This document shows positions 1 to 59,229 of a stretch of DNA of 59,229 bases, piece by piece. The DNA lies in assembly GCA_029268085.1 (NCBI GenBank), contig JAJUHD010000002.1:1-59229 (forward strand), written 5' to 3'. How positions within the stretch are numbered: the stretch's first letter is position 1; each line of letters begins with the position of its first letter. A program made the translations under genes and the position numbers. The DNA is from Bacillota bacterium. Its GTDB lineage: Bacteria > Bacillota > Clostridia > Oscillospirales > Oscillospiraceae. The notes under the pieces are model-generated. The model had not been told where the DNA came from. It saw nothing but the letters and a program-made list of their open reading frames with translations, and searched no databases.

Positions 1-138
1 ACCAAGCAGCTTGTCTCCTACGCGGCGATAACGTTATAGGCAAAGCCGCCTTACGATACCAGCTTTATGCAGGCTGGCGGACAATTCACAAGGATGATCT
101 GCCATGCAAATAAACAAAGAATAGCTTTTGCATATATC
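1..138. other. Host flank left of the insertion sequence; no gene identified
   Basis: I see no recognisable gene here. Frame 1 is open from the window edge to a stop at about position 39 and could be the last dozen codons of an upstream gene, but that is too short to identify. The stretch contains a small palindrome (ATAACGTTAT near 29-38) and a short hairpin (CCAGC/GCTGG near 59-77). The IS110 element is inferred to begin at the CT at 139-140. An alternative left junction near 18-19 would place this stretch inside the element. Confidence 0.4.
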
Positions 139-142
139 CTTG

Positions 143-148
143 TATTAT
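143..148 (+). promoter_or_regulatory. -10 half of the circle-junction promoter
   Basis: TATTAT in the sequence TGTATTATAA at the left end of the IS110 element. There is no -35-like hexamer 16-18 nt upstream in the flanking DNA, so the integrated copy should be poorly transcribed from here. In the excised circle the right-end TTGACT would sit 17 nt upstream. Confidence 0.5.
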
Positions 149-154
149 AAAGTA

Positions 155-375
155 GTAGTTCTTAGAGACCCTTCTCCGGGTCTGTGCTACACTGTAAAGG
201 ATGCTGTGGATTGGTTCATGCCTCCTACCGCCAGACGGTTTGATTAAGGCTCCAACCACAGTCCTTTACCAGTTTGTTAATCAGTTAGATACCGCCAGAC
301 GGTTTATGTGGAACAAGGTTACAAGCGTAAGGTGTCCTGTGGAACCAGCATCAAATAAACCTGTTGGAGGTATCA
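155..375 (+). ncRNA. Candidate IS110 bridge RNA (guide RNA)
   Basis: The non-coding left end folds into three consecutive hairpins. The first is a 5' stem-loop, AGACCC (166-171) with GGGTCT (178-183). The second is a long imperfect hairpin, 191-214 with 252-273: ACTG/CAGT, TAAAGGA/TCCTTTA, CTGTGG/CCACAG and TTGG/CCAA, enclosing a 37-nt loop. The third pairs 289-307 with 355-373 (16 of 19 positions, one a wobble) and encloses a 47-nt internal region. A 5' stem-loop followed by two looped hairpins upstream of the transposase is the known layout of IS110 bridge RNAs (target-binding loop, then donor-binding loop). The first large loop carries GATTAAG (242-248), complementary to CTTAATC (1678-1684) at the right flank. 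The second carries TACAAG (320-325), complementary to CTTGTA at the left end (139-144). RNA ends are estimates. Confidence 0.65.
226..305 (+). repeat. 16-nt direct repeat in the IS left end
   Basis: TACCGCCAGACGGTTT occurs exactly at 226-241 and again at 290-305. The first copy lies in the apical loop of the second hairpin. The second copy forms the 5' arm of the third hairpin. An inverted partial copy (CAAACCGTCTG) lies in the right end at 1621-1631. Each copy is itself a small hairpin (ACCG/CGGT). Confidence 0.85.
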
Positions 376-377
376 TC

Positions 378-1559
378 ATGATTTGTGTGGGAATTGATGT
401 AGCCAAGGATAAGCACGACTGCTTCATCCTCAGCACGGAAGGTGAAGTCCTTATGGATGTGTTCACCATCCCAAATAATGCAGAAGGGTTTGATCTGCTC
501 TTACAGACGATACATCGTTGTACCGGTCCTCAAGATAAAATAAAAGTAGGACTTGAGGCAACCGGACACTACAGCTACAACATCCTCGGATTCCTGCTTG
601 ACAAAGGTCTGGCCACCTATGTCATCAATCCGCTGCACACCAACCTTTACCGAAAAAGTCTCAGCCTTCGTAAGGCGAAGACTGACCGTATCGATGCGCG
701 TACTATTGCATCTATGCTCATGTCTGATGTGGACCTCAAGTCCTACACAGACACAGCATACCACAACGAGGAGCTAAAATCACTCACAAGATACAGATTC
801 GATAAAGTCAGAGAAAGAGCAAAGCTGAAACAGTCGGTATCTCGCTTGGTCACGATCCTGTTCCCAGAGCTGGAAAAGATGGTTCCAAGCCTCCATATGG
901 TCTCTGTTTACGCGCTTCTCAGCGAGTTTCCAGGGGCCAGACAGATTGCCGGTGTCCATCTGACACGGTTGAAGACACTCCTGCAAGAAGCATCTAAAGG
1001 ACGCTACGGACGAGATATGGCGACGAAGCTTCGAGATGCTGCAAGATGTTCTATTGGATCCGTTATGCCCGCCAAGTCGCTGGAACTGCAACACACCATT
1101 CGGCTGATTCGGGAACTGGATGCCGAGATCAATGATATTGAGGCGGCGATCCAGACCATGATGGAAGATATACACTCTCCCATTACAACCATCCCCGGCA
1201 TTGGTGTTCGTATGGGTGCTATGATTCTGGCTGAGGTCGGCGACTTCTCTCGCTTCGATTCCCCCGACAAAATTCTGGCTTATGCTGGCTTGTCGCCGTC
1301 TACTTACCAATCCGGACAGCTCTCATTATCTGGGGCATATTCGCACATGGAGAAACGAGGCTCCAGATATCTTCGCTATGCACTCTACCATGCCACCAAA
1401 TACGTCTGCCTTTGGGATCCAACCTTTGCGGCTTATCTGGCTAAGAAACGTGCAGAAGGCAAGCACTACAACGTCGCTCTCTCGCACGCTACTAAGAAGT
1501 TAGTTCGATTGATTTACGCCATGGAGAAATCCGGACAGCCATACAATAGTGCTGCATAA
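378..1559 (+). CDS. IS110-family transposase (DEDD recombinase)
   Basis: A 393-residue RNA-guided recombinase that would excise and insert the element through a circular intermediate. The N-terminal RuvC-like DEDD domain shows D7 (GIDVAKD), E60 (GLEATGHY), D103 and D106 (TDRIDARTI). A charged coiled region follows at about residues 130-260. The C-terminal transposase_20 domain begins at the helix-hairpin-helix-like IPGIGVRMG (272-280) and contains YQSGQ, whose Ser312 is the probable nucleophile by analogy with the family. I chose the ATG at 378 because GGAGG (366-370) lies 7 nt upstream and the conserved MICVGIDVAKD begins there. The open frame extends upstream to 201, but that part overlaps the structured RNA. 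The ribosome site lies in the 3' arm of a strong hairpin (289-373), so translation may be limited by RNA folding. No frameshift or missing catalytic residue is seen, so the copy looks intact. Confidence 0.95.
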   Translation: MICVGIDVAKDKHDCFILSTEGEVLMDVFTIPNNAEGFDLLLQTIHRCTGPQDKIKVGLEATGHYSYNILGFLLDKGLATYVINPLHTNLYRKSLSLRKAKTDRIDARTIASMLMSDVDLKSYTDTAYHNEELKSLTRYRFDKVRERAKLKQSVSRLVTILFPELEKMVPSLHMVSVYALLSEFPGARQIAGVHLTRLKTLLQEASKGRYGRDMATKLRDAARCSIGSVMPAKSLELQHTIRLIRELDAEINDIEAAIQTMMEDIHSPITTIPGIGVRMGAMILAEVGDFSRFDSPDKILAYAGLSPSTYQSGQLSLSGAYSHMEKRGSRYLRYALYHATKYVCLWDPTFAAYLAKKRAEGKHYNVALSHATKKLVRLIYAMEKSGQPYNSAA

Positions 1560-1658
1560 ACCTCATGCTCGTAAGTTCAGCAGGCGTCCGGTTGGACGTC
1601 AGCTTTGCTATACCCTTTTTCAAACCGTCTGTTTTTTTGCCAATCCATATTTTTAGAC

Positions 1659-1664
1659 TTGACT
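1659..1664 (+). promoter_or_regulatory. -35 half of the circle-junction promoter
   Basis: TTGACT in the right end of the IS110 element. From 1665 through the end at 1677, plus CT and TG from the left end, gives exactly 17 nt to TATTAT (143-148). In the integrated state this box points out into trmK with no -10 at the right spacing. Confidence 0.5.
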
Positions 1665-1678
1665 TTTAATAGTTAGTC

Positions 1679-2404
1679 TTAATCTCCGGCTTTAAAGCCG
1701 CTGCTTTTTAATTTTTGCAAAGATAAAAGAGTTTCTTTTGTATCGGTAAGGCGCTCAAGGGCTTCCGATTTCAGTGAAGCGGAGAGTCCAGAAACCTCTT
1801 TCCCGATTTTATCCGTCAGTTGGGCGAGCCGTTTTTCATAGAGCGGATCACTTGCAATAAGCCGCGCATGTCCGATAAGAAGCTCGGCGGGGGAATAGGG
1901 CTCGTCAGTGCCGGCAGATGCAGTCAATATTTCGTATATGCCGCTGTCGTCCACAAGCTGTTCGGACAGTACCCTGAAGCCGTTATTATAGAGCCATTTG
2001 CGCAGATGAGCCGATTTTGACATAGGCTGAAGGATAAGAAAGCAGGAGTTTTCTCTTGTCCATGGTGCGGCCTCAAGTATCGACGCGATATTTTCACCGC
2101 CCATCCCAGCGATGACGACGGTATCGATGTTTTTTCCTTTAAGTGCGGAAAGCCCGTCGCAAAGATGAAACTCGATCCTGCCGTCCTGGCCATATTCCGC
2201 AGCCGTTTGTTTAGCGTGACGGAGCGGCTCTTTATTTATATCGGTTGCATAAAGCTTTCCGCCATATCCGTTCTGTGCGAGCCAGACAGGGATATATCCG
2301 TGGTCTGTCCCGACATCGGCAGCCCCGATACCGTCAGGAACGAGTTCTGCAATGGCTTTAAGCCTTGCCGAAAGCCTAAGTAAAGACAATTGTTGTTCCT
2401 CCAT
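1679..2404 (-). CDS. trmK: tRNA (adenine(22)-N1)-methyltransferase TrmK
   Basis: A 241-residue class I SAM-dependent methyltransferase of the TrmK/YqfN family, which makes m1A22 in tRNA. The SAM-binding motif I is visible as ADVGTDHGYIPVWLA and the acidic motif II as YATDINKEPL. The characteristic VIAGMGGENI and LILQPMSK segments follow. Length is typical. An in-frame TTG at 2422 would add six residues; the ATG at 2404 aligns better with the family. In related Firmicutes trmK is followed by a Nif3-like gene. Here an IS110 element was inserted exactly at the stop codon and no Nif3 sequence is visible beyond it in the 138 bases left in the window. The coding sequence itself is intact. Confidence 0.9.
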   Translation of the reverse strand: MEEQQLSLLRLSARLKAIAELVPDGIGAADVGTDHGYIPVWLAQNGYGGKLYATDINKEPLRHAKQTAAEYGQDGRIEFHLCDGLSALKGKNIDTVVIAGMGGENIASILEAAPWTRENSCFLILQPMSKSAHLRKWLYNNGFRVLSEQLVDDSGIYEILTASAGTDEPYSPAELLIGHARLIASDPLYEKRLAQLTDKIGKEVSGLSASLKSEALERLTDTKETLLSLQKLKSSGFKAGD

Positions 2405-2473
2405 ATAACAATACCGTTCCAATACTTTCGGCTTAAGCGAAATTACCGGAACGGCATATAGTCCTCAATGATT

Positions 2474-2692
2474 TTAACTCTTCTGGGCTTCCTGCTGTGC
2501 CAGGAAGTTGTTAACCTGTTCAACAAAATCATCTACATCGAAGCCGTGTGCGGCGCAGGCCTGTTCAATGGTCTCATCGGTCGCAAGGACGCAGGTTAGA
2601 CAGTGCATACCGATGGCATTGAAAAACGGGGCGGTCTGAGGAGCATTTTCCAAAACTTCGATAAGAAGTGAATCTTTAGAAATAGTATACAC
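2474..2692 (-). CDS. DUF1858 redox-disulfide protein
   Basis: A 72-residue protein of the DUF1858 family (often called hybrid-cluster-associated redox disulfide protein). It shows the signature GMHCLTCVLATDETIEQA: a CxxC pair (CLTC) followed by a helix that begins ETIEQAC. I chose the GTG at 2692 because GGAGG lies 8 nt upstream and the DUF1858 domain starts at once. An ATG at 2707 has no ribosome site of its own. Members are thought to bind metals or take part in redox chemistry; the substrate is unknown. It is monocistronic between the tRNA operon terminator and trmK. Confidence 0.8.
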   Translation of the reverse strand: MYTISKDSLLIEVLENAPQTAPFFNAIGMHCLTCVLATDETIEQACAAHGFDVDDFVEQVNNFLAQQEAQKS

Positions 2693-2768
2693 AGGGCATA
2701 CCTCCATATATTTTATAGTCATATTATACTCAGATAGTATGAAAAATGCAAGCCTATGTTGAAGATGC

Positions 2769-2799
2769 AAAAAAAGAGAACCGAAAATCGGTTCTCTTT
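2769..2799 (-). terminator. Terminator of the tRNA operon
   Basis: AAAGAGAACCGA (2773-2784) pairs with TCGGTTCTCTTT (2788-2799) around an AAA loop. On the minus strand the 12-bp stem runs into seven Ts. It begins right at the CCA end of tRNA-Cys. Confidence 0.9.
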
Positions 2800-2873
2800 G
2801 GAGGCGCCACCCAGATTTGAACTGGGGAGTCGCGGATTTGCAGTCCGCTGCCTTACCACTTGGCTATGGCGCC
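2799..2873 (-). tRNA. tRNA-Cys (GCA)
   Basis: The minus strand folds into a full cloverleaf. The acceptor arms are GGCGCCA and TGGCGCC, the anticodon loop is CTGCAAA (anticodon GCA), the T-loop is TTCAAAT, the discriminator is U and CCA is encoded. It is the last gene of the five-tRNA operon, separated from tRNA-Gly by an unusually long 145-nt spacer. Confidence 0.97.
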
Positions 2874-2946
2874 GCATCGCTGCCCGAGCTACTGGCTACA
2901 AACCGCCGCCATTCGGCACCGTTCTTCCGCCGTTAGCTCAGTCGCT

Positions 2947-2982
2947 CCTTTTCGAAAAAAACTACAGGTTTTTTCGAAAGGG
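2947..2982. repeat. Inverted repeat in the tRNA-Gly/tRNA-Cys spacer
   Basis: CCTTTTCGAAAAAA (2947-2960) pairs with TTTTTTCGAAAGGG (2969-2982) around an 8-nt loop. The stem is 14 bp on the plus strand with one wobble. It lies in the only long spacer of the tRNA operon. There is no T-tract directly after it on the minus strand, so a terminator is not supported. It could mark a processing site or a remnant. Confidence 0.6.
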
Positions 2983-3018
2983 GATAGAGGGAAAATATTT
3001 GCTGGCTATAACTGAAGA

Positions 3019-3094
3019 TGGAGCGGGCGACGAGATTCGAACTCGCTACCTCCACCTTGGCAAGGTGGCGCTCTGCCAAATGAGCTACGCCCGC
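3019..3094 (-). tRNA. tRNA-Gly (GCC)
   Basis: Cloverleaf on the minus strand with acceptor GCGGGCG/CGCCCGC, anticodon loop TTGCCAA (GCC), T-arm GTTCGAATC, and discriminator U followed by an encoded CCA. Fourth gene of the operon. Confidence 0.97.
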
Positions 3095-3135
3095 ATTTTT
3101 GATTGCCCCATCGGATGAAAAACATCCGATGGGGT

Positions 3136-3212
<77 letters not shown>

Positions 3213-3236
3213 TATAAGGGACACTATTGCATCCCT

Positions 3237-3313
3237 TGGCGACCCAGAACGGGCTCGAACCGTCGACCTCCAGCGTGACAGGCTGGCGTTCTAACCAACT
3301 GAACTACTGGGCC
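3237..3313 (-). tRNA. tRNA-Asp (GTC)
   Basis: Cloverleaf on the minus strand: acceptor GGCCCAG/TTGGGTC-like with one wobble, anticodon loop CTGTCAC (GTC), T-arm GTTCGAGCC, encoded GCCA end. Second gene of the operon. Confidence 0.97.
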
Positions 3314-3321
3314 ATAATGGA

Positions 3322-3397
3322 TGGTGGGAACAACAGGGCTCGAACCTGTGACCCCATGCTTGTAAGGCATGTGCTCTTCCAGCTGAGCTATGCTCCC
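3322..3397 (-). tRNA. tRNA-Val (TAC)
   Basis: Cloverleaf on the minus strand: acceptor GGGAGCA/TGTTCCC, anticodon loop CTTACAA (TAC), T-arm GTTCGAGCC, encoded ACCA end. First gene after the strong promoter at 3425-3453. Confidence 0.97.
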
Positions 3398-3424
3398 ATA
3401 TGCAAAACCTCAAGCGGCTTTGCC

Positions 3425-3453
3425 AGTATACTAAATAATTAGTCAATTGTCAA
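3425..3453 (-). promoter_or_regulatory. tRNA operon promoter
   Basis: On the minus strand, TTGACA (3448-3453), a 17-nt spacer, then TATACT (3425-3430), with the first tRNA starting 28 nt further on. This is near-consensus for the housekeeping sigma factor. Confidence 0.9.
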
Positions 3454-3497
3454 GGTCATTTTCCCATTTTTTCAACGTTGTGCGTTATTAAGGGAAA

Positions 3498-4373
3498 TTA
3501 TTCCGTTTGTGCCAAAATATTTCGAATCTCGTCGGGCGTGAATATATAGGTTTTATTGCAGAAATGGCAGTTTATTTCCGCGTTTTCTCCACTTTCAGCG
3601 ATTTCCCCGAGCGCTTCGCTTCCTATGCTTTTAAGTGCGCGGAGGATACGCTCACGGCTGCAGTAGCAGCGGTATTCAACGCTTTTGCAGGAGAGAGTCT
3701 CCGGCTCAAGGCCTGAAAGCACATGATCTATCAGATCCTCCGCAGTCCCGTTCTGCAAAATGTCCGTAACCTGACCCATTTTCGCAATATTACCTTCAAT
3801 GGTGTCGATAAGTGACACAGGAGCGCCGGGAAGCAGCGAAACAATGAAGCCGCCGGCGCATCTTATCGACAGATCGGTATCGACGAGTACGCCGAGACCG
3901 CAGGCAGTACCGACCTGCTCGCTTTCAACAAAATAATATGTCAGATCCTCGGCTATCTCACCGCTGACAAGCGCAGTTGACCCGATATAAGGTTCCTTCA
4001 GGCCCAGATCACGGCTGACGGTGAGCGTGCCGTTTACACCAACTGCACCGCCAACGTCGAGCTTGCCGTTCTGCTTGAGCGGCAGATCAATATGTGGATT
4101 CTGTACATAGCCGCGAACGTTTCCGGAGTTGTCCGAAACGGCGATAACGTTGCCGATGGGTCCGCCGCCGTTGATGCGGAGAGTAACGGTTGCGTCCTTT
4201 TCCTTGAGCAGATCGCCGAGCATGGAGCATGCGCAGAGCGTTCTTCCCAGAGCGGCGGACGCGACAGGACTCAGACCGTGGATCTTCCGCGCGCTCTCCA
4301 CTATACTGCGTCCGCTGATTGCGGATATTTTTGCATAGCCGTCTGCTGTTACTGCACGTATGATCTCGTCCAT
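3498..4373 (-). CDS. hslO: Hsp33 redox-regulated chaperone
   Basis: A 291-residue Hsp33 (33 kDa chaperonin), a cytosolic holdase switched on by oxidation. The N-terminal domain carries the family patterns, for example RINGGGPIGNV, GYVQNP and GGxVGVNGTLTV-like. The C-terminal zinc/redox switch shows four conserved cysteines as CYC (about 242-244) and CHFC (about 272-275). I chose the ATG at 4373 because GAGGTG precedes it by 5 nt. The gene follows the methyltransferase (stop at 4382) by 8 nt, so the two form one minus-strand unit. Length is normal for the family. Confidence 0.95.
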   Translation of the reverse strand: MDEIIRAVTADGYAKISAISGRSIVESARKIHGLSPVASAALGRTLCACSMLGDLLKEKDATVTLRINGGGPIGNVIAVSDNSGNVRGYVQNPHIDLPLKQNGKLDVGGAVGVNGTLTVSRDLGLKEPYIGSTALVSGEIAEDLTYYFVESEQVGTACGLGVLVDTDLSIRCAGGFIVSLLPGAPVSLIDTIEGNIAKMGQVTDILQNGTAEDLIDHVLSGLEPETLSCKSVEYRCYCSRERILRALKSIGSEALGEIAESGENAEINCHFCNKTYIFTPDEIRNILAQTE

Positions 4374-4381
4374 ATCACACC

Positions 4382-5119
4382 TCAATGTGAAGTATTTTCT
4401 GCTATTATAAAGATCCTGCCGAGCTCGCTCTGCGGTCCGTCTGACCGAATCTCCATGTTTGAGAAGCCGGCGGAAGAGAGAAGATTAACAAGCTTTTCGG
4501 GTTCGTGGCAGTATTCCACATGCTCCTCGAAGGAGCGCTGCCAGAACCTCCCCCTGCGGGTGAAGAGATCCATTCCGTAGTAAAGGGCATTTTCCTCTTC
4601 GTTGAAGTCTGCCCGCCACAGGCAGAGGTTATTCTCGTCCTCGTCAACAGAAGTGAAGCCGTTCAGCGAGCGGAGACGATCTGGAGAGTTGATATCGAAA
4701 ATGAGCATACCGCCCGGCTCGATAAAAAGATGCAGCAGGCGAAAGAGCTCCGGCAGATCGGCGGGCTGAAGATAATTGATCGCATCAAGGCAGGATACCG
4801 CGGCATTGACCGTACCGTAAAGATCGAGCTCCGTCATCGTCTGGCAAAGAAACAGGGGAGGGATAACGCCATTAAGCTCAGCGAACTTTTCCTGCGCGAT
4901 ACAGAGCATATCGGAAGAAGCATCGGCAGCGATCATTTCATAGCCGCGCTGTGCCATTAAAGCGGTGAGAGTTCCTGTTCCGCAGCCGATGTCGAGAAGG
5001 GTTCTGACGGTTTTGCCTCTCTCTTTGAAAATTTTTTCGTAAAAATCGGCAAAATCCTCATAGCGGATATCGCTGGTAAATCTATCATACACCGGTGCAA
5101 GAGAACCGTAGGCGCTCAT
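4382..5119 (-). CDS. Class I SAM-dependent methyltransferase
   Basis: A 245-residue methyltransferase of the Methyltransf_25/UbiE-like type. Motif I is LLDIGCGTGTLTALMA (about 41-56), motif II is the acidic IAADASSDML, and motif IV lies around the AVSCLDAINYL stretch. The N-terminal YGSLAPVYDRFT is typical of small-molecule methyltransferases of Firmicutes. The substrate cannot be told from sequence. It is the first gene of a two-gene unit with hslO. Confidence 0.85.
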   Translation of the reverse strand: MSAYGSLAPVYDRFTSDIRYEDFADFYEKIFKERGKTVRTLLDIGCGTGTLTALMAQRGYEMIAADASSDMLCIAQEKFAELNGVIPPLFLCQTMTELDLYGTVNAAVSCLDAINYLQPADLPELFRLLHLFIEPGGMLIFDINSPDRLRSLNGFTSVDEDENNLCLWRADFNEEENALYYGMDLFTRRGRFWQRSFEEHVEYCHEPEKLVNLLSSAGFSNMEIRSDGPQSELGRIFIIAENTSH

Positions 5120-5164
5120 TTATTTCATTCATCCTTTTCAAAAAAATAGGGTACAAACAAGATA

Positions 5165-5198
5165 CAAAACGACCATCAGAAAACGAATGGCCGTTTTG
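5165..5198 (-). terminator. Terminator after yerC
   Basis: CAAAACGACCAT (5165-5176) pairs with ATGGCCGTTTTG (5187-5198). On the minus strand the one non-Watson-Crick position is a G-U wobble, so the 12-bp stem is complete as RNA. It lies between the yerC stop and the methyltransferase start. Confidence 0.7.
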
Positions 5199-5235
5199 TC
5201 TCTGTTTTGGCATATTAATGACTGCGAGCGGCAGA

Positions 5236-5538
5236 TTATTTTGGTTCTTCCTGTTCGGCAAGACGTTTGAAAACGCAGGCATAACCCTCCTGACCGTATT
5301 GCAGGCTGCGGTTTACGCGGCTGATGGTCGCGCTGGAGGCACCGGTTTTTTCGAGAATCTCGTTATAGATGCAGCCCTTGTTGAGGAGTGAAGCAACCTG
5401 ATAACGCTGCTCCATTGCCTGAAGCTCGGTGATCGTGCAGAGGTCGTCAAAGAAATTAATGCACTCTTCGACGGTTTTCAGCGTAAGAATAGCCCGGTAC
5501 ATCTCTTCGTTGCGGGGTTTTTTAGCCTGTTTATTCAT
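5236..5538 (-). CDS. yerC: YerC/YecD-family TrpR-like DNA-binding protein
   Basis: A 100-residue protein of the YerC/YecD family, related in fold to the Trp repressor. The segment ITELQAMEQRYQVASLL matches the TrpR-type helices. The helix-turn-helix is YNEILEKTGASSATISRVNR (about 58-77). In other Firmicutes the ligand and regulon are unknown. It has a ribosome site (AGGAG) upstream and its own terminator. It is divergent from purA; the 220-nt space between them holds an inverted repeat (5623-5654) that could be an operator for it. Confidence 0.85.
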   Translation of the reverse strand: MNKQAKKPRNEEMYRAILTLKTVEECINFFDDLCTITELQAMEQRYQVASLLNKGCIYNEILEKTGASSATISRVNRSLQYGQEGYACVFKRLAEQEEPK

Positions 5539-5622
5539 AAAAACACCACTCCTTTGTATTTATGCGGAAATCATAATTCCGGAATATGTCCGCGTATGTG
5601 TGACAAAATAGCCCATTAACGC

Positions 5623-5654
5623 ACTTTCATTCTATAACAGTAAATAATGAAAGT
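5623..5654. repeat. Inverted repeat in the yerC-purA intergenic space
   Basis: ACTTTCATT (5623-5631) and AATGAAAGT (5646-5654) form an exact 9-bp inverted repeat with a 14-nt spacer. It lies about 20 nt upstream of the purA -35 box. It is a candidate regulator site; no regulator is assigned. Confidence 0.5.
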
Positions 5655-5672
5655 AAAGCCTTAATTTTCGCC

Positions 5673-5701
5673 TTGCAAAAGAATACGAAATATTATACAA
5701 T
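5673..5701 (+). promoter_or_regulatory. purA promoter
   Basis: TTGCAA (5673-5678), 17 nt, TACAAT (5696-5701). The ATG of purA is 56 nt downstream. Confidence 0.6.
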
Positions 5702-5756
5702 TATAAAGTACGAAAAATATGAATATGGACATATTCGATTCAATGAGGTGACATTC

Positions 5757-7040
5757 ATGGTAAAGGCTATAGTTGGTGCAAACTGGGGCGATGAAGGAAA
5801 AGGTAAAATCACCGATATGCTTGCCGAAAAATCCGACATTATCATTCGCTATCAGGGCGGCGCCAATGCCGGTCATACCATTATCAATAAATACGGCAAA
5901 TTCGCTCTGCACTCACTCCCTTCGGGGATTTTTTATCCGCATACGACGAATATTATCGGAAATGGCGTTGCGCTCAATATTCGTTCTTTTACAGATGAGA
6001 TAAATGCTCTCCGCGAACGCGGCGTGCCGGAACCGAGAATAATAATTTCAGAACGCACGCAGGTTGTAATGCCTTATCATATCCTTTTTGACGCTTACGA
6101 AGAGGAACGTCTTGCGGGAAAGGCTTTCGGTTCAACGAAGTCCGGAATTGCGCCCTTTTATTCCGATAAATTTGCAAAGATCGGTTTTCAAGTCAATGAG
6201 CTCTTTGACGACGAACTGCTGAAGAGCCGTCTGCAGAACGTCTGCACAATAAAAAATACGCTGCTTGAGCATCTGTACCGCAAGCCGCTTCTCGACCCTG
6301 ACGAGCTATTTGCCGAAATGGTAAAGCAGCGCGGGCTTATTGCACCCTTTGTCGGAGATATCGACCCAGTCATCCGCGCCGCGCTGAAGGAAGGGAAGGA
6401 TATTCTGCTTGAAGGGCAGCTCGGTACACTTAAGGATACCGACTTCGGCATCTATCCCTTTGTGACGTCCTCCAATACCCTTGCAGGATACGGAACGGTC
6501 GGCGCGGGGATTCCACCCACAGAGATTAAAAGCGTCATTGCGGTTACAAAGGCCTATTCGAGCGCTGTCGGCGGAGGCGCCTTCGTTTCTGAGCTTTTCG
6601 GCGAGGAGGCGGAGACTCTCAGGCGGCTTGGCGGCGACAACGGCGAATACGGCGCGACTACTGGAAGACCCCGCAGAGTCGGTTGGTTCGATGCCGTTGC
6701 AAGCGCTTTCGGTTGCCGTATGCAGGGGGCGACGGAAGCTGTGCTCACGGCGGTGGACGTTCTCGGGTATATGGACGAGATCAAGGTCTGCGTCGGCTAT
6801 GAAATTGACGGCGAAGTGACTTCGGAATTTCCGGTTTCATCAAAGCTCAACAGGGCGAGACCTGTCTACGCAACTTTGCCCGGCTGGAAATGCGACATCC
6901 GAGGCGAAAAGAACTATGAGGCACTTCCGAAGCAGCTCAAGGACTATGTAGATTTCATTGAAGCGCATATCCATGTGCCAATCAACTTAGTTTCCACCGG
7001 CCCGAAGCGCGAGGACATAGCGGTCAGAAATAAGGCATAA
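5757..7040 (+). CDS. purA: Adenylosuccinate synthetase
   Basis: A 427-residue GTP-dependent ligase joining IMP and aspartate, the first committed step to AMP. The N-terminal P-loop is GANWGDEGKGKITD with the catalytic Asp of GDEGKGK kept. The segments GGANAGHTI, the C-terminal GATTGRPRRVGWFD and VSTGPKRE are present. Start at the ATG 5757, with GAGGTG 6 nt upstream; the open frame upstream overlaps the promoter. The protein departs from the usual family pattern in several places. EGQLGTLKDTDFGIYPF replaces the usual EGAQGTLLDIDHGTYPF, and STKSGIAPFYSDK replaces the usual GTTKRGIGPAY block. It therefore looks like a divergent PurA clade rather than the standard Firmicutes enzyme. The retained catalytic Asp argues against the phage PurZ type. 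Confidence 0.92.
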   Translation: MVKAIVGANWGDEGKGKITDMLAEKSDIIIRYQGGANAGHTIINKYGKFALHSLPSGIFYPHTTNIIGNGVALNIRSFTDEINALRERGVPEPRIIISERTQVVMPYHILFDAYEEERLAGKAFGSTKSGIAPFYSDKFAKIGFQVNELFDDELLKSRLQNVCTIKNTLLEHLYRKPLLDPDELFAEMVKQRGLIAPFVGDIDPVIRAALKEGKDILLEGQLGTLKDTDFGIYPFVTSSNTLAGYGTVGAGIPPTEIKSVIAVTKAYSSAVGGGAFVSELFGEEAETLRRLGGDNGEYGATTGRPRRVGWFDAVASAFGCRMQGATEAVLTAVDVLGYMDEIKVCVGYEIDGEVTSEFPVSSKLNRARPVYATLPGWKCDIRGEKNYEALPKQLKDYVDFIEAHIHVPINLVSTGPKREDIAVRNKA

Positions 7041-7084
7041 ATAATTATCAGATCTATGCAGGACCTATAAAGGAGGGAGTGTCT

Positions 7085-7546
7085 TTGGATACCATGACAG
7101 TAGCATGGGCAGTTCTCATCGTTGTTTTTCTAATAATTGAGGGAGCAACAGCCGGACTTACGTCCATCTGGTTCGCTGCCGGAGCTCTTACGGCGCTTGC
7201 GGTTACTTTTTTAGGTGGGCCCGTATGGCTGCAAATAGTTCTGTTCATTGCAGTATCCGTTGTAACGCTTATACTGACAAGGCCTCTTGCAAAGAAATTT
7301 GTGAACAAAAAGATTCAGCCTACCAACGCGGATAAGGTCATCGGAGGTACTGCAACCGTTACCGAAAGGATCGACAATGTCGCTGGAATAGGCGCGGTAT
7401 CCGTAGGCGGAAGAATATGGACCGCAAGAAGCGCGACCGGTGAGATTATTGAGGAAGGCACGCTTACAGAGATAAAATCCATCGAAGGAGTTAAACTGCT
7501 TGTAGTACCGCAGAAAGCGGCACAGACGGCAGAAAAAAATAACTGA
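7085..7546 (+). CDS. NfeD-family membrane protein
   Basis: A 153-residue protein with two hydrophobic segments near the N terminus (about 7-24 and 31-62), followed by the OB-fold NfeD domain (VIGGTATVTERIDN...GAVSVGGRIWTARS). NfeD proteins pair with SPFH/flotillin proteins in the membrane, and the next gene encodes exactly such a protein. I chose TTG 7085, 7-9 nt after AGGAGG. GTG 7079 is too close to that site, and ATG 7094 is also possible. Confidence 0.88.
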   Translation: MDTMTVAWAVLIVVFLIIEGATAGLTSIWFAAGALTALAVTFLGGPVWLQIVLFIAVSVVTLILTRPLAKKFVNKKIQPTNADKVIGGTATVTERIDNVAGIGAVSVGGRIWTARSATGEIIEEGTLTEIKSIEGVKLLVVPQKAAQTAEKNN

Positions 7547-7578
7547 CGCCGTACGGCACGGCAGAAAGGAAGTTATCT

Positions 7579-8484
7579 ATGCAGCCTACAGATTACATTA
7601 TCCCGGTACTCCTCATTATTATCGCGTTCATCATTCTGGTCCGCAATATCCGTGTTGTTCCTCAGGCACAGGCCTTTGTCATTGAGCGCCTCGGCGCTTA
7701 CAGTACTACATGGCATGTGGGCCTGCACTTCAAGATTCCGTTTATCGAGGCTATAGCAAAGAAAGTATCCCTCAAGGAGCAGGTCTATGATTTTCCTCCT
7801 CAGCCCGTCATAACGAAGGACAATGTAACAATACAGATCGATACGGTTCTGTATTTCGAAATCACCGACCCGAAGCTCTATACATATGGCGTAGAAAACC
7901 CGATAAACGCAATTGAAAATCTTACTGCGACGACACTCCGTAATATTATCGGCGATTTGGAGCTCGACGAAACGCTTACGAGCCGCGATGTTATCAATAC
8001 CGAAATGCGCACGATCATAGATGAAGCCACAGACCCGTGGGGAATCAAGGTTAACCGAATCGAGCTGAAAAATATCATTCCTCCGCGTGAAATCCAAGAT
8101 GCGATGGAAAAGCAGATGAAGGCAGAACGTGAGCGCCGTGAAGCGATCCTGCGTGCCGAGGGTGCGAAAAACTCCGCGATCCTCATTGCCGAGGGCGAAA
8201 AGGAAGCGGCGATACTCCGCGCGGATGCACAGAAGCAGACTCAAATACTTAAAGCGGAAGGCGAAGCCGAAGCGATACTGAAAGTTCAGACAGCAACTGC
8301 CGAAGGTATTCGCCGCATAAATGAAAGTGTGCCTACCGAGGCTGTTATAAAGCTTAAAGCGCTCGAGGCGTTTGCTGCCGCGGCAAACGGAAACGCGACA
8401 AAGATCATTATTCCTTCGGAGATACAGGGTATTGCCGGGCTTGCGGCATCCGTCACAGAGATTATGAAAGATTCCTCGAAATAA
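7579..8484 (+). CDS. SPFH/band-7 membrane protein (stomatin/QmcA type)
   Basis: A 301-residue protein with an N-terminal transmembrane helix (about 6-24), then an SPFH domain (RNIRVVPQAQAFVIERLGAY, with KEQVYDFPPQPVITKDN and DLELDETLTSRD). A long Ala/Glu/Arg-rich coiled coil follows at about 180-240. It probably forms membrane microdomain or protease-regulating oligomers with the upstream NfeD protein. The two genes are 32 nt apart and end at a strong terminator, so they make a two-gene unit after purA. Confidence 0.92.
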   Translation: MQPTDYIIPVLLIIIAFIILVRNIRVVPQAQAFVIERLGAYSTTWHVGLHFKIPFIEAIAKKVSLKEQVYDFPPQPVITKDNVTIQIDTVLYFEITDPKLYTYGVENPINAIENLTATTLRNIIGDLELDETLTSRDVINTEMRTIIDEATDPWGIKVNRIELKNIIPPREIQDAMEKQMKAERERREAILRAEGAKNSAILIAEGEKEAAILRADAQKQTQILKAEGEAEAILKVQTATAEGIRRINESVPTEAVIKLKALEAFAAAANGNATKIIIPSEIQGIAGLAASVTEIMKDSSK

Positions 8485-8493
8485 AAAGACAAT

Positions 8494-8527
8494 AAAAAAA
8501 CCGTTCGGTGTTCCGAACGGTTTTTTT
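8494..8527. terminator. Bidirectional terminator between SPFH and SGNH genes
   Basis: AAAAAAACCGTTCGG (8494-8508), loop TGTT, CCGAACGGTTTTTTT (8513-8527). It serves the plus-strand SPFH gene and the minus-strand surface hydrolase. Confidence 0.92.
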
Positions 8528-8528
8528 A

Positions 8529-10070
8529 TTATACTGTATGCGATAGCAGATAGGCTTTAATTTTTGCGTATTCGGGGGAGAGAAGATGTATTCCGTCCGA
8601 CATGCAGGCGCTATCCGGCAAAAAGCCGTTATCATTGCAAAGAAGGTCAAAAACGTTAAGATAGTAGGAGCTCTTATCCTTGCAAAGCTGTTTAAGAACA
8701 GCGTTGAAGTCAAGGACATTGTCGCGGTTGACATCCTTCCTGCTCTCGGAACATTTTTGTGAAACCGGAGTGAGCGAGATAATATAAATAACAGCGTTCG
8801 GCTGAATCCTTTTTACTAGGGAAACTATATTGCTCATGCTGTTATAAAACGACTGGCGGGAAGTGTCAGTTGAGCCTATCTCGTTAATTCCAAGCATTAT
8901 GTAAACCTTGCTATATTGCTTCTGCGACAGTGCCTGTTCAAGGGTGCCTGTATCATTTACAGAATTTCCGCTCTCATCAACATGAGTGGTTGGAAGCTTT
9001 AGATCGGAAAGACTGAGGAAATATTTTGCGGTAGCGCCGTTGACAGCGTAGAAATCAGCACCTGTCGGGCCGAAGGAATTCTCCATGCCCCTGACGAGAG
9101 AATGTCCAATGAAGCATGCGTCGGAAAAATAGCTTGTTCCGACGGCGGTCTTCTGCGGAACTTCAGTGCCGAAAATGTAGTTCCCGGCGGAGTCAGATGA
9201 GGACTCTGCGGCCTTTTTGTAGCTTATAGCACCGATGAAGCGCATAAGCATTGTTGCAACCTCCGCACGGGTAGCACTGCCCTTTGGACGGAAGGCTCCG
9301 TCCCCATAGCCGCAAATCACACCGACCCTCTGCAGTGCGGAAACAGCGGTCGTATAGCCGGAAGCTATCGAGGAACTGTCCGAAAAGTATGCTGCGGATA
9401 GGGTCGGATCGAGCTGATAGTTTTTGAAGCCCGCATAATTATAGAGCATTGAACAAATCTCCTCGCGGGTTATGGCACGTTCCGGCGAAAAGGTACCGTC
9501 ACCGGTAGCAGAGGCGATGCCGGAGGAAAAAGCCCACTGCACATATGAATAGTAATACGAAGTATTGGAAACATCCGAAAAGCCGCTTTCGGTCACTTCC
9601 ATCAGGTCGCTTCTGATGTAGCCGAGCATACCTCTATATTTCACATAATACCAGGTGTATGCAGGATCAGAAAGATCAGCTGCCGTACTGATTACCTCGA
9701 CCATAGTACCGCTTTGGAGACAGGTCAAAACGCTTGTGTTTTTTGAAGACGGAGCTGAACGCATATTTACATCCGATTTAGTGACAGTACCGATTTTGCA
9801 GCCTTCGCTAACGGAGGGTGCGCCCCCGTAGCGTCCCAGAACGGTCACAAACATCCCGCGTGTCATCGTGCCGTTCGGAGAAAAGGCCGTCGTACTTGTT
9901 CCGTTAAACATGCCGTTTGATGTTACGAAGCTCACTGCGTTATAAAACCAATCCGTACTGCCGACGTCTGAAAAATCGGCGACCGATGCGGCCGAGGAAT
10001 AAGCAGGGCAGGTGAAAAGAACAACGCATAGAATCAAAACAAAAGAAATTAGTCTTTTTATATTTATCAC
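8529..10070 (-). CDS. Secreted SLH-domain SGNH/GDSL hydrolase
   Basis: A 513-residue surface protein. Signal peptide at 1-28 (ends YSSAAS). A first S-layer-homology repeat lies at about 30-85, a bacterial SH3 domain at about 93-160 (VTKSDVNMRSAPS, GYIRSD), and two more SLH repeats at about 163-225 and 228-285. The C-terminal SGNH hydrolase spans about 310-513. Catalytic blocks are visible as IGHSLV (Ser324), GINE (394-397) and SDGIHL (Asp492, His495). Block I reads GHSL where most of the family has GDSL. The SLH repeats suggest anchoring to the cell wall; the substrate is likely an acyl or acetyl ester of cell-wall polymer or polysaccharide (inference). Monocistronic. Confidence 0.85.
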   Translation of the reverse strand: MINIKRLISFVLILCVVLFTCPAYSSAASVADFSDVGSTDWFYNAVSFVTSNGMFNGTSTTAFSPNGTMTRGMFVTVLGRYGGAPSVSEGCKIGTVTKSDVNMRSAPSSKNTSVLTCLQSGTMVEVISTAADLSDPAYTWYYVKYRGMLGYIRSDLMEVTESGFSDVSNTSYYYSYVQWAFSSGIASATGDGTFSPERAITREEICSMLYNYAGFKNYQLDPTLSAAYFSDSSSIASGYTTAVSALQRVGVICGYGDGAFRPKGSATRAEVATMLMRFIGAISYKKAAESSSDSAGNYIFGTEVPQKTAVGTSYFSDACFIGHSLVRGMENSFGPTGADFYAVNGATAKYFLSLSDLKLPTTHVDESGNSVNDTGTLEQALSQKQYSKVYIMLGINEIGSTDTSRQSFYNSMSNIVSLVKRIQPNAVIYIISLTPVSQKCSESRKDVNRDNVLDFNAVLKQLCKDKSSYYLNVFDLLCNDNGFLPDSACMSDGIHLLSPEYAKIKAYLLSHTV

Positions 10071-10141
10071 CTACTTTGTTTGTTAGAATATCAAAATTGT
10101 TTTATTTAGTCAAGAATTGTAATATGTTGTAACAAAATAGC

Positions 10142-10173
10142 AAAAAGCGTACGGCTTTACCGTACGCTTTTTT
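10142..10173 (-). terminator. Terminator of the asd-dapA-dapB operon
   Basis: AAAAAGCGTACGG (10142-10154), loop CTTTA, CCGTACGCTTTTTT (10160-10173). It lies 3' of dapB on the minus strand and ahead of the SGNH gene. Confidence 0.9.
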
Positions 10174-10199
10174 GAATATAAGAGTATAAGTTATACAAA

Positions 10200-10973
10200 T
10201 TATAGCTTATTCAAGACGCTTGCCAGAACATCGTTCATGTCGTACATTCCGGGGGCCTTTATACCCGAAAGATATATTGCCGCGGAAATAGCACCGTTTG
10301 CGAAAACGTCTCTTGAATAGGCGGTATGCTTGAACTCGATGACCTCGTCGGTTCCAGCGAAGATGACCTCGTGTTCGCCAACGATTGTTCCGCCTCGGAC
10401 CGATGAGATGCCGATTTCGTTTTTGCCGCGTTTTTGACGGACACAATGGCGGTCATATACATATTCGGAATCGTGGGGGAGGGCGGAAGCAGCGGCATCT
10501 GCAAGCATCAGAGCTGTACCGCTAGGCGCATCAACCTTGGTGCGGTGATGCTTTTCAACTACCTCAACATCGAAGTTATCGCCCAAAACCAGAGCCGCTT
10601 TCTTGATGAGAGCAGTCAAAAGATTGATACCAAGGGACATATTACCTGATCTGAATACAGGAATCACCTTCGATGCGTGCGAAATCTGCACCAATTGTTC
10701 GTCAGAATATCCAGTTGTGCAGATTACGCACGGCATCTTGCGCATTGTGCAATAATTGAGCAGATTGGCAAGCGTTGAAGGGCTGGAAAAATCTATTACG
10801 ACGTCTGCTTCTCCGCCAAATTCCATAGGATCGGCATAAACAGGATAATTTGAAAGCTTAATAGGGTTGATGTCAAAGCCTGCAGCAATTGTGATGTCGT
10901 TTCTTTCGGCGCACAAACGGGTTATAGTCTGTCCCATTCTGCCGTTGCATCCGGAAATTATTATCTTTGGCAT
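10200..10973 (-). CDS. dapB: 4-hydroxy-tetrahydrodipicolinate reductase
   Basis: A 257-residue DapB that reduces the DapA product with NAD(P)H in the diaminopimelate/lysine pathway. The nucleotide-binding loop is ISGCNGRMGQ (6-15). The active-site signature is EKHHRTKVDAPSGTA, with the catalytic His pair and Lys. CGGAGGAA precedes the ATG. Third and last gene of asd-dapA-dapB, 74 nt after dapA. Confidence 0.97.
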   Translation of the reverse strand: MPKIIISGCNGRMGQTITRLCAERNDITIAAGFDINPIKLSNYPVYADPMEFGGEADVVIDFSSPSTLANLLNYCTMRKMPCVICTTGYSDEQLVQISHASKVIPVFRSGNMSLGINLLTALIKKAALVLGDNFDVEVVEKHHRTKVDAPSGTALMLADAAASALPHDSEYVYDRHCVRQKRGKNEIGISSVRGGTIVGEHEVIFAGTDEVIEFKHTAYSRDVFANGAISAAIYLSGIKAPGMYDMNDVLASVLNKL

Positions 10974-11047
10974 AAGGTTCCTCCGTTTATTTGTTTATAA
11001 CTAACCGTAAGGGGCGAACAAAGTCGCCCCTTAGTGTTTTCTATGTT

Positions 11048-11938
11048 TTATTTCAGCTCAATTCCTACACCTGTAAGACTTTTCTTGAGCTTTTCAAGAT
11101 TTTCCGAAGCCATATCCACAAGCGGCAGACGGAGATTCCCGACGTCCATGCCCATAAGATTCATCGCAGTCTTAACAGGAATGGGATTAACTTCGATGAA
11201 GAGCTTTTCAAAGAGATCCGCATATTTAAAGTAGAGCTTTGTCGCAGAGTCAAAATCCTTGTCAAGGCATAGCCTACAGAGCTCCGTTACCACCTCGGGA
11301 ACGATGTTTGATGCGACGGAGATGACGCCCAACGCGCCCATCGACATCATCGGAACCGTGTTGTCATCGTTTCCGCTCCAGACGAAAAGGTCGTCACCGC
11401 AGAGCGCACGGGTGCGGGCGAACAGGCTGAAATCACCGGACGCTTCCTTGATGCCGTTGATGTTGGGGTGCTTTGAAAGAGTCTTGTAGGTTTCTGCAGC
11501 TATGCCGATGCCCGTTCTGCTAGGTACGTTATAAAGGATCATTGGTATATCGACGCGGTCCGCGACGGTCGTAAAGTGCTGGACAAGCCCGCGCTGGGTA
11601 GTTTTGTTGTAATAAGGGGTGACCATAAGTATGCCGTCAGCGCCGGATTTCTTTGCGCTCTCGGCAAGGCGGACGCTCGTCATAGTATCGTTGGAGCCGA
11701 CACCGGCGACGACCTTCATACGGCCCGCATTCTTCTTGACGCAGAATTCAACGAGTTCCTCGTGCTCGGCGATGGGCTGGGTCGCGTTTTCGCCTGTTGT
11801 ACCGCAGACGATAATTGCTGAAATACCGCCTTTATACTGAAAATCAATAAGTTCTGCCATTTTATCATAGTCGATTGTGTTTCCTCGGAACGGGGTAACG
11901 ATTGCCGTTGCAGCGCCTGTAAAAATAGGTGTTTTCAT
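11048..11938 (-). CDS. dapA: 4-hydroxy-tetrahydrodipicolinate synthase
   Basis: A 296-residue TIM-barrel class I aldolase that condenses pyruvate and aspartate semialdehyde. Visible residues: TTGE (47-50), the YNVPSRTG segment (136-143, containing the catalytic Tyr), and the Schiff-base Lys164 in GIKEASGD. Normal length. It follows asd by 11 nt with its own GGAGG, so the two are transcriptionally coupled. Confidence 0.97.
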   Translation of the reverse strand: MKTPIFTGAATAIVTPFRGNTIDYDKMAELIDFQYKGGISAIIVCGTTGENATQPIAEHEELVEFCVKKNAGRMKVVAGVGSNDTMTSVRLAESAKKSGADGILMVTPYYNKTTQRGLVQHFTTVADRVDIPMILYNVPSRTGIGIAAETYKTLSKHPNINGIKEASGDFSLFARTRALCGDDLFVWSGNDDNTVPMMSMGALGVISVASNIVPEVVTELCRLCLDKDFDSATKLYFKYADLFEKLFIEVNPIPVKTAMNLMGMDVGNLRLPLVDMASENLEKLKKSLTGVGIELK

Positions 11939-11949
11939 GCGAAACCTCC

Positions 11950-13050
11950 TTAACTTACTAAATGGCTTGCTTCTATGTAGCCCTCAGCGCAAAGTAATTC
12001 AGCCAGTAATACAGCGCCTCCCGCTGCTCCTCTGAGCGTGTTGTGGGAGAGACATACAAATTTATAATCGTACTGCGTATCCTCGCGCAGACGACCAACC
12101 GAGATCGCCATACCATTTTCGAGATTCCGGTCCAGTCTTGTCTGCGGACGATTGTCCTCTGTGAAATAATGCAGGAACTGTTTCGGCGCGGTGGGAAGAT
12201 TAAGCTCCTGGGCGCGTCCTTTGAAGTTTGCCCATCTATCGATAATTTCTTCCTTAGAGGGCTTTTTGTCGAAGCTCACGAATACTGCGGCCATATGTCC
12301 GTCCGAGCACGCGACGCGCAGGCACTGAGATGTAATTGAGGGCTTCGTTGCCGCAATAATAGCGCCGTTTTCAATCTTTCCCCAGATCTTCAGCGGTTCG
12401 CGCTCCGACTTTTCCTCTTCGCCGCCTATATATGGGATGCAGTTATCAACCATTTCGGGCCAGCGCTCAAAGGTTTTGCCCGCTCCGGAGATTGCCTGAT
12501 AGGTGCAGGCAAGCACGGACTTGATGCCGAACTCCTCACGAAGGGGATGGAGGGCGGGGACATAGCTTTGAATTGAGCAGTTAGATTTTGCAGCTATAAA
12601 GCCGCGCTTTGTGCCGAGACGCTTTCGCTGATTCTCAATAACCTTTATGTGTTCGGGGTTGATTTCAGGGATGACCATGGGAACGTCGGGCGTCCAGCGG
12701 TTAGCGCTGTTGTTGGATACGACAGGGCACTCACGTTTTGCGTAGGCCTCCTCCATTGCGATAATATCAGGCTTTTTCATGTCGACCGCAGAGAAAACAA
12801 AATCGACATCGGAGACTATCTCGTCCATATCCGCCAAAGCATCCTTAACGATCAGCTTCTTTGCGCATTCCGGAATTGGAGCATCCATCGCCCAGCGGCC
12901 CAATACTGCTTCCTCATAGGTTTTGCCTGCGCTGCGGGAGCTTGCAGCAATTGCTGTCAACTCGAACCACGGGTGCTCCGCGATGAGCAGAACATAGCGC
13001 TGCCCGACCATTCCGGTCCCTCCGACGATTCCGACTTTGTACTTTTTCAT
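11950..13050 (-). CDS. asd: Aspartate-semialdehyde dehydrogenase
   Basis: A 366-residue enzyme that makes aspartate semialdehyde, the branch point to lysine, diaminopimelate, threonine and methionine. It belongs to the archaeal/fungal-type Asd group (TIGR00978-like). The NADP loop is GIVGGTGMVGQRY (7-19), the catalytic Cys is Cys158 in KSNCSIQ, and the C-terminal LSHNTLRGAAGG is present. First gene of the operon, with a 5' leader of about 185 nt after the putative promoter. I see no lysine riboswitch in that leader. Confidence 0.96.
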   Translation of the reverse strand: MKKYKVGIVGGTGMVGQRYVLLIAEHPWFELTAIAASSRSAGKTYEEAVLGRWAMDAPIPECAKKLIVKDALADMDEIVSDVDFVFSAVDMKKPDIIAMEEAYAKRECPVVSNNSANRWTPDVPMVIPEINPEHIKVIENQRKRLGTKRGFIAAKSNCSIQSYVPALHPLREEFGIKSVLACTYQAISGAGKTFERWPEMVDNCIPYIGGEEEKSEREPLKIWGKIENGAIIAATKPSITSQCLRVACSDGHMAAVFVSFDKKPSKEEIIDRWANFKGRAQELNLPTAPKQFLHYFTEDNRPQTRLDRNLENGMAISVGRLREDTQYDYKFVCLSHNTLRGAAGGAVLLAELLCAEGYIEASHLVS

Positions 13051-13241
13051 AAGGATTGCCCTCCTTCTGTGAGGCTAAGGAAAGTGAGACAAGCTCCGTT
13101 TTCCCCACCTTTTACAATATATTCGTACGGCTCCTGAATAATGCGGAACCAAAAATTTGTCGTAATGCTTGATTAAAGGGCTAGGTATGTAATATAATGA
13201 CTAAAAGACTTTCTGACATTTATGTAAACATTATTTGTAAA

Positions 13242-13270
13242 ATCCTATCACAGTTACTAGGCCGCGTCAA
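13242..13270 (-). promoter_or_regulatory. Putative promoter of asd-dapA-dapB
   Basis: On the minus strand TTGACG (13265-13270), 17 nt, TAGGAT (13242-13247). It leaves an untranslated leader of about 185 nt before asd, in which I could not find a known riboswitch or terminator. The remainder of 13051-13339 is AT-rich and shows nothing else. Confidence 0.5.
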
Positions 13271-13339
13271 TAAATGTTCGCCATGAAAATTATTCTCACA
13301 GACTCCGGTTTTTTGTCACTTTAGCGAAAGGAAGTACAT

Positions 13340-15010
13340 ATGAAGCTTAATAAGAGTATTTTTCTGTCATTTCTGCTTGCAGCCGCGCTTTGCTTTTCGG
13401 TGCTTTGCACAGGTGAGCATGCGTCAGCCGCAAGCTCAATATATGTCAACGACTCGCAGAATGTTCTGTCAGGTGATCTGAGCTCCGCATATGTTGTGGG
13501 AGATAAGGGTACAGTATCGGTTACAGGAGGCGCATATGCCATCACGGGCAGCGGAGTCGAGCAGATCGGGCAGACGGCAGCGCCGAACATACCGAGCGGC
13601 GATCCGGACGGGACTACGGTTAGCGTTTCTCAGCAGACGGTCCGCGTCGGTCTCTATTATTACTACAGCAGCTCGCGCAATACGGCGCTTTCTTCTGCGA
13701 GCCTTGAGAACAAGGCCGGAAGCGGTTACCAGTTTGGCTACTATGATTCTTCCCGAACGTTCATTGCGCTTGGCAGCACGGATGTGACTACGCTGACCAT
13801 GGTACCGAATGTAAATACCGCAGTCAATGGGGGGACTGTTGGCTGCTACCATATAAAACTTCCGAATGCTTATGCCGATTTCGGTTCGGCAAAGTACGCG
13901 GCCTCGCAGTATTCTGAAGGTTTTCCGGCATACATAAACGGTACATATTACGCTATGATAGGCAATTATCAGTCGGCGGCGGAAACAAACAATGCGAGAA
14001 CCAGCATGGGTATAGCGGGTGAGATATTCACAGGCAGCAGCCGGTGTGTCGCGGTGACGAAAACGGGAACCACAAAGATTCTTTTCGAGTTTGACTGCGG
14101 CACGAACGCGAATCTTGCTGTGCATCCTGTCAATAATTCGGGCAAGGCCATAACCTGGTTCAAGGGCTACGCCTATTACGGAGACTTTGAGTATTTCCGT
14201 TATACCAGCGATAAGCTTACTGTTATCAACATAGTAAATATCGAGGATTACGTCAAGGGCGTAATTCCGTATGAAATGAGTTCTTCGTTCCCGCTTGAGG
14301 CCCTGAAAGCCCAGGCCCTCTGCGCAAGGTCGTATTTCGCAACGAATGTGGGCAGGTATTCAGCCTATGGCTTTGACCTGACGGCCGATACATACTCTCA
14401 GGTGTACCGAGGAACCAACTCGGCGAACTCCACCACCGATGCCGCAGTCGATGCGACACAGGGCGAATATGTGACGTATAACGGAGCTGTTTGTTCCACG
14501 CTCTATTTCTCGTCCGACGGCGGAGGAACGGAGGACAGCGAAAATGTCTTTACTACGGCTTATCCATATCTGCGAGGAGTATTAGATCCCTTCGAGAATG
14601 ATATTACTCAGTCACAAACCTCCTATAAAAGCTGGAGCTATGAATTCACGGGCGCGCAGCTTGCCTCAAAGCTCGCATCAAGCGGCTACAGCGGCGGTGC
14701 TGTTGTAAGTGTCACGCCGGAATACTCCGATACTAACAATGTGATCAAAATAACCTTTGCCGACGCAAACGGAGTCTCAAAGACGCTCACAAAAACGAGC
14801 TGTTATTCGGCCTTAGGTCTTCCAAGTATTCACTATACGGTCACGCAGTCCGCGACAGGTTTTGTTATAAACGGCGGCGGCTGGGGACACAATGTGGGTA
14901 TGAGCCAATGGGGCGCGTATTCAATGGCGAAAAACTACGGTCTGAACTATCGGCAGATAATAAGATACTATTTCACAGGCGTTAATATATCACAGGGAAT
15001 CGTGGCGTGA
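13340..15010 (+). CDS. SpoIID/LytB-domain secreted protein
   Basis: A 556-residue exported protein. Signal peptide at about 1-31 (ends HASAAS). A variable N-terminal part (about 35-290) resembles the SPOR/SH3-like regions of long SpoIID proteins. The SpoIID domain spans about 290-556. Family signatures are EDYVKGVIPYEMSSSFPLEA (302-321) followed by KAQALCARSY, SSDGGGTEDSENV, and GWGHNVGMSQWGAYSMA (514-530). SpoIID is a lytic transglycosylase acting on denuded glycan during engulfment; LytB-like paralogues act in vegetative cells. The Glu of PLEALKAQA, expected to be catalytic, is kept. Monocistronic, divergent from asd. Whether it is the true engulfment enzyme or a paralogue is open, because it is longer than classical SpoIID. 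Confidence 0.85.
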   Translation: MKLNKSIFLSFLLAAALCFSVLCTGEHASAASSIYVNDSQNVLSGDLSSAYVVGDKGTVSVTGGAYAITGSGVEQIGQTAAPNIPSGDPDGTTVSVSQQTVRVGLYYYYSSSRNTALSSASLENKAGSGYQFGYYDSSRTFIALGSTDVTTLTMVPNVNTAVNGGTVGCYHIKLPNAYADFGSAKYAASQYSEGFPAYINGTYYAMIGNYQSAAETNNARTSMGIAGEIFTGSSRCVAVTKTGTTKILFEFDCGTNANLAVHPVNNSGKAITWFKGYAYYGDFEYFRYTSDKLTVINIVNIEDYVKGVIPYEMSSSFPLEALKAQALCARSYFATNVGRYSAYGFDLTADTYSQVYRGTNSANSTTDAAVDATQGEYVTYNGAVCSTLYFSSDGGGTEDSENVFTTAYPYLRGVLDPFENDITQSQTSYKSWSYEFTGAQLASKLASSGYSGGAVVSVTPEYSDTNNVIKITFADANGVSKTLTKTSCYSALGLPSIHYTVTQSATGFVINGGGWGHNVGMSQWGAYSMAKNYGLNYRQIIRYYFTGVNISQGIVA

Positions 15011-15066
15011 GAAAATCACGCCACTTCCTATCATTGCTTTAAACACACGGGAGCCTATATTTATAT

Positions 15067-17240
<2,174 letters not shown>

Positions 17241-17302
17241 AATTCTTGCAAATGAAAACTTTGCCATATATAATCTAACTACAAATCTAGGAGGTCAACT
17301 TA

Positions 17303-17683
17303 ATGTACTTGAAAACAAAGAAAGTATTCGGGATTGTTTCTCTAGTATTAGCCATGTGTCTTGCCTTTGCGGGCTGCACAGCAGGCACTACCGGAACTGC
17401 GGGCACCGCCGCGGACAGCACAAGCGGAACGATCCAGTTCGTCATCTCGATAGTAGTTCTTTTTGCGGTTTTCTATTTCTTTATGATTAGGCCGGAAAAC
17501 AAGAAGAAGAAACAAGTCGAAGAAATGAGAAGGAATCTTGGCGTGGGCGACAAGATCGTCACTATCGGCGGAGTCGTCGGCGAGATCGTCAATATTTCCG
17601 GAGACAATATCACCATCGAGACCGGAGAAGACAGAGTTCGCATCCAGTTCGCAAAATGGGCGATTTCACGCAAGGAAAAATAA
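17303..17683 (+). CDS. yajC: Preprotein translocase subunit YajC, with lipobox-like N terminus
   Basis: A 126-residue YajC, an accessory membrane protein of the Sec system. The core is a transmembrane helix at about 43-62, then the conserved FFMIRPENKKKKQ and the VGDKIVTIGGVVGEIV hairpin. Unusually, about 40 residues precede that helix. They comprise a positively charged start, a hydrophobic run and LAFAGC (Cys25), which looks like a lipoprotein signal, followed by a Thr/Gly/Ala-rich linker. AGGAGG is 9 nt ahead of the ATG. The gene follows tgt, the usual order, but secDF does not follow. Confidence 0.9.
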   Translation: MYLKTKKVFGIVSLVLAMCLAFAGCTAGTTGTAGTAADSTSGTIQFVISIVVLFAVFYFFMIRPENKKKKQVEEMRRNLGVGDKIVTIGGVVGEIVNISGDNITIETGEDRVRIQFAKWAISRKEK

Positions 17684-17728
17684 ATTTGCGGATTTCTCCG
17701 TAATAAAAGTAAAAATGTAATTGTCGGG

Positions 17729-17775
17729 TCTCCCGCTGAATAAGCTTTAACAGGCTTGTTCAGCGGGAGATTTTT
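17729..17775 (+). terminator. Terminator after yajC
   Basis: TCTCCCGCTGAA (17729-17740) pairs with TTCAGCGGGAGA (17759-17770), followed by TTTTT. It ends the queA-tgt-yajC unit. Confidence 0.9.
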
Positions 17776-17804
17776 ATCTCAAATCGGATTGCGGAGGGTG
17801 GATA

Positions 17805-18230
17805 ATGAAAAAGACAAGTAATAAGGATAGAGGAACGGACAAAAAAGACCTTATTAAACATTCGATAAAAGGTGCCGTACTGGGATTGCTGATGACTATG
17901 GCTTTCATATTTGTCTTTGCGGCGCTTATGCTGACGGGTACGTTTTCCGAAGCTCTCAAGGACACGTTTATTCTGATCTCTGTTGTTCTTGGAGCCATGG
18001 TGAGCGGACTCTACTGCGCGGGACGGCAGGGCGGGGGAGTGATTATTGCGGGGCTGACATCGGCCGCGGTCTATGCCATTCTGGTGCTGATTTTATCAAT
18101 CCTTTTCGGGAAAAACAGCGATGAACCGACGCTCACTATAAGGATAGTAGTTGCCGCGGTTGCAGGCGGTTGCTTTGGCGGTGTATTAAAATTGCACAGA
18201 AAAAGGAAAAAATCAAGGCTGCGCAGATGA
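17805..18230 (+). CDS. TIGR04086-family four-helix membrane protein
   Basis: A 141-residue integral membrane protein with a charged N terminus (KDRGTDKKD) and four predicted helices (about 22-45, 52-70, 75-100, 112-131). The tail is strongly basic (LHRKRKKSRLRR). The pattern fits the TIGR04086/YrzE family, which often lies beside yajC in Clostridia, as here. Function is unknown. In many clostridia the next genes encode the SCIFF peptide and its radical-SAM maturase; here they are absent. Confidence 0.8.
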   Translation: MKKTSNKDRGTDKKDLIKHSIKGAVLGLLMTMAFIFVFAALMLTGTFSEALKDTFILISVVLGAMVSGLYCAGRQGGGVIIAGLTSAAVYAILVLILSILFGKNSDEPTLTIRIVVAAVAGGCFGGVLKLHRKRKKSRLRR

Positions 18231-18547
18231 TAGATTACTAATAGTAATCATAAGCCGAAAGTTTACATAAGTTTAAAGTGATTACCTATATATTGTAATA
18301 ATAAAAATAATACGCTACTATATATTGCTTAAAAGCAAGGCGTTAAGCGCGGTTCAGGACACGGCAGTTACGCAGGTTAACATAATACAGTTAACATAAT
18401 ATCTCGTCATAATTAACAAAAATCAAATTATTTCGCATAAAGGCTTGATAACTGATTGAATTTGTATTATATTGGCGACATTGAAGTGTTATGTAAATTG
18501 CATTATTATTCCCTGCGCTGCCATCATCAGTGTGAGGCGGTGCGGCA
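18231..18547. other. 317-bp intergenic region with a tandem 12-nt repeat
   Basis: I see no gene. A palindrome (ATTACT/AGTAAT) lies just after the TIGR04086 stop. GTTAACATAATA occurs exactly at 18376-18387 and again at 18390-18401 (14-nt period), about 50 nt upstream of the putative spoIIM promoter. A GC-rich patch at about 18335-18376 interrupts otherwise AT-rich DNA. I looked for a small cysteine-rich (SCIFF-like) peptide and found none. Confidence 0.6.
18445..18473 (+). promoter_or_regulatory. Putative promoter of the spoIIM-like/xerD unit
   Basis: TTGATA (18445-18450), 17 nt, TATATT (18468-18473), 75 nt before the first ATG. Confidence 0.5.
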
Positions 18548-19135
18548 ATGATAAAAACAAATTTGTCTAAAGTGGAATACGGGCCCCTGCGTCAGAAAAA
18601 CAGCAGGATATATTTTCTGCTTCTGATACTGTGCTTTTCGGCAGGATGCTTTGCAGGGAGCCTCACCGGTTCCTTCTTCGGACTTGATCCGGTACTAAAA
18701 GATTTCAGTGATTTTTCGACAGGCTGTTCATCAAATCCAATAAGCGTTTTTTTGAGTTTTTCAAGGTTTCATCTGGTTGCGTTTTTGCTCGGCTCCTCTT
18801 TTCTAGGACTTGCGCTTTTGCCAGTACTGAGTTGCATAAGAGGATATGCTCTGAGTTGCACGGCGGCTTCCATAATATCCAGTTATCCTGAAAAAGGAGT
18901 GATTATGGCGGCTGTGATCCTCGGTATTCCGGCGCTTTTGTCAATTCCGTGCTTTTTTGTGGTCTCGATTGATGGGTATATGAGTTCCGTTAGGATTTTT
19001 CATCTTGTGCGCGGCAACTCTGCGCCCCGAAAGGATAAGCTGTATTCAAGGTTCCTTGCCTGCATCCCGATTCTGGCCTTAGGTACTTTGGCTGAAATAA
19101 AGTTTGTTCCATATCTGGTATCCCTGCTGACATAA
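18548..19135 (+). CDS. SpoIIM-like (stage II sporulation protein M family) membrane protein
   Basis: A 195-residue membrane protein with about five hydrophobic segments (about 22-44, 73-92, 95-112, 117-140, 168-190). Conserved small and charged residues of the SpoIIM/DUF95 family occur in the middle (LLPVLSCIRGYALSCTAA). SpoIIM acts with SpoIID and SpoIIP in engulfment. Context supports the call: in Bacillus spoIIM lies beside the xerD/ripX recombinase gene, and here xerD follows by 20 nt. Sequence similarity is modest, so confidence is moderate. Confidence 0.62.
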   Translation: MIKTNLSKVEYGPLRQKNSRIYFLLLILCFSAGCFAGSLTGSFFGLDPVLKDFSDFSTGCSSNPISVFLSFSRFHLVAFLLGSSFLGLALLPVLSCIRGYALSCTAASIISSYPEKGVIMAAVILGIPALLSIPCFFVVSIDGYMSSVRIFHLVRGNSAPRKDKLYSRFLACIPILALGTLAEIKFVPYLVSLLT

Positions 19136-19155
19136 TATCGAAAGGAGGAGTTATC

Positions 19156-20046
19156 GTGACAAATGCTCAGTGTATAGAAAAATACGAGAATTATCTTGTG
19201 AATGATAAAAAAGCATCCGATAACACCCTCAGTTCCTATTTGAGAGACATCAGACAGCTTCGAGATTATCTGGAGAGCCATACTGACGAAAGCTTTGAAA
19301 CAGCTTCGCCGGACGAGCTTTCTGAATACACGGCGTGGATGAAAACGCAGGGTAAATCAGTTCCAACGATCTCAAGAAGCATCGCGTCTATCAAGAACTT
19401 TTATAAATTCCTGCTTTCACTGGGAATTGTGGAGGAAAATCCGGCGGTCGGGCTGGTTCCGGAAAAAGCCGCTCAAAAGCTTCCGCAAATACTGACCGGC
19501 AAAGAAGTCGAGCTTTTGCTTGAACAGCCCGAGTGCACCGACCTTAAGGGTTACCGTGACAGGGCAATGCTTGAGCTCCTGTATGCAACCGGTATACGCG
19601 TCAGCGAGTTGATTGCGCTCAATGTATCTGATATTAATATTTCGGCAGGCATAATCCGCTGCCGCGGACATGAAAAGGAGAGAATTATTCCTCTATATCC
19701 CGCTGCCATACGCGCTCTCGCCGAATATGTCGAATTTATCAGACCTCAGATGATTGCCTCTTCTGACGAGCCGTCGCTTTTTGTGAATGTCAGCGGCGAA
19801 CGTATGTCGCGTCAGGGCTTTTGGAAGATAATTAAGACATATCAAGCAAAAGCGAAGATAGATAAGACGATCACTCCGCATACCCTGCGTCATTCTTTCG
19901 CGGCGCATCTTCTTGAAAACGGAGCGGATTTGCGTTCGATTCAGGAAATGCTGGGCCACGCGGATATCTCGTCCACACAGGTCTATTCCCAGCTTGTTAA
20001 AAAGCAGCTTAAGGATGTCTATAACAAGGCCCATCCCAGAGCATAA
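19156..20046 (+). CDS. xerD: Tyrosine recombinase XerD
   Basis: A 296-residue tyrosine recombinase resolving chromosome dimers at dif. N-terminal SAM-like core-binding domain at about 5-88, catalytic domain at about 108-290. The full catalytic set is present: Arg148 (TGIRVSE), Lys174, His242 and Arg245 (HTLRHSFAAHLLENGADL), His268 (LGHADIS) and Tyr277. The start is a GTG after AAAGGAGGAG. Length and neighbourhood suggest the housekeeping Xer enzyme, not a mobile-element integrase. Confidence 0.93.
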   Translation: MTNAQCIEKYENYLVNDKKASDNTLSSYLRDIRQLRDYLESHTDESFETASPDELSEYTAWMKTQGKSVPTISRSIASIKNFYKFLLSLGIVEENPAVGLVPEKAAQKLPQILTGKEVELLLEQPECTDLKGYRDRAMLELLYATGIRVSELIALNVSDINISAGIIRCRGHEKERIIPLYPAAIRALAEYVEFIRPQMIASSDEPSLFVNVSGERMSRQGFWKIIKTYQAKAKIDKTITPHTLRHSFAAHLLENGADLRSIQEMLGHADISSTQVYSQLVKKQLKDVYNKAHPRA

Positions 20047-20079
20047 TTACTTACGAAATTAATCAGAGTTCTGTTAAAA

Positions 20080-20124
20080 CAATGGCGCCACCGATGCGGG
20101 TCGGTGACGCCATTGTTGTTTTTA
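20080..20124 (+). terminator. Terminator after xerD
   Basis: CAATGGCG (20080-20087) and ACCGA pair with TCGGT and CGCCATTG (to 20115) around a TGCGGG loop, followed by TTGTTTTT. Confidence 0.85.
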
Positions 20125-20235
20125 ATTATGTTTAAGGTTAAGGCTGTGAAATGGTCTAAGTTTGAAAAATACGTTGAATAGTTGGCGTTTTTATGATAAA
20201 CTTAAATGAATTTTATGTTAGGCTCGGAGGTGTGA

Positions 20236-20751
20236 ATGCGTATTTTAGGCATAGACCCTGGAATCGCGACAGTAGGCTTCGGGGTCATTGACAGCGAGGG
20301 CGGCAGACTGTCGCTTGTGAACTACGGTGTCATCACCACGCCCGCTAATACGAGCCTTTCAAGCCGCCTTGATCGTATTTTTGAGGATATGACGGAGCTC
20401 ATTACGACCTTTTTGCCGGATGCGATTGCCTGTGAGGAACTGTTTTTCAACACAAACATAACGACAGGCATCTCAGTAGCGCACGGCAGGGGAGTTCTGC
20501 TCCTCGCGTGCCACAAAGCTGGGATACCGGCTTTTGAATATACCCCGCTGCAAGTCAAGCAGTCCGTTGTCGGTTACGGCAGAGCCGAAAAGAAACAGGT
20601 CATATATATGGTCAAGCGCCTTTTGAACATGAAGGCTGCTCCGAAGCCGGATGATGCGGCGGATGCTCTCGCGATCGCAATATGCCATGCGCGGAGTTCA
20701 ACCTCATTACTTACTAAAAACGGGGGTGACTCTCCTTGTTCTACCACATAA
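20236..20751 (+). CDS. ruvC: Crossover junction endodeoxyribonuclease RuvC
   Basis: A 171-residue Holliday-junction resolvase. Acidic active-site residues are visible: Asp7 (GIDPGIATVG), Glu67 (ACEELFF) and Asp140/Asp143 (KPDDAADALA). GGAGGTG precedes the ATG. It overlaps ruvA by 16 nt, so the genes are translationally coupled in ruvC-ruvA-ruvB. Confidence 0.96.
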   Translation: MRILGIDPGIATVGFGVIDSEGGRLSLVNYGVITTPANTSLSSRLDRIFEDMTELITTFLPDAIACEELFFNTNITTGISVAHGRGVLLLACHKAGIPAFEYTPLQVKQSVVGYGRAEKKQVIYMVKRLLNMKAAPKPDDAADALAIAICHARSSTSLLTKNGGDSPCSTT

Positions 20752-21332
20752 ACGGTAAAGTGTCCGCAATCGAGCAGAACCTTGCGGTAATCGATTGCTG
20801 GGGTATCGGCTTCGCGCTGAACGTGACAGCGAATACCCTTTCGCATCTCCAGATCGGCGAACAGGCGAAGCTCTATACATACGAATATATACGCGAAGAC
20901 TCGTTTGAGCTTTTCGGCTTCTATGACAGGCAGGAAAAGCGCTGCTTTGAAATGCTTATCGACGTTTCAGGTGTCGGACCGAAGGCCGCAATATCCGTAT
21001 TGTCTTCGGTTACGCCCGAAGCGCTCGCGATGGCTGTTATATCGGGCGATGAAAAGGCTCTGACGGCGGCTCCCGGCATCGGAAAAAAGATCGCGCAGCG
21101 CATTCTGCTGGAGCTCAAGGACAAAATCGCGAAGGAGACGGGCACCGTAAATGTCATCGGTGCAGTTCCGCCCGTTCCGGCGGGAGGTTCGAAGCTCTCG
21201 GATGCCGTTGCGGCGCTCACCGTTCTGGGCTACGGCAGTGCCGAGATTTCAGCGCTGATGAAGGATATCGACGTGGAAAATACCGCGCTTGAGGATATTA
21301 TAAGACAGGCGTTGAAGAAAACTGTCAAGTAG
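20736..21332 (+). CDS. ruvA: Holliday junction branch-migration protein RuvA
   Basis: A 198-residue RuvA that binds four-way junctions as a tetramer and loads RuvB. OB-fold N domain (MFYHINGKVSAIEQN), two helix-hairpin-helix motifs (DVSGVGPKAA and AAPGIGKKIAQRI), and a C-terminal RuvB-binding domain (SDAVAALTVLGY). The start is TTG at 20736, after GGGGGTGA. Overlaps ruvC. Confidence 0.96.
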   Translation: MFYHINGKVSAIEQNLAVIDCWGIGFALNVTANTLSHLQIGEQAKLYTYEYIREDSFELFGFYDRQEKRCFEMLIDVSGVGPKAAISVLSSVTPEALAMAVISGDEKALTAAPGIGKKIAQRILLELKDKIAKETGTVNVIGAVPPVPAGGSKLSDAVAALTVLGYGSAEISALMKDIDVENTALEDIIRQALKKTVK

Positions 21333-21345
21333 GAGGGGATGAGAA

Positions 21346-22386
21346 GTGAGCATAAACTATTCCGGTGAGGAAGATGAAAGAATTATCACTTCAACATCCA
21401 TGCTTCCGGAGGACGCGAACGAGGGATCGCTCCGCCCGCGCATGCTCAGGGAATACATAGGGCAAAAAAAGGCCAAGGATAACCTCAGCATATTCATAGA
21501 GGCGGCAAAAATGCGCAAGGAGCCGCTTGACCATGTGCTGCTCCACGGCCCCCCGGGTCTGGGCAAAACTACTCTTGCGGGGATAATTGCGAACGAGATG
21601 GGCGTCAATATGCGCATCACATCCGGCCCGACCATTGAAAAGCCTGGCGATCTCGCGGCGCTGCTAACAAACCTTCAGGAGAACGATATCCTCTTTGTGG
21701 ACGAGATACACAGGCTTAACCGCACAGTTGAGGAAATTCTCTACCCCGCGATGGAGGACTATGCGATCGATATAATTATCGGCAAGGGCCCTTCTGCGAA
21801 TTCCATAAGGCTTGACCTACCGAAGTTTACGCTCATCGGCGCGACGACGCGCTCGGGACAGCTTACTGCGCCTTTGCGCGACCGTTTCGGGGTTACGCTG
21901 CGCCTTGAGCTGTATACACCGGACGAGCTGCAGCTTATAGTCAGGCGAAGCGCCGATATACTCGGCATCGAAATCGACGAAGCGGGCGCGCGTGAGATCG
22001 CCTGCCGAAGCCGCGGAACGCCGAGAATCGCAAACCGCCTTCTCCGCCGCGTGCGAGATTTCGCTCAGGTAAGGGCAGACGGAGTTATAACGCGTGAAGT
22101 TGCGGACGAAGCCTTGACGCGCCTTGAAGTCGATAAGATGGGGCTTGACTCGCTTGACCGACGCATGCTGAGGAGCATAATCGAATACTACGGCGGCGGC
22201 CCCGTTGGGCTTGAAACGCTGGCCGCGACGATAAACGAGGAAGCGGTAACGCTTGAGGATGTTTATGAACCCTATCTGCTTCAGCAGGGCTTCCTGACGC
22301 GCACGCCAAGGGGACGCTGCATCACGAAAAAGGCTTATGACCATCTGGGGATCGAATACCTCGGACAGCAGCAAATGGATATATAA
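21346..22386 (+). CDS. ruvB: Holliday junction helicase RuvB
   Basis: A 346-residue AAA+ motor driving branch migration. Walker A is [11 protein letters not shown], Walker B is LFVDEIHRL, sensor 1 is IGATTRSG, and the Arg finger region is PLRDRFG. The winged-helix DNA-binding tail includes [15 protein letters not shown] start, 13 nt after ruvA. Confidence 0.97.
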
Positions 22387-22458
22387 AAGGCTTTGCCAGT
22401 TTGAGCTGCCCGTCTTGAGGGCAGTCCACATTACAATTTCTTTTGGAGGAAAACCAAT

Positions 22459-23835
22459 TTGGGTAAATATTTTGGAACCGACGGTATCCGCGGGATAGTG
22501 AATAAAGGACTCGACGCTATGCTGGCCTTCAAGGTCGGACAGGCAACAGCTATGGTGCTTGCAGAGGGGCTTAATGAAAAGAGGAGGAAGCCTTTAGTTA
22601 CAATAGGGAAGGATACTCGTATTTCATGCGATATGCTGGAGGCAGCGATAACGGCGGGACTCTGCTCCGCGGGTGCAGATGTGATGCCTTTGGGCGTTGT
22701 TCCGACTCCCGCAGTGGCATTTATAACCACCGACTGCAAAGCCGATGCCGGCATAGTAATCTCCGCCTCCCATAATCCTTATGAGCATAATGGAATAAAG
22801 ATATTCAACAGTAAAGGATTTAAGCTCAGCGACGAACTCGAGGCAAGGATCGAGGATCTAATCGACGGGGAAGAGCCTCTTGAGGAAAAGCAAAACGGCG
22901 ATATAGGCCGTTTGGTACCACGCGGATGCGAGTGTGTTGACAGGTATGTTGAGCACATTGTTTCCGTATCGGAGGGGCGAATTGGGAAGCTTAAGGTCAT
23001 GATAGACTGTTCTAACGGTGCAGCTACCAGAACGGTCAACGACATTTTTGGAAGATTTCCGCTTGACCTTGAACTAATCAAGGATCATCCCGACGGCTGC
23101 AATATTAATGCCAACTGCGGCTCCACGCATATCGAGGGACTGGGACGCATGGTCGTCGCGGGAGGCTATGATCTCGGACTCGCGTTTGACGGAGACGCCG
23201 ACCGCTGCCTTGCTGTCGACGAAAACGGGCAGCTTGTTGACGGTGACAAAATCATGGCGATCTGTGCCAAGGCCATGATAGCCGAGGGAAAACTCAGCAA
23301 TAACGCGATAGTTGCGACTGTCATGTCGAACCTCGGCTTCCATGAGTACTGCAGCAAAAACGGCATTGATCTTCGCTGCGCGGCGGTAGGGGACAGGAAC
23401 GTGCTCGAGATGATGCTCGACAACGGCTTCAATCTCGGCGGAGAGCAATCGGGGCATATGATCTTTCTCGACTATGCAACAACAGGGGACGGACAGCTTG
23501 CAGCGGTTCGATTCCTCGGTTATCTGTCAAGAAGCGGCAAAAAGCTCTCCGAGCTTGCGGCCGAAATACCGACATATCCTCAGGTCTTGCGTAACATTTC
23601 CATTGAAGGCGGAAATGCGGTCAAGGAGATGATTATGTCGGACGGGGGCTTAATACAACTCATTGAGGACGAGCAGAAGTCTCTTGGATCAAGGGGAAGA
23701 ATTCTTGTGAGACCATCTGGAACGGAAGCTCTAATCAGGGTCATGGTCGAAGCGACAGAGGAAAACATCGCGAATGATGTCGCGCTTAAAATATCCTTGT
23801 TTATTGAAGACTTGTCAAAAAACATAAAAATGTAA
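22459..23835 (+). CDS. glmM: Phosphoglucosamine mutase
   Basis: A 458-residue GlmM converting glucosamine-6-phosphate to glucosamine-1-phosphate for UDP-GlcNAc and cell-wall synthesis. N-terminal GKYFGTDGIRG, active phosphoserine loop VISASHNPYEHNGIK (catalytic Ser104), metal loop FDGDADR, and C-terminal phosphate-binding VRPSGTEALIRVM. The start is TTG at 22459 after GGAGGA. Follows ruvB by 72 nt; a small CTGCCC/GGGCAG hairpin in the gap lacks a T-tract. Confidence 0.96.
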   Translation: MGKYFGTDGIRGIVNKGLDAMLAFKVGQATAMVLAEGLNEKRRKPLVTIGKDTRISCDMLEAAITAGLCSAGADVMPLGVVPTPAVAFITTDCKADAGIVISASHNPYEHNGIKIFNSKGFKLSDELEARIEDLIDGEEPLEEKQNGDIGRLVPRGCECVDRYVEHIVSVSEGRIGKLKVMIDCSNGAATRTVNDIFGRFPLDLELIKDHPDGCNINANCGSTHIEGLGRMVVAGGYDLGLAFDGDADRCLAVDENGQLVDGDKIMAICAKAMIAEGKLSNNAIVATVMSNLGFHEYCSKNGIDLRCAAVGDRNVLEMMLDNGFNLGGEQSGHMIFLDYATTGDGQLAAVRFLGYLSRSGKKLSELAAEIPTYPQVLRNISIEGGNAVKEMIMSDGGLIQLIEDEQKSLGSRGRILVRPSGTEALIRVMVEATEENIANDVALKISLFIEDLSKNIKM

Positions 23836-23854
23836 ATTTGGAAAAGGAATTTGC

Positions 23855-23883
23855 TTGACTTTTTGTAAAAATTATACTATAAT
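23855..23883 (+). promoter_or_regulatory. Promoter of the sigma-H-like gene
   Basis: TTGACT (23855-23860), 17 nt, TATAAT (23878-23883): near-perfect sigma-A type. It decides the start of the next gene, because an ATG at 23889 would lie at or before the transcription start. Confidence 0.88.
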
Positions 23884-23915
23884 CGCGAATGTATAGTGAT
23901 AAACGGATTGGTATT

Positions 23916-24545
23916 ATGGAAAATTATTCTAGTCTCAGTGATAACGAGCTGCTGAGTATGGCAGAATCCGGCGATAAGACCGCGGAAGAACAGCTTGCAC
24001 TCCGCTATGCCCGTTTGGTCAAGATTTGCTCCAGACCGTTTTTTTTGGTCGGGGGCGACGGTGAGGATCTCATTCAGGAAGGGATGCTCGGTCTGCTTTC
24101 CGCAATAAGAGAATTCGATTTATCCATGAACACTTCCTTCAAAACATACGCTGAGATCTGTGTCAAGAGGCGAATATACTCAGCAATCAAAAGCGCTTCG
24201 CGCAAGAAGCATGAGCCCCTTAACGACATGGTGTCGTTTGACGATGTCCTCTCAGATGAAAGCAAGTCCAGCGCGGTATCTTACGGCGAAGCTTATAGAC
24301 GCACTCCTGAGGAGCAAGTCCTCGGCAGGGAAGGCGCAGATGAGATAATCCAGACCTATTCGCGGTGTTTGTCAAAGTTTGAAGTTGAGATATTGAACCT
24401 TTATCTCGGCGGGCTGTCGTACTCCGAAATCGCGGAAGTTTGCGGGAAAACCGAAAAGTCCGTTGACAATGCCGTTCAGCGCATCAGGCGTAAGCTCGCG
24501 CGGAACCTCTATCCTGGCGATAACAGCAAGGGCTGTTCGCAATAA
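23916..24545 (+). CDS. sigH: Sigma-70 family factor, sigma-H (Spo0H)-like
   Basis: A 209-residue sigma factor with regions 2 (LVKICSRPFFLVGGDGEDLIQEGMLG core, then FKTYAEICVKRRIYSAIK) and 4 (LYLGGLSYSEIAEVCGKTEK). No region 1.1 or complete region 3 is present. Size and region order fit sigma-H of Firmicutes, which starts sporulation and stationary-phase genes. The start is set at the ATG 23916 because the promoter's -10 ends at 23883. Its own vegetative promoter means it is not obviously autoregulated. Alternative: another small stationary-phase sigma factor. Confidence 0.82.
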   Translation: MENYSSLSDNELLSMAESGDKTAEEQLALRYARLVKICSRPFFLVGGDGEDLIQEGMLGLLSAIREFDLSMNTSFKTYAEICVKRRIYSAIKSASRKKHEPLNDMVSFDDVLSDESKSSAVSYGEAYRRTPEEQVLGREGADEIIQTYSRCLSKFEVEILNLYLGGLSYSEIAEVCGKTEKSVDNAVQRIRRKLARNLYPGDNSKGCSQ

Positions 24546-24587
24546 AATGCCCAAAAGGGTAAGTCTTTTTCAAAGAGAGGATTCAAG

Positions 24588-24869
24588 ATGTTCGAAGACA
24601 AAACATTAGTATGCAAGGAATGTGGACAGGAGTTCGTGTTTACCGCTGGTGAGCAGGAATTTTATGCAGAGCGCGGCTTCCAGAACGAGCCTCAGCGCTG
24701 CAAGCCTTGCCGTGACTCCAGAAAGAACGTAGCCCGCGGTCCCCGCGAGTACTTCACTGCTACCTGCGCTGCATGCGGCAAGGAAGCAAAGGTTCCTTTC
24801 GAGCCCAAGTCTGACAGACCTGTCTACTGCAGCGAGTGCTTCGCGAAGATGAGAGAGGAACAGGCTTAA
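24588..24869 (+). CDS. Small zinc-ribbon protein with four CxxC pairs
   Basis: A 93-residue basic protein with CxxC pairs at 9/12, 38/41, 60/63 and 81/84, enough for two zinc ribbons. It matches the family of probable zinc-ribbon proteins (zf-trcl type) common in Firmicutes and often strongly expressed. It uses preferred codons such as CGC and GCC more evenly than its neighbours, in line with high expression. Function unknown; it may bind nucleic acid. It lies 42 nt after the sigma gene and ahead of a strong terminator. Confidence 0.8.
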   Translation: MFEDKTLVCKECGQEFVFTAGEQEFYAERGFQNEPQRCKPCRDSRKNVARGPREYFTATCAACGKEAKVPFEPKSDRPVYCSECFAKMREEQA

Positions 24870-25015
24870 CTTATCGGCTTGTTTCCGGTTTCGGTTTTTC
24901 CGAAACGGTTATATAGCAAGTCTTTGAACTATTTTGGACATAAGATTTTACTTTCAGATCTGCCAAAAGAAGAGCAAAGGTGCTTATAATTCTTGTAGCG
25001 TTGTACTTTACGTAG

Positions 25016-25048
25016 AAAAAGGACTTCTCAGATTGAGAAGTCCTTTTT
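25016..25048. terminator. Bidirectional terminator between zinc-ribbon and ABC-F genes
   Basis: AAAAAGGACTTCTCA (25016-25030), loop GAT, TGAGAAGTCCTTTTT (25034-25048). The 24870-25015 stretch also holds a weaker GTTTCGG/CCGAAAC hairpin and no gene. Confidence 0.92.
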
Positions 25049-25067
25049 CATTTATATCTTGGAAAAG

Positions 25068-26663
25068 TCAGTCCTTTTTATCCATGATGTGCATATATTC
25101 GTCGTAGGTGCACCTGCGGTCTATACAACCGTTGTCCGTAAGCTCGATAATTCGGTTTGCAACCGTCTGCGTGAGCTGATGGTCGTGGCTCGAGAAGATT
25201 ATGTTGTATTCGAACGCGTCCATGCCGTTATTGAGAGCCGCGATGCTCTCAAGATCAAGATGGTTCGTCGGCTGATCGAACAATAGTACATTAGCTCCGG
25301 AAAGCATCATTTTGCTTATCATGCAGCGAACTCTTTCACCTCCGGAGAGGACGCTGACCTTTTTATAGACATCGTCGTTGGAAAAAAGCATACGCCCAAG
25401 GAAGGTACGCAGGTAGCTTTCGCGTTTGTCTGTTGAGAACTGACGCATCCAGTCCATGATGTCAAGATCGCAGTTGTCGAAATAAGACCCGTTATCCTTC
25501 GGGAAGTAGGCCTGTGTTGTAGAAACACCCCATTTGACCTCGCCCTCATCGGGCTCCAATTCGCCTGCGAGGATCTTAAACAGGGTCGTAATCGCGATTT
25601 CGTTTTTGCCTATAAGCGCAATCTTGTCGTCCTTGCCCATAATGAAGCTGACCTTATTGAGTACCTTAACGCCGTCAACTGTCTTGCTGACGTCCGTGAC
25701 AAACAGCCTGTCCTTGCCCGGCTCGCGCTCTGCCTTGAAGCCGACCCACGGGTAGCGGCGGGAGGATGCGGGCATTTCCTCAACCGACAGCTTTTCAAGC
25801 AGCTTGCGACGGCTTGTCGCTTGGCGGGACTTGGATTTGTTTGCTGAAAAGCGAGCGATAAAGCTTTGCAGCTCCTGTATTTTCTGCTCGGCCTTTTTAT
25901 TCTGGTCCTTAATGAGCCTCTGCATAAGCTGGCTGGACTCGTACCAGAAATCGTAGTTGCCGACGTACATCTTGATTTTGCCGTAGTCGATATCGACGAT
26001 GTGTGTGCAGACGGTATTAAGAAAATATCGGTCGTGCGATACGACGAGAACCGTACCGTCGTAGTCGAGCAGGAAATCCTCCAGCCAGACAACGGAATTT
26101 AAGTCGAGGTTGTTCGTCGGCTCGTCGAGAAGAATGATATCGGGATGCCCGAAAAGCGCCTGAGCAAGCAGAACCTTGACCTTTTGGCGCCCTTCAAGCT
26201 CTGTCATCATGCTGTAATGCAGGTCGGTGCCGATACCTAGACCCTGAAGTATTCTGGAGGCGTCGCTTTCGGCCTCCCAGCCGCCGAGCTCAGAGAATTC
26301 TTCTTCGAGTTCCGCCGCGCGAATGCCATCCTCATCGGAAAAATCGGGCTTCTCATAGATTGCGTCCTTTTCCTTGCCGCAGTCGTAAAGGCGCTTGTTG
26401 CCCATAATGACGGTGTCCATGACGTTATACTCGTCGTACATATTCTGGTTCTGCTTAAGCACCGACATGCGGCGTTTCTTATCGACGTTAACTGTCCCGT
26501 CGTAACTCGTCAGTTCGCCGGAGAGTATTTTTAGAAAGGTCGATTTGCCGGCACCGTTCGCGCCTATGATGCCATAGCAGTTTCCGGCGGTGAACTGCAG
26601 GTCAACCCTGTCAAAGAGCTTTTGACCGCCGAACTGGAGTGAAAGGTTTTCAACTGTAATCAT
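25068..26663 (-). CDS. ABC-F family ATPase (YkpA/YbiT-like), second site degenerate
   Basis: A 531-residue soluble protein with two ABC domains and no membrane segments, the layout of ribosome-acting ABC-F factors. NBD1 has an intact Walker A (GANGAGKS, about 34-41) and Walker B (ILLDEPTNNLD), but its signature reads ELEGRQKVK instead of LSGGQ. The interdomain linker (about 235-300) is Gln/Lys-rich. NBD2 has GKNEIAITT (352-360) where a P-loop Lys is expected, and DQPTNHLD (463-470) with Gln in place of the catalytic Glu. Its LSGGE signature is intact. Of the two composite sites, the one using NBD2's own Walker motifs is probably catalytically dead. The role is likely translation factor or ribosome protection (inference). 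SD GGGAG lies 7 nt upstream, inside a possible RNA switch. Confidence 0.9.
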   Translation of the reverse strand: MITVENLSLQFGGQKLFDRVDLQFTAGNCYGIIGANGAGKSTFLKILSGELTSYDGTVNVDKKRRMSVLKQNQNMYDEYNVMDTVIMGNKRLYDCGKEKDAIYEKPDFSDEDGIRAAELEEEFSELGGWEAESDASRILQGLGIGTDLHYSMMTELEGRQKVKVLLAQALFGHPDIILLDEPTNNLDLNSVVWLEDFLLDYDGTVLVVSHDRYFLNTVCTHIVDIDYGKIKMYVGNYDFWYESSQLMQRLIKDQNKKAEQKIQELQSFIARFSANKSKSRQATSRRKLLEKLSVEEMPASSRRYPWVGFKAEREPGKDRLFVTDVSKTVDGVKVLNKVSFIMGKDDKIALIGKNEIAITTLFKILAGELEPDEGEVKWGVSTTQAYFPKDNGSYFDNCDLDIMDWMRQFSTDKRESYLRTFLGRMLFSNDDVYKKVSVLSGGERVRCMISKMMLSGANVLLFDQPTNHLDLESIAALNNGMDAFEYNIIFSSHDHQLTQTVANRIIELTDNGCIDRRCTYDEYMHIMDKKD

Positions 26664-26668
26664 CTGAT

Positions 26669-26720
26669 AACTCCCATAAGTAAGTTGAGGGGAGTTGGAC
26701 CTTGCCGAATCCGACTCCCC
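26669..26720 (-). promoter_or_regulatory. Possible ribosome-site switch before the ABC-F gene
   Basis: Read on the minus strand, three short segments precede the start codon: A = GGGGAGT (26714-26720), B = AACTCCCC (26689-26696) and C = GGGAGTT (26669-26675). C contains the Shine-Dalgarno sequence. B can pair with A (11 positions, 26689-26699 with 26710-26720, one mismatch) or with C (7 bp exact). A:B leaves the ribosome site open and B:C hides it. No T-tract follows A:B, so it is not a clear terminator of the upstream ECF gene. Confidence 0.5.
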
Positions 26721-26729
26721 ATAAATAAG

Positions 26730-27242
26730 CTAAAAGGTCTTTTTCACATAGGGAATGCGCATAAGAGCATAGAACAGGGCGGTGCCAGCGACAGCACCGA
26801 ATACTCCCTGCGCACAATTTGCCGGGATGTTTGCAACAGCCGCCCAGCCGTAGCCGAGTATCGTTGCTTCATAAGCAAAGTAAAGGGTAATCATTATTAC
26901 CTCTGCCAAAAGGCTTCCCAGAACAGCCGAAGACAGAGCGTTTTTCTTTTTGGCGGATTGGAGGATCGCGCCGGCTGTGAGTGCCATTAACGCTTTAATT
27001 ATAAGCGTTGCAGGAGCGTAGACGACATAGGCCGCCAAAATATCTGCAAGTGCGGAACCGAGCCCTGCAGCCACTGCGCCCCAGGCGGGACCAAGAAGAA
27101 AGGCACTGAGTATGACAACTGCGTCTCCGGCGTTAACGTAACCGCCGAGAGGCGAGGGAACGCGTACAATCATTGTTGCGACCGTCGCCAGAGCAGTGAA
27201 AAGACCAGCCCATACAAGTTTTTGGATTTTGTCATTCTTCAT
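26730..27242 (-). CDS. ECF transporter S component
   Basis: A 170-residue membrane protein with about six helices (about 9-28, 33-52, 55-75, 78-98, 107-128, 136-160). It shows the typical S-component opening LVWAGLFTALATVATMIVRVP and a NAGDAVVILSAFLLGPAWGA loop. S components bind a vitamin or micronutrient and borrow a shared energising module (EcfAA'T) coded elsewhere. The substrate is not predictable with confidence. GGAGG precedes the ATG. It sits 16 nt after the O-antigen ligase gene on the same strand. Confidence 0.82.
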   Translation of the reverse strand: MKNDKIQKLVWAGLFTALATVATMIVRVPSPLGGYVNAGDAVVILSAFLLGPAWGAVAAGLGSALADILAAYVVYAPATLIIKALMALTAGAILQSAKKKNALSSAVLGSLLAEVIMITLYFAYEATILGYGWAAVANIPANCAQGVFGAVAGTALFYALMRIPYVKKTF

Positions 27243-27258
27243 ATTTTTCCTCCGTTAA

Positions 27259-28785
27259 TCATTTTGCCGAGTCCGTTTTCTCGCTTTTCGTAATCCTGAT
27301 CGCCGCCGTCGCAATACCCGCCAGTATAAAATATGTGAAGAAGGTGCGCGGATAGTACCAGACATATTCTACTCCGAAAGCGAACGCGATACCGATAAGG
27401 CTCGATAAACATGCGATAAGCACGAATTTATTCGCCTTATCCGAGGTTTTAAGCAGGGAACAGGCCGAATCCTTCCAAAGCCTGAGCATAAACCACATGA
27501 AGGAGAAAAAGCCCAAAATGCCAAGCTCGATAACAAGTTCCATATAGACCATATGGCTGTGCGGAACACCGACAAGCGCTTTGATATTCGCGTACTCGGG
27601 ATAGACGAGGGCAAAGCTGGCCGGCCCTAGGCCAATGCCCGTCAGGAAATAATCTCGAACCATTTTTATTGTGCCGTCCCATACATACAGGCGGAACATC
27701 ATCGAGGAATCCTTCATCGTTAAAAGCGTAGACAGACGTACCATGATGCTGTTCGGGAGAAACGGTATTGCCGCGACGCAGAAAAGAATAAATGCGGGTA
27801 TCAGCTTCTTGTTCGCGTAGTAGACGAAAACGATGCACGAGAGCATCATCGCGATCCAGCAGGAACGCGAATAGGTCATGAGCAGCGCGAGGAAGGGGAA
27901 ACCGATACCGAGACAGAAGGGTATCCTTATCCATGCGCGCTTGATGTTAGCCGCAAAAACAGCCGCGACGGGCGTCATCATGACAAGGAATTCCGCGTAA
28001 TTGTTTGGATTGCCGAACGAACTGTAGACCCTGCCCGGAACGCCTTCATTCAGCTCAAGATCCGTGAGGCTCTCGCTGACGGGAACACCGACAATGCGCT
28101 GATATATGGCGTACAGAGCGGAAATGATAACTGCGATATAGATGAAACCGAGAAGCTTCATCATGCGCTCTCTGCTCGTTATATCGGCGGAAATGATATA
28201 AAGGAACAGCAGGGCTGTGACGTAAAACAGCAGAATACGGAAGCTGTCGCTCCTATCAAAGCTGAATGCGAGGCTCGCAACGCTGGCTATCGCGAAAAGC
28301 GTTACAGGCAGACCCATATCGTGCAGATAATACAGCTTTCTTTTGCCCGCGCCGACCATTATGAGATAAAGCCCGAAGAGACAGAGGGCGGCAAAAAGCG
28401 CATAGGTATTCGACCAGTAGTCGTGCGGCACAATGAACATCAGGCAGATAAAGCCGCCCAGTATAGTCTCGAAATTGATAAAGAAAGAACCTTTCACATA
28501 CTTGTTTACGAAAACAGCCGTTACGCTGCCATTAGCCGCTTTTCGGACTGCTTTGGCGGCCTGCCTGATTAGAAAGACGATAAAATCAAGAATCGCCTTA
28601 AATATGCGCGCAAATATCGAGTTTTCATATATCGGTTCGATACGGCTGTCCCTGACAAACCAGTGTATGATCTTGCTTTCAGAAAACGCGCGGCTGAACG
28701 CGCGGAAAATCATCTGCAAAAAGGCGAATGTGCCGCTCTGAAGCCAGATGCAATAGGTTTTTCCCAGAACACTTGAGGAAAGCAC
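27259..28785 (-). CDS. O-antigen ligase/polymerase family membrane protein
   Basis: A 508-residue protein with about 11-12 transmembrane helices between residues 105 and 495, after a basic N-terminal region. The Wzy_C-type large periplasmic loop region shows GIGLGPASFALVYPEY and VGVPHSHMVYMELVIELG, including the conserved His. Such proteins polymerise or ligate polysaccharide repeat units at the outer membrane face; in a Gram-positive the product would be a wall or capsule polymer. The start is GTG at 28785. It is clustered with DUF4330 and a GT4 glycosyltransferase, so the three probably build a surface glycan. Confidence 0.85.
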   Translation of the reverse strand: MLSSSVLGKTYCIWLQSGTFAFLQMIFRAFSRAFSESKIIHWFVRDSRIEPIYENSIFARIFKAILDFIVFLIRQAAKAVRKAANGSVTAVFVNKYVKGSFFINFETILGGFICLMFIVPHDYWSNTYALFAALCLFGLYLIMVGAGKRKLYYLHDMGLPVTLFAIASVASLAFSFDRSDSFRILLFYVTALLFLYIISADITSRERMMKLLGFIYIAVIISALYAIYQRIVGVPVSESLTDLELNEGVPGRVYSSFGNPNNYAEFLVMMTPVAAVFAANIKRAWIRIPFCLGIGFPFLALLMTYSRSCWIAMMLSCIVFVYYANKKLIPAFILFCVAAIPFLPNSIMVRLSTLLTMKDSSMMFRLYVWDGTIKMVRDYFLTGIGLGPASFALVYPEYANIKALVGVPHSHMVYMELVIELGILGFFSFMWFMLRLWKDSACSLLKTSDKANKFVLIACLSSLIGIAFAFGVEYVWYYPRTFFTYFILAGIATAAIRITKSEKTDSAK

Positions 28786-28832
28786 AAAGCCACCCCGCTT
28801 TCATAGGATTAATATTTTGGGGCTCGAATCCG

Positions 28833-29315
28833 TTAAGAAATGGCCTCGATGCCGCTCACCTTCAAATAAAGCTTTGCCTTTCCGGCATAAATTGTCAGCG
28901 TGTGACCGACACCGTATAGTACCCCGTCGATAGTGACGCCATGCTCTGAAAGCTCGCCTGTGCCGATGGCGTTTATAGTAACAGAATTGTAGCCTTGCCT
29001 GACGACAGTCTCAACCTCGCCGTTGGTGTCGGTTTCATAACCGATAGGAGCGCCGATTTCGAAATCCTCGACTGTACCCATGACCACATTTTCTTTTGAG
29101 TCAAGGACACTTGTGCCTTTTTCAAGTGCGTTTGCGACATAATCGGGGATTTCTTCTCCGTAAAAGCTGATTTTTACCTGTGACAAATTAGCGTTTTCAC
29201 TACCCTTATCAACCACCTTCATTGCTACAAACGCGACGAGGGCAAGGAGAACGAGGACGATAATAAGGTCAATTAGATTGACCTTTCCAAAGAGCTTTCC
29301 GTTTTTATCTACCAT
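28833..29315 (-). CDS. DUF4330-family membrane-anchored protein
   Basis: A 160-residue protein with one N-terminal transmembrane helix (about 14-34), after KLFGKVNLIDL, and an extracellular domain of beta-rich character. The opening GKVNLIDLIIVLVLL fits DUF4330, a family often coded beside glycosyltransferases and Wzy-like genes. I chose the ATG at 29315 with AAGGA upstream. The longer frame reaching 29552 overlaps the glycosyltransferase gene and is not conserved. Function unknown. Confidence 0.82.
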   Translation of the reverse strand: MVDKNGKLFGKVNLIDLIIVLVLLALVAFVAMKVVDKGSENANLSQVKISFYGEEIPDYVANALEKGTSVLDSKENVVMGTVEDFEIGAPIGYETDTNGEVETVVRQGYNSVTINAIGTGELSEHGVTIDGVLYGVGHTLTIYAGKAKLYLKVSGIEAIS

Positions 29316-29340
29316 TGCTTGATTCCTTCTTTCCAAGTTA

Positions 29341-30432
29341 TTAGTTGTATGCGGCGAAAACATCATCCGCCAGCTTGTTGAGGTCAAATTGCTTTTTAAT
29401 CTTCTCGGCCGCGGCCGCCGAAAGCCTTGCTCGTAATTCCGTATCGTCCATGAGACGTTTAATGCTCGAGGCAAAGGCGTCCGTGTCGCCGTATTTGCAT
29501 ACGAAGCCGCACTGTATGCCGGTTTCGGCAAGATCTCGGTTGCCCCCGACATCGGTCACGACGAGAGGCAGCCCCGCGTTCATCGCCTCGAGAATTGCAA
29601 AGCTCATCGCCTCATTGCAGCTTGAAGAGTTGAGATATATGTCCGAACCGAGCAATATCTCCCGCGTATCCTTGCGAAAGCCGAGAAGGCGGCATTCGTT
29701 CTCAAGACCGAGTTCAGAAGCTTTGGCGCTGATTTCGGAGAAAAGCTCACCGTCTCCGCAGATCAGGCAGCAAAAAGGCTTGTCCGATCTTTTTTTAAGC
29801 TCCGCAAGGGAATCCAGCAGGAACGATAGCCCTTTTTCCTGAGCAAACCTCGCAAGTATTGTCATTACAAAGCAGTTATCCGAAAGACCGAGCTCTTTTC
29901 TTATAACATTAGACCTCACAGAAGAACCGGCAGGCTCGATACCGTTGTATATAACCTTGATGCGCGAAGGCTCTACGCCATTTTCGATCATTATATCCCG
30001 TCCCTCATTGCAGACGGCAATTATGCAGTGGTTTTTCGGCGTAAAGCGCTTGTTCAGCCTGCGCCATACGAAACCGGACAATCCGGAAAGACGCAGGGTG
30101 AGGTGGTTCGTGAGAACAACCTTCGGCTTATTGTAATAACGCTTCGAGATGAGAGCGATTATGTTTTCACGCGGATATTGTGCGTGTATCACCTCGATGC
30201 CGTTCGAACGGCAGTAATCAGCGAGCTTCTTCGCTGCGGATAGCATCGAACGCCAGCTCATTTCGACCTGAAGGCACGGAACAGAGGCCTCTTTCATCTT
30301 CTGTGAAAGCTCGCCGCCGACATTATAGGCAAAGAACGGATTAATTTTGCCTTTACCGAGACGTATAAGGTTCTCGACATATTTTTCGGTACCGGCTTTT
30401 CCGGCATAGTTTATAAGATAAAGAACATTCAA
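29341..30432 (-). CDS. Glycosyltransferase family 4 protein
   Basis: A 363-residue GT-B fold enzyme. The N domain starts VLYLINYAGKAGTEKYVENL with the acceptor-side Gly loop. The C domain shows the donor-binding ARFAQEKGLSFLLDSL, LICGDGEL and the GT4 E-x7-E motif region (SSCNEAMSFAILEAMNAGLP). It probably adds a sugar to a lipid-linked glycan in the cytosol. Start TTG 30432; no in-frame ATG lies nearby. First gene of the run GT4-DUF4330-ligase-ECF on the minus strand. Confidence 0.92.
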   Translation of the reverse strand: MNVLYLINYAGKAGTEKYVENLIRLGKGKINPFFAYNVGGELSQKMKEASVPCLQVEMSWRSMLSAAKKLADYCRSNGIEVIHAQYPRENIIALISKRYYNKPKVVLTNHLTLRLSGLSGFVWRRLNKRFTPKNHCIIAVCNEGRDIMIENGVEPSRIKVIYNGIEPAGSSVRSNVIRKELGLSDNCFVMTILARFAQEKGLSFLLDSLAELKKRSDKPFCCLICGDGELFSEISAKASELGLENECRLLGFRKDTREILLGSDIYLNSSSCNEAMSFAILEAMNAGLPLVVTDVGGNRDLAETGIQCGFVCKYGDTDAFASSIKRLMDDTELRARLSAAAAEKIKKQFDLNKLADDVFAAYN

Positions 30433-30568
30433 GCTATTATCGCCTGCCCTTCAGTATGGATGCCCAAAGGCCGGACATTGGTCTTAGAGGGGGTTCGCCC
30501 CGCAGCGCTGGACCGCTTTGCCAAGTATACATCATTTTATCGAAGGATGCAAGTCAGTTGCATGAAAA

Positions 30569-30594
30569 GCCCGCCGTACTCTAGTACGGCGGGC
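30569..30594 (-). terminator. Terminator of the liv operon
   Basis: GCCCGCCGTACT (30569-30580) pairs with AGTACGGCGGGC (30583-30594). On the minus strand the GC-rich stem runs into TTTT. It lies just 3' of livF. The remaining 30433-30568 holds only a small GGGG/CCCC hairpin. Confidence 0.88.
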
Positions 30595-30603
30595 CTATTC
30601 AGT

Positions 30604-31305
30604 TCATCCGCCTAGATATGCTTTTTGAACGGCGTCATTATTCAGCAGTTCGTCCGCCTTTGCGGAAAGGACTATCTTGCCGGTTTCAAGAACATATCCT
30701 CTGTCGGCTACCGAAAGCGCCATCTGCGCATTCTGCTCGACAAGGAGTATCGTTGTTCCAGCGGAGTTAAGCTCCTTGATTATATCAAATATCTGTTCGA
30801 CAAGGATCGGCGCAAGGCCCATCGAGGGCTCGTCCAGCATAAGAAGCTCGGGCTTAGACATAAGCGCTCTGCCCATTGCGAGCATCTGCTGCTCGCCGCC
30901 GGAAAGCGTTCCGGCAACTTGTTTTCTGCGCTCCTTAAGTCGGGGAAAGCGGGTATATACATTGTCCAGCCCGTCGTTTACCTCGCTTGCTTTTCTTGTA
31001 AAGGCACCCATCTCGAGGTTTTCTTCAACAGTCATCCCCAGAAAAACCCTTCGGCCTTCGGGAACCTGCGCGAGTCCGCCTGCGACAATTTTATGGGGAA
31101 CGATATTGCTTATGGGCTTGTCAAGGAAGGTGATGGAACCGGTCTTGCTGCGTAAAAGACCCGAAACCGTATTCAGTATCGTGGACTTACCGGCGCCGTT
31201 TGCACCGATCAAGGTTACGATCTCACCCTTGTTGACCTCAAAGGATACACCTTTGATAGCGTGGATACTTCCGTAAAATACGTTGATATCGTTTACCTTC
31301 AGCAT
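30604..31305 (-). CDS. livF: Branched-chain amino acid ABC transporter ATPase LivF
   Basis: A 233-residue ATPase. Walker A is GANGAGKST, signature LSGGEQQMLAMGRAL, Walker B LLMLDEPSMGLAP, H-loop region LLVEQN. The pattern GLAQVPEGRRVF after the Q-loop is LivF-specific. Last gene of livJHMGF; 3 nt separate it from livG. It powers import of leucine, isoleucine and valine or similar hydrophobic amino acids. Confidence 0.95.
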   Translation of the reverse strand: MLKVNDINVFYGSIHAIKGVSFEVNKGEIVTLIGANGAGKSTILNTVSGLLRSKTGSITFLDKPISNIVPHKIVAGGLAQVPEGRRVFLGMTVEENLEMGAFTRKASEVNDGLDNVYTRFPRLKERRKQVAGTLSGGEQQMLAMGRALMSKPELLMLDEPSMGLAPILVEQIFDIIKELNSAGTTILLVEQNAQMALSVADRGYVLETGKIVLSAKADELLNNDAVQKAYLGG

Positions 31306-31308
31306 ACG

Positions 31309-32163
31309 TCAGTGATCCCCCTTTTTCTTGCCCAGATAGGCCTCGATGACCTGCGGGTTGGACTGGATATCCTCAGGCGAGCCCTTTGCAATGACCTTGC
31401 CGTAGTTAAGAACGCAGATACCCTCGCAGATGCCCATAACAAGGCTCATGTCATGCTCGATGAGCATAATTGCGATTTTGAATGTGTCACGGATCTTCTG
31501 GATGTTTTCCATGAGCTCCGTCGTTTCGGAGGGATTCATGCCGGCAGCCGGCTCGTCAAGAAGAAGGAGAGAGGGATTCGTGCCGAGCGCGCGCACGATC
31601 TCTAGCCTGCGCTGCGCACCGTAAGGAAGGGAGCCGGCCTTTGCGCCCGCGAGATCCTGCATATCAAAGATCGAAAGCAGCTCCAGCGCCCTTTCGTGAG
31701 CGATCCGCTCTTCTTTCCAATATCGTGGCATACGGAAAATTCCGCTCCACATTCCGTAGTTTATCTGGTTGTGCATACCCAGCTTGACATTATCCTCAAC
31801 GCTCAAATTTGAAAAAAGGCGAATGTTCTGAAAGGTACGCGCAATGCCGGCCTTGTTAATCTGAACGGTATTCATATCGTGGGTGTCAAGACCGTCGAGC
31901 ATTATCGTGCCGCGAGTGGGCTGATATACCTTTGTGAGCAGGTTGAAAATAGTGGTCTTTCCTGCGCCGTTCGGACCGATGAGGCCTGCAATTTCAGTTC
32001 TGCCGATAGCCATATTGAAATCGTCAACGGCAGTCAGCCCGCCGAAGTCGATTCCGAGATGGGATACCTCAAGAATCGGAGTTTTGTCGACATCGCGTTC
32101 AGGGATGATGTTCGGAGAAGGGACAGGAACAAGCTTTACGGGTTCTCTCTGGAATCTACTCAT
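31309..32163 (-). CDS. livG: Branched-chain amino acid ABC transporter ATPase LivG
   Basis: A 284-residue ATPase. Walker A GPNGAGKTT, signature LPYGAQRRLEIVRAL, Walker B LLLLDEPAAGMNP, H-loop IEHDM. The signature reads YGAQ, which is normal for LivG. An N-terminal extension of about 30 residues (QREPVKLVPVPSPNIIPER) precedes the ABC domain. I chose the ATG 32163 with GGAGG 8 nt upstream; it overlaps the end of livM by 8 nt. Confidence 0.95.
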   Translation of the reverse strand: MSRFQREPVKLVPVPSPNIIPERDVDKTPILEVSHLGIDFGGLTAVDDFNMAIGRTEIAGLIGPNGAGKTTIFNLLTKVYQPTRGTIMLDGLDTHDMNTVQINKAGIARTFQNIRLFSNLSVEDNVKLGMHNQINYGMWSGIFRMPRYWKEERIAHERALELLSIFDMQDLAGAKAGSLPYGAQRRLEIVRALGTNPSLLLLDEPAAGMNPSETTELMENIQKIRDTFKIAIMLIEHDMSLVMGICEGICVLNYGKVIAKGSPEDIQSNPQVIEAYLGKKKGDH

Positions 32164-33235
32164 TTGACCCACCTCCTTCCGCATTACCGCTTAGCTTTTT
32201 CGGGGCAAGCTTTTCGATTATTTTGTAGTAGAAATCCTTGATTGTCTGGCTGTTGGTCGCGAGCATTACTACTATCAGAACGATTGCATATACAAGCATC
32301 CTGTAATCGTCGAAGCCGCGCAGAGCTTCCGGCAGCACTGTAAGGACAGTTGCGGCAATGATCGAGCCCCACATATTGCCCAAACCGCCGAGAACGACAA
32401 ATACAAGGATCAAAATCGAGGTATTAAAATCGAACTTGCTTGCCACAATGGTTGAATAGTTCATGGCAAACAGCGCGCCGGCCATACCGGCAAGAGCGGC
32501 AGAGGTTACAAACGCCATAAGCTTATACTTAGTAATGTTGATGCCGACGCTTTCGGCCGCTATACGGTTATCTCTGATGGCCATAATCGCACGTCCGGAG
32601 CGGCTGTTGACTAAGTTGAACACAATAAAGAGCGTGAATAATATCAGAACAAAGCCGGCCGTAAAAGTCGATATTTTGGAAATGCCCGAAATGCCCATCG
32701 GCCCGTTTATTATAATTTTTCCGCTTTCCTCAAGCTTTAAAGCATCGGCATTCGTGAGCATGCTGAAGTGCAGGCCGTGACTGTCAAGCCCGATATAAAG
32801 GTTGGTTACTATACTTTTGATGATTTCTCCGAAGGCAAGAGTAACAATTGCCAGATAATCGCCTCTGAGACGCAGCACAGGAATTCCGATAAGAACACCT
32901 GCTATCGCCGCGAATATTCCGGCAATTATCATAGCAACGGCCAACCGGACCGGAGCAAAGGGGATCGCATTCTGCAAGCTGATTGCGGCAACGACGCCGG
33001 AGAAAGCGCCTACGCTCATAAATCCTGCATGTCCAAGGGAAAGCTCTCCCAGTACGCCGACTGTAAGGTTAAGGGAAACAGCCATAACAATGTAAGCACA
33101 GATCGGAACGAGCTGTCCCTTCAGCGAGGATGAAATGGAGCCCGTGCCGATAAGCACCTGCAGGACGGCAAATGCGATGATTACGAAAAAATATGTGAGG
33201 AAATTGCTTCTGGTGGTTTTGCTGATCTTTTTCAT
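32156..33235 (-). CDS. livM: Branched-chain amino acid ABC transporter permease LivM
   Basis: A 359-residue permease with about 9-10 transmembrane helices. The family motif GELSLGHAGFMSVGAF is at about 64-79 and the EAA-like loop region is SVGINITKYKLMAF. I chose the ATG 33235, which has GAGGTGG upstream and leaves 10 nt after livH. Overlaps livG by 8 nt. Confidence 0.95.
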   Translation of the reverse strand: MKKISKTTRSNFLTYFFVIIAFAVLQVLIGTGSISSSLKGQLVPICAYIVMAVSLNLTVGVLGELSLGHAGFMSVGAFSGVVAAISLQNAIPFAPVRLAVAMIIAGIFAAIAGVLIGIPVLRLRGDYLAIVTLAFGEIIKSIVTNLYIGLDSHGLHFSMLTNADALKLEESGKIIINGPMGISGISKISTFTAGFVLILFTLFIVFNLVNSRSGRAIMAIRDNRIAAESVGINITKYKLMAFVTSAALAGMAGALFAMNYSTIVASKFDFNTSILILVFVVLGGLGNMWGSIIAATVLTVLPEALRGFDDYRMLVYAIVLIVVMLATNSQTIKDFYYKIIEKLAPKKLSGNAEGGGSNE

Positions 33236-33245
33236 ATTTACCACC

Positions 33246-34127
33246 TCAAACTTTCTCATTCATCTGCTTGCCTAAGAGACCGGCAGGGCGTACAAGCAGA
33301 ACGATGATCAAAACGGCAAAAACGATTGCGTCAGAGAGCTGAGTTGAAATGTATGCCTTGGCAAAGATTTCGATTATTCCCAACAGCACGCCGCCAAGCA
33401 GCGCGCCGGGAATGGATCCGATGCCGCCGAAAACCGCTGCCGTAAACGCCTTGATACCGGGCATAGATCCCGTTGTGGGCATCAGTGTGGGATAGGCGGA
33501 GCACAGCAGCACACCGGCAACCGCGGCAAGCGCTGAACCTATTGCAAACGTAACCGCAATAGTAGTATTGACGTTGATACCCATAAGCTGGGCGGCGCCC
33601 TTATCCTCGGAGCAGGCGCGCATAGCCTTGCCCATTTTGGTTTTGCCGGTGAACCATACCAGCGCTACCATTATTATAATACATGCGGCGATCGTCACAA
33701 TCGTTACATAGGAAATGGAAAGCTGGCCGCCAAAAAGCTGTACCAGGTCATCGCCGACAATTGAGGTAAAAACCTTTGGATTGGTCGTCCACAGCAATTG
33801 CGCGGCATTCTGAAGGAAATAGCTTACGCCGATTGCGGTGATCAGAACGGCAAGCGACGGCGCCTGACGCAGCGGCTTGTAGGCAAATCTTTCGATAACC
33901 ATTCCAAGCACCGTACATACGATCATAGCAAGAATGACTCCGGCAAGCGGAGGCAGCCCGTACAAAGTCATAGCGTAGAAGCAGATATATGCGCCTACCA
34001 TTATTACGTCGCCATGAGCAAAGTTAAGCATTTTTGCGATTCCGTAAACCATAGTATATCCCAATGCAATGATAGCGTATATACTGCCTAGGCTTATTCC
34101 GCGAATCAGGTAGGATAAGAGCGTCAT
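33246..34127 (-). CDS. livH: Branched-chain amino acid ABC transporter permease LivH
   Basis: A 293-residue permease with about eight helices. Family patterns GLSLGSIYAIIALGYTMVYGI-like at the N terminus and NFAHGDVIMVGAY (about 35-47), and MGINVNTTIAVTFAIGS in the cytoplasmic loop. First permease gene after livJ, separated from it by 177 nt that hold two hairpins. Confidence 0.95.
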   Translation of the reverse strand: MTLLSYLIRGISLGSIYAIIALGYTMVYGIAKMLNFAHGDVIMVGAYICFYAMTLYGLPPLAGVILAMIVCTVLGMVIERFAYKPLRQAPSLAVLITAIGVSYFLQNAAQLLWTTNPKVFTSIVGDDLVQLFGGQLSISYVTIVTIAACIIIMVALVWFTGKTKMGKAMRACSEDKGAAQLMGINVNTTIAVTFAIGSALAAVAGVLLCSAYPTLMPTTGSMPGIKAFTAAVFGGIGSIPGALLGGVLLGIIEIFAKAYISTQLSDAIVFAVLIIVLLVRPAGLLGKQMNEKV

Positions 34128-34156
34128 TTACGCAACACCTCGTTCTCTGTTTTTGA

Positions 34157-34205
34157 GCGTATCTGAAAAATATCAACTATTTGACTTGGTATTTTTCAGA
34201 TACGC
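34157..34205 (-). promoter_or_regulatory. Long perfect hairpin between livJ and livH
   Basis: GCGTATCTGAAAAATA (34157-34172) and TATTTTTCAGATACGC (34190-34205) form an uninterrupted 16-bp stem around a 17-nt loop. It ends 30 nt before the livH start. There is no T-tract. It may stabilise the 3' end of livJ mRNA against exonucleases. Confidence 0.8.
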
Positions 34206-34219
34206 CTGCGCGATAAAAT

Positions 34220-34262
34220 GAAGCAAAGAGGACCGCCGCTGTGGCAGCCCTCTGCTTGCTTC
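34220..34262 (-). terminator. Partial terminator-like hairpin after livJ
   Basis: GAAGCAAAGAGG (34220-34231) pairs, with a 2-nt bulge, with CCTCTGCTTGCTTC (34249-34262). On the minus strand it is followed by ATTTTAT. It could end a share of transcripts after livJ so that the binding protein is made in excess of the membrane parts. Confidence 0.6.
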
Positions 34263-34304
34263 AAATGAGGGATCAATACCGTATATAGTTAGGTATATTA
34301 TCTG

Positions 34305-35495
34305 TTAGTCCAGACCCGCATAAGCGCCGTTTTTGATAACCATGCCCTTAGGAGACTTGCTTACGGCTCCGGTTGCATCCCAAGTCATACCTGTGCCGGT
34401 GAGTCCGTCGAATTTCATTGTGGTGAACTGCTCGATCATCTTTGTGCAGATATCCTCGGCAGACATATCAGATGTGACGCCGGCTGCGGTGCAAGCCTGA
34501 TAGAGAGCGTATACGCAGTCATATGCGTCAGCTGCGAACTGGTTGGGAATTTCGCCGTACTTTTCCTGATACTTTGCGACAAAGCTCTTGGTTTTTTCAT
34601 CGGTTGCGTCAGCGTTAAACGGAGTCAGCAGCATAACGCCCTCGGCAAGCTTGGTGTCAAAGTTTTCAAGGGTAAGGATACCGTCCATACCATCAACGCC
34701 GAAGAATTTGGGAGCATAGCCCATAGTGCTGGCCTGCTTCAGGATCAGAGAAGCGGGGGTGTAGTAGATAGGCAGGAAGATAAGATCAGCGCCGGCTTTC
34801 TGAGCCTCTGTGAGCTGAACGGAGAAATCGTTCTGGCTGTCTTCTGTGAAGGTTGTGGTGCTGACGACTTCAAGACCAAGCTCCTCAGCCTTAGAGGCAA
34901 AGGTGTTATATATACCCATGGAATAAACATCATCGTTCTTGTAGATTATAGCTACCTTGGTAGCCATCTTCTTGTCGAAGATGTACTGAGCGGAAGCGGA
35001 ACCCTGATTAGGATCGGCAAAGCACATCTGGAACATGTTGTCCTTGCCTTCCGTTACGGATGTGGAGCTGGCGGAAGGAGTAATCGCAAAGATACGGTCG
35101 GCATAGGTTTCCGCAGATGTCGCTTCGCAGGGCTTGCTCGTTACGGAGCCCAGAGAAATCTGCATACCCCAGTCCTTAAGAGTGTTGTATGCGTTTACAG
35201 CCTTTTCCGCGTCATGAGTGTCGTCCTCATATTTGAGTTCAAACTGCAGGCCGCCCATTGCGTTGATTTCTTCAACAGCAAGCTCGGCACCGTTCTTAGC
35301 AGCGTTGCCATAGATTGCGGCGCCGCCTGTGAGAGGACCGGTTCCGCCGATTTTGATAGCGCCGGCAGCCGCTGCCGATGCTGCGGGAGATGCGCCTGTG
35401 TCGCTTGCGGCAGGAGCTTCTGCTTTTTTTGCGCAGGCAGCGAAGCAGCCGACGATGAGAACAAGGACAAGCGCGATGCTCAAGAACTTTTTCAT
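34305..35495 (-). CDS. livJ: Branched-chain amino acid ABC transporter substrate-binding lipoprotein
   Basis: A 396-residue lipoprotein. The signal sequence MKKFLSIALVLVLIVGC ends in a lipobox (IVGC, Cys17; FAAC at 21 is an alternative), followed by an Ala/Pro/Ser linker. Residues from about 47 (KIGGTGPLTGGAAIYG) onward are the Leu/Ile/Val-binding periplasmic-binding fold (peripla_BP_6). I chose the ATG 35495, right after AGGAGGAAAG. Upstream in-frame codons to 35591 are not signal-like. It captures the amino acid for LivHMGF. It is divergent from the Phe-attenuated paaK unit. Confidence 0.95.
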   Translation of the reverse strand: MKKFLSIALVLVLIVGCFAACAKKAEAPAASDTGASPAASAAAAGAIKIGGTGPLTGGAAIYGNAAKNGAELAVEEINAMGGLQFELKYEDDTHDAEKAVNAYNTLKDWGMQISLGSVTSKPCEATSAETYADRIFAITPSASSTSVTEGKDNMFQMCFADPNQGSASAQYIFDKKMATKVAIIYKNDDVYSMGIYNTFASKAEELGLEVVSTTTFTEDSQNDFSVQLTEAQKAGADLIFLPIYYTPASLILKQASTMGYAPKFFGVDGMDGILTLENFDTKLAEGVMLLTPFNADATDEKTKSFVAKYQEKYGEIPNQFAADAYDCVYALYQACTAAGVTSDMSAEDICTKMIEQFTTMKFDGLTGTGMTWDATGAVSKSPKGMVIKNGAYAGLD

Positions 35496-35609
35496 TTTCT
35501 TTCCTCCTAATATTTTGTGTATACTTATACAAAAAACGACCCCGCAAGAGAACGAAGCCATCTTGAGTATCGGTAAATATAAATAAAACAACTGTATTCA
35601 ATTGGTAGT

Positions 35610-35638
35610 ATTTTAAATCTTTATCACAATAAAGTCAA
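35610..35638 (-). promoter_or_regulatory. liv operon promoter
   Basis: On the minus strand TTGACT (35633-35638), 17 nt, TAAAAT (35610-35615). It leaves a leader of about 105 nt before livJ. I see no T-box or other known riboswitch. The stretch 35639-35800 is AT-rich and otherwise empty. Confidence 0.6.
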
Positions 35639-35822
35639 TAGTTTACTACTCTTAAATCACTTTAAATTACAAGAGAGCTTTTGTTGATTTCGCATGAAAT
35701 AGTATTCCGTAATTCATTTTTTTACGAATAGACAGATACTTTTTATAAAGAAATGCATAAACTAAACGCCGGCTGTCAGCAAATTGTGAAAACTGCCACT
35801 TCCTTTTTTTGATTTAAAGTGC

Positions 35823-35828
35823 TATAAT
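35823..35828 (+). promoter_or_regulatory. Extended -10 promoter of the Phe leader
   Basis: TATAAT preceded by TG and one base (TGCTATAAT, 35820-35828): an extended -10. The -35 region is weak. Transcription should start near 35835, just ahead of the leader ribosome site GGAG (35848-35851). Confidence 0.75.
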
Positions 35829-35858
35829 ATTTGCATAATAATCGTATGGAGATTCATT

Positions 35859-35960
35859 ATGGACCGTGTTGTCAGAACTCAAAAGGCTTTCTCGTTTAGC
35901 TTTAGCTTTACCGGCTTCTTTTTCGGTAAGGCTTGTTTGAGTTTGTCTGGTAACGGGTAG
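35859..35960 (+). CDS. Phenylalanine-rich leader peptide
   Basis: A 33-residue open frame, MDRVVRTQKA followed by a Phe-dense core (FSFSFSFTGFFFG, seven Phe in thirteen residues), ending SLSGNG. GGAG stands 7 nt before the ATG. The Phe codons run directly into a 10-bp hairpin (35904-35913 with 35924-35933). A terminator follows 24 nt after the stop codon. This is the design of classical amino-acid attenuators such as pheL and pheM. Ribosome stalling at Phe codons when charged tRNA-Phe is scarce would let the downstream genes be read. The peptide itself is unlikely to have another function. Confidence 0.88.
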   Translation: MDRVVRTQKAFSFSFSFTGFFFGKACLSLSGNG

Positions 35961-36017
35961 ATGCTTGAAATCCTAAGTGATCCAAGCCCCGCAGCAAACT
36001 CGCTGCGGGGCTTTTTT
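35904..36017 (+). promoter_or_regulatory. Phenylalanine transcription attenuator
   Basis: Mutually exclusive structures are visible. The pause hairpin is AGCTTTACCG (35904-35913) with CGGTAAGGCT (35924-35933). The antiterminator is GGCTTG (35930-35935) with CAAGCC (35983-35988). The terminator is AGCCCCGCAGC (35985-35995) with GCTGCGGGGCT (36002-36012), then five Ts. The antiterminator uses the 3' arm of the pause hairpin and the 5' arm of the terminator, so only one arrangement can form at a time. Low Phe favours readthrough into paaK. Confidence 0.85.
35985..36017 (+). terminator. Attenuator terminator
   Basis: An 11-bp GC-rich stem, loop AAACTC and a T-tract (36012-36017), lying between the leader peptide and paaK. 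Confidence 0.93.
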
Positions 36018-36154
36018 GATAGTTGTATCGTTATTTAAGGAAGCGGCGAACAGCGTTTCGAGGTATTACTATCGGATCGCGGAATTTGATAAGGTCATTG
36101 GAACACGTCAGTGTTCTTCTGGAAATAAAATAAACAGTAAAGAAGGTATTAAAA

Positions 36155-37471
36155 TTGTCGTATCATATGTACAATAGAGAGGCGGAGACGATGCCCCGTG
36201 AAAAACTCCGTGAGCTGCAGAGCGAAAGGCTTTGCGCGATGGTAAAGAGAGTTTATGAAAAGGTTCCCATGTATCGAGAGCGATTTGAAAGCATGGGTCT
36301 GCGTCCCGAAGACATAAAGTCTATCGATGACATTACCAAACTGCCGTTTACCTACAAGCAGGATCTGCGCGACAATTATCCCTTCGGACTGTTTGCCGTC
36401 CCCATGGACGAGGTTGTCAGGATACACGCCTCATCGGGTACAACCGGAAAGCAGACCGTTGTCGGCTATACGGCGAACGATATGAGGCTCTGGGGCGAGG
36501 TAATGGCAAGAACTATAGGCGCGGGCGGCATAACAAAAGCCGATATTGGGCACATAAGCTACGGCTACGGACTGTTTACCGGCGGCCTCGGCGGCGGCCT
36601 CGGCTCAGAAACAATCGGCTGCGCTACGATTCCGGCCTCGACCGGCAACACAAAGCGTCAGGTTACGATAATGCAGGACTTCAAGCCGACATTCCTGCTG
36701 GCAACGCCCTCATATGCGCTGACGATTGCGGAATACATGGAGCAAAACGGCATTTCGACGGATGAGATTTACCTTAAAGCGGGCTTTTTTGGTGCGGAAC
36801 CATGGACCGAGAGCATGAGAAAAGAGATTGAAAGGCGCCTGAACATTAAGGCGTATGATATTTACGGCCTGTCCGAAGTCATAGGTCCGGGTGTCGCATA
36901 TGAGTGCGAGTGCCAGAACGGCCTGCACGTCAACGAGGATCATTTCTATCTTGAGATAATCGACCCAGAAACCGGAGAACAGTTACCGGACGGCACAGAG
37001 GGGGAAATTGTCTTTACCTGCATGACCAAAGAGGCCCTGCCGCTGATACGCTACCGCACTCGCGATGTCGGTATGCGCATCCCCGGCGAATGCGAATGCG
37101 GACGTACCTTTGTCCGTATGGTTAAGCCCGCCGGACGCACGGACGACATGCTAATAATACGCGGCGTAAATGTGTTCCCGTCGCAGATCGAATCCGTGCT
37201 CATGGAGCTTGACGGCATCGCGCCCTACTATCAGATGATAGTAGAAAGGGAAGGCAACCTCGACAAGCTGACAGTTCTCGTCGAGCTTACGGAGGAAACC
37301 TTCACCGACGAAGTGAGAAAGCTTGAAGCAATGTCGAAGAAGGTGACCGACGCTATCCATTCGGTACTCGGCATAGCGGCAAAGGTTAAGCTTGTCGAGC
37401 CGAAGAGCATCGAGAGGTTCGAGGGCAAGGCAAAGCGCGTAATTGATAAGCGCACGCAAGTCAATTTTTAA
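36155..37471 (+). CDS. paaK: Phenylacetate-CoA ligase (arylacetate-CoA ligase)
   Basis: A 438-residue ANL-superfamily enzyme activating phenylacetate or a related arylacetate with ATP and CoA. Motifs: the ATP loop SSGTTGK (93-99), YGLSE (237-241), the hinge region RYRTRD (299-304) and the C-terminal [11 protein letters not shown]. Normal length. The start is a TTG at 36155, 8 nt after AGAAGG; an ATG at 36167 is the alternative. It is transcribed behind a Phe attenuator and is followed 12 nt later by an ACT-domain gene. Phe-starvation control does not fit a degradative role. It fits making phenylacetyl-CoA for reductive carboxylation to phenylpyruvate and then Phe. The 2-oxoacid oxidoreductase (ior) needed is not in the window. 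Confidence 0.93.
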
Positions 37472-37483
37472 GGAGGGCAGACT

Positions 37484-37912
37484 ATGCTGTTAAAACAGAT
37501 TTCGGTTTTTGTTGAAAACCGCCGCGGAGCGATCATGGAGATCACGGGAGTACTTTTTAATGCAGGTGTTAATATCAGAGCCATTTCAATTGCGGACACA
37601 ACAGACTTCGGCGTTGTTCGGCTCATTGTAGACAAGCGCAAGGATGCCCTTGCTGCCCTGCGTGAGAACGGTATGACTGTCAAGGAAACCGACGTTCTCG
37701 CCTTAGCTGTTGACGATACCCCGGGAGCGTTCCACGAGGCGCTGAAAGCTCTGACGGAAAGCGGTATCATGGTTGAATACAGCTACGGTTTCGTATCGCC
37801 GATCGGCGACGGAGCGACCATTATCCTTAAATGCGATGATCAGGAAAAGGCTCTCGGCTGTCTTACGGCAAGTGGCTTTAAACTCCTGACAGCGGAAGAT
37901 GTCAAGTTCTGA
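37484..37912 (+). CDS. Tandem ACT-domain amino-acid-binding protein
   Basis: A 142-residue protein made of two ACT domains (about 4-68 and 71-138): KQISVFVENRRGAIMEITGV and VDDTPGAFHEALKALTESG show the ligand-binding loops. No catalytic domain is attached. Such proteins often lie beside paaK and indolepyruvate oxidoreductase genes in anaerobes and probably sense an amino acid. Given the Phe attenuator, Phe is the likely ligand (inference). AAGGAGGG precedes the ATG. Co-transcribed with paaK. Confidence 0.88.
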   Translation: MLLKQISVFVENRRGAIMEITGVLFNAGVNIRAISIADTTDFGVVRLIVDKRKDALAALRENGMTVKETDVLALAVDDTPGAFHEALKALTESGIMVEYSYGFVSPIGDGATIILKCDDQEKALGCLTASGFKLLTAEDVKF

Positions 37913-37934
37913 TTAAGTTCCCGAAGCTAAAGGC

Positions 37935-37966
37935 CAGTCCCGCCGTTAACTTGTCCGGCGGGACTG
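37935..37966 (+). terminator. Terminator-like hairpin after the ACT gene
   Basis: CAGTCCCGCCG (37935-37945) pairs with CGGCGGGACTG (37956-37966). The stem is strong but the T-tract is poor (ACTGTGGTGTTT), so termination may be incomplete. Confidence 0.65.
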
Positions 37967-37984
37967 ACTGTGGTGTTTAAGTGC

Positions 37985-38013
37985 TTTACTTTTCGGCTAG
38001 GCTTTGCTATAAT
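37985..38013 (+). promoter_or_regulatory. tRNA-Arg(CCG) promoter
   Basis: TTTACT (37985-37990), 17 nt, then TATAAT (38008-38013) preceded by TGC, an extended -10. The tRNA starts 20 nt downstream. Confidence 0.8.
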
Positions 38014-38032
38014 ACAATCCGTTGCTTAATAT

Positions 38033-38109
38033 GCGCCCGTAGCTCAGTTGGATAGAGTGACAGACTCCGACTCTGTAGGTCGCTGGTTCGAATCCAGTCG
38101 GGCGTGCCA
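38033..38109 (+). tRNA. tRNA-Arg (CCG)
   Basis: Full cloverleaf: acceptor GCGCCCG/CGGGCGT (first pair wobble), anticodon loop CTCCGAC (CCG), T-arm GTTCGAATC, discriminator G, CCA encoded. Single-gene unit with its own promoter and terminator. Confidence 0.97.
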
Positions 38110-38141
38110 AAAGACCAGTCTTATTTTAGGCTGGTCTTTTT
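38109..38141 (+). terminator. Terminator of tRNA-Arg(CCG)
   Basis: AAAAGACCAG (38109-38118) pairs with CTGGTCTTTT (38131-38140); the stem starts at the final A of the CCA end. Confidence 0.9.
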
Positions 38142-38219
38142 ATATTCTAGAAGCTAATTGCACTGTTGTAAGTTAAAAATTAAAATAATGTAAATTGTCG
38201 ATACCATGTAAGCATTATC

Positions 38220-38249
38220 TTGACACGCAGGATAAAACCAACTTATAAT
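38220..38249 (+). promoter_or_regulatory. Promoter of the GGDEF gene
   Basis: TTGACA (38220-38225), 18 nt, TATAAT (38244-38249). It leaves an AT-rich leader of about 107 nt with no recognisable c-di-GMP riboswitch. Confidence 0.78.
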
Positions 38250-38363
38250 CTATATTAATATAGGTATTACAAAAGTATTATTGATATTCAAAATTTTATA
38301 AATACAAATAAGTGCGGCAGAAGCAAAAAGAATATCAAGAAAGAGTAAGGATGTGAGCCTTAG

Positions 38364-39518
38364 ATGTCCTGCGTTGGGAACATAGAACTCAATATTTTCT
38401 CTTTGCTTCTGCTCGCTATTGTTTTCGGGAATATGTATCGACGGTCAAGAGAATATCTTCCCGATCAGAAACTGTTTCTGATGATTATCATTACGGTTGC
38501 TTTCGTTCTTGTTCTGGACTCAGTGCAGTGGATATGTGACGGTACCACCGGAGAAATATTATATTATGTCAACCTAATTTCGAACTCTATTTATTACATA
38601 ATGCAGCTATTTCCGTATATATTTTGGTGTTTTTATGTCCGTTACCAGATAAAAATGGATATAAAAGAGGCAATGAAAGCAAAAACGCTTTTGTTACTGC
38701 CATTTTCGGTAAACGCTGTTATATCGATTCTAAGCTGTTTTAACGGGTGGTATTTCTATATTGACAGTAATAATTACTACCACAGGGGAGAGCTCTTTTG
38801 GCTGTCGGCTGTCATTACATATGGTTATTTCCTGTATTCCATAGTTTATCTTCTGTTCTACATGAGAAAGACCGAGCGAAGCATTGTTATCTCAATGCTG
38901 CTTTTCACTTTGCCGCCTCTTATCTGCAGCGCGATACAAATCCTTCATTTTGGATTAGCGCTGGTTTGGCCGGGCATTACGATTTCGATCATAATAATAT
39001 ATTTGAACATTCAGAAAAACCAGCTATATACGGATCATCTGACTGGTCTTTACAATCGCAGGATTCTGGATATTCACTTGAACGATTGCCTGAGGAACAA
39101 CACGAAGCCCTGCAGGATCGGTGTAATAATGCTCGATATTGACAAGTTTAAAACTATAAATGACTCATACGGACATATGGCCGGCGATCAGGCCCTGATC
39201 GAGACCGCGAACATCCTCAAGAAGAGCGTAGGAAGAAAAGGATTCACAGCCCGCTATGGCGGCGATGAGTTCGTTGTGATTGTTCCTGCCTGTAGTATTT
39301 CGGAAGTCGAAACAATTGCAAAGAAAATCGAGAAAAATATCGAGCTCTTCAACAGACGAGGAAATGCCGAGTTTTTTATCAGCCTCAGTATTGGCTATGA
39401 TATATTCGAATGCGGCGGCAAGTTCTCAAAATACGATGTTCTTAACTGTATTGACAGGCAAATGTACGAAGAAAAGTTCAAAGACCGTACTCTGGAAGTT
39501 CAGATGACGATCCAATAA
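38364..39518 (+). CDS. Membrane-bound GGDEF diguanylate cyclase
   Basis: A 384-residue protein. The N-terminal half carries about seven transmembrane helices (about 7-25, 38-56, 64-92, 108-125, 145-167, 173-190, 194-215), a 7TM-type sensor. The C-terminal GGDEF domain starts YTDHLTGLYNRRILD (222-236) and has an intact active site YGGDEF (GGDEF 299-303). It should make cyclic di-GMP from two GTP. The inhibitory I-site RxxD expected five residues before GGDEF is absent (RKGF there), so product inhibition may be weak. The signal sensed is unknown. It has its own promoter and is lower in GC than its neighbours. Confidence 0.92.
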   Translation: MSCVGNIELNIFSLLLLAIVFGNMYRRSREYLPDQKLFLMIIITVAFVLVLDSVQWICDGTTGEILYYVNLISNSIYYIMQLFPYIFWCFYVRYQIKMDIKEAMKAKTLLLLPFSVNAVISILSCFNGWYFYIDSNNYYHRGELFWLSAVITYGYFLYSIVYLLFYMRKTERSIVISMLLFTLPPLICSAIQILHFGLALVWPGITISIIIIYLNIQKNQLYTDHLTGLYNRRILDIHLNDCLRNNTKPCRIGVIMLDIDKFKTINDSYGHMAGDQALIETANILKKSVGRKGFTARYGGDEFVVIVPACSISEVETIAKKIEKNIELFNRRGNAEFFISLSIGYDIFECGGKFSKYDVLNCIDRQMYEEKFKDRTLEVQMTIQ

Positions 39519-39533
39519 TAATCGGATATATTG

Positions 39534-39570
39534 AAAAGCGCCGTGACCCCAAAGGTATCACGGCGCTTTT
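39534..39570. terminator. Bidirectional terminator between GGDEF gene and tRNA-Arg(CCT)
   Basis: AAAAGCGCCGTGA (39534-39546) pairs with TCACGGCGCTTTT (39558-39570). It serves both converging transcripts. Confidence 0.93.
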
Positions 39571-39646
39571 GGCATCCCCGGCGCGATTCGAACGCGCGAC
39601 CTTTCGCTTAGGAGGCGAACGCTCTATCCTGCTGAGCTACGGAGAC
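39570..39646 (-). tRNA. tRNA-Arg (CCT)
   Basis: Cloverleaf on the minus strand: acceptor GTCTCCG/CGGGGAT with two wobbles, anticodon loop CTCCTAA (CCT), T-arm GTTCGAATC, discriminator G, CCA encoded. It lies 88 nt downstream of a truncated sigG; no obvious promoter of its own is seen between them. Confidence 0.96.
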
Positions 39647-39733
39647 ATGCGATTTTTATAATACTTGCGTATTCTAACTCAAATTAATGCCTGTGTCAAG
39701 CAGGGCTGTTTACAGTATGGAGGAAAACTCTTT

Positions 39734-40036
39734 TCAACAGCGTACATTCATTGGTACGCCGTAGGTAGAAAATCTGACCGGCTGGCTGGTATCAAAATTG
39801 TCTATGGCTTTGATAAGCCCGATACAACCGACCTGAAAAAGATCGTCCACATTTTCGCCTCGGGATGCGAATTTCTGTATGACCGAAAGAACCAGCCGCA
39901 GATTTCCCGAAATTAGCTTTTCTCTTGCCTCTTTGTCGCCCTCCTTTGCGCGGAGCAGAAGCTCCATTGTTTCATCGTTCTTCAGGACCTTGAGTTTCGC
40001 TGTGTTAACACCGCAGATCTCGACCTTGTTCAGCAA
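39734..40036 (-). pseudogene. sigG: Truncated sporulation sigma factor sigma-G
   Basis: A 100-residue open frame that starts with the sigma-G hallmark MLNKVEICGVNT and continues through region 2.1-2.2 (ISGNLRLVLSVIQKF, GENVDDLFQVGCIGL, IDNFDTSQPVRFSTY). Similarity ends at about residue 97 (GVPM). Three unrelated residues and a stop follow. A full sigma-G is about 255-260 residues, so the rest of region 2, region 3 and region 4 are missing. The downstream frames show no continuation. The ribosome site (GGGAGG before a TTG start) is intact. The break lies about 100 nt from tRNA-Arg(CCT). A complete sigG may exist elsewhere in the genome; otherwise the strain could not finish sporulation. Confidence 0.85.
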
Positions 40037-40125
40037 ATGAATTACCTCCCTGACGATGAGTATATGCGCGGGTAATGGTTAGTATTTCCCCGGCAGCGCT
40101 GATTCATTCGGCATATTAAAAATTG

Positions 40126-40159
40126 AATGTAAACCAATAAGAATACGATGGTTGACATT
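40126..40159. promoter_or_regulatory. BirA operator
   Basis: AATGTAAACC (40126-40135), 14 nt, GGTTGACATT (40150-40159): a 9-of-10 inverted repeat matching the TGTAAACC-N14/15-GGTTTACA form of BirA boxes in Firmicutes. The right half contains the -35 box of the birA promoter, so bound BirA should block RNA polymerase. Confidence 0.82.
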
Positions 40160-40180
40160 ATGAAGCTCATAAGGTAGAAT
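40152..40180 (+). promoter_or_regulatory. birA-bioY promoter
   Basis: TTGACA (40152-40157), 17 nt, TAGAAT (40175-40180), 32 nt before the birA ATG. Confidence 0.85.
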
Positions 40181-40211
40181 ATCAAAAACTGATTGGCCGA
40201 GGATTGATGAT

Positions 40212-41189
40212 ATGCCTACAAAAAACGATGTTCTCGCAGTGCTGGAATTTAGCCGCAACCGCTTTGTTTCAGGGCAGGAACTGGCAGAAACGCTTAATAT
40301 CTCCAGAACGGCAGTATGGAAGGCTGTGAAAAGTCTTGAGGAGGACGGTCATAGGATACTTGCCGTTACAAATAAGGGATATAGGCTTGATTCTGACAGC
40401 GACCTTCTGACCGAGGAGGGCGTTCGCGCAAATCTTCCGAATCAATATAAGAACCTCCCGATAACGGTCCTGAGCGTGACCGATTCGACAAATACGCAGG
40501 CTAAAAAACTCGCGGCAGACGCGGCTCCTCACGGTACAATATTGCTCGCGGAGGAGCAGACCGCTGGAAGAGGCAGGTATGGGAAGAGCTTCTTTTCGCC
40601 GCGCGGAGCGGGGCTTTACATGAGCGTCATTCTCAAACTGCATTCCGGTATTGCGGAACCGCAGATGATAACTGTCGCTGCGGCGCTGGCGGTTTGCCGC
40701 GCGATTGAAAAGCTGACTGATCTAAAACCGCTCATCAAGTGGGTAAACGATATTTATCTTGACGGCAAAAAGGTCTGCGGTATTCTGACGGAAGCAGTGA
40801 CGGATTTTGAGAGCGGCGGCATCGAGAGCATAATCGTCGGCGTCGGCGTAGACTGTACAACAAAAGAAGAAACTTTGCCTCCGGAGCTTCATGGCATCGT
40901 TGGCGCGCTCGGCGAGGGCGCTGTTTGCAGGAACCGTCTGGCTGCGGAGATCGCCGCGGGGATATTGGACAGCTTCAATGACCTCGGCGGAAGTGAAATC
41001 ATTGACGGATACAGAGCACGTTCGCTTATGCACGGAAAAGAAATTAGCTTCATGCGCAACGGTGAAATATTCCGCGCAAAAGTCACCGGAATAAGCGATT
41101 CCGGAGCGTTGCTAGTATGTTTGGATAACGGAACGGAATTCGAGCTTCAGAGCGGTGAAGTTACAATCGGAAGCATGGCGGGAAATTAA
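40212..41189 (+). CDS. birA: Bifunctional biotin-protein ligase and biotin repressor
   Basis: A 325-residue BirA. The N-terminal winged helix (about 5-60: SGQELAETLNISRTAVWKAV) binds DNA. The central ligase domain has the biotinyl-AMP motif TAGRGRYGKSFFS and the KWVNDIYLDGKKVCGILTE region. The C-terminal SH3-like domain follows. It attaches biotin to carboxylases; when biotin is plentiful, the BirA-bioAMP dimer represses. A BirA operator overlaps its own promoter, so it is autoregulated together with bioY, 15 nt downstream. Confidence 0.96.
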   Translation: MPTKNDVLAVLEFSRNRFVSGQELAETLNISRTAVWKAVKSLEEDGHRILAVTNKGYRLDSDSDLLTEEGVRANLPNQYKNLPITVLSVTDSTNTQAKKLAADAAPHGTILLAEEQTAGRGRYGKSFFSPRGAGLYMSVILKLHSGIAEPQMITVAAALAVCRAIEKLTDLKPLIKWVNDIYLDGKKVCGILTEAVTDFESGGIESIIVGVGVDCTTKEETLPPELHGIVGALGEGAVCRNRLAAEIAAGILDSFNDLGGSEIIDGYRARSLMHGKEISFMRNGEIFRAKVTGISDSGALLVCLDNGTEFELQSGEVTIGSMAGN

Positions 41190-41204
41190 GGAGGCAAGAC
41201 TATT

Positions 41205-41765
41205 ATGCAAATGAAAAAATCGGATGTGAGGGGAATGGTGCTTTGCGGGTTGTTTGCCGCCCTGATAGCGGCGGGAGCTTTTATGAAAATACCGATCCCA
41301 TACGTTCCGTTCACGCTCCAGTTCCTTTTTACAAATCTCGCGGGGCTGCTGCTCGGGAAGAAAAAGGGACTTATCTCTGTATGCCTCTACATTTTCATAG
41401 GGCTTGCCGGTATTCCTGTGTTCACGCAGGGAGGAGGGCTCGGTTATATTTTTCAGCCGTCCTTCGGCTATATCATCGGCTTCGCTGTGGGAACATGGCT
41501 CGCAGGACTGATTGCGGAGCGCGGAGATACTATTAAGAGTTATATTTTAGCCGGTTTTGCAGACTTTGCCGCAGTTTTCGCGTTCGGTTTGGTATATTTC
41601 TATCTTATCATGAATTTTTATCTTCATAAGCCAATCGGAATATGGAAGACCTTGATGGTCGGCTTTTTCACCTTTGCTCCGGGCGATATTTTGATAGTGA
41701 TAGTCTGTGCCTTCATTGCAAAGAGGCTGTACCCGTTCATTAAAAAAAGCAATGCCGCAGTATAG
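41205..41765 (+). CDS. bioY: Biotin transporter BioY (ECF S component)
   Basis: A 186-residue membrane protein with about six helices. Family stretches: KIPIPYVPFTLQFLF, LAGLLLGKKKGLIS, GLAGIPVFTQGGGLGYIFQPSFGY (core) and FAPGDILIVIVCAFIA. BioY captures biotin and may work with the shared EcfAA'T module. No biotin synthesis gene is in the window, which fits biotin uptake. It shares the BirA-controlled promoter. Confidence 0.95.
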   Translation: MQMKKSDVRGMVLCGLFAALIAAGAFMKIPIPYVPFTLQFLFTNLAGLLLGKKKGLISVCLYIFIGLAGIPVFTQGGGLGYIFQPSFGYIIGFAVGTWLAGLIAERGDTIKSYILAGFADFAAVFAFGLVYFYLIMNFYLHKPIGIWKTLMVGFFTFAPGDILIVIVCAFIAKRLYPFIKKSNAAV

Positions 41766-41823
41766 TTTATTGCATCTGCGCATCTCGGGGTATATAATTG
41801 TCGCCGATGAAAGGGTGATATAA

Positions 41824-43260
41824 ATGAATGATGCCAAGAAAGTATTTCATTATTTTGAAGAAATATCCCGCATCCCGCGCGAAAGCGGCGACGAGAAGGC
41901 AATAGCAGATTATCTGGTCGGCTTTGCAAAAGAGCGCGGACTCGAGGTTCACAGGGACGAACATAATAACGTTATAATAAAGAAGCCCGCAGCAGATCCG
42001 AACTGCACCTGCGCCCCTGTTATAATTCAGGGACATACAGACATGGTATATGTCCGCGATGAGAACTGCAAAAGAGCATATGAGGAAGGAATCGGGCTTA
42101 TATACAAGGACGGATGGATAACTGCCGACGGGACAACGCTGGGCGCCGATGACGGGCTCGCCGTTGCCTACGCTCTCGCGCTGCTTGACGGCGGCGATGG
42201 CATTATGCATCCCGCTATCGAAGCTGTGTTTACGTCAGGAGAGGAGATAGGGCTGGTAGGCGCAAGCTATCTCGATTATTCGCTTCTTAAGGGAAAATAT
42301 CTGATAAACATCGACACCGAAGAGGAAGGCACCTTCTTCACAAGCTGTGCGGGAGCCTTCAGGAACGAGCTGAAGATTCCGGTAGAGCGCGAAAGCACCT
42401 CAGGACTTTGTGCGCTGACCGTGAGGATTCACGGCCTTACCGGAGGCCATTCGGGCATTGAAATAAACGAAGGCAGGGGAAATGCTTTATCACTTATGGC
42501 ACGCATTCTATCCGCGCTCGGTTCAGACGTACACATTTTCTCGCTCACTTCAACAGGCAAAACAAACGCGATATCCAACAATGCGCAGGCGGAGCTATAC
42601 GTTTCCGAAGAAAAGCTCATGGCGGTCGAAAGCCTTATCAGAGACATGGAGAACAATTTCAGGCACGAGCTAGGGGACAGGGATACTGTTATCATAGACA
42701 TTATGCGCGGAGAAAAGCGCACAGCCGCCTGTTATAGCGAGAACAGCCGTAAGAAAACCGTCGCGGCGCTCTCGCTTCTGCCCTGCGGCGTCATCAGGAT
42801 GAGCTTTGACGTGCCGGGGCTTGTTGAAACATCGGCAAATCCGGCGTTTCTTGAGCAGGGGGAAAACGAACTGCGTATTTTTTCGACTTCACGCAGCTCG
42901 GTCGGCAGCCGCAAGATTGAGATGAAGACAAAGTATGCAGCGATCGCCGACCTCTGCGGAGGAGAGAGCGTGTGCGGAGCCGATTATCCTCAGTGGGAGT
43001 TCAAGGCTGATTCGCCATTGCGTGAGCTTGCTTTAAAAAGCTACAAGGAGCTTTTCGATAAAGAAGCGAAGACCTGCGCTATACACGCGGGGCTCGAGTG
43101 CGGATACTTTGATGAGAGACTTGAAGGAGTAGACATAATATCCTACGGTCCTATCATGCAGGACGTCCACACACCCAGAGAAAAAACGAACGTGGCTTCA
43201 ATTGAGAGAACATGGGCTCTTACGCTGAATATACTGGAAAATCTGGCTAATCAGAGATGA
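41824..43260 (+). CDS. pepD: Aminoacyl-histidine dipeptidase (PepD)
   Basis: A 478-residue M20 metallopeptidase that cleaves X-His and other dipeptides in the cytosol. Metal ligands are visible in QGHTDMVY, LGADDGLAVAYALALLDG, the catalytic EEIGLVG and the C-terminal HAGLECGYF. Family length is 470-490. It follows bioY by 58 nt; it may be in the same transcript, though no functional link is evident. Confidence 0.94.
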   Translation: MNDAKKVFHYFEEISRIPRESGDEKAIADYLVGFAKERGLEVHRDEHNNVIIKKPAADPNCTCAPVIIQGHTDMVYVRDENCKRAYEEGIGLIYKDGWITADGTTLGADDGLAVAYALALLDGGDGIMHPAIEAVFTSGEEIGLVGASYLDYSLLKGKYLINIDTEEEGTFFTSCAGAFRNELKIPVERESTSGLCALTVRIHGLTGGHSGIEINEGRGNALSLMARILSALGSDVHIFSLTSTGKTNAISNNAQAELYVSEEKLMAVESLIRDMENNFRHELGDRDTVIIDIMRGEKRTAACYSENSRKKTVAALSLLPCGVIRMSFDVPGLVETSANPAFLEQGENELRIFSTSRSSVGSRKIEMKTKYAAIADLCGGESVCGADYPQWEFKADSPLRELALKSYKELFDKEAKTCAIHAGLECGYFDERLEGVDIISYGPIMQDVHTPREKTNVASIERTWALTLNILENLANQR

Positions 43261-43276
43261 GGTTTCAAATCATAAA

Positions 43277-43315
43277 GCAGGGACAGGGTATTGGATCAAC
43301 CCTGTCCCTGCATGC
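43277..43315. terminator. Terminator between pepD and the ABC exporter
   Basis: GCAGGGACAGGGT (43277-43289) pairs exactly with ACCCTGTCCCTGC (43299-43311); ATGCTTTT follows on the plus strand. It separates converging units. Confidence 0.87.
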
Positions 43316-43334
43316 TTTTAAGGTTAACATAACG

Positions 43335-45038
43335 TTATGGCGTGATGTACCTCATAATCTTGTGAGGTTCGCCCTGCGCCATAATTTCTCCGTTCTCCAC
43401 ATAGACAAGCCTGTCGCAGCCGCGCATCGCACTCTCCCGGTGAGAGATGGAGATGACTGTTCTGCCTGCGGAGACGTTTTGCAGCGCAGACATGATGCGT
43501 TCTTCGGTAGCGCAATCTAGATTTGCCGTTATTTCGTCCAGCAGAAGTATTTTTGGATTAGCAGCAACTGCTCTCGCAATAGAAAACAGCTGGCATTGTC
43601 CCCATGAAAACATATTGCTTCCGGTGATAATTGTACTATAGCCATGAGGAAGGGCACGGATGCTTTCGGCGAGCCCGACAGACTCACATACCTCAGCGAC
43701 TCTCTCCGGCGTTATAGATGGGTCACCCAGACTCACCTGATCGGCGACTGTACCGGGCACGAAACGGAAATCCTGTTCGACATAGCCGAAGATGCATCTC
43801 TTAATACTCTCCGGTATCCTGTGCGCTTCAAAGCCTCCTATAAGAACGTGCCCGCCAGTCGGTTTCAGCAGCCCCATGATCAGTCCGAACAGCGTCGTTT
43901 TCCCAACGCCTGTCCGTCCGGCGATGGTGACGTTTTCGCCGGAAGAAATACGCAAGTTCATGTTCTTCAGGACAGGTATATCCTCTTGGTATGAGAAGCT
44001 CAGATTTTCAAAGGCTAGCGCCAATTCGCGGCAGCCTTCAATGACCGCATCAGCCGTGATGCTCTCATCCTTTTCGTCCTCCTCTAGCGCAAAAAACGCG
44101 TCGATTCGGTTTATACCTGAAAGCCCTTGCTGGATGTTCTGGATTTCCATACCCAAAGACTCAATCGGTACAAGCAGGGAAGAAATAAGATCAATCGTCG
44201 CAGCGACCATGCCGACGGATATGCCGATAACGCCGATTTGCTCGGCAGACAAAATCACGACGATCGAAATAACGGCTGCACGGATAAGCTGGATTATCGG
44301 AGCGTAGCAGGAGTCATAGATTATAACTTTTCCTTTCGTTTTATAGTTCTCTTCGAGCTCGGTACAATATCGATCTTCCATCCAGCGTTCTTTGGAAAAG
44401 AGCTTTATCATAAGAATGTTTTTGACACTCTCCGCGATATGACCGTTGACCTTTCCCAGCTGTGCCAGATTCTTTGTCTGTGCGTCAAGCATTCTAGTTC
44501 TGAAAAATCTGGTTATCAGAAATACGATAGGGATTAGACAGAGCGCTACAACAGCGAGACGGATAGAGAAAATCCATATTGAAACGATGATGCCGACAAG
44601 CTTAAGGCTATCGACCGCCATACTTACAAGCCCGTCCGAAAACAGTACATCGACGTTTCCGACGTCTGTTATAATCCGCGATGAAACCGAGCCTGCCGAG
44701 TTTTGCTTGAAGAAACCGGAGGGCAGCGATGAAAGCTTCTTCATCATTTCAAAGCGAATTACATGTATTGTGCGCTGCCCTAGAAAAGTCAAAAGCCAGC
44801 CCTTGAGGAAATCCAGTCCGCCGATAAGGATTGTGATGATAAGGTAGAGAATCGCGGGTCTGATGAGTCCGGCCGTCTGCCTGTTAGAAAGGTATTTATC
44901 GATAATAACCTTCATGATCTGCGGAGGCGCGAGCGCTGCCAGAACGCTCAGAATGGCAGTTATACAAAGCGCGAGAGTCAGTGCCCGGTTTTGGGAAACA
45001 ACAGTTTTAACGCAGCTTCCAACGCTTTTATTCTTCAT
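43335..45038 (-). CDS. ABC exporter half-transporter, subunit 2
   Basis: A 567-residue protein with a six-helix transmembrane domain (about 20-310) and an ABC domain (about 345-567). Walker A is GRTGVGKTT, Walker B ILLLDEITANLD with the catalytic Glu, H-loop ISHRES. The signature reads FSWGQ instead of LSGGQ. That pattern fits the partner with a good Walker B and a poor signature in heterodimeric exporters (BmrCD/TM287-288 type). It overlaps the upstream subunit gene by 11 nt. Likely exports a drug, peptide or lipid; the substrate is unknown. Confidence 0.92.
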   Translation of the reverse strand: MKNKSVGSCVKTVVSQNRALTLALCITAILSVLAALAPPQIMKVIIDKYLSNRQTAGLIRPAILYLIITILIGGLDFLKGWLLTFLGQRTIHVIRFEMMKKLSSLPSGFFKQNSAGSVSSRIITDVGNVDVLFSDGLVSMAVDSLKLVGIIVSIWIFSIRLAVVALCLIPIVFLITRFFRTRMLDAQTKNLAQLGKVNGHIAESVKNILMIKLFSKERWMEDRYCTELEENYKTKGKVIIYDSCYAPIIQLIRAAVISIVVILSAEQIGVIGISVGMVAATIDLISSLLVPIESLGMEIQNIQQGLSGINRIDAFFALEEDEKDESITADAVIEGCRELALAFENLSFSYQEDIPVLKNMNLRISSGENVTIAGRTGVGKTTLFGLIMGLLKPTGGHVLIGGFEAHRIPESIKRCIFGYVEQDFRFVPGTVADQVSLGDPSITPERVAEVCESVGLAESIRALPHGYSTIITGSNMFSWGQCQLFSIARAVAANPKILLLDEITANLDCATEERIMSALQNVSAGRTVISISHRESAMRGCDRLVYVENGEIMAQGEPHKIMRYITP

Positions 45039-46764
45039 TCTTCAGTCCTCCATTCCGGGACTCCCATAGCTTTCTATAGGATTTGTTTCCCTTTAGAAGC
45101 TCATTGTGCGTGGAAAAAACTGCCCTGCCGTTTTCTAAAAAGAGCACTTTTTCAGTCAAGGGAAAGATGGAAAGCCTGTGCGAAATGAGAACGATTATCC
45201 GGTCGGGGAAGCTATCTCTGATATTATCGATAATTCGGTTCTCAGTTTCCATATCCACGGCAGAGAAAGGATCGTCGAGAACCATAAGGCTGCTTTTTCT
45301 GTAAAGAGCGCGGGCAAGCGCAATGCGGGCACGCTGGCCGCCCGAGAGCCTGACACCGCCCGAACCGACAAGCGTTTTTTCACCGTCCGGCATGGATTTG
45401 AGGTCCTCGTCGAAGCAAACGAGCCGGAGTATTCCGGAAACATCTCCGCCGTCCCCAAGCGTTATGTTCTCATAAATAGTATCAGTGAGAAGCTGAGGAT
45501 CGTGTCCCATGTAGGCAATCGCTAAACTACGCTCAAAAGGGCTATATTCGCGGAGTTCCTTTCCGCATAGACAAATTTCTCCGCGGTAGGGATACAGCCC
45601 CGTCAGCGCCAGCCCAAGCGCTGTTTTGCCGCTTGCAACCTCACCGGTAACCCCGATAATATCTCCGGCCTTTGCGTCGAGATTAAGACCGCCGAAGCTC
45701 TCCGCCTGTGCGCCGGGGTATGAGAAGGAAAGTTCGCGGCAGACAAGGCTTGCGTTTTTTGCTTCGGCTTTAACAGTTTCATCGGGCAGGCTGTACTCTT
45801 TGAAGCCGGGGCTTATTCTTTCCCACGAGACAGCCGCCTTCTGATAAGTATTGAAAAGCTTTGCCGCCTTGCTTGCCTTTGTTGCTAGAGAAAGAAAAAT
45901 CGTAATATATGCCGTAAAGTCTCCGATCGACCAAACGCCGGAAACAACGGACCTGCCGCCGAAATACAGAACGCCAACGATGCCGAGCAGCGATATCGCG
46001 TTATAGACCGGCTGCATAGAGTTCTCGAGCACATCGGCCTTAACAGCGCGCGTTTCAAGTTCTTGCAGTTCCTTTTCGTACTCCGCGTTTTTCTTTTCGG
46101 AGGCACTGTTGACGCGATACAAAAGGGAATTTTCGATATTTGAAAGCGTAAGCTCCGAGACAACACCATTCTGCGTACGGTAAAGCTTGGTGTTGCGTTC
46201 TATGACGGCCTTGAGCTTTTCGGCAATAAATATGGCGACAGGTATGAAGACGCAGGAAATGAGTGTCGTTTTAATGTCATAGGCAAACATTGTGATAAAA
46301 TATGAGAGCATCAGCACACCGGTGTCGAATACCTCGGTTAAGACCTTCCTCATGCCCTCTACGCAGATATCCACATCACCGACAGCCTTGTTCATAAGGT
46401 CTCCGGCTGAAACATTGGAGAGCACGGTAATGTCTTGGAACATAAAACTGTTATAGAGCATACGACGCATGACGGATCCTGTACGGTTTGCGAAAAGCCG
46501 GACGAAATAGCGTTTTAAGGCTCGCATAAACTGAATTGCGCATACGATGCCGACGAATATAAAAGCCTGCCTCAAAACAGCGGAAACAGAAAGCCTGTTA
46601 ACGACGGTGTCGATCAGCCTGCCTTGCAGAACCGCCGCAAACGACATGCTGCCGTTAAACAGTATGCCCGTGACCGTGACGGCAACAAGAACCTTCCACT
46701 CACGTTTCAGATAGCTTTTCAGCTTCTGGGGCTCGCGAACAGGTGACAGATCAAGCTTGAACAA
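45028..46764 (-). CDS. ABC exporter half-transporter, subunit 1
   Basis: A 578-residue half-transporter. Six-helix membrane domain at about 25-320, ABC domain at about 345-570. Walker A GEVASGKT, signature RLSGGQRARIALARAL intact, Walker B LMVLDDPFSAVD with Asp in place of the catalytic Glu. It supplies the good signature and the degenerate Walker B that complement subunit 2, so one of the two ATP sites is non-hydrolytic. It lies 3 nt after the MarR gene and overlaps subunit 2. Confidence 0.92.
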   Translation of the reverse strand: MFKLDLSPVREPQKLKSYLKREWKVLVAVTVTGILFNGSMSFAAVLQGRLIDTVVNRLSVSAVLRQAFIFVGIVCAIQFMRALKRYFVRLFANRTGSVMRRMLYNSFMFQDITVLSNVSAGDLMNKAVGDVDICVEGMRKVLTEVFDTGVLMLSYFITMFAYDIKTTLISCVFIPVAIFIAEKLKAVIERNTKLYRTQNGVVSELTLSNIENSLLYRVNSASEKKNAEYEKELQELETRAVKADVLENSMQPVYNAISLLGIVGVLYFGGRSVVSGVWSIGDFTAYITIFLSLATKASKAAKLFNTYQKAAVSWERISPGFKEYSLPDETVKAEAKNASLVCRELSFSYPGAQAESFGGLNLDAKAGDIIGVTGEVASGKTALGLALTGLYPYRGEICLCGKELREYSPFERSLAIAYMGHDPQLLTDTIYENITLGDGGDVSGILRLVCFDEDLKSMPDGEKTLVGSGGVRLSGGQRARIALARALYRKSSLMVLDDPFSAVDMETENRIIDNIRDSFPDRIIVLISHRLSIFPLTEKVLFLENGRAVFSTHNELLKGNKSYRKLWESRNGGLKNEE

Positions 46765-46767
46765 GCG

Positions 46768-47223
46768 CTATTCCTCCCTTGAAACGATATTTGAAAATCC
46801 GAGCTTGCGAGAAGCCTTACCTTTGAGATAAAGCTCATCGAGAACATCGAGGAACACCTTGAACCTGTATTCATCTACGTCTTTGGTCAGCCATTCGTAG
46901 AATTCGGCTTCAATTTCGGTTTTAGAGTTTTTGACTATCTCAGCAAGCTCGGTCGAATAAATCATTTTGCCCCTCGCATCTGCCTCATTCGGCAGTATCC
47001 TTATAAAACCCTTTTTTTCAAGGTTTTTTGCCCGCCTTGCGACAGCCGCTTTGTCCTGCTTGAGCACATCGGCAATTTGAGCCTGAGAAGTGCCCTGATG
47101 GTGCCGGACGAAATGTATGAATTCATATTCCGAGGGTCCGAGTCCGATGTTTCCGAGGCGGCCGGTCGTAAATTGCTGAGCTAATCTTTCGATTTTTGTA
47201 ATCTTTCGTTCCGTCCTGTCCAT
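46768..47223 (-). CDS. MarR-family transcriptional regulator
   Basis: A 151-residue winged-helix protein. The recognition part is TSQAQIADVLKQDKAAVARR (about 51-70) and the wing is ILPNEADARGKMIYST. It is the first gene of an operon with the two exporter subunits, and a perfect palindrome overlaps the promoter, so it very likely represses its own operon until an exporter substrate binds it. GGGAGG precedes the ATG. Confidence 0.92.
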   Translation of the reverse strand: MDRTERKITKIERLAQQFTTGRLGNIGLGPSEYEFIHFVRHHQGTSQAQIADVLKQDKAAVARRAKNLEKKGFIRILPNEADARGKMIYSTELAEIVKNSKTEIEAEFYEWLTKDVDEYRFKVFLDVLDELYLKGKASRKLGFSNIVSREE

Positions 47224-47235
47224 AATACGCCTCCC

Positions 47236-47261
47236 AAATTAGTTGTATTATCAACTAATTT
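47236..47261. promoter_or_regulatory. MarR-type operator
   Basis: AAATTAGTTG (47236-47245), 6 nt, CAACTAATTT (47252-47261): a perfect 10-bp inverted repeat in the size range of MarR-family sites. It begins on the -10 box of the operon and lies 12-38 nt before the marR start. Confidence 0.88.
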
Positions 47262-47287
47262 ATACGGGAGAAATATTGCTCTGTCAA
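47259..47287 (-). promoter_or_regulatory. Promoter of the marR-ABC operon
   Basis: On the minus strand TTGACA (47282-47287), 17 nt, TATAAA (47259-47264). The rest of the space up to 47543 is AT-rich and I see no further gene or clear promoter for the exonuclease gene. Confidence 0.88.
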
Positions 47288-47543
47288 TAAAAAGGCTAAG
47301 GTATGCGGGCTTATTTATAAAATTGCAGTTAGCATTTATAAGAAATGTCGTTTGCAAAATAGCCGGTGATTTACATAAAAAAATAAAAACATATTGAAAA
47401 AGGCTGTCCTTCTTGAAAAAAATGTGTTACAATAACAAATTGTCGGACTATGCGTATATGCTATAACACAGCTTATCCCGCTTAATATAATAATCGCAGG
47501 AACATCCTTTTTTCTTATAACACCGAAAGGAATGGTTTTTTTA

Positions 47544-48518
47544 ATGGGCTATGTTGTCATGGATATGGAATGGAACCAGGCCATGTCCTCACAATCTGCC
47601 GTCTTCAATAGGCTTCCGATTCGCTTGAGAGGGGAAATAATCCAGATCGGTGCAGTCAAGCTTACGGATGACTTTTTACCGGGCGACGAATTTCAGATCG
47701 ACGTTAAACCGATATATTTTAAGCGTATGCACTACAAAGTCGAGAAGCTTACAGGCTTTGACAAAGAACGCCTTGAAGGAGGAGTAGGCTTTAAAGAGGC
47801 CTTCAGGAAGTTTCGCGAATGGTGCGGAGAAAATTGCACTTTCCTCACATGGGGCAGCGACGATAAATCGATAATGGAACAGAACATTATAATTCATGAC
47901 CTTGACTGGGATTGGATTGACAGATGGGTGAACCTGCAGGTCATATATAACATGCAGACGCAGGCGGGGCGTAACCAAACGGGGCTTACAACCGCGATGG
48001 AGTATTTCGGCATTGAGCAGACCCGTATCGCGCACGATGCGCTGGGAGATGCCTACAACACCGCTCTTGTGTGTTCGAAGCTCGACCTGGAGGAGGGGCT
48101 GAAGCATTACGATTCGGCTTCCAAGGTTCTTGCTACGCGGCTCAGCGGAGCGCAGGAAGATGGCAAACCGGCCGATGCGGTTGAGCATAGGGCTTTTACG
48201 GGCTATATTGAAAGAACGCAGGCTTTCTCAGACAAAAATATCTCGTCTCCGGTCTGCCCGGAATGCGCGGAGCCACTCAAGTGCGGCCGCTGGGTGAATC
48301 AGGGCGACAAGAGGTATATGTCGCTCTGCGAATGCAAGACTCACGGCAACTTTCTTGTCCGGCTCAAATTTCGTACCGCGGAGGACGATACGTGGACGGT
48401 CAACCGTATTATGTACAGAGCGGATCCCGATATGGAGCAGTATTATCTCGCAAAGGCGCATCCGCCAAGACGCCGCCGTACGCGCAGGAAGAAAAAGAGA
48501 GCCGTGTTTCCCTCTTGA
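47544..48518 (+). CDS. 3'-5' exonuclease, DEDDh family
   Basis: A 324-residue protein. The N-terminal half (about 3-190) is an RNase T/DnaQ-like exonuclease: ExoI is VVMDMEWNQ (Asp-x-Glu), ExoII lies around LTWGSDDKSIMEQN, and ExoIII is RIAHDALGDAYNT, giving DEDDh. It resembles KapD and sporulation-inhibitor exonucleases of Firmicutes. The C-terminal part has a CPECAEPLKCGRW zinc-like pair, further Cys (CECKTHG) and a basic tail (RRRRTRRKKKR). I chose the ATG 47544 over 47532, which sits on the ribosome site. Confidence 0.82.
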   Translation: MGYVVMDMEWNQAMSSQSAVFNRLPIRLRGEIIQIGAVKLTDDFLPGDEFQIDVKPIYFKRMHYKVEKLTGFDKERLEGGVGFKEAFRKFREWCGENCTFLTWGSDDKSIMEQNIIIHDLDWDWIDRWVNLQVIYNMQTQAGRNQTGLTTAMEYFGIEQTRIAHDALGDAYNTALVCSKLDLEEGLKHYDSASKVLATRLSGAQEDGKPADAVEHRAFTGYIERTQAFSDKNISSPVCPECAEPLKCGRWVNQGDKRYMSLCECKTHGNFLVRLKFRTAEDDTWTVNRIMYRADPDMEQYYLAKAHPPRRRRTRRKKKRAVFPS

Positions 48519-48604
48519 AGCATAGCCTGACGGCATAAAGCGTTCTTCGCCCGACGCTGTTACAGCGTTGGCTTATCGTTTCGTCAAATTCATTGGAGGT
48601 AATA

Positions 48605-49432
48605 ATGTCACTTTTAATTGCAGCAATTTTAGGCTTGGTTCAGGGCCTCGCCGAATTTCTGCCGATTTCAAGCTCTGGACACCTTTCCGTTCTCCAGAAC
48701 CTGTTTGGTATGAAAGAGGCCGACACCTTGTTCGACGTGCTTCTGCACTTTGCGACGCTCATCTCGATCTGCGCCGCCTACTGGCAGGACATTGCTGACA
48801 TGGTAAAGGAAGTTATAGGCTTTTTCAAAGATATCAACCATCCCAAACCGGAAGAGGGCGATCCGAAGCCCGCGCGTCGTCTTGTATTTATGATAGCAAT
48901 AGCGACGCTCCCGCTTCTTGTCGTCCTGCCGGTCAAGGATTATATAGATAAGCTCAATAACAGCACCTATTTCATCGGTGCCGCGTTAATTATTACAGGC
49001 GCGATACTTTATCTTTCAGACAGAATGCAGAACGGCAGAAAGACTGAAAAGAATATGACAGTCATAGACGCCGTTAAGATCGGTGCCGCACAGGCGATAG
49101 CGACCGTGCCCGGCATATCCCGTTCGGGAGCGACGATCACCGCGGGCATGGCAACAGGCCTCAACCGCAATTTTGCGGTCAAATTTTCTTTTCTAATGTC
49201 GCTGCCGGCAGTTCTCGGCGCAACGCTCGTAAAGCTCTATGACGCGATAAACGACGGAGTTGACGTCTCGAACTTTCCCGCATATTTGCTGGGAATGGCG
49301 ATTGCAGGTATTACCGGATTCTTTGCAATAAGAATTATAAAAAAGCTTACCCAGAAGGGCAAATTCGGACTGTTCTGCTGGTATTGCTTTTTTGCGGGCA
49401 TCCTGACTATCGTTCTTACGATTATTCTTTGA
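48605..49432 (+). CDS. uppP: Undecaprenyl-diphosphatase
   Basis: A 275-residue membrane phosphatase (BacA/UppP) that recycles undecaprenyl pyrophosphate for cell-wall synthesis and gives bacitracin tolerance. Signature motifs are QGLAEFLPISSSGHL (near the N terminus) and PGISRSGATI (about 170-179). About eight helices. I chose the ATG 48605, 5 nt after GGAGG; the upstream TTG lies on the ribosome site. Confidence 0.96.
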   Translation: MSLLIAAILGLVQGLAEFLPISSSGHLSVLQNLFGMKEADTLFDVLLHFATLISICAAYWQDIADMVKEVIGFFKDINHPKPEEGDPKPARRLVFMIAIATLPLLVVLPVKDYIDKLNNSTYFIGAALIITGAILYLSDRMQNGRKTEKNMTVIDAVKIGAAQAIATVPGISRSGATITAGMATGLNRNFAVKFSFLMSLPAVLGATLVKLYDAINDGVDVSNFPAYLLGMAIAGITGFFAIRIIKKLTQKGKFGLFCWYCFFAGILTIVLTIIL

Positions 49433-49448
49433 TACGGAGTGAATGCTA

Positions 49449-52097
49449 ATGGCACAAACGACAAAGAAATCCACCCCAAAACATACGGCGACGAAGAAAA
49501 AAGCACCGGCAAGGCCCGCGAGCAACACCAAAAAGTCTTCTGCCTCACAAAAAAAGCAGGCGGGCAGCAACCCCGCAAATCGTATGGTCGGAGCAGTGGC
49601 ATGCCTCTTTCTAAGCCTATTCTCGTTTATCGGATATTTTGATATCGATGCGTGGTTCATTACATATTTCTGCGGATTTATAAAAGGTATTGTCGGCTGG
49701 GGCTACTACATCTTTCCTCCGGCACTGCTCACATGCTCAGTCACTTTACTTTTAAAAAGAGACGAGCCCGTCAGTTTCAGAGTGGTATCTGCGCTGATGA
49801 CGCCGCTGTTTCTCGGTTCTCTTTATCATCTTTTCTCATCCGGAACGGATATCGGCTTCACAAAATCGGTTGTTTTCGAGCTCTATAAAACCGGAGCGGA
49901 GACATCGAGCGGCGGAGTGCTGTCCGGACTTCTCGCCATGGGACTGAAATCCGCCGTAAGCATTTACGGCGCGGCGCCTGTTTTTACCGTTGGCCTAATC
50001 TTCTTTGGAATGAGCGGTGTTGGAGTCACAGTCCCGAAGCTTATCGAGAGCTACCGCAATCGCTCGCGTTATGAGGCGATACCCGAAAGCGTTCAGGAAT
50101 CCAGACCTGTTCCCGCATCAAGCCTTCAGAAAGGTGTGAAGCAGCCTCCGGCGCTCTCTGGCAGAAAACACGTCAGTGCGATCGATATCCCGCTTGACGA
50201 GGCAAGCCTTAAAAACGATGATTATGTTGAGGAGAAGGTCGGCTTTTTCAACACGAAGCCCCGCGTGAAAACGCCCGACCAGATACTATCGCAGGGAATG
50301 GAAAAACCGCCGGTTATGAATCCCAAAGCCGCAAAACAGGCATCGCCTGCTATGCCGGCGACGCCTACGGACAATGTTAAACCGCTTTCCGTTGAGGAGG
50401 CGGCCGCCGTGGCGGGAGTTGCGCAGCTATCCAGCGAAGGTACGGGGAATACCTCTGCAATAAAGAAGATTTCTCACGAAGAGGTTGAGGCGGAAACTGA
50501 GGAAATTACGAAAACTATTGAAAAAACACTGGAGGAGAACGCAGAGGTATACAGATACCCCTCGGTTGAGCTTTTATGTTCGGCAGGCGCCAGAAACAAT
50601 GTGGATGGCAGAGAAGAGATTGCCCTTAATCGAGAAAGGCTTGAAAGCACCATCAGAAGCTTCGGCGTTAGCGGTACGATAACTGGTATTACCCGCGGTC
50701 CTACGGTCACGCGATATGACCTTGAGCTTGAGCAGGGCGTTAAGCTCGCAAAGCTCACGAACCTCGCGAACGACCTTGCGCTTTCGCTGGGCGTTATGAG
50801 CGTCCGCATAGCGCCGATACCGGACAAGATTTCAACGGTGGGCATCGAAGTTCCGAACAAGCTCGTCAGCATGGTGTATCTGCACGATATCATCGATTCA
50901 CCGGCGTTCAAATCCGCGCAGTCAAAGCTGAGCTTTGCAATCGGCGAAGATATCGGCGGAAACGCTATCGTCGGCAATATCGCAAAGCTGCCGCATCTGC
51001 TCATCGCCGGTACTACGGGCTCCGGTAAGTCCGTCTGCATGAATTCACTGATACTCAGTCTTCTCTATAAATCGTCGCCGGAGGATGTGCGCCTCATCAT
51101 GATCGACCCGAAGATGGTCGAGCTCGGCATATATAACGGCATCCCGCACCTTTTTGTGCCTGTCGTAACTGATCCTAAAAAGGCGGCGGGCGCGCTGCAA
51201 TGGGCGGTTGTCGAGATGCTCAAGCGCTACAGGCTGTTTTCAGAAAACGGCGTACGCGACCTCATGGGCTACAATGCGCACCAGAAAACCATACGAGGGC
51301 AGACACTTCCCCGCGTTGTCATTGTTATCGACGAGCTTGCCGATTTAATGCTCGTCGCCTCGAAAGAAGTTGAGGAGAGTATTTGCCGTGTTGCCCAGAT
51401 GGGACGCGCTGCGGGCATGCACCTTGTTATCGCAACCCAGCGTCCTTCGGCGGACGTCATAACGGGACTGATGAAGGCAAATATCCCGAGCCGTATCGCT
51501 TTTGCCGTCTCGTCCGCGATGGAAAGCCGCATAATTCTTGACAATTCCGGAGCTGAAAAGCTTATCGGCGCGGGTGATATGCTTTATTCGCCGCTCGGCG
51601 CCGGCAAGCCCATGCGCGTACAGGGCGCTTTTGTTACCGACGAGGAGCGCGAGCGGGTCATTAACTTCGTCAAGGAAGGCGCACAGGTCGTCTACAGCGA
51701 AGACATCCTTGCCCAGATTGAAAAGGCAGCCGAGGATAAGAACGGCGGCGGTTCATCCTCCGAGAGCGAGAAGCAGGAGGCTCAGGACTCAGGCTCCGAT
51801 TACGATGAGCTTCTGCCGCAGGCCGTGGACGTTATTTTTGAGACCAAGCAGGCCTCCGTTTCCATGCTCCAGCGCAGATTGAAGCTCGGCTACGCGAGAG
51901 CTGCCAGAATAGTCGACCAGATGGAGGAAATCGGAGTCGTTGGACCTTTTGAAGGCTCTAAGCCCCGTCAGGTGCTTATTACAAAGCAGCAGTGGCAGGA
52001 GATGCAGGCGCAGGGCGGTTTTACTGCGGCTCCGGCTGCCGATCAGGTCAGTTTCTCGGACTATTCGGATTCGCCGACCGAGGACTGGAAGGATTAG
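49449..52097 (+). CDS. ftsK: DNA translocase FtsK/SpoIIIE
   Basis: An 882-residue DNA pump. A basic N terminus is followed by four membrane helices at about 40-200, then a Pro/Glu-rich linker (about 205-380). The motor domain at about 400-770 has Walker A GTTGSGKSV and Walker B VVIVIDELADLM. The C-terminal gamma winged helix (about 795-870: DELLPQAVDVIFETKQASVS) reads KOPS/SRS sequences. It moves chromosomes at the division or sporulation septum. I chose the ATG 49449 over 49443 on ribosome-site spacing. Follows uppP by 16 nt. Confidence 0.95.
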   Translation: MAQTTKKSTPKHTATKKKAPARPASNTKKSSASQKKQAGSNPANRMVGAVACLFLSLFSFIGYFDIDAWFITYFCGFIKGIVGWGYYIFPPALLTCSVTLLLKRDEPVSFRVVSALMTPLFLGSLYHLFSSGTDIGFTKSVVFELYKTGAETSSGGVLSGLLAMGLKSAVSIYGAAPVFTVGLIFFGMSGVGVTVPKLIESYRNRSRYEAIPESVQESRPVPASSLQKGVKQPPALSGRKHVSAIDIPLDEASLKNDDYVEEKVGFFNTKPRVKTPDQILSQGMEKPPVMNPKAAKQASPAMPATPTDNVKPLSVEEAAAVAGVAQLSSEGTGNTSAIKKISHEEVEAETEEITKTIEKTLEENAEVYRYPSVELLCSAGARNNVDGREEIALNRERLESTIRSFGVSGTITGITRGPTVTRYDLELEQGVKLAKLTNLANDLALSLGVMSVRIAPIPDKISTVGIEVPNKLVSMVYLHDIIDSPAFKSAQSKLSFAIGEDIGGNAIVGNIAKLPHLLIAGTTGSGKSVCMNSLILSLLYKSSPEDVRLIMIDPKMVELGIYNGIPHLFVPVVTDPKKAAGALQWAVVEMLKRYRLFSENGVRDLMGYNAHQKTIRGQTLPRVVIVIDELADLMLVASKEVEESICRVAQMGRAAGMHLVIATQRPSADVITGLMKANIPSRIAFAVSSAMESRIILDNSGAEKLIGAGDMLYSPLGAGKPMRVQGAFVTDEERERVINFVKEGAQVVYSEDILAQIEKAAEDKNGGGSSSESEKQEAQDSGSDYDELLPQAVDVIFETKQASVSMLQRRLKLGYARAARIVDQMEEIGVVGPFEGSKPRQVLITKQQWQEMQAQGGFTAAPAADQVSFSDYSDSPTEDWKD

Positions 52098-52176
52098 CCG
52101 CAAAACTACTATCAGTCGGGGCTTTCGGTTTTCCGGAAGCCCCGAGTTTAAAAGCGTTCCGCGTTACGGAGGAAAA

Positions 52177-52578
52177 ATGAAAGATTACTTTGAAACCAAG
52201 CTGCCCGATGAGCAGCTTAAGGGCATAAGCGTCCTGGGGCTTGCCCACATCGGGGATGCGGTGTATGAGCTGCTTGTCCGCACATGGCTCTGCGCGCACG
52301 GAAAAACGACATCAAAAGGCCTGCATAAAGAAACGGTGAGCTATGTTGCCGCTCCGGCACAGGCAAGGGCAGCCGCGAAAATACTGGACAAACTAACGGA
52401 AGAGGAGCTTACCGCCTTTAAACGCGGGCGGAACGCGAAGGTGCATTCCGTCCCTAAGAACGCGGATATTTCGGAGTACCATTCGGCGACAGGGCTTGAA
52501 ACCCTGTTCGGATTTCTTTATCTGAAAGGCGCTAAAGACAGGCTGAACGAGCTTTTTTCGATGATCGTGGAGGATTAA
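52177..52578 (+). CDS. mrnC: Mini-ribonuclease 3
   Basis: A 133-residue RNase III-like nuclease without a dsRNA-binding domain, acting in 23S rRNA maturation in Firmicutes. The catalytic segment is LAHIGDAVYELLVR, and GLETLFGFLYLKG carries the second conserved acidic site. I chose the ATG 52177 after GGAGGA; an upstream open frame overlaps ftsK. Immediately precedes rqcH. Confidence 0.94.
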   Translation: MKDYFETKLPDEQLKGISVLGLAHIGDAVYELLVRTWLCAHGKTTSKGLHKETVSYVAAPAQARAAAKILDKLTEEELTAFKRGRNAKVHSVPKNADISEYHSATGLETLFGFLYLKGAKDRLNELFSMIVED

Positions 52579-52584
52579 CAAACA

Positions 52585-54345
52585 ATGCCGCTTGATGCGA
52601 TAACGGTGTGCGCGCTGGTAAACGAGCTTAAGGATGCGCTTATCGGCACCAAAATAGATAAGGTACAGCAGCCCTCGCGCGACACGCTGATCCTCTCTGT
52701 AAGAGGCAACGGCTCGAACGGGAAGCTGCTCATTTCCGCGGGTACGGGTACGGCGCGCGTGCATTTTCAGAGTGAGAGCTTTGAAAACCCCCAGACGCCG
52801 CCGATGTTCTGCATGCTCCTTCGGAAGCATCTCGTCGGGGCGCGTATAGCGGGTCTAAGCCAGCCCGGTATGGAACGTATGCTTATTTTTGATCTGGATA
52901 CCTATGACGAGATGGGCTCTGAGTCAAAAAAGAGGCTCGTGGTCGAGCTGATGGGCCGCAATTCAAATATCATCCTAACGGATACCGAAGGGCATATAAT
53001 CGACTGTCTGCGCCGGGTGGACGGCGACATGAGCAGAGTTCGGCAGCTCATGCCGGGATTAATCTACCGCCTGCCGCCGGAGCAGGACAGACCGAACTTC
53101 TTCTCGGTTCCAGCGCGGGAAAAGGAAGCGTTATGGAAAAATGCCGATCTTGAGGTTTCCGCTGACAAATGGCTGCTCGATACCTTCTCCGGACTCTCCC
53201 CGCTGGTTTGCCGCGAACTGTGCTATTCTGCCGCGGGAGACGTTTCAAAGCGTACCGCGCAGTTCTCCGAAAGCGAAAAAACAGCGTTTTTGGCGCAGAT
53301 GAGGGCACTCGAAAACCGCGTGACAACCTGTGACTTCACGCCGACGATGCTTATAAAGGACGAAAAGCCTTACGATTTTTCCTTTATGCCCATACGGCAG
53401 TATGAAAACGCGGCGCAGACTGCAAGCTATCCGGATTTTTCATCCATGCTTGAGGACTTCTATACAAAACGGGACAAGCAGGAGCAGATGCGGCGAAAAT
53501 CGCAGGCGCTTTATAAATCTGCAAAAAGTGCGCACGAGCGCACCTTGAGGAAGCTCGCCGCCCGCCGCGAGGAACTGAAAAAAACGGAAAACCGCGATCA
53601 GAACCGCAGATTCGGCGACCTCATTACGGCCAACCTTTACCGGATAAAGAAAGGCGACCGCGTTGCCGAAGTCGAGGACTATTTCGATGAAAACTGCCCA
53701 AGGCTCAAAATTCCGCTCGACCCGCTCAAAACGCCGCAGCAGAACGCCGCAGCGTATTACAAAGAATATACAAAGGCTAAGACCGCCGAAAAATACCTCG
53801 GCGACCTTATTGAAAAGGGAGAAAAAGAGGAAGAGTATCTTCAGAGCGTCATGGATGAGATCCAGCGCTGCGAAAGCGAGCGCGACCTCATGGAGATACG
53901 CCGTGAGCTTACGGATACCGGCTTCATAAAAGCCCAGAAGACCTGTAAAGGCGAGAAGCTTAGGGAGACCGCTCCGCTGCGCTTCGTTTCAAGTACCGGT
54001 ACGGAGATCCTTGTCGGGAAGAACAACGCGCAGAACGATAAGCTGACGACAAAGACCGCGCATAGAACGGACATTTGGCTTCATGTTCAGAGGCTGCACG
54101 GAAGCCATGTCGTCATAAGCTGCGACGGGAGCGAACCGGACAAAGAAACGCTTTTTGAGGCGGCAACGCTGGCGGCCTATTATTCGCAGGGGCGCGAGAG
54201 CGGGAAGGTGCCCGTAGACTACACGCAGGTGCGTTTTGTAAAAAAGCCCTCCGGCTCGATGCCGGGGAAAGTAGTTTATACCGATTATAAAACGATTATG
54301 GTCACGCCGGATGAAAAGCTGGTTTTAAAACTGAAAAAGGAATAA
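52585..54345 (+). CDS. rqcH: Rqc2-type ribosome quality-control factor RqcH (NFACT family)
   Basis: A 586-residue NFACT protein. NFACT-N starts PLDAITVCALVNELKDALIG; a helical coiled-coil region lies at about 290-450 (many Lys/Glu/Arg); NFACT-R lies at about 470-580, with the RTDIWLHVQRLHGSHV motif. RqcH binds stalled 50S subunits and recruits tRNA-Ala to add alanine tails that mark nascent chains for decay. Older annotation: fibronectin-binding protein FbpA. Follows mrnC by 6 nt. Confidence 0.95.
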   Translation: MPLDAITVCALVNELKDALIGTKIDKVQQPSRDTLILSVRGNGSNGKLLISAGTGTARVHFQSESFENPQTPPMFCMLLRKHLVGARIAGLSQPGMERMLIFDLDTYDEMGSESKKRLVVELMGRNSNIILTDTEGHIIDCLRRVDGDMSRVRQLMPGLIYRLPPEQDRPNFFSVPAREKEALWKNADLEVSADKWLLDTFSGLSPLVCRELCYSAAGDVSKRTAQFSESEKTAFLAQMRALENRVTTCDFTPTMLIKDEKPYDFSFMPIRQYENAAQTASYPDFSSMLEDFYTKRDKQEQMRRKSQALYKSAKSAHERTLRKLAARREELKKTENRDQNRRFGDLITANLYRIKKGDRVAEVEDYFDENCPRLKIPLDPLKTPQQNAAAYYKEYTKAKTAEKYLGDLIEKGEKEEEYLQSVMDEIQRCESERDLMEIRRELTDTGFIKAQKTCKGEKLRETAPLRFVSSTGTEILVGKNNAQNDKLTTKTAHRTDIWLHVQRLHGSHVVISCDGSEPDKETLFEAATLAAYYSQGRESGKVPVDYTQVRFVKKPSGSMPGKVVYTDYKTIMVTPDEKLVLKLKKE

Positions 54346-54376
54346 AAAGCTCCTTCGCATCAGCGAAGGAGCTTTT
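54345..54376. terminator. Bidirectional terminator after rqcH
   Basis: AAAAGCTCCTTCGC (54345-54358), loop ATCA, GCGAAGGAGCTTTT (54363-54376). Serves rqcH and the converging SLH gene. Confidence 0.93.
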
Positions 54377-54383
54377 CCATTTG

Positions 54384-55289
54384 CTATCTGTTAATGATCT
54401 TCATCGCGTTATAAAGAAGCTTTGCGCAGTCGGCGCGTGTGAGCTGCGGCAGGTCAGCGTAATCGGATATATCGCAGGCGCTTAGGTTTGCGCAGGCCTG
54501 TGCTGCCCAGACGGGTGCGGCGGCCCCGTAAGTTTCCGCATTTACGTCCGTAAGATTCAGCGCTTTATTCAGCATGACGGCGGCCTCAGGATAGTTGATA
54601 TAATTATTGCTGTTAAAAACCGCGGCGTTAACACCATTGCTGTATCCGCTGATAACGCCGGTCAAAAGCGCTGTAGAAACATAGGGCTTCAGATAATCGG
54701 GTATTTCGCTGTCATCGGCAAAGCCGGTTGTGATAACGCCGGAAAGAATGTCAGAGTCCGTGAGTTTCATGCACATTGTGAGGAATTCGCCTCTGGTTAC
54801 AGGAGCGTCAGGATTAAATATATACTGCCCTCCAACATTTTCTCCGATAAAGATATTCTTTTCCGCAAGGGCGATCGCAGCGCAGTGAGCGCCGTTGCCG
54901 TTCATGTCTGAATAAGCGATCTTGGTTTTTTGCTTCTCAATCTTGATTATGACCGTAGCCTCGGAGGAAGCGTTGCCGTTGGCATCATAAGCTTTGTAGC
55001 CGAAATAGTCGCGGCCGCGCTTGCCCTCGCTGGGTGTGTAGACAAAGCTGCCGTTGTCCTTTACAACGATTTCGCCCTTAATGGGAGGGGTCGTGATTTC
55101 GAATTTCAGGACATCGCCGTCGGGATCGGTTGCCTTAAGCTGCCCGCCGACGGAAGTGTTGCGATAGGTCGTGATCTCAAGGTTTTCCGCGATGGGCGCC
55201 GAACCTGTCCCGGTTGCCCCGGCATTTATCAAACAAACGGACATCACCAGCACCAAAGTGAGTGCGATTACATTACAGGTCTTTCTCAT
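54384..55289 (-). CDS. Secreted Ig-like/SLH-domain surface protein
   Basis: A 301-residue exported protein. Signal peptide at about 1-27 (MRKTCNVIALTLVLVMSVCL). A cadherin-like/Ig domain follows at about 35-120 (KATDPDGDVLKFEITTPPIK, FVYTPSEGKRGRDYFGYKAY). The C-terminal half has SLH-type repeats at about 125-300 (NPDAPVTRGEFLTMCMKLT, then LTRADCAKLLYNAMK). The repeats suggest wall anchoring. I chose the ATG 55289 with GGAGGTAT upstream; the longer frame is not signal-like. Similar in style to the SGNH surface protein at 8529-10070. Confidence 0.85.
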   Translation of the reverse strand: MRKTCNVIALTLVLVMSVCLINAGATGTGSAPIAENLEITTYRNTSVGGQLKATDPDGDVLKFEITTPPIKGEIVVKDNGSFVYTPSEGKRGRDYFGYKAYDANGNASSEATVIIKIEKQKTKIAYSDMNGNGAHCAAIALAEKNIFIGENVGGQYIFNPDAPVTRGEFLTMCMKLTDSDILSGVITTGFADDSEIPDYLKPYVSTALLTGVISGYSNGVNAAVFNSNNYINYPEAAVMLNKALNLTDVNAETYGAAAPVWAAQACANLSACDISDYADLPQLTRADCAKLLYNAMKIINR

Positions 55290-55383
55290 ATGGATACCTC
55301 CAAGCAAAATATGGCGTCTCTTGGGCGCTTTGGCATTATTTTGCACAGAGAGATGGCTTTTTATTCCTAAAAATAAGATTTCA

Positions 55384-55423
55384 AAAATCGTTCGAGCCGC
55401 AGGATCAATCACCGCGGCTCGAA
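55384..55423 (-). terminator. Terminator after the cysteine-rich gene
   Basis: TTCGAGCCGC (55391-55400) pairs with GCGGCTCGAA (55414-55423). On the minus strand it is followed by CGATTTTTG. Confidence 0.85.
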
Positions 55424-55440
55424 TTTTCTCCTATTTTTGT

Positions 55441-56238
55441 TCAGCTTACCGTATTGCAGTTCGGTCCAATGCACTTGTTGGGGTTTCCTGGGGGAGGGAA
55501 AAAGTCATCGACCGGGAAGGGTATGTGACTGAACAGCGTGCAGGGGTCTTCATCGCCGCCTGCAGTGCATTCCTTATCCGGGATGCAGTAGTCGAACACC
55601 GGGATAAGAAGCTGAGTATCTCTTTCAAGCTTGATGATCGAGAACTGGCCGAGGGTTACGAAAAGCTGTTTGCAGGTGAGAGTCGTGATAAGCTCGTCAT
55701 CGAAGCTCTTTGCGATTTCCTTCGGAATCTCCCGCGTCTCATTGTCGCGCATATCCAGACTTGCTGCGTCGACGATCTTCATCGCAAGTACGAGCGGATC
55801 GACGGCCTCAACGACAGCTATGGGCAGATTGTTGTAGATGTTCTCACACATGCCGCCGTTATGGGATGTGAATACCTTTGAGCCTCCTTCTCCGCCGAAC
55901 AGGACCACTCTCTTGTCGAACATCGCAAGACCTGTTACCAGACGGTCGCCGGGGAAGGCTCTTCCCGTCACCTTGTAGTGATAGGTGATATCGACCGTAT
56001 AGCACCCACGGTTAAAGTTAAGTTCCTCGACACGGACATCCGCATAAAGGAGCTTTGCCGTTCCGGGTCTGATGCTGAAAGCGGTGTCGATGATCGCCTG
56101 GGAGCTGCAGGTCGGGAACACCCGCAGATCTTCTATGCAGTCTTTGTCTTTACAGGCGTCAAAGACTTTTCTTGTGTGTATGCAAACCGATTCACGGCAA
56201 GACGCCGGACTCGCCGCGTTTACTGCTTTTTCAGGCAT
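55441..56238 (-). CDS. Conserved cysteine-rich protein of unknown function
   Basis: A 265-residue protein with 13 Cys (positions 14, 19, 29, 34, 44, 79, 131, 189, 218, 224, 233, 256, 261) and no signal peptide or membrane segment. The N-terminal CIHTRKVFDACKDKDCIEDLR pattern (one Cys about every five to ten residues) recurs, as far as I recall, in clostridial proteins of unknown function. The tail is Pro/Cys-rich (FFPPPGNPNKCIGPNCN). The high Cys content without export signals would suit a spore-coat or metal-binding protein, but that is inference. I chose the ATG 56238 with GGAGGAAT 8 nt upstream. Monocistronic with its own terminator. Confidence 0.7.
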   Translation of the reverse strand: MPEKAVNAASPASCRESVCIHTRKVFDACKDKDCIEDLRVFPTCSSQAIIDTAFSIRPGTAKLLYADVRVEELNFNRGCYTVDITYHYKVTGRAFPGDRLVTGLAMFDKRVVLFGGEGGSKVFTSHNGGMCENIYNNLPIAVVEAVDPLVLAMKIVDAASLDMRDNETREIPKEIAKSFDDELITTLTCKQLFVTLGQFSIIKLERDTQLLIPVFDYCIPDKECTAGGDEDPCTLFSHIPFPVDDFFPPPGNPNKCIGPNCNTVS

Positions 56239-56401
56239 TATTATTCCTCCTGCCGATAAAAATTGTTGCTGCTTTCCGATACAGTCTATGCAGTAGGGGA
56301 TAGGTTGTGATAACAATTGTTTGACGTATTGCGCAAAAAGAATTATAATTATCAGATAACAGACGCAAATTTCGCAATTTTTAAAGTTTGGGGGCTGCCG
56401 C

Positions 56402-56926
56402 ATGGAACGGTTCGGATTCATCCACGAAAAGCTGGACATCAAAATACTGATTCTGTTTGTTTTAAACCGCCTTCCGGGCCCCGTCAGTTTCGAGACCCTC
56501 TCCGATCTTGTGATGGTCGACGACGGTTTCGACTACTTTGAATATTCGCAGTGTCTTGCCGAGCTCGTGCGCACAGGGCACGTCGAGCAGAACGAAAACA
56601 GCTACAGGATAACGAAGTTGGGCGCGGAACACGGAGATACGGTTGAAAGCAGTATCCCATATTCGGTAAGGTCCAGAGCTGAGCGCAACGCGCAGCCGCT
56701 TATCGCAAAAATGAAACGTGACAAACAGATACTGACCTCGCATGAGAATCTGAAGGACGGGGGGATAAAGGTCAGTCTTTCTCTATCAGACGGGATCGGC
56801 AACGTTATCTCCATGTCTGTTCTCTCTTCCGATGAGGAACAGGCAAAAACTATTGAGAAAACTTTTCGCAGCGATGCGGAAAACATATATCACAAAATAA
56901 TCAAGCTGCTTACAAATCAGGATTAG
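56402..56926 (+). CDS. DUF4364-family protein
   Basis: A 174-residue cytosolic protein matching DUF4364. A winged-helix-like N-terminal part (KLDIKILILFVLNRL, VSFETLSDLVMVDD, FEYSQCLAELVRTGHV, YRITKLG) suggests DNA binding; the C-terminal part is a beta-rich domain. Probably a regulator, target unknown. It is 19 nt ahead of asnA, suggesting co-transcription. Confidence 0.82.
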   Translation: MERFGFIHEKLDIKILILFVLNRLPGPVSFETLSDLVMVDDGFDYFEYSQCLAELVRTGHVEQNENSYRITKLGAEHGDTVESSIPYSVRSRAERNAQPLIAKMKRDKQILTSHENLKDGGIKVSLSLSDGIGNVISMSVLSSDEEQAKTIEKTFRSDAENIYHKIIKLLTNQD

Positions 56927-56945
56927 AGAGGAAGACAAACAGAAT

Positions 56946-57956
56946 ATGAACTCATTTATTCCGGAGGGCTACAAAAGCTCGCTCAGTATCTATGATACGC
57001 AGAAGGCAATCAGCCTGTTAAAAAGGATCTTTATTGACAGGCTTGCGGGGGAACTCAATCTTTACCGCGTATCCGCGCCCCTGTTCGTTCAGGCAAACAC
57101 AGGAATAAACGACGACCTGAACGGTATCGAACGCCCCGTCGCTTTCGATATAGCCAATACAGAAAAAGAAGGCCAGGTTGTGCAGTCTCTTGCTAAATGG
57201 AAACGCATCGCGCTCAAGCGCTACGATTTCTTCCCCGGCAAGGGCCTTTATACCGACATGAACGCTATAAGGCGCGACGAGGAAATGGACAACCTCCATT
57301 CCATTTATGTCGATCAGTGGGACTGGGAAAAGGTCATCGAGGCAAAAGACAGAAATATCGATTTTTTGAAGTCGCAGGTGAATAAGATAGTCGGCGCGCT
57401 CTGCGATACGCAGATGACGATGCAGTCTATCTATCCGCAGCTCTCTCTGGGAGGGCAGCTCAGCAGGGAAGTTACATTTATTACTGCGCAGGAGCTCGAG
57501 GATATGTACCCCGGCCTTTCGCCTAAGGAACGTGAAAACGAGTTCGCTAAGAAACACGGTACGGTCTTCGTTATCGGCATCGGCGGCGCGCTGAAAAGTG
57601 GCAAGCCGCACGACGGGCGCGCGCCCGATTATGACGATTGGGACTTGAACGGCGATATTATCTTCTGGTATGAGCCTCTTCAGTGCGCACTAGAGGTTTC
57701 GTCCATGGGTATCCGCGTAAATGCGGAATCGATGGACAGGCAGCTTCGGATAGCGGGTTGTGACGACAGAAGAGAACTGCTCTACCACAAAATGCTTCTG
57801 AACAACGAGCTTCCGCTTACCATTGGCGGCGGTATCGGGCAGTCGCGCATTTCAATGCTCCTTTTGAACAAGGCGCATATCGGAGAGGTGCAGGTCTCGA
57901 TCTGGGACGAGCAGACGACAAAAGCCTGCGAAAAAGCAGGAGTAATGCTCCTGTAG
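56946..57956 (+). CDS. asnA: Aspartate-ammonia ligase (asparagine synthetase A)
   Basis: A 336-residue class II aminoacyl-tRNA-synthetase-like enzyme that makes asparagine from aspartate, ammonia and ATP. Family patterns: VSAPLFVQANTGINDDLNG, FPGKGLYTDMNAIRRDE, YVDQWDWEKVI, and the class II motif 3 region TIGGGIGQSRISMLLL. Typical length (about 330-340). Ammonia-dependent synthesis suits an ammonia-rich gut or fermentative habitat. Confidence 0.96.
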   Translation: MNSFIPEGYKSSLSIYDTQKAISLLKRIFIDRLAGELNLYRVSAPLFVQANTGINDDLNGIERPVAFDIANTEKEGQVVQSLAKWKRIALKRYDFFPGKGLYTDMNAIRRDEEMDNLHSIYVDQWDWEKVIEAKDRNIDFLKSQVNKIVGALCDTQMTMQSIYPQLSLGGQLSREVTFITAQELEDMYPGLSPKERENEFAKKHGTVFVIGIGGALKSGKPHDGRAPDYDDWDLNGDIIFWYEPLQCALEVSSMGIRVNAESMDRQLRIAGCDDRRELLYHKMLLNNELPLTIGGGIGQSRISMLLLNKAHIGEVQVSIWDEQTTKACEKAGVMLL

Positions 57957-57960
57957 CCGA

Positions 57961-57986
57961 ATAACGCCGATATTTGCTATCGGCGT
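57961..57986 (+). terminator. Hairpin after asnA
   Basis: AACGCCGATA pairs with TATCGGCGTT around TTTGC (about 57963-57987). It lacks a T-tract but is followed at once by the second hairpin at 57999-58022. Confidence 0.6.
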
Positions 57987-57998
57987 TAAATAGAAAAA

Positions 57999-58022
57999 GG
58001 AGCGGACAAGTTCGTCCGCTCC
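57999..58022 (-). terminator. Terminator of the DUF3048 gene
   Basis: GGAGCGGAC (57999-58007) pairs with GTCCGCTCC (58014-58022); on the minus strand TTTTT follows. Confidence 0.87.
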
Positions 58023-58035
58023 GTTATATTTTATT

Positions 58036-59100
58036 TTACTTCATCGTGATAGTGCTGCCTGTCGGTACTATTCCGATATAGGTCTTTCCGACTCCCAGCT
58101 GAAGCGGAGTGCCGTCTTCAAGCGTATATTTGAAGCAGCTTCCGGTTCCGGAGTGGCTCCACTTGATCGGAACGGTTTTTCCGTTGCAGATGAAGTGACC
58201 TGTTCCGGTGCCGTCAAGATCGACCGCTCTGCGGCCGTAATCATCGAGAATTTTAGTATCCGCATAGAGAACCAGAAGGTTCTTGAACTTTACGGCTTCA
58301 TTCGTAGTTCCGTCGATAAGGTCTCCGCCGTACTCGGCGCCGGTGTAGTAGCCGGTATCGGAGTGATAGGTGAAGCTCGTGTCCTTAATGCCCTCAAAGC
58401 TTACGTTTACGGAAGCAGCCGAGGCGGCTGAGGAGCCAAGGTCAGGGTTCTCGGTGAATTCAAGGCCGTAATCAAAGGCACCATCGTGCTTGGTTTCATA
58501 ACCGAGCTTGTTTGTGCATTCAAGCAGCTTATCGGAAGTCGTAAACAGGCTGTGCTCGATACCGTATTTCTGACGGGCTGGATCACGGTAGAAAGTTGTG
58601 CTTGCGTATGCGCCGCGGACGCCGTCAATATTGTTGACGCCCTTGGCCGAAATATCTGTATAAGCCTGTTCGCTGCCGCCGGCATGGACATAAATTGCGT
58701 CATAGCTAAGGGCGACCTCTATGTAATAAGGACGGGAGGAACGCATGCTTCCTATATTTCCGATGCCGTTTATATCGGAGAAGATCGCTTCAAAACGGGT
58801 GATGTTGCCTTCGGCGAGGATCTCATAAAGTATATCTGCCTTGGAAATTCCGCACTGTGGAAGCGCGACCTTGATATTATTTAGCATGACTGCATAAGGC
58901 CTGATGTCGCTGATGTCCGCCTCGATAGGTTCACCGGTAAGCGGATTAGTAATCGCTTCGGGTGTGGGCGTCGGTTCCGGAGCCGCAGACGGAGCTGAAA
59001 CGGTCGGCGGTTCGGGCGAGGCTGTGGGTTCGGCGCTCTTTTTTCCGCAGGCTGTAAGCAGCATGAGTAGAGCAAGAATAACGGGAAATAATCTCTTCAT
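58036..59100 (-). CDS. DUF3048-domain lipoprotein (YerB-like)
   Basis: A 354-residue lipoprotein. The signal sequence ends in LLTAC (Cys18). A Pro/Ala/Ser/Glu-rich linker follows to about residue 50. Then come the N-terminal DUF3048 domain (NPLTGEPIEADISDIRPYAVMLNN, GISKADILYEILAEG, RFEAIF, SMRSSRPYYIEVALSYDAIYV) and the C-terminal DUF3048_C domain (VKFKNLLVLYADTKI, GTGHFICNGKTVPIKWS). Function unknown; in Bacillus the relative YerB is a surface lipoprotein. Monocistronic; a GGAGGTATAT site precedes the ATG. Confidence 0.93.
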   Translation of the reverse strand: MKRLFPVILALLMLLTACGKKSAEPTASPEPPTVSAPSAAPEPTPTPEAITNPLTGEPIEADISDIRPYAVMLNNIKVALPQCGISKADILYEILAEGNITRFEAIFSDINGIGNIGSMRSSRPYYIEVALSYDAIYVHAGGSEQAYTDISAKGVNNIDGVRGAYASTTFYRDPARQKYGIEHSLFTTSDKLLECTNKLGYETKHDGAFDYGLEFTENPDLGSSAASAASVNVSFEGIKDTSFTYHSDTGYYTGAEYGGDLIDGTTNEAVKFKNLLVLYADTKILDDYGRRAVDLDGTGTGHFICNGKTVPIKWSHSGTGSCFKYTLEDGTPLQLGVGKTYIGIVPTGSTITMK

Positions 59101-59229
59101 ATATACCTCCGAGTATAAAGTGAAATAAGTCGAAATATGTAAATTTCGGTCATAACTTCAAGGCGTATGATACTCCAATTTTGCTCTATTGTCAAACCCG
59201 ATGACGGGTGATAAAATAAAATGAAATTA

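Follow-up and report, generated by a model that had tools for sequence, protein, structure and literature searches.

In Bacillus subtilis, a group II BirA binds its three inverted-repeat operators (bioWAFDBI, yuiG and yhfUTS), two of which lie at BioY genes, only in the presence of biotin and ATP (PMC4016012). Staphylococcus aureus BirA is a biotin-dependent repressor of bioY (PMC6391492), and the Streptococcus suis protein binds the bioY promoter (PMC4877710). Among Proteobacteria, autoregulation of birA has been reported for the Desulfovibrionales only (PMC5343134; see also PMC545781), with the BirA site placed between birA and a biotin-synthesis operon transcribed divergently from it. The BirA box consensus is TTGTAAACC-[N14/15]-GGTTTACAA (Rodionov et al. 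2002, Genome Res 12:1507, as quoted in PMC545781).

The locus described here, in an Oscillospiraceae genome, lies within a 59,229-nucleotide stretch of DNA that was analysed as a whole (the window), and it shares with the published BirA regulon the arm sequence, the N14 spacing, and the link to biotin genes and a group II BirA. As in B. subtilis, a Gram-positive group II BirA goes together with an inverted-repeat site and a BioY target; however, the B. subtilis targets are three and scattered, and birA has not been reported among them (PMC4016012). Control of a BioY transporter by BirA through an inverted repeat in the bioY promoter, predicted in our case, is also what is seen in S. aureus and S. 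suis, but there the bioY target is separate from birA, whereas here birA comes first in the operon, so that BirA would repress its own gene; in addition, the S. suis site covers the transcription start site and the one studied here covers the -35 element. With the Desulfovibrionales the locus has in common a BirA site able to control birA itself (PMC545781, PMC5343134), although the site here is upstream of birA-bioY and no synthesis genes were found. A search of the openly accessible literature returned no report of a birA-bioY operon with its own box.

Domain searches identified birA at 40212..41189 on the forward strand, encoding a 325-aa biotin-protein ligase with the three parts of a group II enzyme: an N-terminal helix-turn-helix (HTH_11, E = 7e-16, residues 5-58), the catalytic domain (BPL_LplA_LipB, 5e-19) and BPL_C (1.7e-6). 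This bears out the claim, made when the DNA was read without searches, that the protein carries a DNA-binding domain, and residues 5-320, helix-turn-helix included, align to S. aureus BirA structures over their full length. Starting 15 bp past the end of birA, bioY (41205..41765, forward strand, 186 aa) encodes the substrate-binding subunit (S component) of an ECF biotin transporter, with a PF02632 match of 132.8 bits against a cut-off of 25 (1.1e-38). Given this spacing, we infer that the two genes are co-transcribed. The whole assembly yielded one BirA and one BioY copy; it gave no bioB match above cut-off and no bioD, and it contains biotin/lipoyl acceptor domains, one of them within a 1164-aa open frame. 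The missing bioB and bioD suggest a reliance on imported biotin, in an assembly that is 92% complete (91.8%, with 7.8% contamination, reported as 7.84%), so that a bio gene located elsewhere may have been missed.

Upstream of birA, the inverted repeat AATGTAAACC-N14-GGTTGACATT occupies window positions 40126-40159, with the left arm AATGTAAACC at 40126-40135 and, after a 14-bp spacer, the right arm GGTTGACATT at 40150-40159; both are read directly from the sequence. On re-reading, the letters and coordinates of the box given by the sequence-only reading proved correct, with the qualification that the site proper stops at 40159 and the range to 40180 takes in the -10 element too. Its description of the site as having one mismatch holds against the symmetric form AATGTAAACC/GGTTTACATT but not against the published consensus TTGTAAACC-[N14/15]-GGTTTACAA, from which 3 of 18 positions differ; the inverted repeat that characterizes a BirA box is nonetheless present. 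Such departures, with G for T in the right arm and A/T at either outer end, are common in related and published sites alike, and the right arm is of the TTGACA type here since it doubles as the -35 element. Pattern scans and conservation in relatives support annotating 40126..40159 as a predicted BirA operator, to which no strand is assigned.

At up to three mismatches, the window holds one match and 100 dinucleotide-preserving shuffles of the window hold none. We scanned the entire 2.38-Mb assembly under three pattern definitions, namely TGTNAACC-N13-16-GGTTNACA, the looser TGTNNACC-N13-16-GGTNNACA and the 34-mer with at most three mismatches, and each returned this single match. The box is thus not replicated within the genome; by the letter of the sequence-only reading, which held that no other matching sites would refute it, this would count against the operator. 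The absence of a second site is a poor refutation, though, because with a single BioY, a single BirA and neither bioB nor bioD detected, the genome would have a regulon restricted to transport, for which one site is expected.

The right arm runs into a near-perfect sigma-A promoter, TTGACA-N17-TAGAAT (40152-40180, forward strand), which has 11 of 12 consensus bases and is joint best of the region in promoter scoring. Its -35 element (40152..40157) lies inside the right half-site, as had been proposed, and its -10 element TAGAAT (40175..40180) follows at 17 bp, placing the box in the promoter region of the biotin genes, overlapping the -35 upstream of birA-bioY. A likely ribosome-binding site of birA, GAGGA, reads at 40199..40203 on the same strand, ahead of the birA ATG at 40212.

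The box, a -10 element at 17 bp and the birA-bioY order are all retained at nine further loci from this genus and a neighbouring one (L115-L123); the box starts about 75-95 bp ahead of the birA start, and the N14 spacer varies while the box stays, so the site is conserved at orthologous positions. In a broader sample, made up of 80 birA loci from named genomes together with the relatives' birA loci and limited to HTH-bearing BirA, a box was counted if it had at most two mismatches and lay no more than 200 bp upstream of birA. Where bioY is the next gene downstream in the same direction, birA is preceded by a box in 40 of 48 loci; the count is 11/27 where bioY lies elsewhere in the locus and 1/50 where there is no bioY (Fisher P = 3e-18 for 40/48 vs 1/50, a value that is descriptive and overstates significance since the loci are related). 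BirA-box control of birA-bioY is not universal, because at eight of these 48 loci no box appears even when two mismatches are allowed.

Among the boxes upstream of birA, the right arm contains TTGACA in 37 of 52, the mirrored left arm reads TTGACA in 19 of 52, and in 40 of 52 loci a 17-bp spacing gives the best -10 match. TATAAT matches 16-18 bp downstream average 4.6 of 6 positions, as against 2.8 in shuffles (maximum 3.1). Because the right arm is so often TTGACA and the -10 match stands above the shuffles, the fusion of a half-operator with a -35 element is a conserved design, and it seems general among the sampled birA-bioY loci. The same overlap gives some footing to the view that the palindrome arose by chance or from the promoter, with GGTTGACA merely a strong -35 and the left arm matching by accident, since half of the similarity then has another cause. 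We regard this as very improbable: the left arm is itself conserved throughout the genus and well outside it, with a spacing of 13-15 bp, birA promoters without bioY almost never have the box (1/50), and the shuffles are empty. The conservation already contradicts this view. In a congener (G003), whose birA-bioY itself has a one-mismatch box, a second and more distant bioY (40% identical) has its own strict BirA box (L029, G003:C48:3246-3275).

We also looked for the strict box in 151 genomes from the family, with no gene as a guide. It is present in 29 of them, and in 21 of the 29 it adjoins a BioY gene. Of the 82 genomes in which BirA carries the HTH, 18 have a box beside BioY; of the 52 with an HTH-less enzyme, none does (P = 1e-4, a value that overstates significance since the genomes are related). 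The box thus travels with the DNA-binding form of BirA. At one locus (L018, G039:C25:6975-7003), the box precedes, in place of bioY, an open reading frame with a BioB-like CxxxCxxC sequence, and in that genome the box therefore probably governs biotin synthesis. Seven strict-pattern matches have no adjoining biotin gene (L004, L007, L012, L014, L025, L026 and L028), and these were taken as background: several are inside long open reading frames (L012 in an ftsZ-like gene), and L026 resembles a terminator palindrome.

The region upstream of birA is divergent, and its minus strand bears the N-terminal half of a sigG gene (39734-40036, region 2 only by domain search) preceded by a promoter conserved in the genus, GAATGA-N13-GGGAAATACT (about 40083-40111, minus strand), which we take to be sigma-F-like. 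This promoter lies about 15-45 bp from the box, and one might therefore propose that another regulator uses the site, for instance for the divergent sigG half and not for birA-bioY. Such a role is highly unlikely in our judgement, given that outside the genus the box adjoins bioY or birA-bioY in most relatives and that none of the family genomes with an HTH-less BirA has it next to BioY. We set aside the box as a regulator of the sigG half specifically because it accompanies bioY outside the genus. Across the genus, the short intergenic region therefore holds two divergent promoters of unrelated control, the sigma-F-like one being 15-45 bp from the BirA box.

The sequence itself, its overlap with the promoter, the protein families, and the conservation and co-occurrence data together lead us to conclude with high confidence that 40126-40159 is a predicted BirA operator that overlaps, and would control, the single birA-bioY promoter, with holo-BirA most likely repressing by blocking the -35 element. 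The domains, the genus-wide layout and the association of the box both with bioY-linked birA and with HTH-bearing BirA uphold the original proposal of an operator overlapping the -35 of this operon. A role for BirA as a transcriptional repressor here is suggested by the co-occurrence of box and HTH, and ligand-dependent binding of a dimer with repression by promoter occlusion would follow from known BirA biology. When biotin is sufficient, BirA would make biotinyl-5'-AMP, and with the biotin acceptor proteins saturated, dimers of holo-BirA would fill both half-sites and cover the -35. A bound dimer would be expected to exclude RNA polymerase, and both the BioY transporter and BirA itself would then be repressed. 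When biotin is scarce, the adenylate would be consumed, BirA would leave the DNA, and uptake and ligation capacity would rise together, which would amount to the closed feedback loop on biotin uptake that had been proposed from the sequence.

A refinement of this reading would give birA or bioY a second, unregulated promoter, leaving the transcript only partly under biotin control. An essential ligase is not usually switched off altogether, and weak promoter-like matches do occur inside birA (at 40759 and 40807); yet these reach 9-10 of 12 positions, near the shuffled background, and there is no other good promoter between the box and birA. We think a second promoter rather unlikely. With the single BirA-controlled promoter as the preferred reading, the site is a sound and ordinary case of a long-known control circuit, here with predicted birA autoregulation, and it allows regulation to be annotated firmly in a clostridial lineage that has been little studied and apparently relies on imported biotin. 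The survey points to autoregulation as the rule for birA genes that lie in one operon with bioY. More broadly, we lean towards the view that in Clostridia birA is self-controlled selectively when it shares an operon with bioY, and that the right arm is kept as GGTTGACA because it acts at once as -35 and as half-operator, which makes for a compact, fused operator-promoter suited to transport-dependent biotin economies.

The split sigG beside birA may matter more than the operator. SigG is the late forespore sigma factor, and the truncated open reading frame could have been a sequencing frameshift, an explanation that we rejected, as at least nine genomes share the break. A search with a SigG model located the C-terminal half, with sigma regions 3 and 4, on another contig (L201, G000:C22:14635-15123, minus strand). 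Across 30 relatives, the same model detected an N-half, covering about residues 1-96 to 114 of the 254, apart from a C-half of about residues 91-254 in most genomes of the genus, and never on one contig with it. Directly ahead of the C-half on C22 is a large serine recombinase (Resolvase, Recombinase and Zn_ribbon_recom domains), which is 70-85% identical across the genus and stands beside the C-half at each C-half locus of the genus where it was found. Both halves have a short core in common at the break, CC[A/G]ATGA in most pairs, at which they would join in frame as FSTYGVP-M-IAGEIRRYL, and the C-half has no evident ribosome-binding site ahead of it. By analogy, this looks like a programmed rearrangement of the sigK/skin type, but of sigG; a sigma factor working in two pieces is the rival explanation. 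Our literature search found no report of an interrupted sigG, the one text match (PMC8102284) concerning a disruption mutant.

Contig C42 of the assembly carries a full-length SigG (L202, G000:C42:6352-7110) whose identity to the halves is only 84% (N) and 71% (C), while the congeners' halves are 92-95% (N) and 85-95% (C) identical to them; because its SigG is much less similar than those of the congeners, C42 is probably contamination. Outside the genus, sigG is split at the same codon region in G004 (L203 and L211), from a second genus, and in G160 (L204 and L212), from another family of the order. In G004 only a distant recombinase (33%) stands beside the C-half, and none occurs in the flank of the G160 C-half that was examined, which suggests that these two splits are independent or decayed events.
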